This document shows positions 1 to 64,000 of a DNA stretch of 64,000 nt, in pieces. The stretch is from Flexibacter flexilis DSM 6793 (lineage in GTDB: Bacteria; Bacteroidota; Bacteroidia; Cytophagales; Flexibacteraceae): the NCBI RefSeq assembly GCF_900112255.1, contig NZ_FOLE01000007.1, positions 124,001 to 188,000 of the forward strand. The letters are read 5' to 3'. Position 1 is the stretch's first letter; the number at the start of each line of letters is the position of its first letter. The notes under the pieces were generated by a model that had not been told where the DNA came from, made no database searches, and saw nothing but the letters and a program-made list of their open reading frames with translations. Position numbers and translations under genes: made by a program.

Positions 1-2
1 TC

Positions 3-311
3 AGTGTAGATAAAATCGCGATTGATGCCAACGGACATTTGATTTGCTCAGAGTTATTTATTCCGAATATTATTACTAAAAATGGAGACGGGAAAAATGA
101 TTTTTTAAAAATAGAAGGTTTAAATCTTTTCAAAACGAATAAGTTACAGATTTATAATCGCTGGGGAAAGAAAATGTACGAGCAAACCGATTATAACAGT
201 GATTGGAACGGAGAATCATTTATGTCTGGAACGTATTTTTATCTGTTGGAATTGACCACTTATACAGGCCAAACTCTTTCCTATAAAGGTTGGATAGATG
301 TAATGGAATAA
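3..311 (+). CDS. Partial: C-terminal type IX sorting domain (gliding motility-associated CHU_C type) of a large secreted protein
   Basis: The reading frame is open from the window edge to a TAA at 309-311, so only the last ~102 residues of the protein are present. The visible part (SELFIPNIITKNGDGKNDFL, then IYNRWGKKMYE, DWNGE, GTYFYLLEL and a final GWIDVME) is the typical gliding motility-associated C-terminal domain, a type B sorting signal for the type IX secretion system. In this family such domains end very large adhesin or repeat proteins that are exported to the cell surface or medium. What the rest of the protein does cannot be said. It is convergent with the carotenoid gene that ends one base further on. 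Confidence 0.88.
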   Translation, partial: SVDKIAIDANGHLICSELFIPNIITKNGDGKNDFLKIEGLNLFKTNKLQIYNRWGKKMYEQTDYNSDWNGESFMSGTYFYLLELTTYTGQTLSYKGWIDVME

Positions 312-312
312 A

Positions 313-957
313 CTATAACCCCAATCTGTACGCCACGCATTGCACCACAAAAAAGTAAAGCAATACGCCATAAACTGGCCAAGCCAACGGATTTTTTTTG
401 GTAAAAGGTAGGCTTTCGGTAAGCATCTGCAACCCGAAAGCCACCACCCACCAACCGACATAATTTTGAGTGGCAACCACGCCGTTTGGCCACTGCCAAA
501 AATCGTTGCGCATGGCCACTGGTTCTATAAAAGTATCCAACCCGACCATTAGTGTAGCTGCTAACGCCGCTCTTACGGCTTTGTTGGAGTGCAAAGTTTG
601 GCAAATATTATTTGTAGAAAGTATCAAAATCAGCCAGTTGGCGGCCAAAATCAAAGGCACATCTCCCCATTTCCAGCCCAGCGCAGAGGCATAACGGTAC
701 TCGCCAAACGGCCAACCCGTATGCACGCCCAGCACCTCCGACCCAAAACCCAATGCGGCCACTGCTACCGACACAATCCAAAAAATTTGGTTTTTGTTTT
801 CTTGGTAAAATAGTAGCAAACAAAGTGTTAGCAGCAAGTTGAGCGGCGTAAGCAACAAAAAATAAGGCTTAGAAACTGGCCACAAAAGCCCAATAATCCC
901 GACGCTATACACCAGCATCAGGGCAGCGGTCGCCTGTTTTACGGAGATTTTTTTCAT
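313..957 (-). CDS. Carotenoid biosynthesis protein, CruF-type (DUF422)
   Basis: A 214-residue polytopic membrane protein with about six to seven hydrophobic segments. The central GSEVLGVHTGWPFGEYRY and the later GLDTFIEPVAMRNDFWQW segments are the conserved polar patches of the CruF/DUF422 family, carotenoid 1,2-hydratases that add water to the psi end of monocyclic carotenoids such as those leading to myxol, saproxanthin or flexixanthin. I chose ATG 957 (MKKISVKQ) because the frame extension to 1032 would run into the end of the neighbouring yggS gene. No other carotenoid gene lies next to it. The exact reaction is inferred from the family. Confidence 0.8.
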   Translation of the reverse strand: MKKISVKQATAALMLVYSVGIIGLLWPVSKPYFLLLTPLNLLLTLCLLLFYQENKNQIFWIVSVAVAALGFGSEVLGVHTGWPFGEYRYASALGWKWGDVPLILAANWLILILSTNNICQTLHSNKAVRAALAATLMVGLDTFIEPVAMRNDFWQWPNGVVATQNYVGWWVVAFGLQMLTESLPFTKKNPLAWPVYGVLLYFFVVQCVAYRLGL

Positions 958-994
958 ACAAATCCAAAACCCAATCACAGACAAATTGTTTTGT

Positions 995-1660
995 TTATCG
1001 GTGGCCGAAAATGGCACTCCCGACCCGCACAAGCGTACTTCCTTCCTGCGCGGCCATCAAATAATCGCCGCTCATGCCCATCGAAAGTTCTTGCATTTGC
1101 ACGCGCGGGTGCTGTATGGTTTGTGCCAAGCGGTCAAAAAATTGTTTGAGGCCTTTGAACTCTTGGCGAATTTGTGCGTTGTTGTCGGTGTTGGAGGCCA
1201 TGCCCATTAGCCCAACAATACGGATATTTTCCAGCGTGTCAAACTCCGCAGATTGCAGTAAATCAATGGCTTCTGTTTCCGAAAGTCCAAACTTTGTTTC
1301 TTCTTGGGCAATAAAAATTTGCAACAGACACGGAATTTGGCGGCCAGCTTTGGCGGCTTGTTTATTGATTTCGGCCAATAGTTTGAGGCTGTCCACCGAA
1401 TGAATCAGGCTCACGAATGGCGCAATATATTTTACTTTGTTGCTTTGCAAATGCCCAATCAAATGCCACTCGATGTCTTTGGGCAGTTCCTCGTATTTGT
1501 CGGCCATTTCCTGCACTTTATTTTCCCCAAAACGCCTAAAGCCAGCCTCGTAGGCTTCGGCAATGGCACTGGCGGGTTTGGTTTTGCTCACGGCAATCAG
1601 GCGACAACTGGTGCCTTCTAATGTTTTTTCAATGTCTGCGATATTTTGGGCAATGCTCAT
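995..1660 (-). CDS. yggS: YggS family pyridoxal phosphate homeostasis protein (PLPHP)
   Basis: 221 residues, the usual size for this single-domain TIM-barrel family. The PLP lysine is Lys26 in LIAVSKTKPAS; other family signatures are FGENKVQE, WHLIGHLQSNK, GLMGMAS and the C-terminal SMGMSGDY, with VRVGSAIFG at the end. The protein binds PLP without a known catalytic reaction and keeps the cellular PLP pool and amino acid metabolism balanced. It lies 38 bp upstream of the carotenoid gene on the same strand, so the two may be cotranscribed. A TAnnTTTG-type element sits just upstream of the start. Confidence 0.95.
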   Translation of the reverse strand: MSIAQNIADIEKTLEGTSCRLIAVSKTKPASAIAEAYEAGFRRFGENKVQEMADKYEELPKDIEWHLIGHLQSNKVKYIAPFVSLIHSVDSLKLLAEINKQAAKAGRQIPCLLQIFIAQEETKFGLSETEAIDLLQSAEFDTLENIRIVGLMGMASNTDNNAQIRQEFKGLKQFFDRLAQTIQHPRVQMQELSMGMSGDYLMAAQEGSTLVRVGSAIFGHR

Positions 1661-1685
1661 AATTCGTGCTAAAAAAGTAATGGCG

Positions 1686-1693
1686 CAAAAGTA
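1686..1693 (-). promoter_or_regulatory. Candidate -7 promoter element of yggS
   Basis: The minus strand reads TACTTTTG here, matching the Bacteroidota -7 consensus TAnnTTTG, about 25 bp before the yggS ATG. I could not find a convincing TTTG at the -33 position, so only half of the promoter is supported. Confidence 0.35.
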
Positions 1694-1844
1694 CGGTTGT
1701 TTGTGGCGTTTTAGGAAAGAAGTGCATTATTTTTAATTTAATTAAACATAGATAAAAAAATACAAATCTTATGTAATGCTGTATTTTAGGCACTTAATTG
1801 CAAATAATAGCGTGTTGATGATGTTTTTCAGTCAAGTTTTATAC

Positions 1845-1852
1845 TAAATTTG
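1845..1852 (+). promoter_or_regulatory. Candidate -7 promoter element of accA
   Basis: TAAATTTG matches the TAnnTTTG consensus, about 90 bp upstream of the accA start, in an AT-rich 280-bp divergent spacer between yggS and accA. No clean TTTG is present at the expected distance upstream. The rest of the spacer shows nothing recognisable. Confidence 0.4.
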
Positions 1853-1940
1853 TCGCTTGTGTTGAGCGCAAAGCATTTGCTAACACACATCGGACGTATC
1901 GAAATTTTAATATTATTATCGAAACAGACCTACTGCTAAT

Positions 1941-2888
1941 ATGCTTTTAGATTTTGAAAAACCCATTTTTGAGTTAGAATCCAAATTAGCTGACATGAAA
2001 CAACTTGCTCAGGAAAGCAATGTAGATGTGTCAGAAGCCGTAAAAGCATTGGAAGAGAAAATTATTAAACTCAAAGAAGATACTTATCGCAACCTGACGC
2101 GCTGGCAGCGTGTACAACTTTCGCGCCACCCAGACCGTCCTTATACGTTGGATTATATCCAAACGATTGCCGATAAGTTCATTGAGCTACACGGCGACCG
2201 CCAAGTAGCCGACGACAAAGCCATCGTAGGTGGTTTTGGGGAAATAGACGGCCAGTCGTTTATGCTCATCGGTCACCAAAAAGGCCGCAATACCAAACAA
2301 CGCCAGTACCGCAATTTCGGGATGGCCAATCCTGAAGGCTATCGCAAGGCGTTGCGCCTGATGCGTTTGGCCGAAAAATTCGGGAAACCTATCATTACGC
2401 TTATCGACACGCCAGGCGCATTTCCGGGGCTTGAGGCCGAAGAACGCGGACAAGGAGAGGCAATCGCGCACAACCTCCGCGAAATGTTCATGCTCAAAGT
2501 GCCTGTGATTTGTATCATCATCGGCGAAGGTGCTTCGGGTGGCGCGTTGGGAATCGGTATCGGCGACCGCGTGCTAATGCTCGAAAACTCTTGGTACTCA
2601 GTTATTTCGCCCGAAAACTGTTCGACTATTCTTTGGAGAACTTGGAATTTTAAGGAGCAAGCCGCCGAAGCCCTCAAACTTACGGCTACGGATATGCTCG
2701 AAAATAAATTGGTGGATGGCATCGTGCCTGAGCCGCTTGGAGGGGCACACGCCGACCCAATCGCGATGGCGCAAATCCTCAAAAAAGCGATTTTGGAACA
2801 TACGGCTGAGCTTAATAAACTTTCGCCGCAAGAACGCATCAACGAACGCATTGACAAATTCTCGTCGATGGGCGTTGTGTTGGAATAA
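1941..2888 (+). CDS. accA: Acetyl-CoA carboxylase carboxyltransferase subunit alpha
   Basis: 315 residues, close to the E. coli length of 319. With AccD it transfers the carboxyl group from carboxybiotin to acetyl-CoA, giving malonyl-CoA for fatty acid synthesis in the cytoplasm. Visible hallmarks: N-terminal helical segment [16 protein letters not shown], the [14 protein letters not shown] segment, the oxyanion region GGFGEIDG and KGRNTKQR, then [27 protein letters not shown] and the C-terminal [10 protein letters not shown]. No accD or biotin carboxylase gene is nearby. A strong terminator follows at 2924-2971. The ATG at 1941 matches the conserved N terminus. Confidence 0.97.
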
Positions 2889-2923
2889 GGCTTCAAGATT
2901 TTGAAATAAAACGAATAATAAGC

Positions 2924-2971
2924 TGCGCATTAAAATTCTTTTCCACAAAGATTTGATGCGCAGTTTTTTTT
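2924..2971 (+). terminator. Rho-independent terminator of accA
   Basis: CTGCGCAT pairs with ATGCGCAG across a 24-base loop and is followed by eight Ts. It separates accA from the downstream gene, whose ATG lies only 10 bp beyond, so that gene's promoter must overlap this hairpin or lie within accA's 3' region. Confidence 0.75.
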
Positions 2972-2981
2972 GTGGATAACT

Positions 2982-3866
2982 ATGTTAAGATATTGGTTTT
3001 TAGTAGTCTTGTGTGTATGGATAAGTCTGTATAAAACTTCAGCGCAGACCCTTGACCAAACCTTAGTGTTGGCAGATTCGGCATGGAGCAAAGGCCAATT
3101 CTCGCAAGCAAGTAGCCATTATTTACGCGTCATTTTTTTTGATTCTGCCAAAAAAAATACGGCTTATTGTTACGCCAAAGTGGCCGATTGTTTCGCCCAA
3201 ACACAACAACCCGACCGCGCCAAGCAATATTACGATTTGGCCTATGCTGCCGCCACAACCGACAGCCTACGCGCCGAAATTATTTTGGCAAAATCCTTAA
3301 CATTGCTTACCAATTATCAATACGACCACGCCGCCCAAGAGCTTTACAATATGCCGCGCCAAATTCCGCCACAGCTTCGCCGTCGTCGCGAACTGTATTT
3401 GGGCTTGACGTATTTTGCTTTAGAAAATTTTGAACAATCGCAACTGCATTTGCTCAATACCGCCGCCGATTGCCCCGCGCAGCAGCAGGCCATCAAAACC
3501 ATTTTTGAGCAGCAAAAAACAGCTCGCAGAAAGAATGTTACTTTGGCTAAAATCTTGAGTATCATTTTGCCTGGGGCGGGGCAACTGTATGCCCACGACA
3601 CCCGAAATGCGATTAATTCATTGGCTATCAATGGCGTATTTGTGTATTTGTTTGTGGCTACGGGTTTGAATTACAATTTTTTGAGTGCGGCCATTACCGT
3701 ATTGCCTTGGCTGGAACGTTACTACGTGGGCGGCATCAATAAAGCGGCACAAGGAGCTTATTTGTACAATTATTCGCAGCAACTCCAACGCTACGAACAA
3801 CTGATTGATTTGGCGCAGGGCTGCGACTCGCTACGGATTTTGCCCAAAGATTTGCGAAAAGAATAA
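2982..3866 (+). CDS. Secreted or membrane TPR-repeat protein with C-terminal membrane segments, function unknown
   Basis: 294 residues. An N-terminal signal peptide or anchor (FLVVLCVWISLY, then TSAQ) is followed by a helical repeat region of tetratricopeptide character: ADSAWSKGQFSQASSHYLRV and the later YAKVADCFAQTQQPDRAKQYY. From about residue 185 comes ILSIILPGAGQLYA, a glycine-proline membrane entry motif seen in TM2/DUF5683-like proteins, then two hydrophobic stretches. I used ATG 2982 rather than the upstream TTG because the TTG lies in the terminator's T-run. Similar Bacteroidota proteins are annotated only as hypothetical; a precise role cannot be given. Confidence 0.7.
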   Translation: MLRYWFLVVLCVWISLYKTSAQTLDQTLVLADSAWSKGQFSQASSHYLRVIFFDSAKKNTAYCYAKVADCFAQTQQPDRAKQYYDLAYAAATTDSLRAEIILAKSLTLLTNYQYDHAAQELYNMPRQIPPQLRRRRELYLGLTYFALENFEQSQLHLLNTAADCPAQQQAIKTIFEQQKTARRKNVTLAKILSIILPGAGQLYAHDTRNAINSLAINGVFVYLFVATGLNYNFLSAAITVLPWLERYYVGGINKAAQGAYLYNYSQQLQRYEQLIDLAQGCDSLRILPKDLRKE

Positions 3867-3886
3867 GATTTTTTGAAGGAAGTTTG

Positions 3887-3894
3887 TATTTTTG
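3887..3894 (+). promoter_or_regulatory. Candidate -7 promoter element of the CoA-transferase gene
   Basis: TATTTTTG matches TAnnTTTG, 50 bp upstream of the CoA-transferase ATG at 3945, between two closely spaced genes. No clear -33 element. Confidence 0.3.
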
Positions 3895-3944
3895 GCAAAC
3901 GTTTTCTTTGCGGATTTTTACAAGAACTTTAACTTATTTGAGAA

Positions 3945-4640
3945 ATGATAAATAAAGTAATTAGTGGTGCAGACGAAGCTGTCGCCGACATCAAAGACGG
4001 TGCTGTGCTCATGTTGGGCGGTTTTGGTTTGTGCGGGATTCCCGAAAATAGCATTGCGGCACTCTTGCGCAGCGGCGTGAAAGGCCTTACTTGCATTTCT
4101 AACAATGCGGGTGTTGATGATTTTGGCATTGGCCTGATGCTCAAAACACGCCAAGTTCGCAAAATGATTTCCTCGTATGTGGGCGAAAACGCCGAGTTTG
4201 AACGCCAGCTTTTGTCGGGAGAATTGGAAGTGGAATTGTTGCCACAAGGTACGTTAGCCGAGCGCATTCGTGCGGGTGGCGCGGGTATTCCTGCCTTTTT
4301 TACGCCTGCGGGTGTGGGCACGGAAGTAGCCGAAGGCAAAGAAACACGCGTTTTTGATGGCAAAACCTATCTGATGGAACAGTGGCTGAAAGCTGATTTT
4401 GCAATTGTGAAGGCTTGGAAAGGCGATACCGCAGGTAATTTGGTATTCAAAGGCACTGCCCGCAACTTTAATCCGATGATGGCTGCCGCAGGCAAAATCA
4501 CGATTGCGGAAGTGGAAGAATTAGTGCCAGCTGGTGAGCTTGACCCGAATCTGGTACACGTGCCAGGCATTTATGTGCAACGTATTTTTCAGGGGAAAGA
4601 CTACGAAAAACGCATCGAGCAACGCACGATTACAAAATAA
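3945..4640 (+). CDS. scoA: 3-oxoacid CoA-transferase subunit A (succinyl-CoA:acetoacetate type)
   Basis: 231 residues, the full length of a class I CoA-transferase alpha subunit. Family signatures: [18 protein letters not shown] near the N terminus, ISNNAG, then [20 protein letters not shown] and the C-terminal [12 protein letters not shown]. With subunit B it moves CoA from succinyl-CoA to acetoacetate in ketone body and amino acid breakdown. The catalytic glutamate lies in subunit B, which is not encoded next to it; the downstream gene is a convergent ABC ATPase. The B subunit must be elsewhere for this protein to work. A bidirectional terminator follows. Confidence 0.93.
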
Positions 4641-4661
4641 CGATTTGATTTCCTTGTCAAT

Positions 4662-4700
4662 AAAAAAAGCCGCTTGCAGAATGTTGCGAGCGGCTTTTAC
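4662..4700. terminator. Bidirectional terminator between scoA and gldA
   Basis: AAAAGCCGCTTGCA and TGCGAGCGGCTTTT form a 14-bp stem with one wobble pair around a 6-base loop, with A and T runs on both sides. It lies between two convergent genes and can serve both. Confidence 0.85.
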
Positions 4701-4718
4701 TTTTATATTTATTCTGAA

Positions 4719-5639
4719 TTAATCTTTTTGGACGGTGAGGTCGTGGAAGATTTTTTCCAAAGAATTTTCTTCTTGTTTCAGGCCGAGCAGCGTCCAGTTT
4801 TGGGCGGTTGCCAGTTTAAAAACAGAACCGCGAACGTCTGCACCCGCTTGTTCTGTAATCTGATAAACACCTGTTTTCAAGTGTTTTACACTTACTACAC
4901 CAGCAATGCTTTGCAAAAGTTTGGTGTCCACATCGGCATCAAATTCGGCGGTAATAATGGCCTTGCCTTGTGAGTTGTTTTGTAGGCTACTCACGGGGCT
5001 ATCGGCCACGATTTTACCACGATTAATAATAACCACGCGGTCGCAAAGTGCCTGCACTTCCTGCATGATGTGCGTGGAGAAAATCACCGTTTTTTCTTTG
5101 CCAATATTTTTAATCAATTGTCGAATCTCAACGATTTGGTTGGGGTCAAGGCCTGTGGTCGGTTCGTCCAAAATCAACACTTCAGGGTTATGAATCAGCA
5201 CTTGCGCCAGCCCTACACGTTGGCGGTAGCCTTTGGACAAAGCCCCAATTTTTTTGTTTTGTTCGATGCTAAGTCCCGTTTGTTCAACTACTTCCCCGAT
5301 GCGTTGGTTCAGTGTTTTGCCCGAAATCCCGTAAATAGAACCCGAAAATTCCAGATACTCACGCACGAACATATCCAAATACAGTGGGTTGTGTTCGGGT
5401 AAATACCCCACTTTGCGGCGAACTTCTAAGGCGTTTTCTTGTACATCCAAACCGCAAATCTGCACGCTGCCCGACGTTGGTGGCAAATAGCAAGTGGCAA
5501 TTTTCATGGTCGTGGATTTGCCCGCACCATTTGGCCCCAAAAAGCCCAGCACTTCTCCTTTTTTTACCTCGAAAGAAATATCATCAACGGCGTTTTGAGT
5601 GCCGTAGGTCTTAATCAAATTTTGAACAGCAATAGACAT
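4719..5639 (-). CDS. gldA: Gliding motility ABC transporter ATP-binding protein GldA
   Basis: 306 residues with a complete ATPase: Walker A GPNGAGKST at residues 35-43, signature LSKGYRQRVGLAQ, Walker B VLILDEPTTGLD and switch STHIMQEV. The QRV signature followed by a ~90-residue C-terminal domain, ending EENSLEKIFHDLT, fits the GldA family. In Flavobacterium, GldA works with GldF and GldG as an ABC transporter needed for gliding. No gldF or gldG is adjacent here, unlike many genomes where the three are close. An alternative reading is a generic ABC-2 exporter ATPase. The start is the ATG at 5639. Confidence 0.85.
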   Translation of the reverse strand: MSIAVQNLIKTYGTQNAVDDISFEVKKGEVLGFLGPNGAGKSTTMKIATCYLPPTSGSVQICGLDVQENALEVRRKVGYLPEHNPLYLDMFVREYLEFSGSIYGISGKTLNQRIGEVVEQTGLSIEQNKKIGALSKGYRQRVGLAQVLIHNPEVLILDEPTTGLDPNQIVEIRQLIKNIGKEKTVIFSTHIMQEVQALCDRVVIINRGKIVADSPVSSLQNNSQGKAIITAEFDADVDTKLLQSIAGVVSVKHLKTGVYQITEQAGADVRGSVFKLATAQNWTLLGLKQEENSLEKIFHDLTVQKD

Positions 5640-5680
5640 GAAAGGCTATTTTACAAAAATTTAAAACAATGTTTTGAACT

Positions 5681-5688
5681 CAAAACTA
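5681..5688 (-). promoter_or_regulatory. Candidate -7 promoter element of gldA
   Basis: The minus strand reads TAGTTTTG, matching TAnnTTTG, about 40 bp before the gldA start and just beyond the stop codon of the upstream regulator gene. No clear -33 element. Confidence 0.35.
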
Positions 5689-5698
5689 CACTAAAATT

Positions 5699-6865
5699 TT
5701 AGAAACGGCTTACCGTTGCGTGCGCTTGCGCATCTTCGAGCGTAATTTCTTTGCCCGAAAGAATGACCAGACGTTCTACTACGTTGCGAAGCTCCCGAAT
5801 ATTGCCCGTCCAAGGAAGGGTTTGCAGGTATTCGAGGGCTTTGGGCGCAATTTTCTTGGGTGCGTTGCCATAGTCGTCGGCGATATCTTGTAAGAATTTT
5901 TCTACCAAAAGCGGAATGTCTTCGGCACGTTGCGCCAGCGATGGCACTTGCACCACAATCACGCTAAGGCGATGGTACAAATCTTCACGGAAACGGCCTT
6001 CTTCTATTTCTTTGCGCAAATCTTTGTTGGTAGCTGCAAACACGCGCACATCTACTTTGATTTCTTTTTCGCCACCCACGCGCGTAATCTTGTGTTCTTG
6101 CAAAGCGCGTAGCACTTTGGCTTGCGCCGAAAGGCTCATGTCTCCGATTTCGTCCAAGAAAAGCGTGCCGCCGCTGGCCTGTTCAAACTTGCCGATGCGC
6201 TGCTTAATGGCCGACGTGAATGCGCCTTTTTCGTGTCCGAAAAGTTCGCTTTCGATAAGCTCGGACGGAATGGCCGCACAGTTTACTTCTACGAGTGGTT
6301 GCGCAGCGCGACTGCTTTTGCCATGCAACTCTCTTGCTACCAGCTCTTTTCCTGCACCATTTGGCCCCAGAATTAGTACACGTGCTTCCGTTGGGGCTAC
6401 TTTGTCAATGGCATCTTTCACGCGCATCATGGCAGGCGACTGGCCTATCATTTGGCTTGTTTTGCCTATTTTTTTCTTCAAAACTTTCGTTTCGGTTACC
6501 AATTTGGATTTGTCCAGCGCATTGCGCACCGTCAGTAACAAGCGGTTCAAATCGGGTGGCTTTTGAATAAAATCATAAGCTCCTTTTTTGGTGGCTTCCA
6601 CCGCCGTTTCGATAGAGCCGTGCGCCGAAACCATAATAAATTGGGCATCTTTTCCCATTTCTTTGGCTTTGGCCAGCACTTCCATACCGTCCATTTTGGG
6701 CATTTTTATATCGCAAAGCACTACATCATACTCGTTTTTTTCGAGCAAAGCGATGGCTTCTTCACCGTCTTTGGCTTCGTCTATGGTGTAGTTTTCGTAT
6801 TCTAATATTTCGCGGAGCGTGCTGCGAATGCTACGCTCATCGTCCACGAGAAGTATATGAGGCAT
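5699..6865 (-). CDS. Sigma-54-type response regulator (receiver plus AAA+ domain, no DNA-binding domain)
   Basis: 388 residues. An N-terminal receiver has the acidic pair D8-D9, phosphoacceptor Asp52 (VVLCDIKMPKMDG) and Lys102. The central AAA+ domain has an altered Walker A, GPNGAGKE, then ESELFGHEKGAFTSA in place of the canonical GAFTGA loop, GGTLFLDEIGDMS (Walker B) and the arginine finger region GRFREDLYHRL. The protein stops at about residue 388, right after WTGNIRELRNVVERL, so the Fis-type helix-turn-helix of NtrC is missing. I recall close Bacteroidota homologues with the same shortened architecture, so this looks like a family trait, not a truncation. ATG 6865 was preferred to an upstream TTG at 6880. 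No histidine kinase is adjacent. Confidence 0.9.
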   Translation of the reverse strand: MPHILLVDDERSIRSTLREILEYENYTIDEAKDGEEAIALLEKNEYDVVLCDIKMPKMDGMEVLAKAKEMGKDAQFIMVSAHGSIETAVEATKKGAYDFIQKPPDLNRLLLTVRNALDKSKLVTETKVLKKKIGKTSQMIGQSPAMMRVKDAIDKVAPTEARVLILGPNGAGKELVARELHGKSSRAAQPLVEVNCAAIPSELIESELFGHEKGAFTSAIKQRIGKFEQASGGTLFLDEIGDMSLSAQAKVLRALQEHKITRVGGEKEIKVDVRVFAATNKDLRKEIEEGRFREDLYHRLSVIVVQVPSLAQRAEDIPLLVEKFLQDIADDYGNAPKKIAPKALEYLQTLPWTGNIRELRNVVERLVILSGKEITLEDAQAHATVSRF

Positions 6866-6919
6866 ATTATTGTATATCAATTGGTTGAGTAGATAAAATT
6901 TAGCGTGTATGCCTATTGT

Positions 6920-7165
6920 TTATTTAAAATTCACATCAATTGGCAAAATGTTTTCTGCCGTCCAGAACCACCATAAAATAAGCACTATCACCAACAAATT
7001 GAGCGCAGCTCCGACCTTATAATATTTGGACATTGCCCCAATGAACGCCCCCAGCGTAGCGATAGGCAAGGCCATTCCACTGAGCCAAATAAGCGAAGGC
7101 ACGTAAATGGAAACAATGAGCAAGAGCGCGGCAACTACTCCGATAAAAAACGAAATAATATTCAT
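6920..7165 (-). CDS. Small membrane protein, unknown
   Basis: 81 residues, mostly hydrophobic, with probably three transmembrane segments (IISFFIGVVAALLLIVSIYV, then LPIATLGAFIGAM and LLVIVLILWWFW) and a short polar end. It has a good ATG and lies 35 bp downstream of mtaB's stop and upstream of the regulator gene, all on the minus strand. I do not recognise the family; no function can be assigned. Confidence 0.6.
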   Translation of the reverse strand: MNIISFFIGVVAALLLIVSIYVPSLIWLSGMALPIATLGAFIGAMSKYYKVGAALNLLVIVLILWWFWTAENILPIDVNFK

Positions 7166-7200
7166 GGTGATAGGTATTTGAGGTTTATAGTAGTTAAATC

Positions 7201-8523
7201 TTAGTGTGTAAACACCTCGTCGGCTTCTGTGGCTTCCACGTGGCCATTTTCATTGATTTTCGTAAGCGTAAGCGTTTTTAACTCGTTCACTAACAGCGGG
7301 TCATACTTGGCCGTTACGCGTACATAATTTTCCGTAAAGCCAAACATTTGCCCTTCTTCAATGTCTTGTTCGAACAGCACGGTAGCCGATTTGCCTAATT
7401 GTTGTTCGTAAAAATATCTTCTTTTTTTGTCGGAAAGAATATGCAACATTTTGGAACGTTCGTTGCGCTTGTGCATCGGCACGACGGGCTTAATGTCTAA
7501 GGCCTGCGTGTTGGCACGTTCCGAGTAAGTAAACACGTGCAAATACGAAATATCCAATTCGTTAAGGAACTGATAAGTATCCAAGAAATCTTCGTCGGTT
7601 TCGCCAGGGAAGCCCACAATCACATCTACGCCAATACAGCAATGCGGCATTACTTCCTTGATTTTGGCTACACGTTGCGCGTAAAGTTCGCGTTTGTAGC
7701 GGCGACGCATGGCGGCCAATGTTTTGTTGTTGCCCGACTGCAACGGAATATGAAAATGTGGTACAAATCTGTTGGAAGAAGCCACAAATTCAATGATTTC
7801 GTCGGTAAGCAAGTTTGGTTCGATAGACGAAATACGGAAACGCTCAATGCCTTCCACCTCGTCCAGCGCACGCGCCAAATCCACGAAACGTTCCACACGA
7901 ATTTCGTTTTGCAAACCAAAATCGCCAATATTTACGCCCGTCAGCACGATTTCTTTTACGTCGGCATTTTGGGCAATGTCCTGCGCAGCTTTCACGATAT
8001 TAACTACACTATCCGAACGGCTGCCGCCTCTGGCCATTGGAATAGTACAAAACGAGCACGAATAGTCGCAACCGTCTTGCACTTTCAGGAAAGTACGGGT
8101 GCGGTCGTTGAGTGAGTACGCGGTGTTATATTGATTGGCTGCCGAAATATCTTGCGCGAAAATATCGGCACGGCCTTGTTTTTTCTCAAAAGTATCAATC
8201 AAATCCATGAGTCGGAATTTTTCGGCAGCACCCAGCACCGCGTCCACGCCTTCAATGTTGGCGATTTCTTCGGGTTTGAGCTGCGCATAACAACCCACAA
8301 TAGCAATATAGGCGTTTGGAGAATGTTTTAAGGCTTCTTTTACAACTTTGCGGCATTTCTTGTCGGCGTTTTCTGTTACCGAACAAGTGTTAATAATATA
8401 AACGTCGGCGGCATCCGTGAACTCCACGCGCTGGTGGCCGCGCTGCTCAAACGAACGCGCAATCGTAGATGTTTCCGAGTAATTGAGCTTGCAGCCCAAA
8501 GTATAAAAAGCTACTTTTTTCAT
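7201..8523 (-). CDS. mtaB: tRNA (N6-L-threonylcarbamoyladenosine(37)-C2)-methylthiotransferase MtaB
   Basis: 440 residues. N-terminal UPF0004 domain has the conserved cysteines in TLGCKLN (Cys11), NTCSVTENAD and VGCYAQ; the radical SAM cluster motif CDYSCSFC follows around residue 155, and a TRAM domain ends the protein. The KLNYSE motif and the NTCSVTENADKK signature separate MtaB from MiaB (LGCQMN) and RimO. It attaches a methylthio group to the t6A37 base of tRNAs that read ANN codons, using two iron-sulfur clusters and S-adenosylmethionine. A good promoter candidate lies upstream at 8584-8613. Confidence 0.94.
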   Translation of the reverse strand: MKKVAFYTLGCKLNYSETSTIARSFEQRGHQRVEFTDAADVYIINTCSVTENADKKCRKVVKEALKHSPNAYIAIVGCYAQLKPEEIANIEGVDAVLGAAEKFRLMDLIDTFEKKQGRADIFAQDISAANQYNTAYSLNDRTRTFLKVQDGCDYSCSFCTIPMARGGSRSDSVVNIVKAAQDIAQNADVKEIVLTGVNIGDFGLQNEIRVERFVDLARALDEVEGIERFRISSIEPNLLTDEIIEFVASSNRFVPHFHIPLQSGNNKTLAAMRRRYKRELYAQRVAKIKEVMPHCCIGVDVIVGFPGETDEDFLDTYQFLNELDISYLHVFTYSERANTQALDIKPVVPMHKRNERSKMLHILSDKKRRYFYEQQLGKSATVLFEQDIEEGQMFGFTENYVRVTAKYDPLLVNELKTLTLTKINENGHVEATEADEVFTH

Positions 8524-8583
8524 AAACCAATATTTCCACTAAAATAACAAAAGTTGAGCATAGTAGTTCGCTCAAAAGGACGG

Positions 8584-8613
8584 CAAATTTACTAAAAACA
8601 ATTCAGACCACAA
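8584..8613 (-). promoter_or_regulatory. Promoter of mtaB
   Basis: On the minus strand a TTG (8613-8611) is followed after 19 bp by TAAATTTG (8591-8584), matching the Bacteroidota -33/-7 layout. Transcription would start near 8577, leaving a leader of about 55 bases. Confidence 0.5.
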
Positions 8614-8686
8614 GCCGAACGCGCCAAAGCAAGCCACCAAAGCACGTAATAAAGCCCTTATTTTGAGTAAATTATAAAAATCGTTT

Positions 8687-9328
8687 CTATCGCTTGCGTA
8701 CTACGGTCAGGCCGTCGCGAATCGGTAACATTACACTTTCTACGCGCGTATCTTCGATTACTTTTTTATTAAAATCCAAAATACGTTGGGTATCTTTGTC
8801 AATTTTGCGATCTGGCTCGCCTGCTACTTTCCCGTTCCAAAGTACATTGTCGATGATGATAAAGCCGCCTTGTTTCACTTTATCAAAAACGAGGTCGTAA
8901 TACAGGCCATTATTTACTTTGTCGGCATCAATGAACACCAAGTCAAACGCATCGGTAAGCGTCGGGATAATTCCAGCCGCCGCGCCAATGTGCTGAATGA
9001 TTTTATCCTGAAAACCAGCTTTTTGTATATAATCGCGTACCATGTCTTCCAACTCCTCGTTGATGTCGATGGTGTGCAGCAAGCCGCCTTCGGGCAAACC
9101 TTCGGCAAGGCAAAGCGTAGAATAACCCGTAAACGTTCCGATTTCCAGCACACGCGCAGGGCGCATCATGTGCGTAATCATGGACAGCACACGGCCTTGC
9201 AAATGCCCCGAAATCATGCGCGGCATGAGCACTTTGGCGTAAGTTTCGCGTGTAAGTTGTTGAAGTAGTGGTGTTTCGGGCGTAGTGTGCACCTCTATAT
9301 ATTCGTCCAGAAGATTATCTGTTTTCAT
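8687..9328 (-). CDS. SAM-dependent O-methyltransferase (family 3, caffeoyl-CoA/catechol type)
   Basis: 213 residues with the class I methyltransferase fold: motif I VLEIGTFTGYST, acidic residue in LLHTIDINEE, and the metal/active-site segment DLVFIDADKVNNGLYYD, then IIIDNVLW. These match the small, divalent-metal-dependent O-methyltransferases related to caffeoyl-CoA O-methyltransferase; the bacterial substrate is generally unknown. It stands alone, with an AT-rich spacer on its upstream side that precedes the foreign-looking membrane gene. Confidence 0.9.
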   Translation of the reverse strand: MKTDNLLDEYIEVHTTPETPLLQQLTRETYAKVLMPRMISGHLQGRVLSMITHMMRPARVLEIGTFTGYSTLCLAEGLPEGGLLHTIDINEELEDMVRDYIQKAGFQDKIIQHIGAAAGIIPTLTDAFDLVFIDADKVNNGLYYDLVFDKVKQGGFIIIDNVLWNGKVAGEPDRKIDKDTQRILDFNKKVIEDTRVESVMLPIRDGLTVVRKR

Positions 9329-9352
9329 TCTTTTATAAATTTATTGTAACGA

Positions 9353-9360
9353 CAAAAGTA
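9353..9360 (-). promoter_or_regulatory. Candidate -7 promoter element of the O-methyltransferase gene
   Basis: The minus strand reads TACTTTTG, matching TAnnTTTG, 25 bp before the ATG at 9328. No clear -33 element. Confidence 0.35.
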
Positions 9361-9505
9361 CAGTAGGTTAAACAACTTTAAAATAAAATTTATAGACACG
9401 TTTTGAGATATTTTAAAAAAAATATGGTATTGTTGTAATAAATTATACATAATACCGTATTTACTAAAAAAATATTATTCTAAACCATATAGCGATTTAT
9501 AAAAC

Positions 9506-10705
9506 ATGAAAGCTCAAAAGTCTTATCTGATTATTCTATTTCTTTCTTTGGTATTTACAATATCAAAAGCCTTTCGTTTGCCTAATGATTTTGCTGAAGC
9601 ACATTGGCTCATTGGTTATCAATTTGGGTTTATAAAACGTGCTTTGCCCGGTGCTTTTTTAAATGTTTTATTTCCAAGTGGTGAGAATATGGAAAGTAAA
9701 ATAATTTTCATATCAATTATTTTGTTTTTGATTTTCTGTGCTGCATTATTTTTTTTGGCTTATAAAATTATAAAATTGTCAGATTTTTACTTTGATGATT
9801 ATGTTATTTTATTAAGTTTCTTTTCTTCCAGTTATATTGTTTTTTCTGCTCATTTTATGGGTTACTATGACAATATACTTATTTTAATTGTAATACTTTC
9901 GTTTCTTCTAATAAGCAGAAATTATTTAATATTTGCTTCTATGGTACTGGCTTTGGGTATTCTTACACATGAATCATCTCTGATTATGTGCTTACCTTTG
10001 GCTACGTTTTATGTAATGATAAAGTTTCGAGATGATGATATAAAAAAGAAAATTCAATCGTTTTTTGAACTACTTATTATTCCGATTGTCGTTTTTTTAC
10101 TGATATATATATCAAATAAAAATAGCAGTATTTCGATGGAAGTTCTTCAAAATCATTTACAAAAATTTGATTTTATTAAAGAAAATAGAGATTTTATTGT
10201 AGCAGATGGATTTACTCATTCTTTTTTAGATTATATTAATGAACAAAGAATCTATTTTTGGGCAAGAATATTTGAGCCAACTCTTATTTTTAAAGTAGGA
10301 TTGCCTTTGTTTGTAATAATATGGTTGTCTTGGGAAAAAATAGAAAAAAATAAAACTAACATAATACTGTATTCTATTTATGTATTGATTTGTATTTTAC
10401 CTCTTGGTTTGCATGCAATAGCTTGGGATACAGGTAGAATTTGGGGTTATACGCAAATAATTGCTTTTTTAGGTTATTTTTTAATGAGGTCTCAAAATTT
10501 ATTAAAATTACAATATCAAAAAGCAGAAATTATAATCATTTTACTGCTTATTGGAATAGAAAACCTCATCATGTACACCCCTCTAATGGACAATTTAACT
10601 GAAAAGTTTGATATGGAAACCCGTATTATATTTTTTATAACTGTTATTGCATTTGTGATTATAAATAGGTTTAATATTACTCAAAAAGAAGAAGTTTGTA
10701 ACTAA
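9506..10705 (+). CDS. AT-rich polytopic membrane protein, unknown
   Basis: 399 residues with about ten hydrophobic helices, for example IILFLSLVFTI, IIFISIILFLIFCAALFFLA, LILIVILSFLL, IIPIVVFLLIYI and IIIILLLIGIENLIM. The charged loop around residues 205-260 (NKNSSISMEVLQ to YINEQRIYFWARIF) is the largest soluble part. The layout resembles integral membrane glycan polymerase or mannosyltransferase-like proteins of surface polysaccharide loci, but no diagnostic motif is visible. Base composition is far more AT-rich than all neighbours, with heavy use of ATA, TTA and AAA codons. It is flanked on both sides by AT-rich spacer and the neighbours are unrelated minus-strand genes, suggesting single-gene acquisition. 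Confidence 0.75.
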   Translation: MKAQKSYLIILFLSLVFTISKAFRLPNDFAEAHWLIGYQFGFIKRALPGAFLNVLFPSGENMESKIIFISIILFLIFCAALFFLAYKIIKLSDFYFDDYVILLSFFSSSYIVFSAHFMGYYDNILILIVILSFLLISRNYLIFASMVLALGILTHESSLIMCLPLATFYVMIKFRDDDIKKKIQSFFELLIIPIVVFLLIYISNKNSSISMEVLQNHLQKFDFIKENRDFIVADGFTHSFLDYINEQRIYFWARIFEPTLIFKVGLPLFVIIWLSWEKIEKNKTNIILYSIYVLICILPLGLHAIAWDTGRIWGYTQIIAFLGYFLMRSQNLLKLQYQKAEIIIILLLIGIENLIMYTPLMDNLTEKFDMETRIIFFITVIAFVIINRFNITQKEEVCN

Positions 10706-10739
10706 AAAATGAGCACAAATTTCTTCTTTTATCAAAAAA

Positions 10740-11864
10740 TTAGTTCCAAGATTTGCGGCGCAGAATCAGCGCAGGCACTGTAAAAAACACAGGATAAAGC
10801 ACTTGTAAAAAGTCTAAAAGTGGCATCATGTACCAGCCCAATGTTTCGTTGAGCTTACGTGCGTTGCGTGCCATCGTCCAAGTATGCAAGCCGCTGCGCA
10901 GCACCAACCCCGCCAAGCCAATCGCCCAAAACGGTTCGGGCATCGCGCAAAGCCACAGGCCAGCCACCCACACGCCCACGTGCGAGAGCGAAAGCAGCCC
11001 CAACCACCATTGGTCTTTTAGGCGATAATATTTGCCTACGCTCAAATGGCGTTGCTTTTGTCTATACCAAGTCTTAAATGTGTGCTTCGGTTCTGACCAA
11101 GTAAGGCTTTCGGGCGAAATACAAATAGCTGTATTAGAAGTAGTTGCTACTCTATTGATAAACAAATCATCGTCGCCACCCGTAATGGCGATGTGTTCAA
11201 AAAAGCCTTTATTTTCCAAGAAAATATCTTTGGTATAGGCCAAATTGCGGCCAATGCCCATGTATGGGTTTCGGGCGATGGCCATCGACAAATATTGCGT
11301 GCAAGTGAAAAGCGTTTCGTAACGAATCAGGGCATTGAGCAAGCCTTTGTAAGGTCTGTAAAGCGAATAACCCAACACAATTTTGGTTTCGGGCGTGAAG
11401 CAAGCCGCCATTTGCGCAATCCAGTGTTCGGAGGCTGGCAGGCAATCGGCATCGGTCAGCAGCACGTGCGGAAATTGTGCGGCTTTGATGCCCATCGTGA
11501 GCGCAAATTTTTTGAAATTCATGCCGTCGGGTGTGTGGTCTATGCGCACGAGCTTTACTTTTTTCTCTTGCCTTTCCAACGCCAGCATATAATCATACAT
11601 TTCGTCGCCAGAGCGGTCGTCCACGATAATAATTTCAAAGTTGGGATATTGCTGTGCCAGCAGCGCAGGAATGAGTTTTTGTAAGTTTTCGGTTTCGTTG
11701 TGTGCGCAACAAACCACCGAAATCCCCATGCGCGAAGGCGTAGCCGTGCCAGTAGGAGAGGAGACATAAGAACCCAAACGCGTAAAATATCCTGTGATGA
11801 AAATAATCTGAATCAGGAAGCAAACCGCAAAAACAGCCACAAGGCCAATGATAAAAGACGACAA
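10740..11864 (-). CDS. Membrane-associated family 2 glycosyltransferase
   Basis: 374 residues. An N-terminal membrane segment (GLVAVFAVCFLIQIIFITGY) leads into a GT-A domain: SVVCCAHNETENL, VDDRSGD, the metal-binding LLTDADCLPA, the acceptor-site GGDDDLF and QKQRHLSVG (a QxxRW-like motif with His for Trp), then two to three C-terminal membrane helices. This is the architecture of processive or lipid-acceptor GT2 enzymes for surface glycans. Donor and acceptor are not predictable. The start is a TTG at 11864; no in-frame ATG is suitable and the frame is closed upstream by a stop. It is divergent from the PASTA protein gene. Confidence 0.85.
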   Translation of the reverse strand: MSSFIIGLVAVFAVCFLIQIIFITGYFTRLGSYVSSPTGTATPSRMGISVVCCAHNETENLQKLIPALLAQQYPNFEIIIVDDRSGDEMYDYMLALERQEKKVKLVRIDHTPDGMNFKKFALTMGIKAAQFPHVLLTDADCLPASEHWIAQMAACFTPETKIVLGYSLYRPYKGLLNALIRYETLFTCTQYLSMAIARNPYMGIGRNLAYTKDIFLENKGFFEHIAITGGDDDLFINRVATTSNTAICISPESLTWSEPKHTFKTWYRQKQRHLSVGKYYRLKDQWWLGLLSLSHVGVWVAGLWLCAMPEPFWAIGLAGLVLRSGLHTWTMARNARKLNETLGWYMMPLLDFLQVLYPVFFTVPALILRRKSWN

Positions 11865-11992
11865 CTTGATATTGAGTTTAAAACCAAACCAAATAAAACA
11901 TAAAAAACGGCGAAAGTTACACTTTCCCCCGATAGGTTGTATCGTTGCGGCGCAAATCTGGCCATTTCAGCAAGTAAAGACCAAATAAAATA

Positions 11993-12023
11993 TTGGTGAT
12001 TTGGGGTATAAATGCGTACTTTG
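11993..12023 (+). promoter_or_regulatory. Promoter of the PASTA-LysM gene pair
   Basis: TTG at 11993-11995, a 21-bp spacer, then TACTTTG at 12017-12023, one base short of the TAnnTTTG consensus. The ATG follows 30 bp later at 12053. Confidence 0.35.
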
Positions 12024-12052
12024 CGGCCTGTATCACAACATTGCACAAAACC

Positions 12053-12874
12053 ATGAAATTTAGTTTTAAAGCTCAAACGCCTTTCGACGTGCTTTTGCAC
12101 TTGCTCATCATTGTAGCCATGTTGGTTATTATGGTGCTTTCGTTTTTCTATATTTATTTGCCCATCACCACCAACCACAACGAGACGGTAACCGTGCCAA
12201 AAGTCGTGGGTATGAGGCTGGCAGATTTGGAAAATGTATTGGGCGAAAGAGATTTGGAATATGTAGTAGATGATTCTATTTACAAGCCTGGTGCAGAGCC
12301 GTTTACGGTGCACAAGCAATTCCCATTTCCAGACGAAAAAGTAAAAGCGGGTCGCAAGATTTATGTAGAAATTTATTCGAAGCAACCGCCTTTAGTAAAA
12401 ATGCCAAACTTGCTCAACCGCACACTCATCAACGCGCAAGACGAGCTTTTGAGTTATGATTTGCTTTTGGGAAAAACGGAATACGTGCCTGATTTGCAGC
12501 TCAATTCGGTTATCAAACAAAGATGGAACGGCCAAGAAGTAGCCGAAGGAACACCGATTCCGAAGGGTTCGCGCATTGATTTGATTGTCGGCAACGGACA
12601 AGGAAATACAGAATTTGAACTCGCCAATTATGTGGGAATGCCGCGCGACGAAGCCGAATTGGCCATCACGGGCGTTGGTTTGCAAATAGATGTAGTTACT
12701 TATGACAATACAAGCACTTTGCCGCCTGGCACTATTATTAAACAAAAACCAAGCGCAGGCACAAAAACGCGTGCTGGCGAAGTGGTGGACATTTGGGTAG
12801 CGGGCGAAGACCCTGCCAAGAGCGCAGGCAGCGAAGGCGATGGCACAGAAGCCGCCGAAGAAGAGGGCAACTAA
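12053..12874 (+). CDS. Membrane-anchored protein with three PASTA domains
   Basis: 273 residues. A short cytoplasmic N terminus and one transmembrane helix (LLHLLIIVAMLVIMVLSFFY) are followed by three PASTA units at about residues 43-110, 112-180 and 185-255; each begins with a pattern such as TVPKVVGMRLADLE, KMPNLLNRTLINAQ or ELANYVGMPRDEAE and ends before a lysine/glycine-rich KAGRKIYVEI-type strand. PASTA domains bind peptidoglycan stem peptides and usually sit on Ser/Thr kinases or penicillin-binding proteins, but no catalytic domain is present here. A short acidic tail ends the protein. I chose ATG 12053 (MKFSFKAQ). The LysM gene starts 54 bp downstream, so the two wall-binding proteins form a likely operon. 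Confidence 0.88.
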   Translation: MKFSFKAQTPFDVLLHLLIIVAMLVIMVLSFFYIYLPITTNHNETVTVPKVVGMRLADLENVLGERDLEYVVDDSIYKPGAEPFTVHKQFPFPDEKVKAGRKIYVEIYSKQPPLVKMPNLLNRTLINAQDELLSYDLLLGKTEYVPDLQLNSVIKQRWNGQEVAEGTPIPKGSRIDLIVGNGQGNTEFELANYVGMPRDEAELAITGVGLQIDVVTYDNTSTLPPGTIIKQKPSAGTKTRAGEVVDIWVAGEDPAKSAGSEGDGTEAAEEEGN

Positions 12875-12928
12875 TCCGAAACAGAACTTTTGTTTTCTGT
12901 TTACAGTATAAAAAATTATTTTCCGAAT

Positions 12929-13534
12929 ATGTCTTTAGATACAAACCAAACGCAACAACCTACCCCCGAAACCCCAAAGTCTGGTACAAATTATTGGCTT
13001 TTGGCCGTGTTGGTGGGTTTGTTGGTTATTATTGGTCTTTTCTTTTTTAGAATATCGCAAAGCAAAAAAGAACCTTCTTCGATTTTGACCGAAATTCAGG
13101 CCAGTCATCCTGTGCCTGCCGTCGTGTTACCGTCGGATTCTGCCAACCAAGAGCAAACGCAAGCCACCGATAAGCCAACCAAAAAACAAGAAGAGAAGCC
13201 TAAAAAAGAACCTTCAAAAAATACGGGTTCGGCTTCGGGCAGTCAAACTTACGGCTACAAAGTAAAATCGGGGGATACGCTTTTCAAGATTGCCACACGC
13301 TTTAATCAGTCGGCTGCCGACATCAAAGCCGAAAATGGCATGAGTTCGGACGAGGTGCAACTCGACCAAGAACTAAAAATTAAGATTCGCGCCATTCATA
13401 CCGTAGAGTCGGGCGACGGACTGTTGGCCATTGCCCAAAAATATGGAGTGAAGGCAGATTTAATTAAGAAAACCAACAACTTGAAAGGTGACCAAATCGG
13501 TTTAGGCCAAGAACTTATTATTCCGTTGCCGTAA
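12929..13534 (+). CDS. Membrane-anchored protein with two LysM domains
   Basis: 201 residues. After ~20 cytoplasmic residues comes one membrane helix (WLLAVLVGLLVIIGLFFF), a lysine/glutamate/proline-rich spacer (about residues 55-110), and two LysM units: YKVKSGDTLFKIATRF with the ending ELKIKI, and HTVESGDGLLAIAQKYG ending ELIIPLP. LysM binds N-acetylglucosamine in peptidoglycan. ATG 12929 is preferred to the frame's earlier start, which would lengthen the cytoplasmic end without reason. Probably cotranscribed with the preceding PASTA gene. Confidence 0.88.
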   Translation: MSLDTNQTQQPTPETPKSGTNYWLLAVLVGLLVIIGLFFFRISQSKKEPSSILTEIQASHPVPAVVLPSDSANQEQTQATDKPTKKQEEKPKKEPSKNTGSASGSQTYGYKVKSGDTLFKIATRFNQSAADIKAENGMSSDEVQLDQELKIKIRAIHTVESGDGLLAIAQKYGVKADLIKKTNNLKGDQIGLGQELIIPLP

Positions 13535-13594
13535 TCGCAACGCACTGATAATAAGTGTTTTTATATTGAACCAAAAGAACTTTTATAAACAGAT

Positions 13595-15256
13595 ATGAGC
13601 GAAACTATCATTTTCTCGATGGCTGGTGTGAGTAAAGTTATTCCACCACAACGCCGCATTTTGAAAGACATTTATTTGTCGTTTTTTTATGGTGCAAAAA
13701 TTGGGGTTTTGGGTCTAAACGGCTCTGGTAAGTCCACGTTGTTGCGCTTGATTGCTGGTGTGGACAAAGAATATCAGGGCGAAATCGTGTGGTCGGCGGG
13801 CTACTCGGTGGGGCTACTGGAACAAGAACCCAAACTTGACCCCAACAAAACCGTTAAAGAAATCGTAGAAGAAGGCGTGCAGCCCATCGTGGATTTGCTT
13901 AAAGAGTTTGAAGATATAAACGAAAAATTTGCTGACCCTGATGCTGATTTTGACAAGCTCATGGCCAGACAAGCCGAAGTACAAGAAAAACTGGATGCGG
14001 TAAACGCTTGGGAACTGGACAACCGCCTGGAACGTGCGATGGATGCGTTGCGCTGTCCGCCGCAAGAAGCCAACGTTGCGAACTTGTCGGGTGGTGAAAA
14101 ACGCCGCGTAGCTTTGTGCCGTTTGCTTTTACAAGAGCCTGATGTACTGCTACTTGACGAACCAACCAACCACTTGGACGCAGAGTCGGTGTTGTGGCTC
14201 GAACAACATTTGAAGCAATATAAAGGTACGGTAATCGCTGTAACCCACGACCGTTATTTCTTGGACAACGTGGCAGGCTGGATTTTGGAACTTGACAGAG
14301 GCGAGGGTATTCCGTGGAAAGGAAATTATTCGTCGTGGTTGGAGCAAAAGCAACAACGTTTGGCACAAGAAGAAAAAACGGAATCTAAACGCCAAAAAAC
14401 ATTGCAACGCGAGTTGGAATGGGTACGTCTTGCACCGAAAGCACGTCATGCGAAATCTAAAGCGCGTTTGGCGGCTTACGACAAAATGTTGGGCGAAGAA
14501 GCCAAAGAAAAAGAAGAAAAATTGGAGCTTTTCATTCCTGCGGGGCCTCGTTTGGGCGGCAAAGTGATTGAAGCACAAAATATATCGAAAGCCTACGGCG
14601 ACAAACTTTTGTTTGAAAACTTGAGTTTTGCTTTGCCGCAAGGTGGTATTGTGGGCGTAATCGGGCCAAACGGCGCGGGTAAATCTACGCTTTTCCGTTT
14701 GATTACAGGCCAGACACAACCCGATACGGGCACGTTTGAAGTTGGGCCTACGGTGCAACTCGGCTACGTGGATCAAGAGCACAACGACCTTGACCCGAAC
14801 AAGTCCGTTTTTGAAAACATTACGGGCGGAACGGAATACGTTATGTTGGGTGGCCGTCAAGTAAACTCGCGTGCGTATGTGAGCAAATTCAACTTCAGCG
14901 GCTCAGATCAAGAGAAAAAAGTAGGCATTTTGTCGGGTGGAGAACGTAACCGCGTACACTTGGCCATTACGCTGAAACAAGGCTCTAACGTGTTGTTGCT
15001 CGACGAACCAACCAACGATTTGGACGTAAATACGTTGCGTGCGTTGGAGGAAGCGTTGGAAAACTTTGCGGGTTGTGCGGTAGTCATCAGCCACGACCGT
15101 TGGTTCTTAGACCGCATCGCGACGCACATTTTGGCGTTTGAAGGCGATTCGCAAGTTTATTTCTTTGAAGGCAATTTCTCGGACTACGAAGAGAACCGCA
15201 AGAAGCGTTTGGGCGACGTTGCACCAAAGCGTATTCGCTACAAAAAATTGTCATAA
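13595..15256 (+). CDS. ettA: Energy-dependent translational throttle protein EttA (ABC-F)
   Basis: 553 residues, matching E. coli EttA (555). Two ABC domains in tandem: first Walker A GLNGSGKST, signature LSGGEKRRVALCR and DEPTNHLDAESVLWLEQHL; second Walker A GPNGAGKST, LSGGERNRVHLA and DEPTNDLDVNTLRALEEAL. The linker between them (about residues 240-320) is lysine- and glutamate-rich and includes the ribosomal contact region EWVRLAPKARHAKSKARL. No membrane segments. ABC-F proteins of this type bind the ribosomal E site and gate the start of elongation according to the ATP/ADP ratio. Followed by a terminator at 15289-15321. Confidence 0.96.
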   Translation: MSETIIFSMAGVSKVIPPQRRILKDIYLSFFYGAKIGVLGLNGSGKSTLLRLIAGVDKEYQGEIVWSAGYSVGLLEQEPKLDPNKTVKEIVEEGVQPIVDLLKEFEDINEKFADPDADFDKLMARQAEVQEKLDAVNAWELDNRLERAMDALRCPPQEANVANLSGGEKRRVALCRLLLQEPDVLLLDEPTNHLDAESVLWLEQHLKQYKGTVIAVTHDRYFLDNVAGWILELDRGEGIPWKGNYSSWLEQKQQRLAQEEKTESKRQKTLQRELEWVRLAPKARHAKSKARLAAYDKMLGEEAKEKEEKLELFIPAGPRLGGKVIEAQNISKAYGDKLLFENLSFALPQGGIVGVIGPNGAGKSTLFRLITGQTQPDTGTFEVGPTVQLGYVDQEHNDLDPNKSVFENITGGTEYVMLGGRQVNSRAYVSKFNFSGSDQEKKVGILSGGERNRVHLAITLKQGSNVLLLDEPTNDLDVNTLRALEEALENFAGCAVVISHDRWFLDRIATHILAFEGDSQVYFFEGNFSDYEENRKKRLGDVAPKRIRYKKLS

Positions 15257-15288
15257 TTTTATCAAAAAACAGTATCGATTTTGACCGA

Positions 15289-15321
15289 AAACATGGCTTA
15301 CACAATAGGCCATGTTTTTTT
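15289..15321 (+). terminator. Terminator of ettA
   Basis: AAACATGGC and GCCATGTTT form a 9-bp stem with an 11-base loop, followed by a run of seven Ts, 33 bp after the ettA stop. Confidence 0.8.
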
Positions 15322-15500
15322 ATATTCGCATATTTTGCAAACGATTGAAAAATGCAATTTTGTCCAAATGGCGTGGCTTTATGGTTTTGTAATCACATTG
15401 TTAGTTTTGTATAAAATTATAAGTATTTTTTGATTTTAAAGTTCTGATTTACAGTTTGTTGAAAAAATATTATTAGGCAAAAAACAAAAAAAATAATTTT

Positions 15501-15535
15501 TTTGTTGACTAAAAGCGGATTGGCAAGTACGTTTG
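15501..15535 (+). promoter_or_regulatory. Promoter of citrate synthase gene
   Basis: TTTGTTG at 15501-15507 and TACGTTTG at 15528-15535 fit the -33 and -7 elements; the spacing is 20 bp if the second TTG is used. Transcription near 15542 gives a leader of about 95 bases before the ATG at 15638. The rest of the 381-bp gap after ettA is AT-rich and shows only the ettA terminator. Confidence 0.45.
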
Positions 15536-15637
15536 CTGGCGTATTTATTTCTTTTCCAAACAAAAGTCATTGTTTTCGGGAAAAAAAAATACATAAATTT
15601 CGCTCAATTCAATAACAGATACTTTAAATCATTTCAT

Positions 15638-16921
15638 ATGTCTGAAAACGCTAAATTAATCCTTGACGGCGTAACTTATGAGTTACCAGTGCTTGAGGGT
15701 TCGGAAAAAGAAAAGGCGATTGATATTGCGCCTTTGCGCGACAAATCGGGTTACATTACCTTAGATTACGGTTTCAAAAACACAGGTTCAACCAAAAGTG
15801 CTATTACATTCCTTGACGGAGAAGAAGGTATCCTTCGCTATCGCGGGTATCCGATTGAGCAGTTAGCCGAAAAATCTTCTTTCTTGGAAGTGGCTTACTT
15901 GCTTATTTACGGAGAGCTTCCTTCGCAAGCAGAATTAGACCAATTCACTAACACTATAAAGAGCCACACATTAGTACACGAAGATATTCGCAAAATCCTT
16001 GACGGATTCCCTGCTAATGCACACCCGATGGGCGTACTTTCGTCTCTAGTTTGTTCCCTTACAGCTTTCTACCCAGAATCTATCACAGACCGTTCGAAAG
16101 AACAAGTAGATTTGAATATTGTACGTTTGCTTGCCAAAATGCCAACATTTGCGGCTTGGGCATTCAAAAATTCAATGGGACACCCTGTGAATTATCCTAA
16201 AAATAAGTTGGATTACTGCTCAAACTTCTTGCACATGATGTTCTCACTTCCTGTGGAAGGTTATGAAGTAGATCCAGTGGTTTCTGATGCACTGAACAAA
16301 TTACTTATCCTCCACGCCGACCACGAGCAAAACTGCTCTACAAGCACAGTTCGCGTGGTAGGTTCTTCAAAAGCAAGTTTGTACTCGTCGGTTTCGGCAG
16401 GTATCAACGCGCTTTGGGGACCGTTGCATGGTGGTGCAAACCAAGAAGTTATCGAACAACTTGACGCTATCAAAGCCGACGGCGGTAACACTCAAAAATG
16501 GGTTGAAAAAGCAAAAGATAAAAATAGCGGCTTCCGCTTGATGGGCTTCGGACACCGTGTGTACAAAAACTTTGACCCACGCGCGAAAATCATCAAAGGT
16601 GCTTGCGACCAAATCTTGAACAAATTGGGTGTAAATGATCCAGTGTTGAACATTGCGAAAGAATTGGAAGAAGCGGCTCTTAACGATCCGTATTTCATCG
16701 AACGCAAATTGTATCCAAACGTGGATTTCTATTCGGGCATTATTTACCGTGCGTTGGGTATCCCTACGGATATGTTTACGGTAATGTTTGCTTTGGGTCG
16801 TCTTCCAGGTTGGATTGCTCAATGGAAAGAAATGAACGAGCAAAAAGAACCAATTAGCCGTCCACGTCAGATATATGTAGGTGCTACATTGCGCGACTAC
16901 GTTGATGTTACAAAACGCTAA
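15638..16921 (+). CDS. gltA: Citrate synthase (type II)
   Basis: 427 residues, the size of hexameric type II citrate synthases. Catalytic His in ILHADHEQNCSTSTVR, second His in FGHRVYKNFDPRAKI, and catalytic Asp in NVDFYSGI; the N-terminal EGILRYRGYPIEQL and WGPLHGGANQ are also typical. It condenses acetyl-CoA and oxaloacetate at the entry of the citric acid cycle. ATG 15638 (MSENAKL) was chosen; the frame's earlier start at 15533 lies within the predicted promoter. A strong terminator follows. Confidence 0.97.
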   Translation: MSENAKLILDGVTYELPVLEGSEKEKAIDIAPLRDKSGYITLDYGFKNTGSTKSAITFLDGEEGILRYRGYPIEQLAEKSSFLEVAYLLIYGELPSQAELDQFTNTIKSHTLVHEDIRKILDGFPANAHPMGVLSSLVCSLTAFYPESITDRSKEQVDLNIVRLLAKMPTFAAWAFKNSMGHPVNYPKNKLDYCSNFLHMMFSLPVEGYEVDPVVSDALNKLLILHADHEQNCSTSTVRVVGSSKASLYSSVSAGINALWGPLHGGANQEVIEQLDAIKADGGNTQKWVEKAKDKNSGFRLMGFGHRVYKNFDPRAKIIKGACDQILNKLGVNDPVLNIAKELEEAALNDPYFIERKLYPNVDFYSGIIYRALGIPTDMFTVMFALGRLPGWIAQWKEMNEQKEPISRPRQIYVGATLRDYVDVTKR

Positions 16922-16943
16922 TTATTAGCTCTTTAGATACAAC

Positions 16944-16983
16944 AAAAAGGCTGCTTCTCAACAAGGGAAGCAGCCTTTTTTGT
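16944..16983. terminator. Terminator between gltA and the convergent membrane gene
   Basis: AAAAAGGCTGCTTC and GAAGCAGCCTTTTT form a perfect 14-bp stem with a 9-base loop and T run. The A run on the other side makes it usable for the convergent minus-strand gene ending at 17007. Confidence 0.9.
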
Positions 16984-17006
16984 TTTTGATTCAATTGATA
17001 AAAAAA

Positions 17007-17891
17007 TTAATAATCTTCGTCTTCGTCGTCTTTTTTGTCCAAAGAAATGCCTGAAGTTCTGCCAATTGAGTCGATTTGGGCAGCAAGGTTTACCGATTCG
17101 ACACTTTCGCGCAAACTACCGTACAGTACCGCAACCCCGACTATTATGCCTGCACCTAACAAGGCACTAGCGGCAATTTGCAAACCATAAGCAATGGCAT
17201 TGAGCATTTTCATTAAATCGGAAGCATCTCGTATCATGGTTACTATGGAAAAAATAGCGGTTGGGACGCTTAGGATAGAAGAAATCATCCCAAAAATAAT
17301 ACTCACAACAAAGAAATAACCAAAACTTGACCACCAATTATTTTGAATTAGTTTGCGGCTACGACTAAAGGCTTCGCCTACACTCCTGCCATCTTCGAGT
17401 ATGGCAATGGGATAAGCCAACGACAAAGCAACTGCCAAGTAAATACCAGGTGCGATACAAAAAACAATTCCGATACCAACGATTAAAGAAAAAAGAATGG
17501 TAATGCCGAACATCGTTCCCCAGCTTTGACGGCTGTCGCTTACTACGGCCTCAATGTCTATATCTTTGGGGTTGCGGATATAGGCTTTGATGTAATGGAG
17601 CGTAATAGAATATACCGCCATGCTAGACACCACCGACGAAACGATAAACATCACAACAGCAATTAGAAAAACACCATTACTTAGAAAATATCCATCGGAT
17701 AAACCGTAAGGCTTTCCGCCAGCTTGTATCACAACATTTTGGTAATAACTACCAGCCAGTGCAGAAATGAGCAAGAAAATACCCGCCCCACGCAACAAGG
17801 CCATAAACAATGGCTTAAATTGCGTTTTTAAAAATTCAAATAGCGCGTTGATGTTTTGGCCAAAGTCGCGTACTTCATAAAAATTTACCAT
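17007..17891 (-). CDS. Polytopic membrane protein, unknown (glycerophosphodiesterase membrane-domain-like)
   Basis: 294 residues with about six hydrophobic helices between residues 28 and 265 and a very acidic cytoplasmic tail (KKDDEDEDY). The central segment FCIAPGIYLAVALSLAYPIAILE followed by SRKLIQNNWWSSFGYFF resembles the membrane domain family that includes YciC/DUF975 and the membrane part of some glycerophosphodiesterases (the x-W-xx-F-G pattern after a basic SRKL stretch). Function is unknown. Divergent from the large DUF2723 gene across a 345-bp spacer. Confidence 0.7.
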   Translation of the reverse strand: MVNFYEVRDFGQNINALFEFLKTQFKPLFMALLRGAGIFLLISALAGSYYQNVVIQAGGKPYGLSDGYFLSNGVFLIAVVMFIVSSVVSSMAVYSITLHYIKAYIRNPKDIDIEAVVSDSRQSWGTMFGITILFSLIVGIGIVFCIAPGIYLAVALSLAYPIAILEDGRSVGEAFSRSRKLIQNNWWSSFGYFFVVSIIFGMISSILSVPTAIFSIVTMIRDASDLMKMLNAIAYGLQIAASALLGAGIIVGVAVLYGSLRESVESVNLAAQIDSIGRTSGISLDKKDDEDEDY

Positions 17892-18236
17892 GTGTAGAAA
17901 AGTTAAGTGAAAGATTTGTCAAATAAATGAGCCGCATTGAATGCTTATAGACCCAAACTACTACTTTATTCATGAAATAATCAAATACTGGCGTAATATT
18001 TTGCCCGAAATCAGGCCAAAATACAGCATTTAGAGGGCTATAAAATTAGTGTTTTGTATTTTATTCGGTGCAAGGTGCTGCCGTATTTTCAAATATCACA
18101 ATTACTTAATAGTTTTGTCGTTGGTTATTGGTATTTTTTCAGTATAAAATAACGATAGCCATTAGGTAATATTCTTGATTAAAACACTTACGGAATTTAA
18201 GTACAATACACTTTTTCATTATTTTATTCAATAAAA
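17892..18236. other. 345-bp AT-rich divergent spacer
   Basis: This lies between the minus-strand membrane gene and the DUF2723 gene and should hold promoters for both. I see no open reading frame of note, no stable hairpin and no full TTTG/TAnnTTTG pair. Confidence 0.6.
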
Positions 18237-21200
18237 ATGTCTGGATACAAAGGAATTAACAACATTGTCGGTTGGTTGGTATTTGCGATAGCGACTGCCG
18301 TTTATGCCCTGACGGTAGAGCCAACGGCCAGTTTTTGGGACTGTGGCGAATTTATTGCCGTATCATACAAACTCATGGTGCCACACCCTCCAGGTGCGCC
18401 GCTTTTCTTATTGGTGGGGCGTTTGTTTTCGCTCTTAGCCTCAGACCCTACGCGCGTGGCCTTTTGGGTAAACATGGTATCGGTGCTTTCGAGTAGCTTT
18501 ACAGTGTTGTTCTTATTCTGGAGTATAACGATGTTGGCCAAAAAATTGGCTGGCGTAGAAAACGGCCAAAGCCCAAGTTTGGGACAAACTATTGCCATTA
18601 TGGGCAGCGGTGTGGTAGGTGCGTTGGCTTATACGTTCTCGGATTCGGCGTGGTTTTCGGCAGAAGAGGCAGAAGTTTACGCCATGTCAAGTTTCTTTAC
18701 GGCTTTGGTGGTGTGGGCGATGCTCAAATGGGAAGCTGTGGCCGACGAGCCAGACGCAGACCGTTGGTTGGTGTTTATTGCCTACATGACGGGTTTGTCT
18801 ATTGGTGTCCACTTGCTCAACTTGGTTACTGTACCCGCTTTGGCCTACATTTATTATTTCCGCAAATACAAACCAACTACTAAAGGCATGATTATCACGA
18901 TGGTAATCGGTATGGCTATCGTAGGAATTGTATTGGTTGGTGTAATCCCTGGTTTGCCTTCGCTTGCGGGTTCTTTTGAAATTTTCTTTGTTAATACCTT
19001 GGGTATGCCGTTCAATTCGGGTATTATCTTCTTTGTGTTGGCATTTGTGGGCGCACTTACCTACGCTATTATTTATTCTATCCGCAAACAAAACCGTATG
19101 CTCAACACTTCGTTGGTGGCATTTGTATTTGTGTTGATTGGATATGCTTCTTACGGAATTATCGTGATTCGTGCCAATTTTCACACACCAATCAACGAAA
19201 ATAACCCAGACAACGTAATTAGCTTTGTTTCGTACCTGAAACGTGAGCAATACGGCGACCGTCCGTTGCTTTACGGCCCACTTTACAACGCGCAACCAGT
19301 GAAGCAAGAAAAAGGCGCACCTGTTTATGCACGCAAAGGCAACCGTTACGAAATCATTGAATACAAGACGATTAACGTGTACGCTTCTAAAGACAAAACT
19401 TTATTGCCACGTATTTATAGCCCACAAGGCAACCACGTACAAGCCTATCGCAATTGGGTAAAAGATTTGCCGCCTTCAGACGTGAAGCCTTCATTTGCTC
19501 AAAACATGGAATTTATGTTCAAATACCAAATCGGTTGGATGTATGTGCGTTATTTCATGTGGAATTTTGCAGGCCGAGAAAGCGACATTCAAGACGCTGA
19601 TTGGCTAAGTCCGTTTGCCAGCAAAGCAGGTTTGCCAGACTCGTTGGCCAACAACAGAGGCCGCAACAATTTCTATATGTTGCCTTTGATTTTGGGCTTA
19701 ATTGGTTTGTATTATCAACTCAAACGCAATGGTCGTAGTGCTTTTGTGGTGGGTTTATTGTTTATTTTTACGGGTATCGCCATTGTTGTTTACCTGAACC
19801 AACCGCCAGTAGAGCCACGCGAGCGTGATTATACGTTTGCAGGTTCGTTCTATACGTTTAGCATTTGGATTGGTTTGGGTGTGTTGGCGTTGTGGGATTA
19901 TACGCGCCGTATGCTCAAAAACGATACTGTTTCGGCGGTGGCCATGTCGGCGATTTCGTTTGTTGCGCCAGCTCTTATGTTACAACAAGGTTGGGACGAC
20001 CACAACCGCGCCGACCGTTTCCACTCTGTGGACTCGGCTCGCAACTTGCTTAACTCATGTGCGCCAAATGCCATTTTGTTCACGGGTGGCGACAACGATA
20101 CATTCCCGTTGTGGTACGTGCAAGAAGTAGAAGGTTTCCGTACAGACGTGCGCGTTTGTAACCTTAGCTTGTTGGGTACGGACTGGTACATTTCGCAAAT
20201 GAAACAAAAAGCGTATGAGTCGCAGCCATTGCCGATTTCTTTGGAAGAAGAAAACTTTACGCAAGGCAAAAACGATTATATTCCGTATGTGGAAAATCCG
20301 AATGTAAAAGGCGCGATTAACCTCAAACAATACATGAGTTTGGTGAAACAAAATCACCCAGCTATCATGGTGCAAGCGCAAAGCGGTAGTTCTATTGCTT
20401 CGCTTATTTCCAAATCGTTCTTCTTGCCAGTGGACAGCGCGAAAGTGGCTGCGATGGGCATTGTTCCGAAAGGAAAAGAAAACCAAATTGTGTCTAACAT
20501 TGCTTGGGATTTGAATAAAACTGCTTTGTTCAAAAATGATTTGTTGGTGTTGGACATGATTGCGACAAACAACTGGGAACGCCCGATTTATTTCTCTACT
20601 ACGCTTTCGCCATCGAGCTACCTCAACTTGAAGCCATATTTCCAATTAGAAGGTTTGGCGTATCGCCTTGTGCCTGCTAAATTGGCCGAAAATGATTTGA
20701 TGTTGGAGCGTTTGCGCTACGAACAAGGCCAAACAAAAGAAATGCCGTTTACGGTTTCTAACCCATCGGAAGGCTACGTGAACACCGACATTATGTACAA
20801 CAACATGATGACCAACCGTTTCCAATGGCGCGGCCTCGACAACCCAAGCGTTTATTACGACGAAAACTATAAGCGTTTCCCGCTTAACTCTCGTAACAGC
20901 TTCTACCGTTTGGCGGCACAGCTTTACAACGAAGGCAAACAGGACAAGGCTAAACAAGTGATTGATTATTGTTTCAAAGTAATTCCTGACAACACCATCC
21001 CTTACGATGTGTATATTCCGCAATTCTTGCCGCTAATGTTGCGTTTGGGTGAAGAAAAACGCGCGATTGACATTGCCGAAACATTGCACAATCGTACCAT
21101 TCAGGAGCTTGATTACTATACAAAATCTCGCCCGAATGCTCAACAAGAAATTCAGACTAATATCTACATGTTGCAACAGCTTTTCATGGCCTTTAAGAAT

Positions 21201-21293
21201 GCAGGCAAAAATGAACAAGCGGACAAATACGAAAAAACATTTATGAAATATTACCAATTCGCACAGCCACAAGGCGGTTACGAAGAGGAATAA
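18237..21293 (+). CDS. DUF2723 family membrane protein (TMEM260/protein O-mannosyltransferase-like), 1018 residues
   Basis: N-terminal ~560 residues hold about a dozen membrane helices and the DUF2723 signature: EPTASFWDCGEFIAVSYKL, VPHPPGAPLFLLVGRLFSLL and EAEVYAMSSFFTALVVW. The acidic residue in the first loop (DCGE) is the position expected to be catalytic in GT-C enzymes. The region around residues 520-530 (PPVEPRERDYTFAGSFY) is also typical of the family. The C-terminal ~430 residues are soluble and end in a helical repeat region (about 890-1010) of TPR character. The animal homologue TMEM260 is a protein O-mannosyltransferase; many Bacteroidota carry several DUF2723 genes, and a role in periplasmic protein O-glycosylation is an inference. 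Full length, no sign of damage. Confidence 0.88.
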   Translation: MSGYKGINNIVGWLVFAIATAVYALTVEPTASFWDCGEFIAVSYKLMVPHPPGAPLFLLVGRLFSLLASDPTRVAFWVNMVSVLSSSFTVLFLFWSITMLAKKLAGVENGQSPSLGQTIAIMGSGVVGALAYTFSDSAWFSAEEAEVYAMSSFFTALVVWAMLKWEAVADEPDADRWLVFIAYMTGLSIGVHLLNLVTVPALAYIYYFRKYKPTTKGMIITMVIGMAIVGIVLVGVIPGLPSLAGSFEIFFVNTLGMPFNSGIIFFVLAFVGALTYAIIYSIRKQNRMLNTSLVAFVFVLIGYASYGIIVIRANFHTPINENNPDNVISFVSYLKREQYGDRPLLYGPLYNAQPVKQEKGAPVYARKGNRYEIIEYKTINVYASKDKTLLPRIYSPQGNHVQAYRNWVKDLPPSDVKPSFAQNMEFMFKYQIGWMYVRYFMWNFAGRESDIQDADWLSPFASKAGLPDSLANNRGRNNFYMLPLILGLIGLYYQLKRNGRSAFVVGLLFIFTGIAIVVYLNQPPVEPRERDYTFAGSFYTFSIWIGLGVLALWDYTRRMLKNDTVSAVAMSAISFVAPALMLQQGWDDHNRADRFHSVDSARNLLNSCAPNAILFTGGDNDTFPLWYVQEVEGFRTDVRVCNLSLLGTDWYISQMKQKAYESQPLPISLEEENFTQGKNDYIPYVENPNVKGAINLKQYMSLVKQNHPAIMVQAQSGSSIASLISKSFFLPVDSAKVAAMGIVPKGKENQIVSNIAWDLNKTALFKNDLLVLDMIATNNWERPIYFSTTLSPSSYLNLKPYFQLEGLAYRLVPAKLAENDLMLERLRYEQGQTKEMPFTVSNPSEGYVNTDIMYNNMMTNRFQWRGLDNPSVYYDENYKRFPLNSRNSFYRLAAQLYNEGKQDKAKQVIDYCFKVIPDNTIPYDVYIPQFLPLMLRLGEEKRAIDIAETLHNRTIQELDYYTKSRPNAQQEIQTNIYMLQQLFMAFKNAGKNEQADKYEKTFMKYYQFAQPQGGYEEE

Positions 21294-21319
21294 AAACAGC
21301 AAGTGTTTAGAAAAAAGTT

Positions 21320-21351
21320 GCGGGGCGGCTTCCTTTCGGAAGCCGCCCCGC
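21320..21351. terminator. GC-rich 14-bp perfect hairpin, terminator between convergent genes
   Basis: GCGGGGCGGCTTCC, loop TTTC, GGAAGCCGCCCCGC. On the minus strand it is followed by CAACTTTTTT, so it mainly serves the helix-hairpin-helix gene; for the DUF2723 gene there is no T run. It is much more GC-rich than its surroundings. Confidence 0.85.
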
Positions 21352-21357
21352 ATTGCT

Positions 21358-22284
21358 TTAGTCCAGCGACAAATAAGGTTTTAACTTCTCCAAATCTGTA
21401 CTTTTCAGGATTTTGATTTGCTGTAAGTCTTCGATTTTGGTAAATGCGCCATGTTGCTCCCGATAGTTTACGATGAGTTTGGGCAACTTGTAAGGCATAT
21501 ACGGATGCTTAAGTTCCTGTTCTGTAGCTGTGTTGAGCTTGATTTTGTGCGCAGGGGTTTGAATATGGGCATATTCGAGCATTTGCGCCAACGCCAACGA
21601 ATCAAGTCCATAAATTTCGCGGTATTGATCTTTGCTCACAAAACCGCCCAACTTTTCGCGGTAGCGCAAAATTCGCTGTGCGGTACGCTCGCCAATGCCT
21701 TTGAGCCGAATAAATGCCGTGCTGTCGGCTGTGTTTACATCAAAAGCCACCACCGCAAATTTATTTTTATCAAAATTTCGCTTAAATCGGCTGCTATCTC
21801 GCCCAAAACGTGCGTATTGTTTGCGTTCAAAACTATCTGGCAAGGCAATGTAGCCGTAGAGTTGCGTGTAAAGTTCTTCGGGAAAACCATACATTTTTTT
21901 GAGGTCTTTCTTTACCCGAAACTTGCCGCCTTTGTGTCTGTAATTGTCAATGCGCTTGGCCATGTACTTAGAAATGCCCAGCATTTGCAAGCTATCCACC
22001 GAAACGGTATTGGGGTTAAAATGAAACCGTTGGGAGGCTGTGGCAATGTTTTTGTCCGAATCGTTGTGTTTTGGCCATTGTTTGCGTTCTTTTTCGGTAG
22101 TTTTGAGCTGCGCTAATACTTCGTCTAAAGCGGGTTCTTGCGAATAAAAAGGCTTTTGTTCTTTCCATAAATCTCTGATTAGTAGCGGAATAAAAGCCAT
22201 TAGAAGCATGATAATGAGCAGAACTACTGTTCCGTTTGCTTCTTTTTGCGAAAAACCAAAATAATCGCGAATCCATTTTCTCAT
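21358..22284 (-). CDS. Membrane-anchored helix-hairpin-helix protein (ComEA-like)
   Basis: 308 residues. One N-terminal membrane helix (GTVVLLIIMLLMAFIPLLI) is followed by a basic linker and three helix-hairpin-helix units: about residues 89-135 (NTVSVDSLQMLGISKYMAKRI), 184-235 (DVNTADSTAFIRLKGIGERT) and 250-300 (LNTATEQELKHPYMPYKL). Each begins with the N-T/S-A motif of ComEA-type domains. HhH units bind DNA non-specifically; ComEA takes up DNA in competent bacteria, and a similar DNA-binding role at the membrane is plausible. The first unit has diverged (V-S-V-D). No other competence gene is nearby. Its own terminator is the GC-rich hairpin downstream. Confidence 0.88.
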   Translation of the reverse strand: MRKWIRDYFGFSQKEANGTVVLLIIMLLMAFIPLLIRDLWKEQKPFYSQEPALDEVLAQLKTTEKERKQWPKHNDSDKNIATASQRFHFNPNTVSVDSLQMLGISKYMAKRIDNYRHKGGKFRVKKDLKKMYGFPEELYTQLYGYIALPDSFERKQYARFGRDSSRFKRNFDKNKFAVVAFDVNTADSTAFIRLKGIGERTAQRILRYREKLGGFVSKDQYREIYGLDSLALAQMLEYAHIQTPAHKIKLNTATEQELKHPYMPYKLPKLIVNYREQHGAFTKIEDLQQIKILKSTDLEKLKPYLSLD

Positions 22285-22379
22285 AAAAGTAGTGGTTTGA
22301 GATTTAGAGCATTTTTATATTTTTCATCTAAAAAACAAAAATACATTGAATTGTCAAAGCAAAATTATATTTATCCAAC

Positions 22380-22416
22380 AAAAAAGGACAAACCTTTGTA
22401 GGCTTGTCCTTTTTTG
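22380..22416 (-). terminator. Terminator of the short-chain dehydrogenase gene
   Basis: AAAAAGGACAA and TTGTCCTTTTT pair around an inner partial stem (ACC/GG), with T runs on either strand. It is placed directly after the stop of the minus-strand SDR gene. Confidence 0.8.
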
Positions 22417-22434
22417 TGATCCAATAAATAAAAT

Positions 22435-23136
22435 CTACTGCGGATTGGTTGCCCAAACGGTCGCGTCGGTAATGAAACCCACGTCGTTCATTTCGAGCAT
22501 GGACGCGATGGTGTGCGCTATCTCACTCGCCTTGAGTTTAGAATCGACGTTTTGTGGTTGGCGGCCCAACTTCGGCGCAAATTCCGTAATTACTTCGCTC
22601 GGATTCACTTGCATTACGCGCACGTTGTGTTTGCGCAACTCCGCACGCCAACATTCCGTCAGAGCCGACAGTGCAAATTTGCTCGCACAATACGCCGAAC
22701 CCGTTGCAAAACCGCGTTGGCCAGCCGTAGAAGCAATGTTTATGATGTTGCCTGTATTGGTTTCCGTGAAATGGCGTGCCGCAGCCCTGCCCACCAAAAA
22801 CGCGCCTTTTACGTTCACTTCCCAAATGCGCGTAAAATCTTCGGTCGTGGTTTGTGTCAGCGGAGCCATGTAACCCACGCCCGCGTTGTTGATGACTACG
22901 TTCAGACCACCCAAATATGCAAATGCTTGCTCAAACAAACGCGTTACGTCGGCCTCTTCCGACACGTCGGCTTGCACGCCCAACGCCCCAATCTCGGCGG
23001 CGGCTTTTTCGATGGCTTCTTTGTTGCGGGCACAAATCACTACTTTCGCGCCTTTGCTGGCCAGTAGTTTGGCGGTTTCGTAACCGATGCCTGTGCTTGC
23101 TCCCGTAATGATTACTTTGGCGGTAGATAAATCCAT
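22435..23136 (-). CDS. SDR family short-chain dehydrogenase/reductase
   Basis: 233 residues with the classical Rossmann fold: TGASTGIGYETA cofactor loop, NNAGVGY, and the catalytic Ser-Tyr-Lys in INIASTAGQRG and SAYCASKFAL. An arginine in VVICARNKEAIE after the second strand suggests NADP(H), as in 3-oxoacyl-ACP reductase or sepiapterin-type enzymes. Substrate cannot be inferred. ATG 23136 (MDLSTAKVI) was chosen since the longer frame would run across the preceding gene's terminator. Confidence 0.9.
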   Translation of the reverse strand: MDLSTAKVIITGASTGIGYETAKLLASKGAKVVICARNKEAIEKAAAEIGALGVQADVSEEADVTRLFEQAFAYLGGLNVVINNAGVGYMAPLTQTTTEDFTRIWEVNVKGAFLVGRAAARHFTETNTGNIINIASTAGQRGFATGSAYCASKFALSALTECWRAELRKHNVRVMQVNPSEVITEFAPKLGRQPQNVDSKLKASEIAHTIASMLEMNDVGFITDATVWATNPQ

Positions 23137-23162
23137 AAAATGTGTTTTAAAATAAGATTGCG

Positions 23163-23199
23163 TAAAAAAAGAAAAGGCAGGAAAATATATTCCTACCTT
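23163..23199 (-). terminator. Terminator of the HipA-like module
   Basis: On the minus strand AAGGTAGGAA pairs with TTCCTGCCTT, with one G-U pair, followed by TTTTCTTTTTTT. On the plus strand the same position would be a C-A mismatch, so the structure works only for minus-strand RNA. It separates the kinase module from the SDR gene. Confidence 0.75.
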
Positions 23200-23222
23200 C
23201 ATTTTATCAAACAACAAATTTT

Positions 23223-24104
23223 TTAATCTTGTTCCTGCGCCAACTGCACCGAAAATTTGCGGTAATCGTTATTTTCTATCTCGCGTTGCCAATCGGCTAT
23301 TACGCTTTCTTGGTCGCTGATGTCCGTGTACAATTTCTTTTGCACTACCGTATTGAAAATATGTTCTTGCGCCGAACCCGCTTCAGGTTTGTTCACCAAC
23401 AAACAAAATTTTCCTTTTTTCAAATTCAATTCTTTGCCGTATTGCGTGAGTGCTTCGATGAGGTTGTCCAAACGATTAATTTTGCGCAAAACTGCTTCCG
23501 TTTCCGCCTGAAAATCAACCATATCAGCCATAAAAATACGGCCATTTTGAGCAATTAATAATACGGAGGTGTTGGCGTACAGTCCCGTAAGTTGTTGGTA
23601 GGGAACAGTAAAATCCACATCTACTTTATCGGCCAAATCAGGACTTTCAAAAGTTTGTTTGATTCGCTTTTTATTTTTTCTAAAATCTGAATCGGTGGCT
23701 TGGCGTGGAAGCGTCGGTATCTCCCCAAACAAACTTGGGTAGAAAAATCTATCCACCCATTCGCTCGTAACTTGTTCGATAGTAATGGACTTCATTTCGC
23801 CAAAAGCCATGATATTTTGGCAATATCTTCTCAAATAATCAAAAAAATCGGCATCAAAAATCTTCTTTTTGAAAAGGGCTGTGTTAGGCTCATTTTCTTT
23901 TTTGATGGCCAATTCGATGTCTTTGAGCGTACTTTTATACAGTTTGTGCGCCAAATTGCCCATTATTTTTTTCTGCAATTCCAGCCGATGCGCCGAATAC
24001 CGAAACCATAGTTTCTTGTCCGCCGACACGATAAAGCCTATTAATAATTTTTCCTCACTCAACGTCCCGATTCTCGCATAAATAGGCACAAAAAAGGCTT
24101 TCAT
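23223..24104 (-). CDS. Unknown partner protein of a HipA-like kinase
   Basis: 293 residues, soluble, no signal peptide. I do not recognise the family. The first ~50 residues (YARIGTLSEEKLLIGFIVSADKKLWF, split by me at LIG) loosely recall DUF3037 proteins, which are the usual partners of HipA_2 kinases, but the rest is longer and different: a basic stretch at about 135-155 (RKNKKRIKQTFE) and a C-terminal half with a beta-rich region (residues 165-255). The gene starts 11 bp after the stop of the kinase gene, so the two are almost surely cotranscribed and work together. It ends just before a terminator. Confidence 0.65.
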   Translation of the reverse strand: MKAFFVPIYARIGTLSEEKLLIGFIVSADKKLWFRYSAHRLELQKKIMGNLAHKLYKSTLKDIELAIKKENEPNTALFKKKIFDADFFDYLRRYCQNIMAFGEMKSITIEQVTSEWVDRFFYPSLFGEIPTLPRQATDSDFRKNKKRIKQTFESPDLADKVDVDFTVPYQQLTGLYANTSVLLIAQNGRIFMADMVDFQAETEAVLRKINRLDNLIEALTQYGKELNLKKGKFCLLVNKPEAGSAQEHIFNTVVQKKLYTDISDQESVIADWQREIENNDYRKFSVQLAQEQD

Positions 24105-24115
24105 TTATTCTTGTT

Positions 24116-24907
24116 TTATGATAAAGTTTGTAACATTAATGTTTTGATGGATTCGTTGCGCTCTTGGCAAAGCAGCAAATCCAAGATATTTTTGGGAAGG
24201 TCGGCAGCAATCTGCCACGATTCAGGCAACGCCTCAAAAATCGCATTCACTTCATTTTCAATTAGTTTCGTATCAAAACTAAAAAAATGCTCGATTACGT
24301 TGCAGGCCTCCGCCTTTCGCAACTGTCGTTTGTATTGGGTAAAATAGGCCGACGAAATCAGCTTGTTGGTAGGCGATACGGGCGTTTCTAAATCCAAGAA
24401 CCCATTTGTCCCGCCAAAACAACTTTCGTGATTAATCGCAACCCAATCTTTCCCAAACTCGGTTTCTTCTACCAGCAAATTATAATTGCTTTGCGTGCGA
24501 TTGGTGTTATTTACCCACAAATCAAACAGCGCGATTTTGAGCAAACTATGCGGCCTACGAAAATTTCCGTTCAGATTTTTGATATAAGAAATATGTTGGC
24601 TCACCGTTTCGGCTGGCGCAATTTCCTGAAAACCAATACTTATTTCAGTTTTATTTTTCAAGAAATGTTTTTTCTCAAAACTTCCCGTTTGGATTTGGAC
24701 AAAGGCACTGGGCGGCACGCGCAACTCCAAGGCCTCGAGCAACGCCGCGCAAACCAACTCATAAAACAAGGCTTCTGGCCGATGCCTTCCCAATGGCTTA
24801 CAAAAATAGAACCGCCCATCATCGCACCAAAAGCGCAGAGGCTTGTGGCCGTCGGTGGGCAGTTCTGTATCTAACAATACTGTTTTTACAAGAGGTATTG
24901 CGGGCAT
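24116..24907 (-). CDS. HipA-like kinase family protein with altered catalytic residues
   Basis: 263 residues. The N-terminal part has the ATP-binding lysine candidate Lys37 (RFYFCKPLGRH) and a conserved acidic helix (PEALFYELVCAALLEALEL), typical of the short HipA_2 family (HipA without its N-terminal subdomain). The catalytic loop, which I recall as N-x-D-R-x-x-x-N in that family, reads NNTNRTQSNYNLLV here with Asn136 where Asp is expected, and the metal-binding I-D-H reads INHESCF with Asn159. Both changes should reduce or abolish phosphotransfer. ATG 24907 (MPAIPLVKTV) gives the shortest sensible protein and avoids overlap with the ABC exporter gene. First gene of a two-gene unit. Confidence 0.72.
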   Translation of the reverse strand: MPAIPLVKTVLLDTELPTDGHKPLRFWCDDGRFYFCKPLGRHRPEALFYELVCAALLEALELRVPPSAFVQIQTGSFEKKHFLKNKTEISIGFQEIAPAETVSQHISYIKNLNGNFRRPHSLLKIALFDLWVNNTNRTQSNYNLLVEETEFGKDWVAINHESCFGGTNGFLDLETPVSPTNKLISSAYFTQYKRQLRKAEACNVIEHFFSFDTKLIENEVNAIFEALPESWQIAADLPKNILDLLLCQERNESIKTLMLQTLS

Positions 24908-24962
24908 ATATCGTTTTGATGGTAAAAATACTTTAGCCCACAAAATTACAAATTTCTTTCCC

Positions 24963-26729
24963 CTACGCCAATTCCTTGTACTGCATTTCGTGGAGTTGGG
25001 CATAAAGGCCGCCAGCCGCCAACAGTGTTTCATGCGTGCCGCGTTCTTTGATTTCGCCTTTGTCCAGTACCAAAATTTGCTGTGCGTTCTGAATCGTGCT
25101 TAGGCGGTGCGCAATCACAATCGAAGTGCGGCCTTTCATTACCTTTTCGATGGCCGCTTGTATCAAAGCCTCCGTTTCGGAGTCCACCGACGAAGTGGCC
25201 TCGTCCAGAATGATAATTTTTGGGTCGTACACCATCGCCCGCACAAACGAAATAAGTTGTCGCTGGCCAACCGAAAGCGTTGCGCCGCGTTCCATTACGT
25301 TGTAATCCAAGCCATTAGGTAAACGTTCGATAAACGGCAACGCACCCACCAACTCGGCGGCTTCCAGCACTTTTTCGCGGCTAATGTTGGGGTTACCCAG
25401 CGTAATGTTGTACTCGATTGTTCCCGAAAACAAAAACACATCTTGCAACACCACCCCAATTTGCGCCCGCAAATAATCCAATGAATACTCGCGCACGTTG
25501 TGGCCGTCTATGCTAATGTCGCCGCTTTGGATTTCATAAAAACGATTGAGCAAATTAATAATCGAAGATTTGCCCGCACCCGTCGCACCAACCAACGCCG
25601 TCGTGCTGCCCGCAGGCACATGAAACGAAATATTTTTCAAAATCAAATGCTCGGGATTATACCCAAAACACACGTTATCAAAGCGCACTTCACCCGCAAA
25701 TTTTTCGGGTAAATAGCGGCCTTCGTCGGGGATAATTTCATCATTATCCAACAGTTTCATGATGCGGTCGGTACTCACAATGCCCAATTGCAGCGTATTG
25801 AAACGGTCGGCAATCGTGCGAATTGGCCTAAAAAACATACCGATATACATAATAAACGCAATCAGCGTACCCAACGTAACGGTTTCGTGCAGTACCTCGC
25901 GGCCTCCGTACCAAACCAAAAGCCCCGTACCAATCGCGCCAATTACCTCAGCCACAGGAAAATAAATAGAATAGTACATCACCGACCTAATATTTTCTTT
26001 GCGATGCACGGCATTTATTTCCTTAAATTTTTCGTATTCGCGCTGTTCGGCACTGAAAATCTGCACGATGCTCATGCCCGTAATGTGTTCTTGCACAAAA
26101 GAATTGAGGTTGGCCACCGCCGAGCGCACATCATTGAACGAGCTTTTTACTTTTTCTTTGAAAACATAAGTGCTAATCAACAGCAACGGCAACATCGAAA
26201 GGCTTACCAACGTGAGTTTCCAGTTGGTGTAAAACATCAGGATCAGGATAAAAACCAGTTGCAGCACATCGCCTGCCATTGCCGCCAAACCTTCCGTAAA
26301 AACATCTGAAAGCGTTTCTACGTCCGAAATATTGCGCGTAATGAGGCGACCAATTTGCGTTTCATCAAAGAATTTGAGGCGCAAACCCAACACGTGCCTG
26401 TACAACTTAATGCGAATGTCGCGGATAATGCTTTGCCCCAACCAACCCGACAAATACGTGTGTTGGTATTGCAAAACCGATTGTACCACCAACAGCACCA
26501 CCATAATAACGGTCATTTTCAACAAACCGTCGTAGTTGCCTGCGGCAATGTATTCGTCCACTGTGATTTGGATTTGGTACGGGCGCAACGGAGCTAAAAA
26601 GCCCAGCACAATCGTCATGCCCACCAACAAATAAAATTTGGCGCGGTACGGTTTCATAAAAACCATGAGCCTACGCAACACTTGAGCGTCAAAGATTTTG
26701 CCGCTACTCTCCGAATTAGGATTACTCAT
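24963..26729 (-). CDS. Heterodimeric ABC exporter subunit (YheH/BmrD type)
   Basis: 588 residues: six membrane helices (about 25-310), then an ATPase domain. Walker A GATGAGKSS, Q-loop VLQDVFLFSGT, a changed signature LSVGQRQL instead of LSGGQ, Walker B IIILDEATSSVD with the catalytic Glu intact, and H-switch IAHRLSTI. Together with the next gene it forms a split exporter in which this subunit supplies the functional catalytic site (Walker A/B) and the weak signature. Family members export drugs or lipids. It lies 87 bp downstream of its partner on the same strand. Confidence 0.9.
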   Translation of the reverse strand: MSNPNSESSGKIFDAQVLRRLMVFMKPYRAKFYLLVGMTIVLGFLAPLRPYQIQITVDEYIAAGNYDGLLKMTVIMVVLLVVQSVLQYQHTYLSGWLGQSIIRDIRIKLYRHVLGLRLKFFDETQIGRLITRNISDVETLSDVFTEGLAAMAGDVLQLVFILILMFYTNWKLTLVSLSMLPLLLISTYVFKEKVKSSFNDVRSAVANLNSFVQEHITGMSIVQIFSAEQREYEKFKEINAVHRKENIRSVMYYSIYFPVAEVIGAIGTGLLVWYGGREVLHETVTLGTLIAFIMYIGMFFRPIRTIADRFNTLQLGIVSTDRIMKLLDNDEIIPDEGRYLPEKFAGEVRFDNVCFGYNPEHLILKNISFHVPAGSTTALVGATGAGKSSIINLLNRFYEIQSGDISIDGHNVREYSLDYLRAQIGVVLQDVFLFSGTIEYNITLGNPNISREKVLEAAELVGALPFIERLPNGLDYNVMERGATLSVGQRQLISFVRAMVYDPKIIILDEATSSVDSETEALIQAAIEKVMKGRTSIVIAHRLSTIQNAQQILVLDKGEIKERGTHETLLAAGGLYAQLHEMQYKELA

Positions 26730-26785
26730 ACGATAGAGTTAGAAATAGTATTTTTGCTTAACAGATAAAACTTCAATTTTATATC

Positions 26786-26802
26786 TCCTCCCTTTGGGAG
26801 GA
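26786..26802. repeat. Short palindromic element TCCTCCC-ttt-GGGAGGA between two ABC subunit genes
   Basis: A 7-bp perfect stem with a TTT loop, followed by a direct AAGGAGGG. The whole AT-flanked block at 26781-26812 looks like the small dispersed palindromes seen in Bacteroidota intergenic regions, but only one copy is visible in this window. It has no T run on either strand, so it is not a typical terminator. Confidence 0.45.
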
Positions 26803-26816
26803 TTAAGGAGGGTGTT

Positions 26817-28598
26817 TTACACTTCGTCCAAATTCAATTGCTTGTCGTAGAGTTCTTTATAAAAACCGTTGGCTTCCATCAAACATTGATGCGTGCCTTG
26901 CTCCACGATGCGGCCTTCGTCCAGAATCACGATTTTATCGGCCAGTTTGGCCGTCGAAACCCGATGCGAAATAATCACAGAGGTTTTATCTTTCATGATT
27001 CGTTGCAAATTGTTGAGGATAATGTTTTCAGTTTTGGTGTCCACCGCCGACAAACAATCGTCCAGCACCAATACTTTCGGATTCAGGACAATGGCACGCG
27101 CAATCGAAACGCGTTGTTTCTGTCCGCCCGAAAGCGTAATGCCACGTTCGCCGATTTTTGTATCCAAACCTTCTGGAAAACGGCTCAAATTTTCGCGCAA
27201 GTCCGCATCGTCAATGGCTTGTTGAATGACTTCTTCCGAAATTTTGTCTGCTCCAAACGCGATGTTGTTGCGCACCGTATCCGAAAACAAAAACACATCT
27301 TGCGGCACATACGCCATTTGCGAACGCAAATATTGTACGTTCAAATCCTTAATGTTGTGTTCGTCTATCGTGATGCCGCCCTGCGCGGGGTCGTACATTC
27401 GGCCAATGAGTGCGGCAATCGTGCTTTTGCCCGAACCAGTCGTTCCCAAAATGGCCAACGATTCGCCTGCTTTTACCTCAAAACTAATGCCTTTGAGTGC
27501 TTCAATTCCCGAATCTGGGTAAACGAAATGCACATTATCAAAACGAATGTCGCCGCGCAAAGCTGGTTTTTCGTTTTTCTTCGAAATAATATCCGTTTGA
27601 ATATCCAAAAACTCATTGATACGCTGTTGCGAAGCTGCCGCGCGTTGCGCCAAACTCGTTACCCAACCCAACGAGGTAACAGGCCACGTAAGCATATTCA
27701 CGTAAATCACAAATTCGGCAATGTTGCCCGTCGTGATGTTGCCTTTCATTACCTGCAAACCGCCCACATACACCGTAATAATCGTACTCAAACCTACTAA
27801 GGCCATGATTAACGGAAAAAACAGCGCATTGACATTGGACAAGTCCAGCGATTTACGCCAGTAATTGTTACTTTCTTGGGTAAATTTTTCGGTCGAATCG
27901 TTCTCGCGCACAAAAGCCTTGAGCACCCGAATCCCCGAAAAAGCCTCTTGCACCATTACCGATAAGTTCGACAAACTACGTTGTATTTCTTCCGAACGCT
28001 TATTAATAATATTGTTCACATAATAAATACTCACCGAAAGCAGCGGCAACGGCAACAATACATACACGGTCAGTTCCACGTTCACGGCAAGCATATAACC
28101 AATCACCATCACGAAGAGCGTAACCAAGTTGATAAAATACATGACGGCTGGGCCGACGTACATACGCACTTTGCTCACATCTTCGGCGATACGCGCCATC
28201 AAATCGCCTGTATTGTTCTTGCGGTAAAAGCTCAAAGGCAAACTTTGATAGTGTTGGAATATCTCATTTTTCTGGTCGTACTCCACGTGCCGCGACATAA
28301 CAATGATCGTTTGGCGCATCAAAAAAAGAAACAAACCTCGTAACAAAGCCATCACGACAATCAGAATTCCGTAGAAGAGAATACAGCTCGCAAAAATTTC
28401 GTAAATAAATGATTGTGAAGACAATCCGTTGAAGCTCCAATACAGCCCGATAGCCTCTTTAACCAAATTGAACGAATGTCTTATGATTTGTGCGGGTATA
28501 ATAGCGAAAATGTTAGATAAAATTATGAAAAAAGTGCCAGTTACAAGATAAAATTTGTAACGGCGGAAATATTTATTTAATCTTTTTAGCGATTTCAC
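26817..28598 (-). CDS. Heterodimeric ABC exporter subunit (YheI/BmrC type, degenerate catalytic site)
   Basis: 593 residues: six membrane helices (about 17-320), then an ATPase domain with Walker A GTTGSGKST, Q-loop VPQDVFLFSDT, canonical signature LSGGQKQRVSIAR and Walker B VLVLDDCLSAVD, where Asp replaces the catalytic Glu; H-switch ISHRVSTA. The LSGGQ plus degenerate Walker B pairing is exactly complementary to the neighbouring subunit, as in BmrCD. The start is GTG at 28598; no ATG exists near the conserved N terminus. Substrate unknown; multidrug export is the family's best known role. Confidence 0.9.
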   Translation of the reverse strand: MKSLKRLNKYFRRYKFYLVTGTFFIILSNIFAIIPAQIIRHSFNLVKEAIGLYWSFNGLSSQSFIYEIFASCILFYGILIVVMALLRGLFLFLMRQTIIVMSRHVEYDQKNEIFQHYQSLPLSFYRKNNTGDLMARIAEDVSKVRMYVGPAVMYFINLVTLFVMVIGYMLAVNVELTVYVLLPLPLLSVSIYYVNNIINKRSEEIQRSLSNLSVMVQEAFSGIRVLKAFVRENDSTEKFTQESNNYWRKSLDLSNVNALFFPLIMALVGLSTIITVYVGGLQVMKGNITTGNIAEFVIYVNMLTWPVTSLGWVTSLAQRAAASQQRINEFLDIQTDIISKKNEKPALRGDIRFDNVHFVYPDSGIEALKGISFEVKAGESLAILGTTGSGKSTIAALIGRMYDPAQGGITIDEHNIKDLNVQYLRSQMAYVPQDVFLFSDTVRNNIAFGADKISEEVIQQAIDDADLRENLSRFPEGLDTKIGERGITLSGGQKQRVSIARAIVLNPKVLVLDDCLSAVDTKTENIILNNLQRIMKDKTSVIISHRVSTAKLADKIVILDEGRIVEQGTHQCLMEANGFYKELYDKQLNLDEV

Positions 28599-28650
28599 AA
28601 GATATAATTTTGAATTTGACGATTTTTTTTGACTGAAACCTTATTTTTTA

Positions 28651-28682
28651 TTGTTAATATCGAATCTAATTCGTTAATTTTG
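28651..28682 (+). promoter_or_regulatory. Promoter of the leucine dehydrogenase gene
   Basis: TTG at 28651-28653, a 21-bp spacer and TAATTTTG at 28675-28682. The leader would be about 65 bases to the ATG at 28756. It lies in the 157-bp divergent spacer with the ABC exporter gene. Confidence 0.5.
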
Positions 28683-28755
28683 CAACGCTGCTTCAGTGAA
28701 GAAACACAGCGGCAAAGATACGTAATTCACTTCCTTTCAAAATCTTCTTAAAACT

Positions 28756-29859
28756 ATGATTACGATAGAAGAACAACCAAAACTCAAAGAAGTTTCCTTA
28801 TTCAATGAACTTTCTACAATGGAACACGAGCAAGTTGTGTTCTGCCACGACAAGGCTACTGGCCTTAAAGCTATCATAGGAATCCACAACACAGTGCTTG
28901 GCCCTGCGTTGGGAGGCACTCGTATCTGGAATTATGCAACCGAAGCCGAAGCGATTAACGACGTATTGCGTCTGTCGCGTGGCATGACTTTTAAAAACGC
29001 CATTTCTGGCCTTAACTTAGGTGGTGGCAAAGCCGTAATTATTGGCGATGCACGCACCGTAAAATCAGAAGCACTTTTGCGCCGTTTTGGTCGCTTTGTA
29101 AATAGCCTTAGTGGTAAATATATCACCGCCGAAGATGTTGGCGTAGGCACGCGCGACATGGAATATGTAGCGATGGAAACCAAACACGTTTCTGGTTTGC
29201 CAGAAAACATGGGCGGTGGCGGAGACCCTTCTCCTTTCACAGCTTACGGCGTGTATTTGGGCATGAAGGCCGCCGCTAAAAAAGCGTATGGTTCTGACAG
29301 CCTCGAAGGTAAAACAATCGCTGTACAAGGTGTTGGCCACGTAGGTACATACCTTATTGAGCGTTTGGTAAAAGAAAAAGCAAACGTAGTGGTTACAGAT
29401 TTCTACGAAGAACGCGCTTTGGAAGTTGCCGCACGTTTTGGCGTGAAAGTAGTTGGTCTTGACGAAATTTATGACGTTCCGATGGACATCTACGCGCCAT
29501 GTGCGTTGGGGGCTACCATCAACGACGCGACTTTGTCACGTTTGAAATGCCAAGTAATCGCAGGTTGTGCCAATAACCAATTGAAAGACGAACAAATTCA
29601 CGGTGAAGCACTTGTACAAAAAGGTATTGTTTATGCTCCTGACTTTTTGATTAATGCAGGCGGCGTAATCAATGTGTACCAAGAAGTGGTGGGCAACTAC
29701 AACCGCGAACGCGCTTTCTCTAACGTTGAAAAAATCTATGATTTCACTTTAGATATTCTTAACAAATCGCAAGCTGAAGGCATTAGCTCTCACGAAGCTG
29801 CTGTACGCATCGCCAAACAACGCATAGAAGCGATTGGCCGCGTAAAATTAGGTTTGTAA
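28756..29859 (+). CDS. Leucine dehydrogenase (Glu/Leu/Phe/Val dehydrogenase family)
   Basis: 367 residues, the size of octameric leucine dehydrogenases. It contains the substrate loop GPALGGTRIWNY, the catalytic lysine in LNLGGGKAVI, ITAEDVGVGTRDME and the NAD-binding GVGHVGTYLIER. It deaminates leucine, valine and isoleucine to 2-oxo acids with NAD, feeding branched-chain fatty acid synthesis, a hallmark of Bacteroidota lipids. Closest alternatives are valine or phenylalanine dehydrogenase, not excluded from sequence alone. Terminator downstream. Confidence 0.92.
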   Translation: MITIEEQPKLKEVSLFNELSTMEHEQVVFCHDKATGLKAIIGIHNTVLGPALGGTRIWNYATEAEAINDVLRLSRGMTFKNAISGLNLGGGKAVIIGDARTVKSEALLRRFGRFVNSLSGKYITAEDVGVGTRDMEYVAMETKHVSGLPENMGGGGDPSPFTAYGVYLGMKAAAKKAYGSDSLEGKTIAVQGVGHVGTYLIERLVKEKANVVVTDFYEERALEVAARFGVKVVGLDEIYDVPMDIYAPCALGATINDATLSRLKCQVIAGCANNQLKDEQIHGEALVQKGIVYAPDFLINAGGVINVYQEVVGNYNRERAFSNVEKIYDFTLDILNKSQAEGISSHEAAVRIAKQRIEAIGRVKLGL

Positions 29860-29892
29860 TTGTTTTTTGTAATTGTTTATATTTCTTGCTAC

Positions 29893-29932
29893 AAAAAATG
29901 CCGCTCCTGTGTTGGAAAGCGGCATTTTTTTT
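29893..29932. terminator. Bidirectional terminator between leucine dehydrogenase and FKBP genes
   Basis: AAAAAATGCCGCT and AGCGGCATTTTTT form a 13-bp perfect stem with a 12-base loop, with a T run on the plus side and a run of As giving Ts on the minus side. Convergent genes flank it. Confidence 0.9.
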
Positions 29933-29938
29933 CTGGCC

Positions 29939-30460
29939 TTAGTCATTACTTATATCCAATACTTGAATATCAAATCGTAAAGGAGTGTTGGGAGGAATGG
30001 TTTTCCCTGATCCAGTGGTGCCATAAGCCATTTGCGATGGAATAAGCAATATACCTTTTTGACCCTTTTTGAAACGACGAATCCCAAAATCCCAGCCTTT
30101 TATTACTTGATAAGAACCTACTCTAAATTTGAGACTATTACTTGTATCAAATTTTGTAACACCGTCGAGTAAGTATCCTTTGTACTTAGTGATTACATAG
30201 TTGCCTGGTATTGGCATATTGTTATCTATGCTGTTGGTATCTGTAATTCGCCAATAAATATTATTAGTATCTTTTTTGAATAGCTCTGTCCAGCCGCTAT
30301 CCGCCAAATACTTGGTAATGAGCTTTTCATTGAGCTTTTTAATACTATCGGCACTAATACTTGGGGTGGTATCGTCATCTTTCTTGCACCCAACACCACT
30401 AAAAAGTACGGCAACAAATGCCAAATAAACACATGATTTAAGAAGGTTTATCTTATTCAT
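29939..30460 (-). CDS. FKBP-type peptidyl-prolyl isomerase lipoprotein (GldI-like)
   Basis: 173 residues. A lipoprotein signal (VAVLFSGVGC, lipid on the Cys at about 25) leads to a C-terminal FKBP domain: VITKYKGYLLDG, FDTS, VGSYQVIKGWDFGIRRFKKG, GILLIPSQMAYG and IPPNTPLRFDIQVLDI. It should assist proline isomerisation of exported proteins on the periplasmic or outer membrane side. Bacteroidota use a lipoprotein FKBP, GldI, in gliding, and this may be that protein or a paralogue; I cannot distinguish them. It lies 9 bp after the GDP-fucose synthase gene. Confidence 0.87.
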   Translation of the reverse strand: MNKINLLKSCVYLAFVAVLFSGVGCKKDDDTTPSISADSIKKLNEKLITKYLADSGWTELFKKDTNNIYWRITDTNSIDNNMPIPGNYVITKYKGYLLDGVTKFDTSNSLKFRVGSYQVIKGWDFGIRRFKKGQKGILLIPSQMAYGTTGSGKTIPPNTPLRFDIQVLDISND

Positions 30461-30469
30461 AAATAAAAA

Positions 30470-31405
30470 TTAGATAGCAAATTCTTTGTTGCGTACTTCT
30501 TCATAAACGCCCGTAATACCTTCACGCAAACCGATTTTGAACTTCCAACCCACAGAAGCTAACTTGCTTACATCCATGAGTTTGCGCGGAGTTCCATCAG
30601 GTTTGGACGTGTTCCAAGTAAGTTCGCCTTCGTAGCCTACGATATCTTTGATGAGTAAGGCCAAATCCTTGATCGTTATTTCTTCACCCGAACCAACATT
30701 GACCAATTCTTTGCCGTCGTAGTTTTGCATGAGGTAGAAACAACCTTCGGCCAAATCGTCCACGTGCAAAAATTCGCGGAACGGAGAACCCGAACCCCAA
30801 ATCTCAACGCTTGGTTTACCGTTTTCTTTGGCTTCATGGAACTTGCGAAGCAACGCAGGCAACACGTGCGAGTTGTTCAAATCGTAGTTATCATTGGGGC
30901 CATACAAATTCGTGGGCATCGCCGAAATAAAATTACAGCCGTATTGGTCGCGGTACGATTCGCACAACTTAATACCAGCAATTTTGGCAATAGCATACGG
31001 CTCATTGGTCGGCTCAAGCGTGCCCGTAAGCAAATATTCTTCTTTGAGTGGCTGCGGAGCCATTTTCGGATAAATACACGACGAACCCAAGAACAACAAT
31101 TTCTTTACGTTATGCTTATAGGCCTGATGAATGACGTTGGCTTCAATCATGAGATTTTGGTAAATAAAATCTGCACGATAAATATTGTTGGCATTGATTC
31201 CGCCTACTTTGGCGGCGGCCAAAAACACGTAATCGGGCTTTTCTGCTTCAAAAAATGCTTCTACGGCCGCTTGGTTGGCAAGGTCTAGTTCTTTGGAGGT
31301 GCGAACCAATATATTAGTAAAACCTTCTTTTTGGAGTTTGCGCACGATAGCCGAGCCTACCATTCCACGATGACCCGCCACGTATATTTTATCTGAAGTT
31401 TTCAA
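30470..31405 (-). CDS. fcl: GDP-L-fucose synthase
   Basis: About 311 residues. Rossmann motif [22 protein letters not shown], catalytic Ser in GSSCIYP, Tyr and Lys in YAIAKIAGI, and substrate residues in [12 protein letters not shown] and [10 protein letters not shown]. It converts GDP-4-keto-6-deoxymannose to GDP-L-fucose, the donor for surface fucosylation. No gmd gene is near. There is no ATG at the N terminus: I chose TTG 31405, which gives [14 protein letters not shown] and matches family starts; another TTG at 31444 would add 13 residues. Confidence 0.92.
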
Positions 31406-31532
31406 TGGAATAAAAATATTTTTAGTTGAAGAATATAAGTTCAAATATGCGATTTCAAATGTAGTAATTTTAACTCAAATCCTGAACACGTAGGTTGTTT
31501 CGTATTTGTTTTGACTAAAATCGGCCACAAAA

Positions 31533-31565
31533 AACGGCATTTGCTTTCTTGTTACAAATGCCGTT
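31533..31565 (-). terminator. Terminator of the metalloprotease gene
   Basis: AACGGCATTTG and CAAATGCCGTT form an 11-bp perfect stem; on the minus strand TTTTTTGTGG follows. It isolates the protease gene from fcl downstream. Confidence 0.85.
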
Positions 31566-31574
31566 GAGAGGTTT

Positions 31575-33719
31575 TTAGTTCTTTATTATTTTCTGACTAA
31601 GGCTTTGGTTGCCAATTTGCAAATGCAAGAGGTACATTCCCGCGCTTAGCTGCTGCATCGGCAAGTCGATTTGTTGTTGGCCTGCGGCGTTGGGCTGAAC
31701 TTGTTGCCAGATTTCCCGACCCAACAAATCCGTAAGTTGCAGTCTGATATTTTCTTGTTTACCCAAAACATAACTCAATTGGCTATTGTGATTGGTCGGG
31801 TTGGGCGCAATACTAATTTCATATTGTTTGATTAGCTCTGCTGTTCCCACCGACGGAACTGTTACGATTTCTACATCATCAATGTATAAGTTCCCGCCGC
31901 CCGCACTTTTCATTTCAAACTTAAAACGCACATTTTCGTATTGAACATAGTTGTTGATATTGACCGTTTCCGTGCGCCATTGGCTAGCCGTCGGAACAAA
32001 AGAAGTGCCTTCGTAATAATTGGTATTGCCTACCGTACTCAGTGGTGTTCCTGTTGCGGAGGCCAACTTACTATAAATAACACCTTGCCATGTTTTGCCG
32101 CAGTCTTTGGATACATAAACCTTGAGTTGGTCTTTATTATTGGAGGCTGTTTTGGCAAATGCCATTTTGAAGCGAAGCCCTACGGGAGATCCTACCGACG
32201 AGATATGAAACGTAGGTGTAATAATGCTGTTCAGCGCATTGTCTGGCAATAACGCATTAGCAATCACTATACTAGCACTCCCCGTTGTACTTGCGGCTAC
32301 ATTCCGTTGCCATGTTGGAGAGGTTACAGATGGGCCATTCACAATACTCCATGTTTTGTCTAGGTTATTGGCAAACAAAGGGAAACTGCTTTCCTCAAAA
32401 CTTTCGCTTATTCCCAATGCAGCCGAATAAGCAGCAGTACCCGAATTGACAGTTACAAAATTTTCTTTCGTAATCGAATCTGCGCCACCACTCGTATAGG
32501 CCATAAGTTTTACGCTGAAAATACCTGCGCTGTTATAAGTAATAACGGGGTTGGCTTCGGTCGAAGTGTTGGGCATACCTCCTTCAAATGTCCACAAGTA
32601 ATGGACTGAATCTAGGCTTGCAACATTGCCAATAAGAGGGGTAAACTCAGACGTTTTACCCGAACAAATCACACGTGTAGCCGCGTCAAAATCAGCAACA
32701 GGCGCACAAATACTCGCTACATAGCCATTGTTTGTGCCTGTGGCAAGGCGATTTTCTAAAGTCCAAAGCGTGTTGCGACTACCAATCGAGGAGTGTAACG
32801 CCGTTCTCATGCGTGTAACTTGCCCATTGGTAAACATACGCGCACAACTCGAATAATCCATGTAGTTTTCTACATTGCTTTTCACGCCGCAACTCATCAT
32901 ATTTTTATTACACCCCTGATCGGCAACGCCAACCGTGTTGGGGGTATCTTCTACATCATCATCCCAAAGACAATTGTCTTGCGCACCAGGTTCGTTGGTG
33001 TCGCCCCACGTATGAGCCAAGTTGAAATAATGGCCTATTTCGTGCGTCATCGTGCGAGCCGAAAAGTTATTCGGACTGCTCGCCCCCATACTTCCAAACT
33101 GAGAGGCCAAACACACAACCCCTTCATATTGAGGATCTACCGTACCAGGATAATAGGCATAAGCTCCCGCATTAAATGAAATGGTACGCACGACCCAAAT
33201 ATTAAAATATTGGCTAGTGTTCCAACTCACAATATCTTTTACGTTATCGTCTGCCGAAGCCGTAAGCGCAGAAACGTGGCGTGTAATCCCGCGCGTACAA
33301 TTGCCGTCTGGGTCTATTTGAGCCAAACGAAATGCTACTTTTGTTTTGCCAACAATAGGCTGAAATACGGGATCAACTGCATTCGTATCACTATTGATTT
33401 TGGCAAAATCTTCGTTGATAATGCGCATCATATCAAAGATTTGCGCATCCGAAACATTTTCTGGCCCATAGTTATGAATCACGTGCACCACCACAGGAAT
33501 GATGAGTACACTGTCATAAATACTGGCCGTATCATTGACCGCAAAAGGTGCGTTACGCTGTGCCAACCAAGCCGCTTTGCGTTCGGGATATTGCTCAAAA
33601 AGTTTGTTCATTACATGGCTTGTGCCGCAAGGTTTCGGCGCAGCCTCTTGCTGAGCAAAAGCCGTAACACTCAATAGTGTTAGGGTAATTGTTTTGATTA
33701 ATAGTAAACTGAATCGCAT
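31575..33719 (-). CDS. Secreted M43-type (pappalysin-like) metalloprotease with PKD domain and type IX sorting signal
   Basis: 714 residues. Signal peptide (LLLIKTITLTLLSVTAFAQ), then the zinc site HEIGHYFNLAHTWG with ligands His226, His230 and His236 and the Met-turn region YMDYSSCARMFT (residues near 285). A PKD-like domain follows at about 345-430 (HYLWTFEGGMP, IFSVKLMAYTSGG), a jelly-roll-like domain at about 460-630 (SFEESSFPLF to FRFEM-type strand FKFEMKSAGG), and a C-terminal type A sorting domain (ISIAPNPTNHNSQLSYVL to SAGMYLLHLQIG, ending SQKIIKN). It is therefore exported by type IX secretion and probably digests extracellular protein. ATG 33719 gives the signal peptide its normal start. 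Confidence 0.9.
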   Translation of the reverse strand: MRFSLLLIKTITLTLLSVTAFAQQEAAPKPCGTSHVMNKLFEQYPERKAAWLAQRNAPFAVNDTASIYDSVLIIPVVVHVIHNYGPENVSDAQIFDMMRIINEDFAKINSDTNAVDPVFQPIVGKTKVAFRLAQIDPDGNCTRGITRHVSALTASADDNVKDIVSWNTSQYFNIWVVRTISFNAGAYAYYPGTVDPQYEGVVCLASQFGSMGASSPNNFSARTMTHEIGHYFNLAHTWGDTNEPGAQDNCLWDDDVEDTPNTVGVADQGCNKNMMSCGVKSNVENYMDYSSCARMFTNGQVTRMRTALHSSIGSRNTLWTLENRLATGTNNGYVASICAPVADFDAATRVICSGKTSEFTPLIGNVASLDSVHYLWTFEGGMPNTSTEANPVITYNSAGIFSVKLMAYTSGGADSITKENFVTVNSGTAAYSAALGISESFEESSFPLFANNLDKTWSIVNGPSVTSPTWQRNVAASTTGSASIVIANALLPDNALNSIITPTFHISSVGSPVGLRFKMAFAKTASNNKDQLKVYVSKDCGKTWQGVIYSKLASATGTPLSTVGNTNYYEGTSFVPTASQWRTETVNINNYVQYENVRFKFEMKSAGGGNLYIDDVEIVTVPSVGTAELIKQYEISIAPNPTNHNSQLSYVLGKQENIRLQLTDLLGREIWQQVQPNAAGQQQIDLPMQQLSAGMYLLHLQIGNQSLSQKIIKN

Positions 33720-33871
33720 ATAAATTAGGGTTTGAATTAAGAAACTGATACAAAGTTCTATATAAAAATACGGAACAAAAAATATTTGCATAAACGAGTC
33801 TGGTATTACATAGCTTTGGGCTATCTCAAATTTTGTATGTGTAAATAATTCGATACGAATACTTTTTTGCG

Positions 33872-33879
33872 TAGATTTG
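33872..33879 (+). promoter_or_regulatory. -7 promoter element of metH transcript
   Basis: TAGATTTG, a perfect TAnnTTTG match, ends 6 bases before the first base of the riboswitch P1 stem (33885), exactly where the transcript should begin. No good -33 TTTG is seen upstream. Confidence 0.55.
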
Positions 33880-33884
33880 CAACA

Positions 33885-34011
33885 CTTATCCAGAAAGACG
33901 GAGGGAATAGGCCCTAAGATGTCTTAGCAACCGCCAATGCTTATAATGGCAGAAAGGTTGGTGCTAATTCCTACACTACATCGGCACTGAGCCAATGCAG
34001 CGAAAGATAAG
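33885..34011 (+). ncRNA. SAM-I (S-box) riboswitch upstream of metH
   Basis: P1 is CTTATC (33885-33890) paired with GATAAG (34006-34011). Between them are the class hallmarks in order: the P2 strand AGAC (33896-33899) with GGAGGGA, GGCCC, its partner GTCT (33921-33924), the AGCAACC junction, a P3 hairpin GCCA/TGGC, GGTGCTAATTCC, and a P4 region before GCGAAAGATAAG. It binds S-adenosylmethionine. An inverted repeat AAACTTT/AAAGTTT follows at about 34018-34036 without a T run, so the expression platform may work on translation and not on termination. The metH ATG lies 118 bp downstream. Confidence 0.93.
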
Positions 34012-34129
34012 CCAGACAAACTTTTACAATAAAGTTTGGTTAGCCCACACTTCCCTGCATCTTTTTGTACTGTAGCCTTTTGCCGAAGTTTTCGGATAAA
34101 TCTGTTTAGGCTTTTTTTATAAAAAATAC

Positions 34130-37100
34130 ATGGGAACGATTACCGCAGATACCAGCAATCACACACAATTACCCCAATTGCTCACCCAAAAAATATTGGT
34201 GTTGGATGGCGCAATGGGCACAATGATTCAACGCTACAACCTCACCGAAGCCGACTACAAAGGCGAGCGTTTCAAAGATTTTCTGCGCGAACTGAAAGGC
34301 AACAACGATTTGCTTTCGCTCACGCAGCCACACATTATCAAGGAAATACATTTGCAATATTTGCAAGCAGGCGCGGACATCATCGAAACCAATACGTTTA
34401 GCGGAACGTCTATCGCGATGGCCGACTACGAAATGGAACATTGGGTGTACGAACTCAATTTTGAGTCGGCGCGTTTGGCCAAAGAAGCCGTAAACGAATA
34501 CATGGCCGCGCATCCGCAGGCTTCGCCACGTTTTGTGGCTGGCGCAATAGGGCCAACCAACCGCACGGCTTCCATTTCCCCCGACGTGAACAACCCAAGT
34601 TATCGCGCCGTAACCTTCGACCAACTCGTAGAGGCTTACGCCGAACAGGTACGCGGTTTGGTGGACGGTGGCGCAGATATTTTGTTGGTCGAAACCATTT
34701 TCGACACGCTCAATGCCAAAGCGGCTCTTTTTGCCATTGAAGAATATTTTGATAAAAATCCACAACAACCACGCTTGCCTGTGATGGTTTCGGGTACGAT
34801 TACCGACGCAAGCGGTCGCACGCTTTCTGGCCAAACGGTAGAGGCGTTTTTGTACTCGGTTTCGCACGTGCCTTTGTTGTCGGTGGGTTTCAACTGCGCG
34901 TTGGGTGCGGATTTGTTGCGCCCTTACGTGGAAGAACTTTCCGATAAAGCTCCGTTTTTTACGTCGGCTTACCCGAATGCTGGCTTGCCCAACGAGTTCG
35001 GGCAATACGACGAGCAACCCGACACGATGGCGGCCACGATAGAGGATTTTCTACAAAACAATTTTGTAAATATTATTGGTGGTTGTTGCGGCACTACGCC
35101 CGACCACATTCAGGCCATTGCACGCGTGGCGGCCAAATACAAACCGCGCCAAGTGCCTGCGCATGAGCATTTACCCAAATTCAGTGGTTTAGAACCGCTC
35201 AAAATTTTTGAAGGAAGTAATTTTGTAAACATCGGCGAACGCACCAACGTAACAGGCTCTAAAGCGTTTGCGCGTATGATTAAAGAAAACCGCTACGAAG
35301 ATGCGCTGGCCGTAGCGCGTCAGCAAGTAGAAGGCGGGGCGCAACTCATAGACGTAAACATGGACGAAGGAATGTTGGATTCGGAAGCGGCCATGACTAC
35401 GTTTTTGAATCTAATTGCCTCTGAGCCAGATATTGCCAAGCTCCCGATTATGATAGATTCGTCCAAATGGAGCGTAATTGAGGCGGGTTTGAAATGCGTA
35501 CAAGGCAAAGCCGTTGTTAATTCTATTTCCCTGAAAGAAGGAGAAGAAAAATTCAAGGAACACGCCCGCAAAATTCAGAAATATGGCGCGGCTACGGTGG
35601 TGATGGCTTTCGATGAACAAGGCCAAGCCGATAGCTATGAACGCCGTATTGCCATTTGCCAAAGAGCCTATAATATTTTGGTGAATGAAGTTGGTTTTCC
35701 GCCCGAAGACATCATTTTTGACCCGAACATTTTGACTGTATCCACTGGTATTGAGGAACATAACAATTATGCGGTGGATTTCGTGAACGCGACGGAATGG
35801 ATAAAGAAAAATTTGCCTTATGCCAAAGTGAGCGGTGGCGTAAGCAATATTTCGTTTAGTTTTAGGGGAAATGACGTAGTGCGCGAAGCTATGCACTCGG
35901 CGTTTTTGTATCGCGCCATCAAAGCGGGCATGGACATGGGCATCGTAAACGCGGGCATGATTGCCGTGTACGAAGACATTCCAGCGGATTTGCTCGCACT
36001 CGTAGAAGATGTGTTATGGAATCGCAGAGTCGATGCAACCGAACGACTGGTTAGTTTTGCTGAAAATATTAAAGCCAAAGGCAAAGAACAAGTAAAAGAC
36101 GAAACTTGGAGAAAAGCCACTGTACAAGAGCGACTTACGCACTCACTCGTAAAAGGTGTGGTGGATTACATAGACCAAGACGTAGAGGAAGCCCGCCAAC
36201 TTTTCGACAGACCTTTGCAGGTAATCGAAGGGCCACTCATGGACGGCATGAACGTAGTGGGCGACTTGTTCAGCGAAGGAAAAATGTTTTTGCCGCAAGT
36301 GGTAAAATCGGCGCGTGTAATGAAAAAAGCCGTTGCCTATTTGTTGCCTTACATTGAAGAAGAAAAGCAACGCAACGGCGGCGAGGGTTTGGGCAGCCAG
36401 ACGGCAGGCAAAATCCTGATGGCCACCGTGAAAGGCGACGTACACGACATCGGCAAAAACATAGTTAGTGTGGTGTTGGGTTGTAACAATTACGAAATTA
36501 TCGACTTGGGCGTAATGGTTTCGGCAGAAAAGATTTTGGCCGCCGCCAAAGAACAAAAAGTAGATATTATTGGGCTTAGTGGCCTGATTACGCCTTCGCT
36601 CGACGAGATGGTACACGTAGCAAAAGAGCTTGAACGCCAGAAGTTTAATGTGCCTTTGATGATTGGCGGCGCAACGACTTCGCGCGTGCATACAGCCGTG
36701 AAAATTGCGCCACATTATTCGGGGGCTGTCGTGCACGTACTCGACGCGAGCCGCAGCGTACCCGTAGCGGGTAAGTTGGCCAGCAAAGAAATGTATTCGG
36801 ATTTTAAACAAGAAATTAGCAAAGAATACGACCAACTACGCACTGACCACGCCAACCGCCAACAAGCCAAAAATTTGATTGGGTTGGAGCAAGCTCGCCA
36901 AAACAAAGTGGCCATTGATTGGGCAAAAGCCGACATCACGAAGCCGCGTTTTTTGGGAAATCGGGTATTTGAAAATTATGATTTGGCCGAAATCGCCACG
37001 TACATCGACTGGACACCGTTTTTCCAAACGTGGGAGCTTTATGGCAAATTCCCCAAAATTTTAGAAGATGCCGTAGTAGGCGAGCAGGCGCGTAAAGTTT

Positions 37101-37936
37101 ATGCCGATGCACAAGCATTGCTCAAACAAATTATTGACAATAAACTACTGAAAGCCAATGCGGTCATTGGTTTTTATCCAGCCAATAGCACCGACCACGA
37201 CGACGTTACTCTTTACGATATTGATACCAAAACCGTAACCACACCTTGCGACGCGCACGGCAGCCATACGCACACGATTTTTGTACCGAAAGCCAACGAG
37301 CAAAATCCGTTGGTGTTGGACGTGAAAACCAAACTGCACTTCTTGCGCCAACAAAATGCTAAATCCGCGAATCTACCGAATTTCTGTTTGGCGGACTTTG
37401 TTGCACCGACGCAAGCCGAACGCGTGGATTATATCGGGGGTTTTGCCGTTACGACGGGCATCGGGCTGGACGATTTGGTACAGCGTTTTGAGGCCGACCA
37501 CGACGACTACAACAGCATCATGGCCAAAGCCTTAGCCGACCGCCTCGCCGAAGCCTTCGCCGAGCTAATGCACCAACGCGTGCGCCGCGAGTTTTGGGGC
37601 TATGCTCGCAACGAAAACTTTAGTAATGAGCAACTTATCCAAGAAGAATATGTCGGTATTCGTCCTGCGCCAGGTTATCCTGCTTGCCCAGACCATACCG
37701 AAAAACGCACGCTTTTCGATTTGTTGGAGGTAGAAAAAAATACAAGCATTACACTGACCGAAAGCTACGCCATGTGGCCAACGGCGGCGGTAAGCGGCTG
37801 GTATTTTGCCAGTGCCGAAAGCAAATATTTTGGGTTAGGCAAAATCACCAAAGAGCAAGTAGCTGACTACGCCCAACGCAAAGGCATGAGCCTTGAGCAA
37901 GCCGAACGCTGGCTGGCTCCGAATTTGGCGTATTAA
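34130..37936 (+). CDS. metH: Cobalamin-dependent methionine synthase
   Basis: 1268 residues, all modules present: homocysteine-binding domain (about 10-335) with zinc cysteines in FNCALG and [10 protein letters not shown]; pterin-binding domain (about 355-620, [16 protein letters not shown]); cap and cobalamin-binding domains (about 650-880) with [14 protein letters not shown], whose His is the axial cobalt ligand; and the AdoMet activation domain (about 890-1265) ending in [12 protein letters not shown] and [15 protein letters not shown]. It transfers methyl from methyltetrahydrofolate to homocysteine. The SAM riboswitch directly upstream gives end-product control. The cell must obtain cobalamin. 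The full E. coli length is 1227. Confidence 0.97.
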
Positions 37937-37959
37937 ATTTATAAAAATTTCAAAATAAC

Positions 37960-38005
37960 ACTATCTATGATTTTAAGACAGCAAAATCTTAAAATCATAG
38001 ATAGT
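37960..38005. repeat. Perfect 19-bp inverted repeat after metH
   Basis: ACTATCTATGATTTTAAGA (37960-37978) and its exact complement (37987-38005) flank an 8-base loop. No T run follows on the plus side. It may act as the 3' end of the metH transcript; the length without any mismatch in an AT-rich stem suggests a dispersed hairpin element. Confidence 0.7.
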
Positions 38006-38050
38006 CTCGAAATTATTTAATTGTAATTTTTCAGATTAAATAGCGCATAA

Positions 38051-38084
38051 AAAACCTTATAGATTTATAGTCTATAAGGTTTTT
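38051..38084 (-). terminator. Terminator of gyrB
   Basis: AAAACCTTATAGA and TCTATAAGGTTTT form a 13-bp perfect stem with a 7-base loop; the As give a T run on the minus strand and Ts follow on the plus strand. It lies 22 bp after the gyrB stop. Confidence 0.85.
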
Positions 38085-38105
38085 AAAGTTTTGTATATGA
38101 GCTAA

Positions 38106-40058
<1,953 letters not shown>

Positions 40059-40080
40059 TTACAGTTTATTATACGAACAG

Positions 40081-40088
40081 CAAAAATA
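40081..40088 (-). promoter_or_regulatory. Candidate -7 promoter element of gyrB
   Basis: The minus strand reads TATTTTTG, matching TAnnTTTG, 29 bp before the gyrB start. No clear -33 element. Confidence 0.35.
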
Positions 40089-40101
40089 CAACAATCTGCG
40101 C

Positions 40102-40147
40102 AAAAAAAGTAGCAGCTTATGCAACAAATTTTGCTGCATAAGCTGCT
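40102..40147 (-). terminator. Terminator of the siaB-siaC pair
   Basis: TAGCAGCTTATGCA and TGCATAAGCTGCTA form a 14-bp perfect stem with a 10-base loop; on the minus strand CTTTTTTTG follows. It lies 55 bp after the SiaC-like gene and before gyrB. Confidence 0.88.
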
Positions 40148-40201
40148 ATCTGCAAAGAAGTTATTACCCCTTAAACAAAATGCTTGCCAAATCCCTTTTA
40201 C

Positions 40202-40603
40202 TTATTCATTAGGCATTTGCGGAATGTCTTCTGCCACAATATTGATAGGAATGCGCACCAATTGGCGAAAATCTTCCCCTGCTTCTTTCATGTCGTCGTC
40301 GTCGGGGTCATGAAACCAAAAAATACTGGCATCGTAGCCGCTGGCAAACAACGCGTCTATTTTTTTGATTATTTTCAGGAAATGCGAAGTAGAACTAGTA
40401 TTAAAATATTCTAACTTAAAGCTAAGAGAAACAGGAAAATCACCTTTGTAGGATTTGTTAAATTCGTCGAGCCACTCTAAAATTGGTCTATAAAATTCAA
40501 AGGAGTTTTCTGGCAAGGATTTGCCTCCAAATTCAAAACGTCCTGCGGGGTCTAAGATGATTTGTGGTGTGGTGGGCGTAGCCTCTAATATTATTTTTTC
40601 CAT
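40202..40603 (-). CDS. SiaC-like regulatory phosphoprotein (DUF1987)
   Basis: 133 residues with the DUF1987 pattern: TPQIILDP, RFEFGGKSLPENSFEFYRP, and the phosphorylation segment YFNTSSTSHFL in which Thr69 aligns with the threonine phosphorylated in Pseudomonas SiaC. Then HDPDDDDMKEAGEDF and a final short IVAEDIPQMP. In SiaABCD systems, SiaB phosphorylates and SiaA dephosphorylates SiaC; the unphosphorylated form activates a diguanylate cyclase. The kinase-like gene lies 51 bp upstream; the phosphatase and cyclase are not in this window. Confidence 0.87.
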   Translation of the reverse strand: MEKIILEATPTTPQIILDPAGRFEFGGKSLPENSFEFYRPILEWLDEFNKSYKGDFPVSLSFKLEYFNTSSTSHFLKIIKKIDALFASGYDASIFWFHDPDDDDMKEAGEDFRQLVRIPINIVAEDIPQMPNE

Positions 40604-40654
40604 GTGTTCAAGGGATTCTGGCCAATGAGTTAAAAGATATTTGACTAAAAAGAA

Positions 40655-41200
40655 TTACGCAGACTCGCAAAGTGAGCCAATCTTTATTTGCAAACCTAAA
40701 AAAGCGTGTTCGTTATCTATATTTTCGATAGCATATTCAAGTTTTTGGCCTGACTCCCGAATGATTCGGAGGATTCCCAGACCAGCTCCACCTTTGGCAG
40801 AAATCTGACCGCTATCTAACGTTGCCAAATAGAGTTGATGTATTTCTTCTTGGGATAATGGATTGATTTTTTCTAATTTTGCTTGTAATACCTTGGCGCG
40901 GTCTTGGCGCAAATAATTACCCGTGTAAATAACATACTCGTCATCTTGCTTACTGAGCATTAGAATACATTCTTTCAGGGCAGGAAGTTCCATTTCGGAA
41001 TGATAAAAGATATTTTGTAAGCATTCTATCAGAATATTGATGATATTCTTTTTTTTCCGTACATTGACTTGTTGCTCCTTCAGCTTTGCATCAGAAAGCT
41101 GAAGCAGAGAGGCAATAAGCTCCCCGTTGAGCGTACCGCTATACGAAACAATCAAATGATTTTGCTTCATCATTTGATATTGATGATAGATGTTTACCAT
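40655..41200 (-). CDS. SiaB family protein kinase
   Basis: 181 residues. Features of the SiaB family: an HATPase-like fold with an N-box INILIECLQNIFYHS and a G-box KGGAGLGILRI, and the flanking QDDEYVIYTGNYL strand. It should phosphorylate the SiaC-like partner encoded 51 bp downstream. The translated frame extends upstream to 41263, but ATG 41200 (MVNIYHQYQM) is the likely start; the longer form would begin within an AT-rich promoter region. No signal peptide or membrane segment, so it is cytoplasmic. Confidence 0.85.
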   Translation of the reverse strand: MVNIYHQYQMMKQNHLIVSYSGTLNGELIASLLQLSDAKLKEQQVNVRKKKNIINILIECLQNIFYHSEMELPALKECILMLSKQDDEYVIYTGNYLRQDRAKVLQAKLEKINPLSQEEIHQLYLATLDSGQISAKGGAGLGILRIIRESGQKLEYAIENIDNEHAFLGLQIKIGSLCESA

Positions 41201-41378
41201 TGACCACAAACTTTTAAAGTGTGGTAAATTTGTAAAAAAAATATTTAAAGTGAAATAATTCATAAAACTTTAATTAATTATTCATAAAAAAATCTTTGTA
41301 TAAAAAAACAATTTTATACTTTTCTACTGATAGTCAGCAAATTATGACTATTTTCTTTTCATTTCTTTTGTTTTTGCA

Positions 41379-42770
41379 ATGACATTCGCAGATTTTGAAC
41401 TCAATAAACAATTACTGACGGCTATCGAAGAATTGGGCTACGAAGCCCCTACGCCAATCCAAGAAAAGGCCATTCCTGCCATCAGTGCAGGCCACGACAT
41501 CTTGGGTATAGCCCAAACAGGAACAGGCAAAACCGCTGCGTTTTTGTTGCCACTCCTCATGAAAATTAAGTATGCACAAGGCCTACACCCTCGCGCCATT
41601 ATTTTTGCTCCCACGCGCGAGTTGGCCATGCAGATTGATGATAACATTAAACTTTTGGCCGCCCATACCGACATACGGCATACGGTTATTTATGGCGGAA
41701 TTGGCCCCAAAACCCAAATTATGACCATCGCCAAAGGCATTGATATTTTGGTGGCAACGCCTGGCCGTTTCTTGGATTTGTATTTGAGAGGTGATATTAT
41801 TCTCAAAGAAATAAAAACCATGATACTCGATGAGGCCGACAAAATGATGGACATGGGTTTTATGCCCCAAATCCGCAAAATACTCGAAGTCGTGCCACGC
41901 AAACGCCAAAATCTGTTGTTTTCGGCCACCATGCCCGACAAGGTTGTAACGCTTTCTGAAGAGTTTTTGGAATATCCGACACGCATAGAAGTTGCTCCGC
42001 AATCGTCCACGATTGAGACCATCGACCAAGTGCTTTTTGAAGTGCCCAACATCGAAACCAAACGCAATTTGCTTTTGCATCTGATTAAAGATGAAGAAGC
42101 CGCGCCGCGTGTTTTTGTGTTCGTGAAAACAAAACACACTGCCGAAGATTTGTATAAATTCCTACAAAAACACTTTTGGAAAGGTGTGGGTGTGGTGCAC
42201 GCCAACAAAGGCCAAAACTCGCGTATCAATACAATGGATGCGTTTCGTAACGGACAAGTGCGCGTGATGGTAGCCACCGACGTAGCGGCCAGAGGTTTGG
42301 ACATTAGCATGGTTTCGCACGTAATCAATTTTGATGTACCGATTATTTACGAAGATTATGTACACCGAATTGGCCGCACGGGTCGCGCCAATAACGAAGG
42401 GCAAGCCTTTACGTTCCTGACCAAAGATGAGGAATACCACATCGCCAAAATTGAGTCGATTATTCGCATGAGTATTCCGCGCCAACCCTTGCCGCCCAAT
42501 GTGGAAGTGGCCAGCACGCCGTTTGAAGAAAACCAAAATATGTTGCGTAACATAGACAACCAACGCAAAAAAGAAGACCCAACATTTCAAGGGGCTTTTC
42601 ATGAGAAAAAAGCCAAAAATTTGCCACCGCCCAATAAAAAACCAAGAAGTACGAGCGGCGGCACGCGCAAACCTGCGGCTAGCAAAGGCAAAGGAGGTAG
42701 CGGTGCAGGCAATTCGCGCGGCGGAAATGGCGGGCGTAGCAGTGGTGGCGGACGCGGCGGCAGACGTTAA
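41379..42770 (+). CDS. DEAD-box RNA helicase
   Basis: 463 residues with the full motif set: Q motif (FELNKQLLTAIEELGYEAPT), AQTGTGKT, PTRELAMQI, DEADKMMDMGF, SATMPDK, and later FVKTKHTAEDL, VATDVAARGLDI and HRIGRTGRA. The last ~75 residues form a basic and glycine/serine/arginine-rich tail (GGRSSGGGRGGRR at the end) that probably binds RNA. Family members unwind structured RNA in ribosome assembly and mRNA decay, often at low temperature. Divergent from the siaB gene; the downstream hairpin at 42780-42817 is the likely end of its transcript. Confidence 0.95.
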   Translation: MTFADFELNKQLLTAIEELGYEAPTPIQEKAIPAISAGHDILGIAQTGTGKTAAFLLPLLMKIKYAQGLHPRAIIFAPTRELAMQIDDNIKLLAAHTDIRHTVIYGGIGPKTQIMTIAKGIDILVATPGRFLDLYLRGDIILKEIKTMILDEADKMMDMGFMPQIRKILEVVPRKRQNLLFSATMPDKVVTLSEEFLEYPTRIEVAPQSSTIETIDQVLFEVPNIETKRNLLLHLIKDEEAAPRVFVFVKTKHTAEDLYKFLQKHFWKGVGVVHANKGQNSRINTMDAFRNGQVRVMVATDVAARGLDISMVSHVINFDVPIIYEDYVHRIGRTGRANNEGQAFTFLTKDEEYHIAKIESIIRMSIPRQPLPPNVEVASTPFEENQNMLRNIDNQRKKEDPTFQGAFHEKKAKNLPPPNKKPRSTSGGTRKPAASKGKGGSGAGNSRGGNGGRSSGGGRGGRR

Positions 42771-42779
42771 TCATTTTTA

Positions 42780-42817
42780 GTCAAACCTTCTAAGTCTTTG
42801 GGACTTAAAGGTTTGAC
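42780..42817. repeat. Two-tier hairpin between the helicase and aroE genes
   Basis: GTCAAACCTT (42780-42789) pairs with AAGGTTTGAC (42808-42817); inside it TAAGTC pairs with GACTTA around the loop TTTGG, with one unpaired C. It is a very stable 16-pair structure only nine bases after the helicase stop and about 37 bases before the aroE ATG. No T run follows, so it is a transcript-end or dispersed element, not a standard terminator. Confidence 0.7.
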
Positions 42818-42853
42818 ACCATAATCAATTGCTTGTTTATCCAAACTTATTTC

Positions 42854-43606
42854 ATGCGACAATTCGGCCTTATCGGATACCCAATTTCTCATTCGTTTTC
42901 TAAAAAATATTTTACTGAAAAATTCATTCGCGAAGGAATCAAAGACGCGTATTATGAGCTTTTCCCGTTGCCAGACATTGAGCTTTTTCCTGTGTTGGTT
43001 TCGCGCAAATCGCATTTGAGCGGCCTAAACGTAACCATTCCACACAAAGAAACCGTTATTCCGTTTCTGGACGAGTTGCACGAAGCCGCTCAACGCATTG
43101 GTGCGGTGAATGTGATTAAAGTAGAAACCGATGGGCGATTAATTGGCTATAATTCAGATTATTATGGCTTTAAATTGTCGTTAGAGAAAAATATTCAAAT
43201 CCATAACAACACGCACACCAAAGCCTTTATCTTGGGAACTGGTGGCGCGAGCAAGGCCGTAAAAGCGGCTTTGCAGGATTTGGGCATTGATTTTCGGGAA
43301 GTTTCGCGACAAGCCAAAGACGGCGGCGTTTGGGCATATGAAGACATCACGGCGGAAGCCTTGCAAACGCACACGCTCATCATTAACACTACCCCGCTGG
43401 GAATGTATCCGAACACCGAAACTTGTCCGCCTTTGCCTTACGAGCAACTTACACCACGCCATTTGCTGTTTGATTTGGTGTACAACCCAACTGAAACACT
43501 GTTCATGCAAAAAGGCCAAGCCGCAGGCGCACACGTGGCCAACGGTTTAGAAATGTTGCATTTGCAGGCCGAAAAAGCATGGGAAATTTGGAATAGTGCG
43601 CTGTAA
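42854..43606 (+). CDS. aroE: Shikimate dehydrogenase
   Basis: 250 residues. Substrate-binding HSFSKKYF, catalytic lysine in NVTIPHKETV, YNSDYYGF, cofactor loop LGTGGASKAV and late NTTPLGMYPN, with NGLEMLHLQAEKAWEIW at the end. It reduces 3-dehydroshikimate to shikimate with NADPH in aromatic amino acid synthesis. The ATG at 42854 (MRQFGLIGYP) matches family starts. No other aro gene is adjacent. Slightly short against E. coli AroE (272). Confidence 0.94.
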   Translation: MRQFGLIGYPISHSFSKKYFTEKFIREGIKDAYYELFPLPDIELFPVLVSRKSHLSGLNVTIPHKETVIPFLDELHEAAQRIGAVNVIKVETDGRLIGYNSDYYGFKLSLEKNIQIHNNTHTKAFILGTGGASKAVKAALQDLGIDFREVSRQAKDGGVWAYEDITAEALQTHTLIINTTPLGMYPNTETCPPLPYEQLTPRHLLFDLVYNPTETLFMQKGQAAGAHVANGLEMLHLQAEKAWEIWNSAL

Positions 43607-43653
43607 TTTGTCTATTAGCAAAACTTTGCAAACAAAAATTCTGCTATTAATTC

Positions 43654-44706
43654 ATGTTCAATTCGAGAGTAGTTTCGGCGATTTTGGCTTTGGTGGTGTC
43701 GGGTGTTACGACGGCTTTTGTTTCGCTAATAGATAACACACCGACCAACGCCCTGATTTTGGCGGCTGTCATGTCGTTTGTGTCGGCGTTTATGCTTAGT
43801 TATTTTTCGATGGAATATCTCGTGTTCAGGGAGTTGCAGAATTTGCACGCCGCCATCGAAAAGCTCCGTCGGAAAGACTTTAAGCTCACCAAAAGCCGCT
43901 TCGGTTCTATTGAGCCAATTCGCAAAATCAATGACGAGATGATGCGTTATGCCAGCAAAAAAGAACAAGAAATTGACGAGCTAAAACGCATAGAAAACTA
44001 TCGCCGTGAATTTTTGGCCGACATCTCGCACGAACTGAAAACCCCGATTTTTGCCGCGCAAGGTTTTGTACATACGCTGCTGGACGGCGCAGCCGACGAC
44101 CCAGAAGTTCGTGACCAATTTCTGAAAAAAGCCGCTAAAAGTTTGGACGGTTTGGAAGCCCTGGTGCAAGACCTCATTACGCTTTCGCAAATGGAAACGG
44201 GTTATATTACTATGAAAATCAAACCGTTAGAAATAAGCGAATTGATTAATGATATTTTTGAGCAATTGGAAAAGAAAGCACAAAAACGTAACACTACTTT
44301 AAAGCTGGACAGCAAACCCGACAAAAAATATTGGGTGTTGGGCGACGTGAACCGCATCGGGCAGGTGCTTATTAACCTTATCGAAAACGCCATTAAATAC
44401 GGAAATGATAATGGGAAAGTAATCGTGGGCTTGGAGTCGAGTAAAGATTTTGTAAGCATCACGGTGCGCGACAACGGGCCGGGCATTGCCGAAGAACACC
44501 AAAAACGCATTTTTGAACGCTTTTATCGCATAGACAAAAGTCGTTCGAAAGACAAAGGCGGTACGGGTTTGGGGCTGGCCATCGTCAAACAAATCATTGA
44601 TGCGCACGGCTCAAAAATCACCGTTAGTAGCAAAATTGGGCGAGGCACAACCTTTGAATTTCGGTTGGAAAAAACGGTTGCACCACTACCCACAACAAAT
44701 AGCTAG
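43654..44706 (+). CDS. Sensor histidine kinase (PhoR/ResE-like)
   Basis: 350 residues. Two N-terminal membrane helices (ILALVVSGVTTAFVSLI and LAAVMSFVSAFMLSYF) with no sizeable sensor between them, a HAMP-like linker at about 60-115, the dimerisation histidine in FLADISHELKTPIFAAQG, then the kinase domain with N-box LINLIENAIKYG, DNGPGIAEE, and GTGLGLAIVKQI. It probably senses an intramembrane or cytoplasmic signal. No response regulator gene is adjacent, so the partner is unknown. It begins 47 bp downstream of aroE. Confidence 0.93.
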   Translation: MFNSRVVSAILALVVSGVTTAFVSLIDNTPTNALILAAVMSFVSAFMLSYFSMEYLVFRELQNLHAAIEKLRRKDFKLTKSRFGSIEPIRKINDEMMRYASKKEQEIDELKRIENYRREFLADISHELKTPIFAAQGFVHTLLDGAADDPEVRDQFLKKAAKSLDGLEALVQDLITLSQMETGYITMKIKPLEISELINDIFEQLEKKAQKRNTTLKLDSKPDKKYWVLGDVNRIGQVLINLIENAIKYGNDNGKVIVGLESSKDFVSITVRDNGPGIAEEHQKRIFERFYRIDKSRSKDKGGTGLGLAIVKQIIDAHGSKITVSSKIGRGTTFEFRLEKTVAPLPTTNS

Positions 44707-44718
44707 TCATTTGATTAT

Positions 44719-45612
44719 CTAAAATCTATACGGCGGCATTGTCCAGCGTTTGCCCGACAATTTGCGCAATGTACGTGGCAAAAAACTCAATGCTTCGTAG
44801 GCGCGTTTGGGCTTTTCCATGTCTTGCGGCAACAAAAGTGTGTGCAATGCTATGAGTTTTTGCAAAGATTCTCCTTCATATTTGGTAAAGAAATCGGCCA
44901 ATACGCCTCGAAACTCCTTAAAATTCCAGTAATGGAAAATAAAATCATTCACTACCATCAGTTTAGGGGCTTTGGTTTGGGCATAATACGAAAACGCGAA
45001 TTGCTCTACGATGTGTCGTTCAAAAATCTTGTACATATCGTCGGTGAGCCTAAGCACGTCTTCAAGCAACATACCCGAATTCATTCCCAATACACCCGCG
45101 TTATACATTTGGAGCGTAGTGGGGTCTGCTGCTGCCCAAAAATGCGCCAATTCTTTCGGATTTGTTTTGAAAAATTTGTACAACCTACTGATAGTCAGGT
45201 TTGATTTTGGCGAAATAGCCCCTTCCGACACATGCATTAAAAATGTCCCTTGTTCGATGGCCTCAAAAAGTGCGGGCACTGATTTTAGGAATGTTACATC
45301 AGTGTCGGTGTATAACAAATTGCCGTGTGTGTGCGTAGCCCAAAAATCTTGTAACATCTTGATTTTGACCCGATGTACAAAATTAATTTCGCCGCTCCAC
45401 TCCTTAATCAATTGTTTATCTATCGCTTTGAAAGTAACATAGTGCTCAAACAATTTGAAAAATGCGGGTTGGTCGGTATAAATAATAATCTGCGGCAATT
45501 TGTCGGCGGGCGTACCAGCCAAAAACGAAAGCAGCGCATATTTGGCCTCGTTGAGAATACCAACATGGCCATAGGCTTGCATAATCCAATAATTTGGTTG
45601 GGTTGTAGGCAT
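44719..45612 (-). CDS. Nucleotide-sugar glycosyltransferase-like protein, unknown
   Basis: 297 residues. A GT-A-like fold is suggested by LPQIIIYTDQPAFFKLF, the metal-binding DxD in GNLLYTDTDVTFLK and the later MYNAGVLGMNSGM acceptor motif. This resembles LPS-type or stealth-like transferases, but no family can be named with certainty. No membrane segments. It is the last gene of a minus-strand cluster with two other glycosyltransferases, 21 bp after the CgeB-type gene, which supports a role in surface glycan assembly. Confidence 0.65.
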   Translation of the reverse strand: MPTTQPNYWIMQAYGHVGILNEAKYALLSFLAGTPADKLPQIIIYTDQPAFFKLFEHYVTFKAIDKQLIKEWSGEINFVHRVKIKMLQDFWATHTHGNLLYTDTDVTFLKSVPALFEAIEQGTFLMHVSEGAISPKSNLTISRLYKFFKTNPKELAHFWAAADPTTLQMYNAGVLGMNSGMLLEDVLRLTDDMYKIFERHIVEQFAFSYYAQTKAPKLMVVNDFIFHYWNFKEFRGVLADFFTKYEGESLQKLIALHTLLLPQDMEKPKRAYEALSFLPRTLRKLSGKRWTMPPYRF

Positions 45613-45633
45613 GGTTTCTTTTTTTGCAGGCTT

Positions 45634-46632
45634 TTATTTTTTGGATTTTGCTATTAAATCAAGAACAGTTTGCATGCGCTGCGTGTAGGTATGGTCGCGC
45701 ACAACACGTTGATAAGCAGCTTCTGCAATGGCTTCGCGCTCTTGGTCGTGCTGCAAGTAATACTCAATAAGTGCTGGCAACTCGGCTGGACTTTTATACA
45801 AAACCACTTCTTTTTGCGGTTCGAACAACATCGAAATTTCTTTTTTGTCGTCGCAAAGCTGAAACGAGCCACTGCCACTGGCTTCAAACAAACGGGGATT
45901 TACGCCATAATCGCACAAATCCAACCATGTATGAACATTCAATACAATTTTGGATTGTTGGAAAACCTGCACCATTTCTTCGGGCGTAAAAAACGAACGT
46001 TTGATAAAATAAGGAGCCAAAATATCATCGTATTTCATTTTGCGAGCTTTCCAAGGCCCCATAATGGCTACTTTAATTCCTTTTTTCACCAAATCGGCCA
46101 ATATTTCTTCACGATTGGGCTTGTGGTCTCCCGCAAACAGCACGTCATATTTGTACTGACGCTGCGTCATGGGTTTATGCAACTCGGGCATAATGCCCAC
46201 GGGCAAGAAATAAATATTTTGAACGCCTTTTTTGCGGTAATCGTCGTGCGTGTAAAGGCTATTGGTAAAATAAAAATCGTATTCAGCGGCGGGTGCTGCC
46301 TCAAAACCCAACTGAAATGGGTCGTTGAGCCACCAAGAAGCCGTCAAAATCTTTTTACTTTTGATTTTTCGGATTATTTCAGCCGTTTGCGTGCGGCCAT
46401 AAATACTAAAAAATACGTCTGGTTTTTCGCGGTCGATGAGCTGAAGTAGCTGCTCGTTTTTGTAATCCAAGAATGCAGGTTTAGATATTTTCTCGCGAAT
46501 TTTTTCTACCCAATTGTCTCGTTCGTGATTAAAGACAATCACCTCATGCCCCAAACTGCGCAAAGCCTGTGGAACATAATGGTTCATGGGAATAGTGTGC
46601 GCCAAACCAGGTATAGATACAATGAATTTCAT
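45634..46632 (-). CDS. CgeB-like glycosyltransferase (GT4 fold)
   Basis: 332 residues. The N-terminal Rossmann half begins MKFIVSIPGLAHTIPM; the C-terminal half has the CgeB-type pattern VLFAGDHKPNREEI, VLNVHTWLDLCDYGVNPRLFEASGSGSFQLCDDK, which I give in two parts as the acceptor-site histidine and the nucleotide-sugar-binding R-L-F-E. These proteins transfer sugars to surface polysaccharide or flagellar-type acceptors in other genera. ATG 46632 matches the conserved start; the frame's earlier start at 46686 would overlap the next gene. Part of a three-gene glycosyltransferase unit. Confidence 0.82.
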   Translation of the reverse strand: MKFIVSIPGLAHTIPMNHYVPQALRSLGHEVIVFNHERDNWVEKIREKISKPAFLDYKNEQLLQLIDREKPDVFFSIYGRTQTAEIIRKIKSKKILTASWWLNDPFQLGFEAAPAAEYDFYFTNSLYTHDDYRKKGVQNIYFLPVGIMPELHKPMTQRQYKYDVLFAGDHKPNREEILADLVKKGIKVAIMGPWKARKMKYDDILAPYFIKRSFFTPEEMVQVFQQSKIVLNVHTWLDLCDYGVNPRLFEASGSGSFQLCDDKKEISMLFEPQKEVVLYKSPAELPALIEYYLQHDQEREAIAEAAYQRVVRDHTYTQRMQTVLDLIAKSKK

Positions 46633-46652
46633 TTTTATCTCTTTATCAATAG

Positions 46653-48194
46653 TTAAGACAAATAAGCATTGATGCCTTTTTCGCAATAAGTCGCTTTGTG
46701 GGCAATGGCATCGGCCAAAATACGGTCGTTTTCGGGCAATGTGGCGCGGCTATTTTCGGGATGATACAAGTGGTAAGCCACTGCCGCAAATTTGATATTG
46801 TGCCGATACACGCCGCTATTAATCAGCCGTACCGCAAATTCGCTATCCTCTCTGCCCCACCCGATTATCGCTTCATTAAACCCATTGATTCGGATGCAGT
46901 CTTCGCGCCAAAAGGCCATACTACAACCCCGAATCGCGCGAATATCGTCACGTTTTTTGGCCATTCGGCGCATCATAAACGGAATGTGCATCGCATTAAA
47001 TCGGTTCTTAATACCAGAGTCCCACCACCGAATATTTATATTTTTTTGCGCTAATACTTCTTTGGTTTTTTCATCCGAAAGCAGCACGCGCGAACCTTGT
47101 ACAAAAAATCCTTTTTGCGCCAAGGCACGTTGGTCGGCGACAAAATGGCGGTTCAAGACCATGTCGCCATCTATGCTTACCAAATAGTCGCCTTGCGCCA
47201 TGGCCATCGCTTTGTTACGAATTTGAGAAAGTTTGAAACCCTCATCAGCGTGCCAACAGTGGCGAAGTGGCACAGAAAATTTTGATTGAAATGACGCTAT
47301 AAGTTCTTGTGTATCAGCACGAGATCCGTCATCTGCTACAATTACTTCAAAAGGCATTTGGGTTTGTTGTAGCACCGAAAGCAATACCAATTCCAAAGCA
47401 TCTTTGCGGTTGTAAGTAGAAATAATCAGCGATATTTTGAACGATTCTTGCAAAGCAAAAAGTTTTAGATATTTCAGAAAAACACCATGTGCAAACATGG
47501 CCGACACGCCCAAACCTTGTTTGCCGTCCAGCAAACCACCTCTAAAAAAATAGCCTTTCAGGAAATTAGAAACTGGACTCAGCAGTAATTTTCCCCAAGT
47601 CGCACGCTTGCCCGAAGCAAACATATCCGCTGCCGCAAGGCTTGTATATTTGTTGCCTTGTGCGGCTTGCGCCTCCACCGATTCATACGAATAATGATAT
47701 AAATCGCCTGCTAATTTTGCAGTTTTTGTCCCTGCCGTAAGCTGCAAAGTTTCGTGTACGCTGCCACCGCCCCAACTACCTTTTTGTTTATTCCAAAGGC
47801 GCACTTTACAATCGGGGTAGCTGTTGCCATGCCTAATCCATTGGTTAAAATAAAAAATAGCGCGATTGAATTTATACGCGTCGGCTTGTGGATTGGCTTT
47901 TGCTTGCAAAATGCTTTCTTTCAGTATTGGACTCAACTCTTCGTCGGCATCAAGCGACAGAATCCAGTCATTTTGAGCCAAATCATTGCCATAATTTTTT
48001 TGGGAAGCGTAGCCATCAAAAGCGCGTTGTTGCACTTTTGCACCCAACGAGGTGGCTATTTCTACGGTTTTATCTACTGAAAATGAATCAATTATAATTA
48101 CTTCATCTGCCACGCCCTGCAAAGAACGCAAACAACGAGCAATGTTTTTTTCTTCGTTAAAAGCAATAATAACAGCCGAAATTTGTATTTTCAT
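46653..48194 (-). CDS. Fused double GT2 glycosyltransferase
   Basis: 513 residues formed by two complete family 2 domains. Domain 1 (about 1-250) is WaaE/KdtX-like: AVIIAFNEEKNIARCLRSL, IIIDSFSVDKT, SLDADEELSP, then GSVHETLQL. Domain 2 (about 255-513) starts LIISTYNRKDALELVL with VIVADDGS, SIDGDMVLN and the GWGREDSEFAVRL acceptor motif. Each has its own DxD-type site (DAD, DGD), so both may be active. It probably adds two sugars in sequence to lipopolysaccharide core or a related glycan. First gene of the three-gene cluster. Confidence 0.87.
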   Translation of the reverse strand: MKIQISAVIIAFNEEKNIARCLRSLQGVADEVIIIDSFSVDKTVEIATSLGAKVQQRAFDGYASQKNYGNDLAQNDWILSLDADEELSPILKESILQAKANPQADAYKFNRAIFYFNQWIRHGNSYPDCKVRLWNKQKGSWGGGSVHETLQLTAGTKTAKLAGDLYHYSYESVEAQAAQGNKYTSLAAADMFASGKRATWGKLLLSPVSNFLKGYFFRGGLLDGKQGLGVSAMFAHGVFLKYLKLFALQESFKISLIISTYNRKDALELVLLSVLQQTQMPFEVIVADDGSRADTQELIASFQSKFSVPLRHCWHADEGFKLSQIRNKAMAMAQGDYLVSIDGDMVLNRHFVADQRALAQKGFFVQGSRVLLSDEKTKEVLAQKNINIRWWDSGIKNRFNAMHIPFMMRRMAKKRDDIRAIRGCSMAFWREDCIRINGFNEAIIGWGREDSEFAVRLINSGVYRHNIKFAAVAYHLYHPENSRATLPENDRILADAIAHKATYCEKGINAYLS

Positions 48195-48434
48195 TGGGTT
48201 AAATACTCGTGTAGTGGCATGAACACAATTCTAATGCCCATGTGTTAAAATAATTGAAGTAAAGGTCTTCAAAGGTAATAACTTAATTTATAATTCGTCC
48301 GTAAAAACAGCCTTTAGCCTTTATTTTATACCTTTAGTAAAGAATAAACACGGGTTTTCGATTTATATCATCTAATATTGTAACGATAAAAATTTAAAGT
48401 TTACCATTATTATCATACTAACCCCCTCAAAATT

Positions 48435-50213
48435 ATGCAATTTCTGAAATATGTATTGGCCACAGTGGTAGGGATTTTCCTTACATGGGTCATTGGTTTT
48501 CTGCTTTTCGTGGGCATTGCCGCGTCTGCTTCCAAAGGTGATGCGCCAATTCTAGAAGAAAATTCTGTGCTAAAAATTTCGTTTGATGCCCCTATCGTAG
48601 AGCGCGAAAGCGGCGATAATCCGTTCAAAGATTTGAATCTTCCTGTCGGAAACGATGAAGGCGGAATCGGTATCGTAGAATTTAAAAAGACGTTGGCCAG
48701 AGCCAAAACAGACGACAATATCAAAGGCATTTATTTAGACATGTCGTCGGTGCGTGCGGGTTTTGCTTCGTTAGAAGAAATTCGTAACGCCTTGATCGAC
48801 TTCAAAAAATCAGGCAAATTCATTCTTGCCTATGGCGAAATGTACAGCGAAGGCGCGTATTATGTAGCTTCCGTTGCCGACAAAATTTACCTTAATCCTG
48901 CGGGTTTGATGGAAATTAACGGCCTCAGTTCCAACATTACTTTCTTCAAAGGAACGTTGGCAAAATTGGAAGTAGAGCCTGAAATTTTTAAAGTAGGTGA
49001 TTTTAAAAGTGCCGTTGAGCCTTTCTTCCTCGACAAAATGAGCGAACCAAGCCGCCTACAAACTACGTCATTCCTCAACTCCATTTATAATCACTACTTG
49101 GACAAAGTAGCCGAATCACGCAAAATTGACCGCAAACAATTAGAAGTAATTTCTGACTCAATGTTGGTGCGCGATGCCGCCGACGCACTCAAATACAAAA
49201 TCGTAACCAACTTAGGCTATTACGACGAAGTGCAAGACGAGTTGCGCAAATTGCTCAAAATCGAAGCTGACGACAAAATCGAATTTATCGGCCTTAGCAG
49301 CTACCAAAAAGCTGACGACGAAAAATCAGAACTTAACGAAGGCAAAGGCAGTGGCGACCGCGTAGCTGTAATTTTTGCTTCGGGCGAAATCACGTCGGGC
49401 AAAGGCAGCGATGAGGTAATCGGCTCTGACCGCATCGCTGAAGCTATCCGCAAAGCGCGTTTGGACAAAAAAGTAAAAGCAGTGGTGTTGCGCATTAACT
49501 CTCCAGGTGGTAGCGCAATGGCTTCCGACGTAATGTGGCGCGAGGTGATGCTTACCAAAAAAGTAAAACCAATTATCGCTTCTATGTCCGATGTGGCAGC
49601 TTCTGGCGGTTATTACATGGCGATGGGTTGCAACAAAATCGTAGCACAACCAACTACTATTACGGGTTCTATCGGTGTGTTTGGCATGATGTTCAACACC
49701 CAAAAATTATTGAACAACAAATTGGGCGTTACGATGGACGGCGTGAAAACAGGTGAGTTTTCGGATTTGGGCAATATGACTCGTCCGCTGACAGCTTACG
49801 AACGCAAAGTAATTCAACAAAGCGTAGAGAAAATCTACGGCGAGTTTACGAGCAAAGCCGCCGAAGGCCGCCACATGAAAGTAGAAGATTTGCGTGCTGT
49901 AGCTTCTGGCCGCGTATGGTCGGGTGTAGAAGCCAAAGAAAAAGGTTTGGTTGATGTGTTGGGTGGCTTAGACGATGCCATTAAGTTGGCGGCTTCGGAA
50001 GCCAAATTGAAAGAAGGCGAATACCGCATCAAGCAATTGCCTGCTACGCAAAGTTTCTTTGAAAAAATCATGAGCGATTTGAACAACGAAGCAGACGCAC
50101 GTATTTTCAATGCGCAATACGGTGAGCTTGCTCCTTATGTGCGCCAAATCAAGCATTTGCAAGAAATCAGAGGCGTACAAGCGCGTTTGCCTTTTGATAT
50201 TAGCTTTGAATAA
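48435..50213 (+). CDS. sppA: Signal peptide peptidase SppA (67K type)
   Basis: 592 residues. One N-terminal membrane anchor (YVLATVVGIFLTWVIGFLLF), then two tandem crotonase-like domains. The first contains the catalytic lysine in KVGDFKSAVEPFFLDK, and the second the nucleophile serine in DVAASGGYYMAMG, followed by TTITGSIGVFGMMF. It digests leftover signal peptides in the membrane. The two-domain length matches E. coli SppA (618). Alone in its transcription unit, with a strong terminator at 50236-50273. Confidence 0.95.
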   Translation: MQFLKYVLATVVGIFLTWVIGFLLFVGIAASASKGDAPILEENSVLKISFDAPIVERESGDNPFKDLNLPVGNDEGGIGIVEFKKTLARAKTDDNIKGIYLDMSSVRAGFASLEEIRNALIDFKKSGKFILAYGEMYSEGAYYVASVADKIYLNPAGLMEINGLSSNITFFKGTLAKLEVEPEIFKVGDFKSAVEPFFLDKMSEPSRLQTTSFLNSIYNHYLDKVAESRKIDRKQLEVISDSMLVRDAADALKYKIVTNLGYYDEVQDELRKLLKIEADDKIEFIGLSSYQKADDEKSELNEGKGSGDRVAVIFASGEITSGKGSDEVIGSDRIAEAIRKARLDKKVKAVVLRINSPGGSAMASDVMWREVMLTKKVKPIIASMSDVAASGGYYMAMGCNKIVAQPTTITGSIGVFGMMFNTQKLLNNKLGVTMDGVKTGEFSDLGNMTRPLTAYERKVIQQSVEKIYGEFTSKAAEGRHMKVEDLRAVASGRVWSGVEAKEKGLVDVLGGLDDAIKLAASEAKLKEGEYRIKQLPATQSFFEKIMSDLNNEADARIFNAQYGELAPYVRQIKHLQEIRGVQARLPFDISFE

Positions 50214-50235
50214 CCAGCTAAATTTTTAATAAAAT

Positions 50236-50275
50236 AAAAAGCGTAACTCTGATGATTCGGAGTTACGCTTTTTTG
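50236..50275. terminator. Bidirectional terminator between sppA and efp
   Basis: AAAAAGCGTAACTC and GAGTTACGCTTTTT form a 14-bp stem with a 10-base loop and T run on each strand. Convergent genes flank it. Confidence 0.9.
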
Positions 50276-50297
50276 TTTGGAATGAATAAAATCCCGA

Positions 50298-50858
50298 TTA
50301 TTTAACGCGTTCGATATAGTCGCCAGTGCGTGTATCTACTTTTACGCGGTCGCCAGTGTTCACGAACAAAGGCACGTTGATAGTAGCACCTGTTTCTACG
50401 GTTGCTTGCTTAAGCGTACGCGTAGCAGTATCGCCTCTTACGCCTGGTTCTGTATAAGTAATTTCAAGCTCTACGGTAAGCGGAAGTTCGGCAGCAATGG
50501 CCAAATCGCCATCGAAAGCAATCTTCACGTTCATCTCTTCTTTTATGAATTGCAAACCGTCGCCGAACAAAACTTGGTCAATGTAAAGTTGTTCGTAAGT
50601 TTCGTTGTCCATACAAACAAGTGCATTACCTTCTTTATAAACATACTGAAGTTCGCGGAAATCCACACGTACCAAGTCAATATCTTCACCAGCACGGAAG
50701 CGGTTTTCTACCAACTTACCAGTTTTTACGTTTCTCATTTTTACTTGGTAAAAAGCACGCAAGTTACCAGGTGTACGGTGTTCGTATTCAAGCACTTGAA
50801 CCAACTCGTTGTTATAACGGATAAAGCAACCTCTTGAAAGGTCTGATGTATTAGCCAT
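50298..50858 (-). CDS. efp: Elongation factor P with a non-standard tip loop
   Basis: 186 residues, three domains as usual: KOW-like N domain (1-64), central OB (65-128) and C-terminal OB (129-186, LEITYTEPGVRGDTAT, TVETGATINVPLFVN). It rescues ribosomes stalled at polyproline. The loop normally reading PGKGQAF with a modified lysine reads TPGNLRAF here: Asn32 stands at the lysine position and Arg34 two residues later. Neither the EpmA lysine nor the EarP arginine (of P. aeruginosa type) fits exactly. I recall similar sequences in other cytophagia, so it may be a lineage form. Single gene with a -7 candidate upstream. Confidence 0.95.
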   Translation of the reverse strand: MANTSDLSRGCFIRYNNELVQVLEYEHRTPGNLRAFYQVKMRNVKTGKLVENRFRAGEDIDLVRVDFRELQYVYKEGNALVCMDNETYEQLYIDQVLFGDGLQFIKEEMNVKIAFDGDLAIAAELPLTVELEITYTEPGVRGDTATRTLKQATVETGATINVPLFVNTGDRVKVDTRTGDYIERVK

Positions 50859-50890
50859 AAAAAAATATATTTTGTATTAAATTTTTGGGG

Positions 50891-50898
50891 CAAAATTA
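50891..50898 (-). promoter_or_regulatory. Candidate -7 promoter element of efp
   Basis: The minus strand reads TAATTTTG, matching TAnnTTTG, 33 bp before the efp ATG. No good -33 element at the expected spacing. Confidence 0.4.
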
Positions 50899-50972
50899 GC
50901 TTTTTAGAATCAAAAATAAAAAGGGCATCGCACAAAGTTGCACGACACCCACAATTAGCTGGTTTTTAGGTC

Positions 50973-51368
50973 TTAAGAAGCCTTTTTCAAATATTTTTCG
51001 GGTTCGTAGTCCACTCCCGAAAACGAATAAATGTAAATAATTCGCGCCGTCCGAAAAATAAGCGGCAAGGTCATAATAAAAAGCCCGACTACAGTCGTGA
51101 TATACACCCACGCTTCAGGGTTCCCTGCCAAGTGGTAAAGCAAAAAGCCCGTTACGAGCATCATGCCAACAGTAATGGCATAACTCACATACATTGCACC
51201 AATAAAAAAGCCTGGTTCTATCTCGTAGCGCATACCACAGTTAGAACAGTTGGTGTGCATTTTGTCAAAATTTTTGAGACTTAACGCACTATGTGAGAAT
51301 AATTTGTCTTCGCCGCAGCGCGGACATCGACCCTCAACGAGAGCCTGCAATTTTGGTCTTGTTTGCAT
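50973..51368 (-). CDS. DUF983 family zinc-ribbon membrane protein
   Basis: 131 residues. A zinc ribbon (CPRCGEDKLF, then CSNCGMRYEI) is followed by two membrane helices (FFIGAMYVSYAITVGMMLV and ITTVVGLFIMTLPLIF) and a short basic end. DUF983 genes often lie near cytochrome oxidase genes, and this fits the DUF420 gene close by; the molecular function is unknown. ATG 51368 (MQTRPKLQ) overlaps the end of the upstream CAMCR gene by 35 bp, a sign of coupled expression. Confidence 0.87.
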   Translation of the reverse strand: MQTRPKLQALVEGRCPRCGEDKLFSHSALSLKNFDKMHTNCSNCGMRYEIEPGFFIGAMYVSYAITVGMMLVTGFLLYHLAGNPEAWVYITTVVGLFIMTLPLIFRTARIIYIYSFSGVDYEPEKYLKKAS

Positions 51369-51600
51369 TTTCTTTCTGTGTATGTTTATACCAAAGATAG
51401 CCCAGCACCGCAAACGTGATGTAAGGCACAGACATCAAGTACAAAATACCTGTGTTGAGTCCCGCACCAATTTTTGTGTTGCCAGACGTAACGTTATGTT
51501 CGACTACTGCACGGCACATCGCACATTGCGCAACGCTATCTATTTGCCACAAAAGCATCATGGCAACGACCAAAAACGTGATTTTCAATACATTTTTCAT
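51334..51600 (-). CDS. Small exported CAMCR-motif membrane protein
   Basis: 88 residues: signal peptide (VLKITFLVVAMMLLWQIDSVAQ) ending right before CAMCRAVVEH, a short linker (GAGLNTGILYLMSVPYI), and one further helix (YITFAVLGYLWYK). The Cys-x-x-Cys after the signal peptide could bind a metal or heme-like cofactor or form a disulfide. I recall conserved copies next to DUF420 and DUF983 genes in Bacteroidota; no function is known. Located between those two genes here. Confidence 0.75.
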   Translation of the reverse strand: MKNVLKITFLVVAMMLLWQIDSVAQCAMCRAVVEHNVTSGNTKIGAGLNTGILYLMSVPYITFAVLGYLWYKHTQKENANKTKIAGSR

Positions 51601-51634
51601 AAAATAGTATTTAAAGTTTTCGTTCTTATCAGGC

Positions 51635-52225
51635 TCAATGGCCGTAATAAGGACTAATCATCAAATAAACAATCACACCCGAAATGGCTACAAAAAGCCA
51701 AAGTGGAAACGTATAAGCCGAAACTTTCTTATGACGTGCAATCTGTTTTGTAAGGCCAAAATAAATAGAAAGTAACACAAACGGAACGATTACCGCCGCC
51801 AATATAATATGCGCCAACAATAGTACAAAATATATGTACCTAACGTAACCTGCCGCTAAAAGTTCCGATTCCGACAAAATTCCATTGTGGTCGAGGTCAC
51901 CGAAGCGCGTAGAAGGTGCTTGAAAGTGATACAACACATACGAAACCAAGAAAATAGACGACAAAGCAAATGCCGACAGCATCAACATGCGGTGTTCGGC
52001 AGGTTTGTCCGTTTTGATTTTATAATATCCCATCGCTAAGGCGATAGCCGTCGCAGAATTAAGTACGGCATTCAGGTGTGGCAAAAAAGAAACGTCAAGA
52101 TCGCCCAAATTGCCTGTTTGAGGCATGAAAAGCAGCACAGCTACCACAATCGGAATTACCACCGATAGCACACCGATAATCCACAGAATTTTTTTGTCGT
52201 TTGCGGGAGCAAGATTATTTGTCAT
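51635..52225 (-). CDS. DUF420 membrane protein with an EF-hand-like loop
   Basis: 196 residues with five to six membrane helices. The family signature SFLPHLNAVLNSATAIALAMGYYKIK and KPAEHRMLMLSAF is seen. DUF420 proteins (YozB-like) usually accompany cytochrome oxidase assembly genes. Residues 110-121 (DLDHNGILSESE), in the loop before the fifth helix, match the 12-residue EF-hand calcium loop exactly at positions 1, 3, 5, 6 and 12. Its role in oxidase assembly or calcium response is inferred only. First of three genes that precede efp on the minus strand. Confidence 0.85.
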   Translation of the reverse strand: MTNNLAPANDKKILWIIGVLSVVIPIVVAVLLFMPQTGNLGDLDVSFLPHLNAVLNSATAIALAMGYYKIKTDKPAEHRMLMLSAFALSSIFLVSYVLYHFQAPSTRFGDLDHNGILSESELLAAGYVRYIYFVLLLAHIILAAVIVPFVLLSIYFGLTKQIARHKKVSAYTFPLWLFVAISGVIVYLMISPYYGH

Positions 52226-52514
52226 ACAATTTTTTAGAAATAATGTTTTTGAGCGTAAAACGACCTTCCTGATAGCTGAACAAAACTATACAGAATACAA
52301 AAAAGACTTGTGTTTGCTGTTTTACGGTGCAAATATATCGATAAGAGTAGTAGTGTCATGTATAATTTTCGAAATTTTCGAAATGAAGCTCTTTTGGCTT
52401 TTGGGCGATGAGTATTATATCTAAAAGTAAAGAGCAAGGCGTTTTTACTTTTCCTTAAATAAAAGTCAAGCACCGTGATCATCTCACAAGATATTATTTA
52501 TACAAAGGTTTATC
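52226..52514. other. AT-rich spacer upstream of DUF420 gene
   Basis: About 290 bases that should carry the promoter of the DUF420-CAMCR-DUF983 unit. It contains a repeated TTTTCGAAA at about 52364-52382. I see no credible coding frame; the open frames on both strands lack any protein-like pattern. Confidence 0.5.
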
Positions 52515-52565
52515 AAAGCGCAACCCGCCTCAGAAGTCAGTTACTTTTGAGGCGGGTTGCGCTTT
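52515..52565. terminator. 18-bp perfect hairpin, terminator of the Mrp ATPase gene
   Basis: AAAGCGCAACCCGCCTCA and TGAGGCGGGTTGCGCTTT form a perfect 18-bp stem with a 15-base loop, directly after the stop of the minus-strand Mrp gene. The T run is weak, yet the stem is far longer than usual. Confidence 0.8.
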
Positions 52566-52582
52566 ATGGGTAAAAAAAGCGA

Positions 52583-53686
52583 TTACGCTTTAATTTCGAC
52601 AACTTTTGTTTTTTCGGCGTTGGCATTGCGTAAAGCTACTTGTTGCGCTACTTGTTGCGCCAAACCTGCAAAAGCTGCACTCATTTGGCTGCTTTCGTCC
52701 AAAGCCACAGGGCGGCCTTCGTCGCCACTTTCGCGGATACGTTGCACCAACGGAATTTCGCCCAAATACGGAATATTGTAATGCTCAGCGAAAGCATGGC
52801 CGCCACCTTGACCAAAAATATAATAACGATTGTTTGGCAATTCGGCAGGCGTGAAATACGCCATATTTTCTACCACACCCAAAATCGGTACGTTAATGTT
52901 TGGTTGGCGGAACATATTCAATCCTTTTTGCGCATCGGCCAAAGCCACTTTTTGCGGTGTAGTAACCACAATCGCACCTGTAACGGGCACGGTTTGCACC
53001 AAAGTAAGGTGAATGTCGCTTGTACCTGGAGGCAAGTCGATGAGCAAGTAATCCAACTCACCCCAATAACAATCGCCGATAAACTGACGCAAAGCCGAAC
53101 TCATCATTGGGCCGCGCCAAGGTACTGCTTGTTCGGCGGGAGTCAAGAAGCCAATAGACAGCAACTTAACACCATATTTTTCTATCGGAACTAAATAATT
53201 TTTACCATCAATTTGCATCACTTCTGGCTGCGCATTTTCAGCACCAAACATCACGGGAATAGAAGGCCCCGAAATATCGGCATCAATCAAACCTACTTTT
53301 GCGCCAGTTTGTGCCAAAGCCAAAGCCAAGTTGGAAGTAACCGTAGATTTACCTACGCCACCTTTGCCCGAAGAAATGGCCACAATATTTTTTACATTCG
53401 GTAACAATGCTTCTCCGCTGCGTGCAGACGTTACGTTGGCGGTCATTTCTACCTGTACGTCCAGCGTTGGGCTTACGTGTTTGTGAATGGCATCTACACA
53501 GCGTTGGCGAATCAGGTCTTTGAGCGGACAAGCTGGCGTAGTAAGCACCACCGTAAATTTCACAGAACCCACACCCAACACGATGTCTTTAATCATTCCC
53601 AAACTCACAAGGTCTTTTTTGAGGTCTGGTTCTTCGACCGTAGCCAGCGCACGGAGAATATCATCATTGTTAATAAAATCTTTCAT
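52583..53686 (-). CDS. apbC: Mrp/NBP35 family iron-sulfur cluster carrier ATPase
   Basis: 367 residues. An N-terminal MIP18 (DUF59) domain (residues 1-90, LATVEEPDLKKDLVSLGMI, ACPLKD) is fused to a deviant Walker P-loop ATPase: AISSGKGGVGKST, LIDADISGPS, GELDYLLIDLPPGTSD. It carries 4Fe-4S clusters to target proteins. The CxxC pair that usually follows VENM is missing; the segment reads VENMAYFTPAELPNN. ATG 53686 (MKDFINND) was chosen because the frame's earlier start adds a non-conserved stretch. Downstream terminator at 52515-52565. Confidence 0.92.
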   Translation of the reverse strand: MKDFINNDDILRALATVEEPDLKKDLVSLGMIKDIVLGVGSVKFTVVLTTPACPLKDLIRQRCVDAIHKHVSPTLDVQVEMTANVTSARSGEALLPNVKNIVAISSGKGGVGKSTVTSNLALALAQTGAKVGLIDADISGPSIPVMFGAENAQPEVMQIDGKNYLVPIEKYGVKLLSIGFLTPAEQAVPWRGPMMSSALRQFIGDCYWGELDYLLIDLPPGTSDIHLTLVQTVPVTGAIVVTTPQKVALADAQKGLNMFRQPNINVPILGVVENMAYFTPAELPNNRYYIFGQGGGHAFAEHYNIPYLGEIPLVQRIRESGDEGRPVALDESSQMSAAFAGLAQQVAQQVALRNANAEKTKVVEIKA

Positions 53687-53725
53687 TGAATATTTTGAAT
53701 TATGATGCGAAAAAACAATTAACAC

Positions 53726-53747
53726 GTAATCTCTTGCCTGAGATTAC
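53726..53747 (-). terminator. Weak hairpin after the GT2 gene
   Basis: GTAATCTC and GAGATTAC form an 8-bp stem with a 6-base loop; on the minus strand a T-rich stretch follows after about ten bases. It is placed between the glycosyltransferase stop (53904) and the Mrp start (53686). Confidence 0.45.
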
Positions 53748-53903
53748 ACACCTTACGTTCTTGTCAAAGGAATTTGTTGCAAGTAAGTTCCTTTGGGCGA
53801 AAATTTTACCCAAAGAAAAACGCTGCAAAATTGCGAAAGATTCTTGAAACTTAGCCAAAAAGCCTCCACAAAATGCACTCGTTTGCGCGACGCATAGGTT
53901 ATT

Positions 53904-54665
53904 TTACTCTTTATATTTCTTAAAGAATTGGGGAAGTTTACGCGCGGGTTTGAGCCACATGGTATAAAAACGCAAAGGCAAGCCGTTTTTCTGCCAAGCG
54001 AGTTTGTCTTCATTGTTGGCGTGAATGCGGTTTTTAATGTTCTGGTTGCTTTTGCCACCAACGCGCATAAGCGTAGTAACACGCGGCAAATAGGTAGCCG
54101 AAATATGTTCTTTGTACAAAAAACGCAACATTAGTTCGTAGTCGGCGGCACTGGTAAACTGCGTATCAAACATTCCGCAACGTTCGTACACCGATTTTTT
54201 GACAAAAAAAGTAGGGTGGGGCGGCATCCAACCAAACACAAATTGGCGGCGACTTTTCAAAACCCCTGATTTCCAATAACGTACTACTTTGGTGGGTTCG
54301 TCTTTATTCACATACAGCAAATCGGCATAAACGCTGTCGGCGGGATGATGATGCAAATGCGCGACTACGTCTGTAACTACTTGATTATCTGCATAAAAAT
54401 CATCTGCATTCAAAATTCCGATAAGCTCGCCAGTAGCCAAAGCGATTCCTTTGTTCATGGCAAAATAAAGGCCTCCGTCTGGCTCAGAGACAAACTTACT
54501 GATTTTATCGCCGTAGCTTTTCACCAACTCAACAGTGCCATCCGTAGAAGCTCCGTCAATAATTATGTACTCGATGTCGTCGTATTTTTGCCCCAACACA
54601 GAATCTATACAATTCTTTAACGTCTCAATTCCATTAAATACAACGGTAATAATCGAAATTTTCAT
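53904..54665 (-). CDS. Family 2 glycosyltransferase
   Basis: 253 residues: ITVVFNGIETLKNCIDSVL, YIIIDGASTDGTVELVK, GILNADDFYADN (metal-binding DxD), and MPPHPTFFVKKSVYERCG with GMFDTQFTSAADYELMLRFL (acceptor segment). This pattern matches WcaA/SpsA-like enzymes of surface polysaccharide synthesis. Sugar and acceptor unknown. No neighbour of the same pathway except scattered glycosyltransferases nearby. Confidence 0.92.
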   Translation of the reverse strand: MKISIITVVFNGIETLKNCIDSVLGQKYDDIEYIIIDGASTDGTVELVKSYGDKISKFVSEPDGGLYFAMNKGIALATGELIGILNADDFYADNQVVTDVVAHLHHHPADSVYADLLYVNKDEPTKVVRYWKSGVLKSRRQFVFGWMPPHPTFFVKKSVYERCGMFDTQFTSAADYELMLRFLYKEHISATYLPRVTTLMRVGGKSNQNIKNRIHANNEDKLAWQKNGLPLRFYTMWLKPARKLPQFFKKYKE

Positions 54666-54797
54666 ATTTATTAATAATTCAAAATCAGGCCTTTAACCTT
54701 CTTAGTAGTTATTTTCAGGGTACAAATCTTGCCGATACGCACCAAATCGGAATGGAATGTGTTTAGATTTTAGGTTAAAGTTATTTCCAAATCTGTT

Positions 54798-54968
54798 ATG
54801 TTACAAAATATTATAGTGTTTTTGCTTTTCAGCGCGGCAGTTAGCTACCTCTACAACTTGGTATCTAAGCGTTTCAAATCGGCCACTAAAAGTGCAAGCG
54901 GCTGCCCTTCGGGTTGCAGTTGTGCCAGCACCAGCAAACAAAGTTGCGCCAATCCGTCGGCGCGGTAA
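54798..54968 (+). CDS. Small Cys-rich membrane protein (FeoB-associated type)
   Basis: 56 residues, too short for most ORF listings. MLQNIIVFLLFSAAVSYLYN forms one membrane helix, then a basic linker (SKRFKSATKSAS) and a Cys-rich end (GCPSGCSCAS, then SCANPSAR) with four cysteines. This fits the FeoB_associated family of tiny membrane proteins near ferrous iron transport genes. No feoA or feoB is in this window, so the family call rests on layout alone. The TAA at 54966-54968 is one base before the stop of the convergent CAP gene. Confidence 0.6.
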   Translation: MLQNIIVFLLFSAAVSYLYNLVSKRFKSATKSASGCPSGCSCASTSKQSCANPSAR

Positions 54969-54969
54969 T

Positions 54970-55866
54970 TTAGGGCACAAGCTCAAACCAATAGCTATAG
55001 GATTGAGGCTTTCCATTTATTTGTACTTTATCTATCTTCACTTCGTAGCGTTGTGAGGGCACGAGGCCTTTAACTTTCCACATCAACGTAGGGCCACCGC
55101 CATAAAGCACCTCATCAATTTCTTTATCCAAAATTTCCATGCGTTGATTATTGCCCGTTACCGTAATTTTGGCTTTATCTAAATTCACGCCTTCCATAAT
55201 AGGCACGGTAAAAGACAGTAACCAATTCTCTTTGAACAAATAACTTGGGTATTTCTCAAAAGGGCAGGCCACAAACATTTTGGGCGTAATATTTAACTCT
55301 TGCGCCGAATATGTCTCAGCAGTTTTCATTACTTTGATTATTGCACCAGTGCCAAGGCTATCCGATACAAAACCCACGCCCACCGATTTGAGTGAAGGCG
55401 TAAGCAACCAACGGCGATGACCTAAATTAGAAACACTCTCATCTATCATCCAATCTTCTACGGCTCTTGCCATTCCCCAAAAACCAGCCCCCGCAAACAA
55501 GTTACTCGTCGCACAGCCATTTGCCCCCTCTTTGCTGTAACATTTCCATGAGGTTGGTGGGTGGTGATCCACTTTTTTATTAGCGGCCAACATCAAAGCA
55601 GCCTTTTGTGATTCTTCGCTGGCGTTTTCGTCTAGTACCACAGGCAACAAACCATGCAAGGCCCGAATTTGGTTAATGTAATTGACAGTGCTTTGCAACA
55701 AAATAGGAGACAATTTACCTTCCTTACAGGCTTTTACATTCGGTTTTTGAACGTAATAAACCTTATTCATTTCATTTAATGAAGAAACATCTTTCCAACG
55801 CTGTGCCCACGATGCCATAGGCAACAGGAGCACTAATCCGAGCAATCCAAAAGAGCGATAATTCAT
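54970..55866 (-). CDS. Secreted CAP (SCP/PR1-like) domain protein
   Basis: 298 residues. Signal peptide (FGLLGLVLLLPMASWAQ), then a CAP-type core: INQIRALHGLLPVVLDENASEESQKAALM, given as the helix with N-Q-I-R, HHPPTSWKC, the conserved SNLFAGAGF and LGHRRWLL. The C-terminal ~100 residues look like a beta-sandwich (AKITVTGNNQR, TLMWKVKGLVPSQRYEV) without a sorting motif. Function unknown; CAP proteins include proteases, lipid binders and toxins. Its gene follows the GT2-type gene by 6 bp, indicating cotranscription. Confidence 0.82.
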   Translation of the reverse strand: MNYRSFGLLGLVLLLPMASWAQRWKDVSSLNEMNKVYYVQKPNVKACKEGKLSPILLQSTVNYINQIRALHGLLPVVLDENASEESQKAALMLAANKKVDHHPPTSWKCYSKEGANGCATSNLFAGAGFWGMARAVEDWMIDESVSNLGHRRWLLTPSLKSVGVGFVSDSLGTGAIIKVMKTAETYSAQELNITPKMFVACPFEKYPSYLFKENWLLSFTVPIMEGVNLDKAKITVTGNNQRMEILDKEIDEVLYGGGPTLMWKVKGLVPSQRYEVKIDKVQINGKPQSYSYWFELVP

Positions 55867-55872
55867 TGATAT

Positions 55873-56745
55873 TTAAACGATTTTATAGTTTTTATATTCT
55901 CCAATCCTATATCCCGTAACCTTTTCTATAAAAAACTTTATTTTATCTTTTGTCTTATAATTATTGTACGAAAGATCGTGATCAAACTTCCAATTTTTCT
56001 GAGCAATTCGCTCGTGCATTACTTGCGGATGCGTCCCGTCAAACTTTTTGAGTGCATCTACTTGCGAATAGTCAAAAGCATCAGATTTGGCTATGTTTTT
56101 GTCCACCCAAGCATCATCGTGCCAATATTTATTAAAGTTTTCTTGCTTGCGTTGCATGGCGGCAGGCTCTTTTACCCAACCATAATGATACACATACGCA
56201 TCAATGAGTTTTACGCGTAATTTTTCATTATCGTTTTTACGAAAACCTTGCGCATCGCGGTACGAGTAAATTTTCTTGTTGTTGCGCACCACCCGAATTT
56301 CGCGACGATACCACCGCGAAGCAGCCCCCACATAATCGTAAGAACCATAAAAATGTAAATAGTTCAAAAGCAAACCGTCTATTTCTGAGTTATTCAGATT
56401 TGCTTGCATGGCCTTTCGGATTTCGGGCAAATATTTTTCGTGAATCACCTCATCGCCCTGAATATAAATAGCCCAATCTGTTTCGGCGGCAATCGCCTGA
56501 AATGCTTTATTGGTTTCAATGGCTAATACTTGTCCTCCTTCGCGTAGCGAATCATCCCAAACCGTTTCTACAATTCTAATTTTTTCGGGCGCAATGCTAC
56601 GAATCAGGTCTAATGTATTGTCATCAGACTTTCCAACCGCCACGACAAAATCATCGCACAGCGGCAATATAGACGTAATCGCCTCTACAATCGGATAATC
56701 ATAAATTTGTGCATTTCGAATAAAAGAAAAGCCTGTAACTTTCAT
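55873..56745 (-). CDS. Family 2 glycosyltransferase (WaaE-like)
   Basis: 290 residues. MKVTGFSFIRNAQIYDYPIVEAI begins with the FIRN variant of the GT2 start (split after VEAI); VAVGKSDDNTLDLIRSI and IYIQGDEVIHEKYLPEI (DE in place of DxD) follow. A later RWYRREIRVVRNNKKIYSYRDAQGFR is the acceptor region (given in part). It should transfer a sugar to lipid A core or another surface glycan. The GDE motif is a weak metal site, typical of this subfamily. Six bp upstream of the CAP gene. Confidence 0.82.
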   Translation of the reverse strand: MKVTGFSFIRNAQIYDYPIVEAITSILPLCDDFVVAVGKSDDNTLDLIRSIAPEKIRIVETVWDDSLREGGQVLAIETNKAFQAIAAETDWAIYIQGDEVIHEKYLPEIRKAMQANLNNSEIDGLLLNYLHFYGSYDYVGAASRWYRREIRVVRNNKKIYSYRDAQGFRKNDNEKLRVKLIDAYVYHYGWVKEPAAMQRKQENFNKYWHDDAWVDKNIAKSDAFDYSQVDALKKFDGTHPQVMHERIAQKNWKFDHDLSYNNYKTKDKIKFFIEKVTGYRIGEYKNYKIV

Positions 56746-56784
56746 TTTTTGAAGGGATTTTTGTAGTTTATCTGCTGTATTTTT

Positions 56785-58044
56785 TCAAGAAGCCGCATTT
56801 GTCTGCACGCGCACGCGCCGAATGGCTCTTTTACTTACGCCAATGATAGTAAAAACAAAGGATTGAAATGCTATCTTTTCGCCAACTTTTGGTAAAGTTT
56901 TGTTCAATTCGAGCAAAAGCCCCGCCAAAGATTCGCTTTCGCCGCGCACCGCATCAAAGTAATTGGGTTGTAAATGAAAGACTTTGCTAAAATCGTGCAG
57001 CGAAATTTGTCCTTCAAACAAAAAAGTATTGGCGTTGAGCTGGCGATATTGTTTTTCGGCATCATCAAACTCGTCATTTATTTCTCCCACCACTTCTTCT
57101 ATGATGTCTTGCATCGTCACCACGCCGCACGTACCGCCATATTCATCCACCACAATGGCAATGTGTACTTGTTTTTGTTGAAAATCGCGGAGCAAATCAT
57201 CTATTTTTCGGTTTTGGGGAACAAAAAGCGCAGGCCTCAAAAACTGCTGCCATGCAAAATATTCGTCGGCGTTTAGGTGCGGAATAAGGTCTTTCACATA
57301 CAAAATGCCTTCGATGCTATCAATGGTTTCGTTAAAAATCGGCACACGCGAATAACCCGTTTTATTGATTCTGTCCAAAAGCTCATGAAACGTAAGTGTT
57401 TTGTCGAAAGCCGTAATGCGCACACGCGCCCGCATGATATTTTTTACTTGCACCGAATCAAAAGCCACAATCGCCTGAAGCATATCTTTATAACGGCTTT
57501 GCTCGTCGGAAACATTGGTTTGCAACAAAACCGTATTTTCGGGTTCGGTAACTTTGTGCGCGTCGGCAAACCGCTTGGCAATCCACGTCCTGACAACCCA
57601 TTCGTTAAACAACACAATCGGCATGAGCCAACCTACATTTTTGATGGGTTGCACGCGCCCCGATAGCATCAAGGACATTTCCCAAGCCAAAAATACAGGC
57701 ACAAGCCACAGCAACCAAAAAGGGGAGAAGCCCAAATAAAACATTGCACTTACGCCAAAAGCCAACAACATAAACCAAACAGCTTTTGAGATAATACTCA
57801 GGTTACGAAGCAATTGCATGGGATTTTCCCAACTCAGGGCGATTTGCTGCAAGCGCGGTTCGGGTTGGTTTTTGAGTTGCTCAATGGTTTGGGGTTGGGT
57901 AAATAAAAAAGCTGATGCCGCCTTCCAAATCAAAGCCAGCATCAGCCACGCAGCAAGCAATAACACAACCGACAAAGCCAATAATTCGGCAGCATCGAAC
58001 CACATTGCTAAAAACAAGTAAGGATTGTTATTACTACTGTCCAA
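56785..58044 (-). CDS. gldE: Gliding motility-associated protein GldE (CNNM/CorC-like transporter)
   Basis: 419 residues. Three to four N-terminal membrane helices (to about residue 175), then CBS-pair domain (VKNIMRARVRITAFDKTLTF, KTGYSRVPIFNETIDSIEGILYVKDL, AIVVDEYGGTCGVVTMQDIIEEVVGEI; shown in parts) and a CorC_HlyC domain at the end. Its position 37 bp downstream of ssb is the conserved ssb-gldE order of Bacteroidota. Gliding in Flavobacterium needs gldD nearby, but no gldD is here. It begins at TTG 58044 (MDSSNNNPYL, in keeping with family N termini); an ATG at 58005 is the alternative. Confidence 0.88.
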   Translation of the reverse strand: MDSSNNNPYLFLAMWFDAAELLALSVVLLLAAWLMLALIWKAASAFLFTQPQTIEQLKNQPEPRLQQIALSWENPMQLLRNLSIISKAVWFMLLAFGVSAMFYLGFSPFWLLWLVPVFLAWEMSLMLSGRVQPIKNVGWLMPIVLFNEWVVRTWIAKRFADAHKVTEPENTVLLQTNVSDEQSRYKDMLQAIVAFDSVQVKNIMRARVRITAFDKTLTFHELLDRINKTGYSRVPIFNETIDSIEGILYVKDLIPHLNADEYFAWQQFLRPALFVPQNRKIDDLLRDFQQKQVHIAIVVDEYGGTCGVVTMQDIIEEVVGEINDEFDDAEKQYRQLNANTFLFEGQISLHDFSKVFHLQPNYFDAVRGESESLAGLLLELNKTLPKVGEKIAFQSFVFTIIGVSKRAIRRVRVQTNAAS

Positions 58045-58081
58045 GAACGTAAAGTATTTTATTAAACCATCAGATAACCGA

Positions 58082-58552
58082 TTAGAAAGGCAAATCGTCG
58101 TCGGCAGCAGAAGAGGCCATCGGCGCAGGCGGCGGAGCTACGGGAGCGGCAGCCATTGGCGCAGCGGCGGCAGAAGATGCACCGTAAGATGATGGCGCAG
58201 CAGCAGAACCACCTTCCGAATTTTCACGGCCACCGATAAGTGTAAGTTCTGAGCCTTGCACTTCCAACGAATAGCGGTCTTTTCCGTCTTTGTCCACATA
58301 CGAGCGCACACTCAAGCGGCCTTCCACATACACGGGGCTGCCTTTGCGCAAATAATTCATCACTACATCGGCCTTCTGATTCCAGAAAGAAACGCGAAAC
58401 CATTCGGTTTTTTCTTGCATTTGGCCATTAACTCTTGAGCGTTCGGTTACGGCAATCGAAAATTCAGCCACACGCATTTCCGCATTTACGTTGCGTAACT
58501 CTGGGTCGCGGCCAAGATTGCCAATCAGGGTGATTTTATTAAAGCTTGCCAT
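58082..58552 (-). CDS. ssb: Single-stranded DNA-binding protein
   Basis: 156 residues. N-terminal OB-fold (about 1-110): NKITLIGNLGRDPELRNV, TEWFRVSFWNQKAD, YVEGRLSVRSYVDKDGKDR; then a disordered tail rich in Ala, Pro, Ser and Gly and the C-terminal acidic tip DDDLPF that contacts repair proteins. ATG 58552. Tail slightly shorter than E. coli's. First gene of the ssb-gldE pair. Confidence 0.96.
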   Translation of the reverse strand: MASFNKITLIGNLGRDPELRNVNAEMRVAEFSIAVTERSRVNGQMQEKTEWFRVSFWNQKADVVMNYLRKGSPVYVEGRLSVRSYVDKDGKDRYSLEVQGSELTLIGGRENSEGGSAAAPSSYGASSAAAAPMAAAPVAPPPAPMASSAADDDLPF

Positions 58553-58590
58553 AAAACAAATTGATTATTAGTTGATTATAGAAAACAGGC

Positions 58591-58598
58591 CAAATATA
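58591..58598 (-). promoter_or_regulatory. Candidate -7 promoter element of ssb
   Basis: The minus strand reads TATATTTG, matching TAnnTTTG, 39 bp before the ssb ATG. No clear -33 element. Confidence 0.4.
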
Positions 58599-58645
58599 GC
58601 CATTCCCTAAAAATAAGACATTTAGAAGAAAATTACAAGAAATTT

Positions 58646-59581
58646 CTATTCTTTTTCATAAAAAGAAAGAAACCGCTCGCGGCACAATTGGAAGATGTAC
58701 CATAACAAAGCAACCGACGCGACACCCGACACCAACGACAACCAAACGGGCACGTCTTGCGCTTCTTCAAAGTTGAGTTGGGTCATGTTTTGGTTGTAAA
58801 GCCAAACCATCACGACCGTAAAAGCATTGTTGGTAAAGTGCGCCAACATCGGCACGTAGATATTGCCCGACCACCAATACAAATAACCAAAGGCCGCACC
58901 CAACAGCATACGCGGCAAAAAACCATAAAACTGAAAGTGAATCGCGCTAAAAACAATCGCCGTTACCCAAATAGCCACGTGTTGATTGCGGAATAAACGC
59001 ACAAAAATTGGTTGGAGTGTACCTCTAAACAGCAATTCTTCGCCGATACCAGGCACTACCGCAATGACAATCAAGCCCAAAAGAGCTTGTGGATAACTTT
59101 CAAAATTGATAAGAAATTGCGTAAGTTTATTCAATTCGTCTTCTTTCGCACGCATGGCTTCTTCTATTGCTTTGAGACTTTCGGGTAATTGCATCGCCTC
59201 GTTGAGCCTGATAAATAAAGCATTAAAAGGCATGAAAGCAATGGTAAAAAGAATCGCCACCAGCAATACAAGTAGCTGTTTTTCAGGAAAATAAGAATTA
59301 TAGCTACTAATTTTTTGCCAATGAATAAAACGCGTAAATGCCAAAGGCACGGCAATAAAGCCAATCAAGGCCGTCATTAACTGCACCACGAGCAAAGCCG
59401 TACGCGAATGTGGATAACTTTGTGGATTACTCATCAAAGCCATAATGTCCTCAATGCCTTGCGCCTTCAAATACAACATTCCCAGCACGTTGCCCACAAA
59501 AAGCCCCACCAACACCATACCCGACAAAAACAACAGGCCAGACAAAGGCGGAAATAAAATAGGTTGATTATCTGCTTTCAT
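58646..59581 (-). CDS. CPBP family intramembrane metalloprotease
   Basis: 311 residues with about seven membrane helices. Catalytic Glu-Glu and Arg are in VPGIGEELLFRGTLQPIF; the metal histidines are in FSAIHFQFYG and MLAHFTNNA. This is the CAAX/CPBP intramembrane endopeptidase (abortive infection) family. Substrates in Bacteroidota are unknown; some members process lipoproteins or toxins. It follows the MreD-like gene with 21 bp spacing. Confidence 0.9.
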   Translation of the reverse strand: MKADNQPILFPPLSGLLFLSGMVLVGLFVGNVLGMLYLKAQGIEDIMALMSNPQSYPHSRTALLVVQLMTALIGFIAVPLAFTRFIHWQKISSYNSYFPEKQLLVLLVAILFTIAFMPFNALFIRLNEAMQLPESLKAIEEAMRAKEDELNKLTQFLINFESYPQALLGLIVIAVVPGIGEELLFRGTLQPIFVRLFRNQHVAIWVTAIVFSAIHFQFYGFLPRMLLGAAFGYLYWWSGNIYVPMLAHFTNNAFTVVMVWLYNQNMTQLNFEEAQDVPVWLSLVSGVASVALLWYIFQLCRERFLSFYEKE

Positions 59582-59602
59582 ACATTTTTATCCAAAAATA
59601 AG

Positions 59603-60133
59603 CTATTCGCCATCTCTTTTACCCAAAGGCGAATACACTAAATACTGTACCAATACAACAACCACAAACGTGAACATCGTACTAAAAAATGCCTTGCCGA
59701 CCGCCGTAAAAAATTTGGCAAACGTGGCATATTCTATGAGAAACAAAGCCAAATGATGCACAAACAGCAGCGGCAACATAAAAAGTAAGTACCAACGCAA
59801 GCCCATCGAAGGAATAGAAACTTCCATGTACGATTCGTAGCCACCCGCAGGCGTGAGCATTTTCAGGACAGTTGGGCGCAAAAACGCCACCAACACGCAG
59901 GCCGCTGCATTGATTCCCAATTGGTTATAAAACAAATCGGTAACAAAACCCGTCGCAAAAGCAATGAGCATCACCACAAGGCTATCGGTTGCCATCGGCA
60001 AAAGCAAAATTGCGCCCACATACGAGAAGCAAAAAGCCCAACCAAACAATGCAAAATTGCGCATCACCATTAGTTGCAACCCAATGAGTACCACAAAATA
60101 CAATACCTGCGAAATAAGAGTTTTGCTATTCAT
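59603..60133 (-). CDS. MreD-like rod shape-determining membrane protein
   Basis: 176 residues with five predicted helices. The pattern (FVVLIGLQLMVMRNF, GAILLLPMATDSLVVMLIAF, DLFYNQLGINAAACVLVAFL, shown separately) and the TDL-x-Y segment fit MreD of Bacteroidota, which are often only poorly matched to other bacteria. It would help cell-wall elongation with MreB/MreC. No mreB or mreC is adjacent, so the assignment rests on sequence alone. Twelve bp after the SGNH gene. Confidence 0.7.
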   Translation of the reverse strand: MNSKTLISQVLYFVVLIGLQLMVMRNFALFGWAFCFSYVGAILLLPMATDSLVVMLIAFATGFVTDLFYNQLGINAAACVLVAFLRPTVLKMLTPAGGYESYMEVSIPSMGLRWYLLFMLPLLFVHHLALFLIEYATFAKFFTAVGKAFFSTMFTFVVVVLVQYLVYSPLGKRDGE

Positions 60134-60145
60134 TTGCTTAGTGAA

Positions 60146-61708
60146 TTATTGAATAAGGCCGCGTTTTTTGCGGTGATGATACTCGTTATATTCCAAAATT
60201 AAGGACTTGTAAAGCATTTCGGCCACAATTTGCGCACCGCGTGGGCTAAAGTGCGTGTAATCTTTGGCCGCCAAAGAAGGGTGTGCATTTACCCAACTTG
60301 GCATAGAGTTTTCGCCTCCCATCGCCTCGTACAAATCCCAAAAGGCACAACCCGCCTTAAAAGCCGCGTTGCGTTGCGCATCACGAATTTTGGTAATGTT
60401 ACCGTAAGACACATACTCGCCGTTCACACGCTTAGACATATCCGACAAACCAATGACCAAGATAGTCATGCTCGGGCTGGCCGCACGCAAAATTTGGAGT
60501 TGTTTGTAAAAAGCATCTTCGTAAAACTGGTAGCTTTTCACTTCGTTTGGCACAACATTTACCCCAAATTGAAGGATTAAAAATCTGGTATTAAGGGCGT
60601 TAAGCTGTTGTTTGAGAAAAGCCGCATTAGTTTTGCTAAACTCCAACCCCGAACTTCCGCGCAAAGGTATATTATCAAACGCAATTCCTTCTTTACAATC
60701 AAAACAAGCGCCATACACATCGGGGCTGTACGAGCCTTTGAAGGTAAATTTGAAAGTGCGAGGCGTTTTATCCACATTATGTTGATAAACACTCAAACCT
60801 GTTTGCGGTTCAAAATGTTCGGACGCCAACGTGTCTTTATCGGCCTTTACGACCAACTCAAACGGGTTGGCTTCATTTCTATAAAAAAGTTTGATTTGCT
60901 CTACTTTACCGTTGAGCGGGTAGTAACGCGAAGAAATCGTATATTTTACGTCGGCTGTCGTCCACTGGCCTTGCGCTTTCACAGACGGAACGGAACGCGT
61001 AGTAAAAGTCGGTGTGCTGTCGCCTGCCGCAGTGTCCGAACGCGTAACGGTACGCAAGGGATAAAACCTGAAATAACTGGCCATTGGGCTAAAATAATTG
61101 TGAATAGGTCGGCGACCTGCCGCACCATAAGCCGCATATTTAATCCAATGGGCATCGGCACGCGGTTCAATGGTTTGCCGCGCGTCGGTCATTTCAAAAA
61201 TAGGCACTAAACCCACGCCGCAGCCGCCAAACTGTTTTTGGAAGCGATGACGCAGAAACGAGGTAATGCGGTCGCCTTCTATCTGCGAGTCGCCGATATG
61301 CAAAGCACGAATTAGTTGGTGTTTGGTAGGAATACTATCCAACGCCGCAAAAAAATTATACAAAACAGCAGGATTGCTATCAGGATATTGAATGCGCAAA
61401 TTCGGGTCAAGTTCCAACTCCTTAGTCAACGTAGAGTCGGCGGCTTGGTGCTTGGTGCTGTCCAAACTGGCAGCTACGGCACTATCACTTTCCACCAAAA
61501 CGGCAGCCGTATCCACTTCACCAATGGCCACAATAGCCGAAATGTCTTTGGCTGGTGTGTGCGTATTTTCGGGAAATAAATCTTTGGAGCGAAAAACTTT
61601 TAGGTCATAACCATTGAGCGACAAAACACCCTCTGGCGCAAAATACGATAATGCAAATAGTATAATCGTAACGTATATCAATAAAACTAAGGAGTGATAG
61701 GGCTTCAT
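60146..61708 (-). CDS. SGNH/GDSL hydrolase, probable polysaccharide O-acetylesterase-like
   Basis: 520 residues. One N-terminal membrane helix (LVLLIYVTIILFALSYF), a linker (to about 130), then the catalytic domain: ALHIGDSQIEGDRI (block I Ser), GAAGRRP (possible block II Gly), FGVNVVPNEVKS (block III Asn) and KDYTHFSPRGAQ (block V Asp and His). Peptidoglycan or glycan O-acetylesterases of Bacteroidota have this layout. Substrate is inferred. The middle segment (about 230-350) forms a carbohydrate-binding-like insertion. The first ATG base overlaps the SCO stop (ATGA), so the two genes are coupled. Confidence 0.85.
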   Translation of the reverse strand: MKPYHSLVLLIYVTIILFALSYFAPEGVLSLNGYDLKVFRSKDLFPENTHTPAKDISAIVAIGEVDTAAVLVESDSAVAASLDSTKHQAADSTLTKELELDPNLRIQYPDSNPAVLYNFFAALDSIPTKHQLIRALHIGDSQIEGDRITSFLRHRFQKQFGGCGVGLVPIFEMTDARQTIEPRADAHWIKYAAYGAAGRRPIHNYFSPMASYFRFYPLRTVTRSDTAAGDSTPTFTTRSVPSVKAQGQWTTADVKYTISSRYYPLNGKVEQIKLFYRNEANPFELVVKADKDTLASEHFEPQTGLSVYQHNVDKTPRTFKFTFKGSYSPDVYGACFDCKEGIAFDNIPLRGSSGLEFSKTNAAFLKQQLNALNTRFLILQFGVNVVPNEVKSYQFYEDAFYKQLQILRAASPSMTILVIGLSDMSKRVNGEYVSYGNITKIRDAQRNAAFKAGCAFWDLYEAMGGENSMPSWVNAHPSLAAKDYTHFSPRGAQIVAEMLYKSLILEYNEYHHRKKRGLIQ

Positions 61709-62349
61709 TCTTTTTCTTGCAATACTACTTTTATCTCCAGAATGAGTTTGTCCACATCCTCTGGTCTTGTTCCGTCATAATAGCCTCTAATGCGGCCTTT
61801 TCTGTCTATCAATGTAAATTTGGGGGTGTGTACAAATTGCTCTTCTCCCTCTTCGGCAGCAGCCACCATGTAGGCGTGGTTTGCTAAATCATAAATGTCC
61901 GCTTTCGGGCCAGTGAGCATATACCATTTGCCATACACGGCCTTATGATGTTGGGCGTAAGCCTTAAAAATAGAATCGCTATCGTATTCTGGGTCAACGG
62001 TATAAGAAACAAGCACTACTTCTGGATTATCGGCGAAGGCTTCTTGTACGCGTGTGAGTTGTGTTGTCATGGTTGGGCAAATGCCTGTGCAGCGCGTAAA
62101 AACAAAATCGGCGACATACACTTTGCCTTTCAATATCTTAGAGTCGAATTTTTTACCTTCTTGGTCGGTGAGTGTATTATAATCTGGTACGATGCGAACT
62201 TGGCCATTTTCATCTTCCAAGTAGGCTTTTTCACCAGGAAAATTACGAACAAGGTATTGACTGTCAGAACCTTTTTGGAAAAAAATAACAAAGCCTAAAG
62301 GCAGCACAAGCAGCACAAACAAGACTGCTATTTTGGTAAATTTATTCAT
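61705..62349 (-). CDS. SCO family copper chaperone for cytochrome oxidase
   Basis: 214 residues. One N-terminal anchor (IAVLFVLLVLPLGFVIFF), then a thioredoxin-like domain with the copper-binding CTGIC (in VFTRCTGICPTM) and the later His in FVHTPKFTLID. It inserts copper into the CuA site of subunit II. ATG 62349 (MNKFTK) matches the family; the longer frame would cross the subunit IV gene's end region. It lies between the SGNH and oxidase IV genes on the minus strand, and its stop overlaps the SGNH start. Confidence 0.92.
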   Translation of the reverse strand: MNKFTKIAVLFVLLVLPLGFVIFFQKGSDSQYLVRNFPGEKAYLEDENGQVRIVPDYNTLTDQEGKKFDSKILKGKVYVADFVFTRCTGICPTMTTQLTRVQEAFADNPEVVLVSYTVDPEYDSDSIFKAYAQHHKAVYGKWYMLTGPKADIYDLANHAYMVAAAEEGEEQFVHTPKFTLIDRKGRIRGYYDGTRPEDVDKLILEIKVVLQEKE

Positions 62350-62416
62350 GGTATTAGAGTACAAAAGCCTACGACTATAAAGCCGTAGGCTAATTTGAAT
62401 CAAAATATAAGTTTAA

Positions 62417-62749
62417 TTACATTCTGGCTTCGCCAATCGCAGTACCTTCTACCAACAAAGCTACAATAAGCCAGCAGATGAAGATAAGAGGCAAAAGGAT
62501 AGACCAAATCAATACTTTAACCTCGTGGCGCAAGTGCATAAACTCGCCAATAATGTAAAATGCTTTTACGATAGTAAGAGCCAAGAAAATGCTTACGCGT
62601 GCCGCTTTATTGTCAAGCGAGAAAGCCACAATAAATTCTACCGCTGTAGCAGCAAGCAAAATCCAGAATGTTTTCCAGATATGCGCTGTGTTTGGTTTTG
62701 CGATTTCGCCAGCCGCAGCATGTGCATGGTCGTGTGAATGAGATGCCAT
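62417..62749 (-). CDS. Cytochrome c oxidase subunit IV family protein
   Basis: 110 residues. A His-rich N terminus (MASHSHDHAHAAAGEI) that may bind metal is followed by three membrane helices: TFWILLAATAVEFIVAFSL, ARVSIFLALTIVKAFYIIGEF and VLIWSILLPLIFICWLIVAL. This fits small CyoD/CaaD-like subunit IV proteins. It follows subunit III with 25 bp spacing. Confidence 0.85.
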   Translation of the reverse strand: MASHSHDHAHAAAGEIAKPNTAHIWKTFWILLAATAVEFIVAFSLDNKAARVSIFLALTIVKAFYIIGEFMHLRHEVKVLIWSILLPLIFICWLIVALLVEGTAIGEARM

Positions 62750-62774
62750 ATTGTTCCTGATAGTTTTTTAGTGA

Positions 62775-63536
62775 TTAAATGAGATAGAAGAAGGTAAATA
62801 CGAATACCCAAACTAAATCTACAAAGTGCCAGTAAAGACCAACTTTTTCAACCATTTCGTAGTGTCCGCGACGGTCATATACGCCCATTACCGTGTTGAA
62901 GAAAATCAAAACGTTAAGAACAACACCACTGAATACGTGGAAACCATGGAAACCAGTAATAAAGAAGAAGAAGTCAGCGAACAATGGCGGACCGTATTGG
63001 TTCATCACTAAGTTAGCACCAGCAAACAACTGACCGTCCACCAAAGTAGCCGAACCATATTTAGAATGCTCGTTGCCGATGATAAAGTGCGTCCATTCCC
63101 AAGCTTGGCAGCTCAAGAAAGCGATACCACCCAAGATAGTCCACAACATCCATTTTTCTACATCGTGTTGGTCTCTGCGGTGACCAGCTTCTACGGCCAA
63201 CACCATCGTAACACTACTCATGATGAGGATAAAAGTCATGATACCCACGAACACCAACGGCAATTCTACTCCGTGAAAGAATGGTAAACCATTGAATACC
63301 ATGTCAGGCACAGGCCAGTATAGAGCCGAATATTTAAAATCTGCTAAGCTACCTGTAAAGCCAGGGAAGTCGAAGCGAGCCACTCCATAGGAAATAAGGA
63401 AGGCCGAAAATGTAAACGCATCGGAAAGAAGGAAAAACCACATCATCAGCTTGCCGTAGCTTGCTTTGAGCGGCTCTACTCCACCATTCCATAGATTTTT
63501 AGAATCTTTTTCGCTAATAGTTGCTGTTGTAGCCAT
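62775..63536 (-). CDS. Cytochrome c oxidase subunit III
   Basis: 253 residues with seven membrane helices. Typical stretches: MSSVTMVLAVEAGHRRD, LSCQAWEWTHFI, FFFITGFHGFHVFSGVVLN and LYWHFVDLVWVFVFTFFYL. It belongs to the CoxC/CyoC family. A second, differing subunit III-like gene follows upstream (63591-64000), the two-copy arrangement known in Bacteroidota. Upstream genes of the oxidase lie beyond the window edge. Confidence 0.94.
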   Translation of the reverse strand: MATTATISEKDSKNLWNGGVEPLKASYGKLMMWFFLLSDAFTFSAFLISYGVARFDFPGFTGSLADFKYSALYWPVPDMVFNGLPFFHGVELPLVFVGIMTFILIMSSVTMVLAVEAGHRRDQHDVEKWMLWTILGGIAFLSCQAWEWTHFIIGNEHSKYGSATLVDGQLFAGANLVMNQYGPPLFADFFFFITGFHGFHVFSGVVLNVLIFFNTVMGVYDRRGHYEMVEKVGLYWHFVDLVWVFVFTFFYLI

Positions 63537-63590
63537 AATGAAGTGTATGAAATGATTTAATAATGTACAACAAAATACCTGTATGCAATT

Positions 63591-64000
63591 TTATCGGTTT
63601 ATCAGCAAAAAGACAAACAGATAAATCCACAAAACATCAAGAAAGTGCCAATAAGTATTGCATAAGTCAATCGCCAACAAAGATTTAGCGTGAACATTAT
63701 ACCTAAAAGCCTTTACCGTAACGACCAACAAGAAAAGCAGTCCGCCCATCAGGTGCAACGCATGCAAGCCCGAAATCACGTACACAAACGACCCACCAGG
63801 GTTGCTGCCTTGTCCGCCGAAGAATACTTTCATATCTACCAGAGCCACCCAGCCTAACCATTGTGTATAAAGAAACGTAAAGCCCAACACGGTGGTAATC
63901 AGCATTGCCCATTTTACAGTAGCAATGTTATCGCGCTTTGCGGCGTTGAAAGCCCATTGCATCGTAACACTACTCAACAAAAGCACTACTGTACTAATGG
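63591..64000 (-). CDS. Partial: second cytochrome c oxidase subunit III-like protein
   Basis: The last ~136 residues of a subunit III-like protein; the frame is open to the window edge. It reads VVLLLSSVTMQWAFNAAKRDN, GGSFVYVISGLHALHLMGGLLF (in parts) and TYWHFLDVLWIYLFVFLLINR. The SSVTM and YWHFLDVLW motifs match the complete neighbour, so the two are paralogues in tandem. Its N-terminal part lies outside the window. Confidence 0.9.
   Translation of the reverse strand, partial: ISTVVLLLSSVTMQWAFNAAKRDNIATVKWAMLITTVLGFTFLYTQWLGWVALVDMKVFFGGQGSNPGGSFVYVISGLHALHLMGGLLFLLVVTVKAFRYNVHAKSLLAIDLCNTYWHFLDVLWIYLFVFLLINR

Follow-up and report, generated by a model that had tools for sequence, protein, structure and literature searches.

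A HipA_2/DUF3037 gene pair of Flexibacter flexilis whose kinase lacks both catalytic aspartates, probably a disarmed toxin–antitoxin module

In a 64,000-nucleotide stretch of the Flexibacter flexilis DSM 6793 genome, referred to here as the window, a two-gene module encodes a kinase-like protein with asparagine at the two positions where its relatives carry catalytic and metal-binding aspartates. This member is an unusual variant of a known family, seen once. The pair fairly likely represents a toxin–antitoxin defence module of the HipA_2/DUF3037 (PDC-M66/HipAD) type in a disarmed state. The features on which the analysis rests are:

24116–24907, minus strand: HipA_2-family kinase-like protein, 263 aa, predicted to be catalytically dead, with Asn at 136 and 159
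24797–24799, minus strand: codon 37, ATP-pocket Lys, retained (Lys in all 163 kinase ORFs covering the position)
24500–24502, minus strand: codon 136, AAT for Asn, at the position of the family's catalytic Asp, equivalent to E. coli HipA D309 (Asp in 164/164 other loci covering it)
24485–24487, minus strand: codon 141, Asn equivalent to the Mg ligand N314 of HipA, retained (alignment to HipA and survey)
24431–24433, minus strand: codon 159, AAT for Asn, at the position of the family's metal-binding Asp, equivalent to E. coli HipA D332 (Asp in 162/163)
24105–24115, minus strand: spacer between kinase and partner, 11 bp, sequence AACAAGAATAA
23223–24104, minus strand: partner, 293 aa, with an N-terminal DUF3037-like domain (about 1–130) and a possibly restriction-endonuclease-like C-terminal alpha/beta domain (about 133–280), from an iterated HMM and an AlphaFold2 model
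23173–23200, minus strand: terminator-like hairpin with a T tract 3' of the partner, 11 pairs followed by TCTTTTTTTA

The kinase gene is an intact open reading frame running from 24907 to 24116, and its start codon is supported because homologues share that start, for example L029 (MITIPSVETELLIEEKNTDGH against MPAIPLVKTVLLDTELPTDGH). The protein belongs to HipA_2 (PF20613), scoring 54.8 bits in a Pfam profile search against a curated cut-off of 27, and the PADLOC profile PDC-M66A matches its residues 41–245 with an E value of 9.6e-9. An AlphaFold2 model built from a 51-row alignment adopts a kinase fold (pLDDT 91.8, pTM 0.91), in agreement with the original prediction, made from the sequence of the window, that the fold had been kept; its structural neighbours include CotH and PI4KII (Z 15–16), CtkA (14–15), HipT and HipA (11.4–12.7) and Fam20 (11–13.6). 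K37, correctly picked out in that prediction as the ATP lysine, and the helix glutamate E50 are both invariant in the 163 kinase ORFs, and the window kinase retains them along with the conserved HipA_2 residues P23, D129, N134, R137, N141, N143, H160 and W231. We read the protein as a folded pseudokinase that probably binds its partner.

The catalytic loop of the window kinase reads NNTNRTQSNYN, with N136 within NTNR, and the metal motif reads INHESCF, with N159 within INH. Homologous kinases read N-x-D-R and [IF]-D-[HN] at the corresponding motifs, bearing out the N-x-D-R and I-D-H given for the family in the original prediction. Our survey combined genome homology searches with pattern scans of genome and viral contigs and yielded kinases spanning the catalytic loop at 164 other loci, corresponding to somewhat fewer independent kinases since some genomes are counted in two collections. 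With the misaligned gene fragments L035 and L173 set aside, every one of these loci has Asp at position 136, and position 159 is Asp in all but one of 163 other kinases; one genome-contig scan pattern demanded Asp159, so that this sample leans to intact motifs, while the loci from homology searches are free of the bias. The sole exception at 159, L081, combines Asn159 with a broken reading frame. In the alignment of the first 142 ORFs, 18 columns reach ≥90% conservation, of which the window kinase keeps 16 and loses only positions 136 and 159; both codons are one base from GAT. The replacement of both key acids, as originally proposed, is borne out by these counts, and at the level of sequence the double loss is well beyond chance. 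The window kinase departs from its nearest subfamily at 13 residues that are conserved there; leaving aside the two Asp, several of the residues that it has instead are common in outgroups and are therefore not counted as decay.

Alignment to E. coli HipA ties these positions to residues of known function. By hhalign, the window segment WVNNTNRTQSNYNLL is set on HipA LIGATD309GHAKN314FSVF, and the catalytic loop aligns to HipA LIGATDGHAKNF. The motif spacing is alike, with five residues from D309 to N314 and 23 from D309 to D332 in HipA, and five from N136 to N141 and 23 from N136 to N159 in the window; hhalign is two columns off at the second motif (N159 against D332), and the equivalence there comes from the 23-residue spacing. 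In HipA, D309Q and D332Q each abolish growth arrest (PMC3376134), making a window kinase without canonical activity the natural prediction. An intact catalytic Asp elsewhere in the protein, which would have spoken against the original prediction, was sought: none aligns among homologues, and no shifted Asp was seen. E161 was considered as a replacement acid, but 14 outgroup kinases with both Asp in place have it too, and it is therefore not a specific replacement. We also looked for a neofunctionalised clade carrying the Asn pair, and found no second Asn-Asn member among the 164 loci, drawn from Bacteroidota, Chlorobi and viral contigs. The closest relative of the window kinase has at most 36% identity, and the Asn-Asn case is known from a single genome.

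Searches of plasmid and phage collections, and of viral contigs with a single sequence, gave no match, and phmmer against PDB sequences returned chance matches only. Nine viral contigs (L134–L142) carry HipA_2 kinases of this family, with motifs intact where covered, so that phages or prophages may be further carriers of the HipA_2/DUF3037 pair.

The partner gene is likewise intact (24104 to 23223). It had been described as unrecognised, and direct profile searches indeed gave no match of the protein itself to Pfam, to PF11236 (DUF3037) or to PDC-M66B, nor to any HTH family; by homology, however, it belongs with DUF3037. With an HMM built up from close relatives, a partner homologue was detected immediately after the kinase at 135 of 136 loci, the single exception being a locus where the contig ends; a partner unrelated in its genomic distribution, which would have spoken against the original prediction, is thus not what was observed. 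Among the proteins found in this way, short ones of about 130 aa and long ones of about 290 aa match DUF3037 with up to 161.6 bits, and PDC-M66B matches 4 of 51 partners. Because these relatives, linked through the iterated HMM, match DUF3037, the window partner is, on sequence homology, a diverged DUF3037-type protein. DUF1829, reported in DS-6B, was not seen among partners of the window subfamily.

The AlphaFold2 model of the partner has two domains (pLDDT 92.6). In structural comparison, residues 133–280 resemble restriction-endonuclease folds and nuclease folds of the Card1/Can2 type at a borderline level (Z up to 7.9), a hint only of a restriction-endonuclease-like fold in the modelled C-terminal domain. 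We did not retain the idea that the partner is an active nuclease, as these Z scores lie below a reliable level and no conserved PD-(D/E)xK pattern was seen. Partner size varies among relatives. In Runella limosa and a Cytophagia MAG (L056:4989-6190, L028, L063), an intact kinase is accompanied by a partner of 137 aa consisting of the N-terminal DUF3037-like domain alone, and this domain may be enough for the core role. At L034:2300-3774 the DUF3037-type partner ORF reaches 491 aa against the usual 290 or so, and may contain a fused extra domain.

The 11-bp spacer is consistent with kinase and partner forming one operon. The spacing and the terminator by which the pair had been tied together were both recovered, the hairpin being weak evidence alone because 3.5 such sites are expected in shuffles of the region. 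A gene at 24963–26729, which we take from its sequence to be an ABC exporter, ends 55 bp upstream of the kinase, and the downstream neighbour of the pair is presumably a short-chain dehydrogenase, a family name likewise read from the sequence. The pair is absent from all ten other genomes of the same family (Flexibacteraceae), where the gene order beside the orthologous ABC gene varies; the pair is accessory. Around the window pair there are no adjoining retron or other defence genes and no type I restriction setting. Type I restriction genes flank or enclose many homologous pairs: of 100 ORFs flanking 23 loci, 8 matched type I methyltransferase and 6 type I specificity profiles (raw counts), and clustering of flanking genes gave three recurring neighbour families of 8–9 loci each, the third of which we take, by eye, to be HsdR. 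This setting of the relatives supports a defence role for the family. Pairs within or beside type I restriction-modification genes include L059, L061, L066, L069, L081, L083, L088, L092, L098 and others; the neighbouring methyltransferase and specificity subunits were identified by PADLOC, and the pair sometimes sits between them on the opposite strand.

In the disarmed module that we favour, the kinase would still fold and bind its DUF3037 partner and would be incapable of Mg-dependent phosphoryl transfer, so that it would neither poison the cell nor mount a kinase-dependent abortive defence. Once toxicity was lost, the module would most likely have ceased to be costly, leaving the partner to persist either alone, as an orphan antitoxin, or bound in a silent complex; in either form it could neutralise related incoming toxins in an anti-addiction role. 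The survey turned up seven or more separate cases of a broken or truncated kinase gene beside an intact partner (L010/L085, L019, L022/L132, L023, L035, L070 and L081, with L184 as an eighth), some of which may reflect MAG assembly errors, and one clear case of the reverse (L105); this recurrent breakage fits toxin loss with the antitoxin kept. Mean identity to the subfamily is 0.31 for the window kinase, the lowest of the members compared (0.37–0.43 for the others), and the window partner lies within the range. A simple relic is harder to reconcile with the open reading frame and the integrity of all other family-wide invariants, which would not be demanded of a drifting gene. With none of the 16 other invariants lost, drift alone would allow less than about 0.19 substitutions per site since the loss (3/16 rule), whereas the terminal branch measures 1.39 in a quick tree; the second acid was lost though needless for detoxification, an event expected about once in 17 by chance among the remaining invariants. 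The open frame, the retention of K37, E50, N134, R137, N141, N143 and H160 within the 16 of 18 invariants kept, the confident predicted fold and the loss of both acids, not just one, would suit a dead kinase retained under selection for a role alongside the DUF3037 protein, be it that of binding partner, allosteric subunit or nucleotide sensor, in the manner of scaffolding by Fam20A. Fam20A is a kinase-fold pseudokinase and is among the structural neighbours, as are many active kinases. We nevertheless find such selection doubtful, given that the Asn pair recurs in no second genome among the 164 loci, that the genome contains no active HipA-family paralogue to regulate (searches for HipA_2 and HipA_C proteins returned no other member, and hence no active sister kinase), and that recurrent kinase breakage elsewhere shows simple loss to be common. 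Only tentatively, then, would we envisage a retained pseudokinase–DUF3037 complex, in which a HipA-fold protein without phosphoryl transfer works with its partner to regulate by binding or by sensing nucleotides, or serves as a built-in anti-addiction decoy directed at active HipAD modules. Among the roles originally offered, an inactive toxin–antitoxin relative fits best, whereas a new two-part regulator and a nucleotide sensor gain no direct support.

Retention of the ATP-pocket Lys, its Glu and the Mg-ligand Asn141 could also be taken to mean that the protein acts as a kinase or other transferase through different residues, such as E161 or D155, or that Asn136 and Asn159 are deamidated to Asp, and SelO and SidJ are examples of pseudokinase-fold enzymes with other chemistry. 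With both acid positions lost at once, E161 shared by outgroup kinases that have both Asp, and no shifted Asp in the alignment, we regard such non-canonical activity as very unlikely. The Asn-Asn case rests on one genome assembly, and each change is a single base (GAT to AAT), as would be expected if the true codons were GAT and the kinase normal. Such a sequencing or assembly error would have to have struck twice, independently, on just the two catalytic codons of an assembly that is 99.84% complete, in a gene with no frameshift or other oddity, and we give it scant credence.

It was only in 2025–2026 that HipA-like/DUF3037 modules were validated as toxin–antitoxin systems acting against phages, and our survey shows that HipA_2/DUF3037 pairs are numerous in Bacteroidota, a fair proportion lying in type I restriction loci or next to them. 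A natural copy without exactly the two catalytic acids offers a ready-made test of whether binding, autoregulation and the neutralising of related toxins can proceed without catalysis. The window pair further shows a possible way of disarming such modules that leaves the reading frame unbroken.

Compared with known systems, the window kinase shares with PF20613 a score above the curated cut-off and the conserved residues, and differs in having Asn for Asp at 136 and 159. With E. coli HipBA and HipBST it has in common the kinase fold, the motif spacing (D309/N314/D332 corresponding to 136/141/159) and the structural similarity to HipT and HipA; unlike them, it has neither N-subdomain-1 nor a HipB/HTH antitoxin, its partner is unrelated and its catalytic acids are lost. 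It consists of the 263-aa core only, in a genome without HipA_C, and so falls outside HipBA. The closest counterparts are two-gene systems. In Retron-Sda1, whose pair is PADLOC PDC-M66, defence depends on the HipA-like kinase, and deleting the DUF3037 gene proves toxic (PMC12548924); DS-6, renamed HipAD, has the same two-gene design, and a catalytic mutation removes its defence (PMC13092281). The window pair resembles PDC-M66/DS-6/HipAD in the order of kinase and DUF3037-type gene, which overlap or nearly do so, in the PDC-M66A match and in the two-domain partner. It differs in that its kinase is without both acids on which activity depends, its partner is too diverged for a PF11236 or PDC-M66B match, and no retron or other defence gene stands beside it. 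It is not a new kind of module, the system having been described in papers of 2025–2026, and is best read from its sequence as a diverged, disarmed member of this HipA-like/DUF3037 system; since HipAD needs a catalytically competent kinase, we file the window pair as a disarmed relative rather than as a working HipAD.
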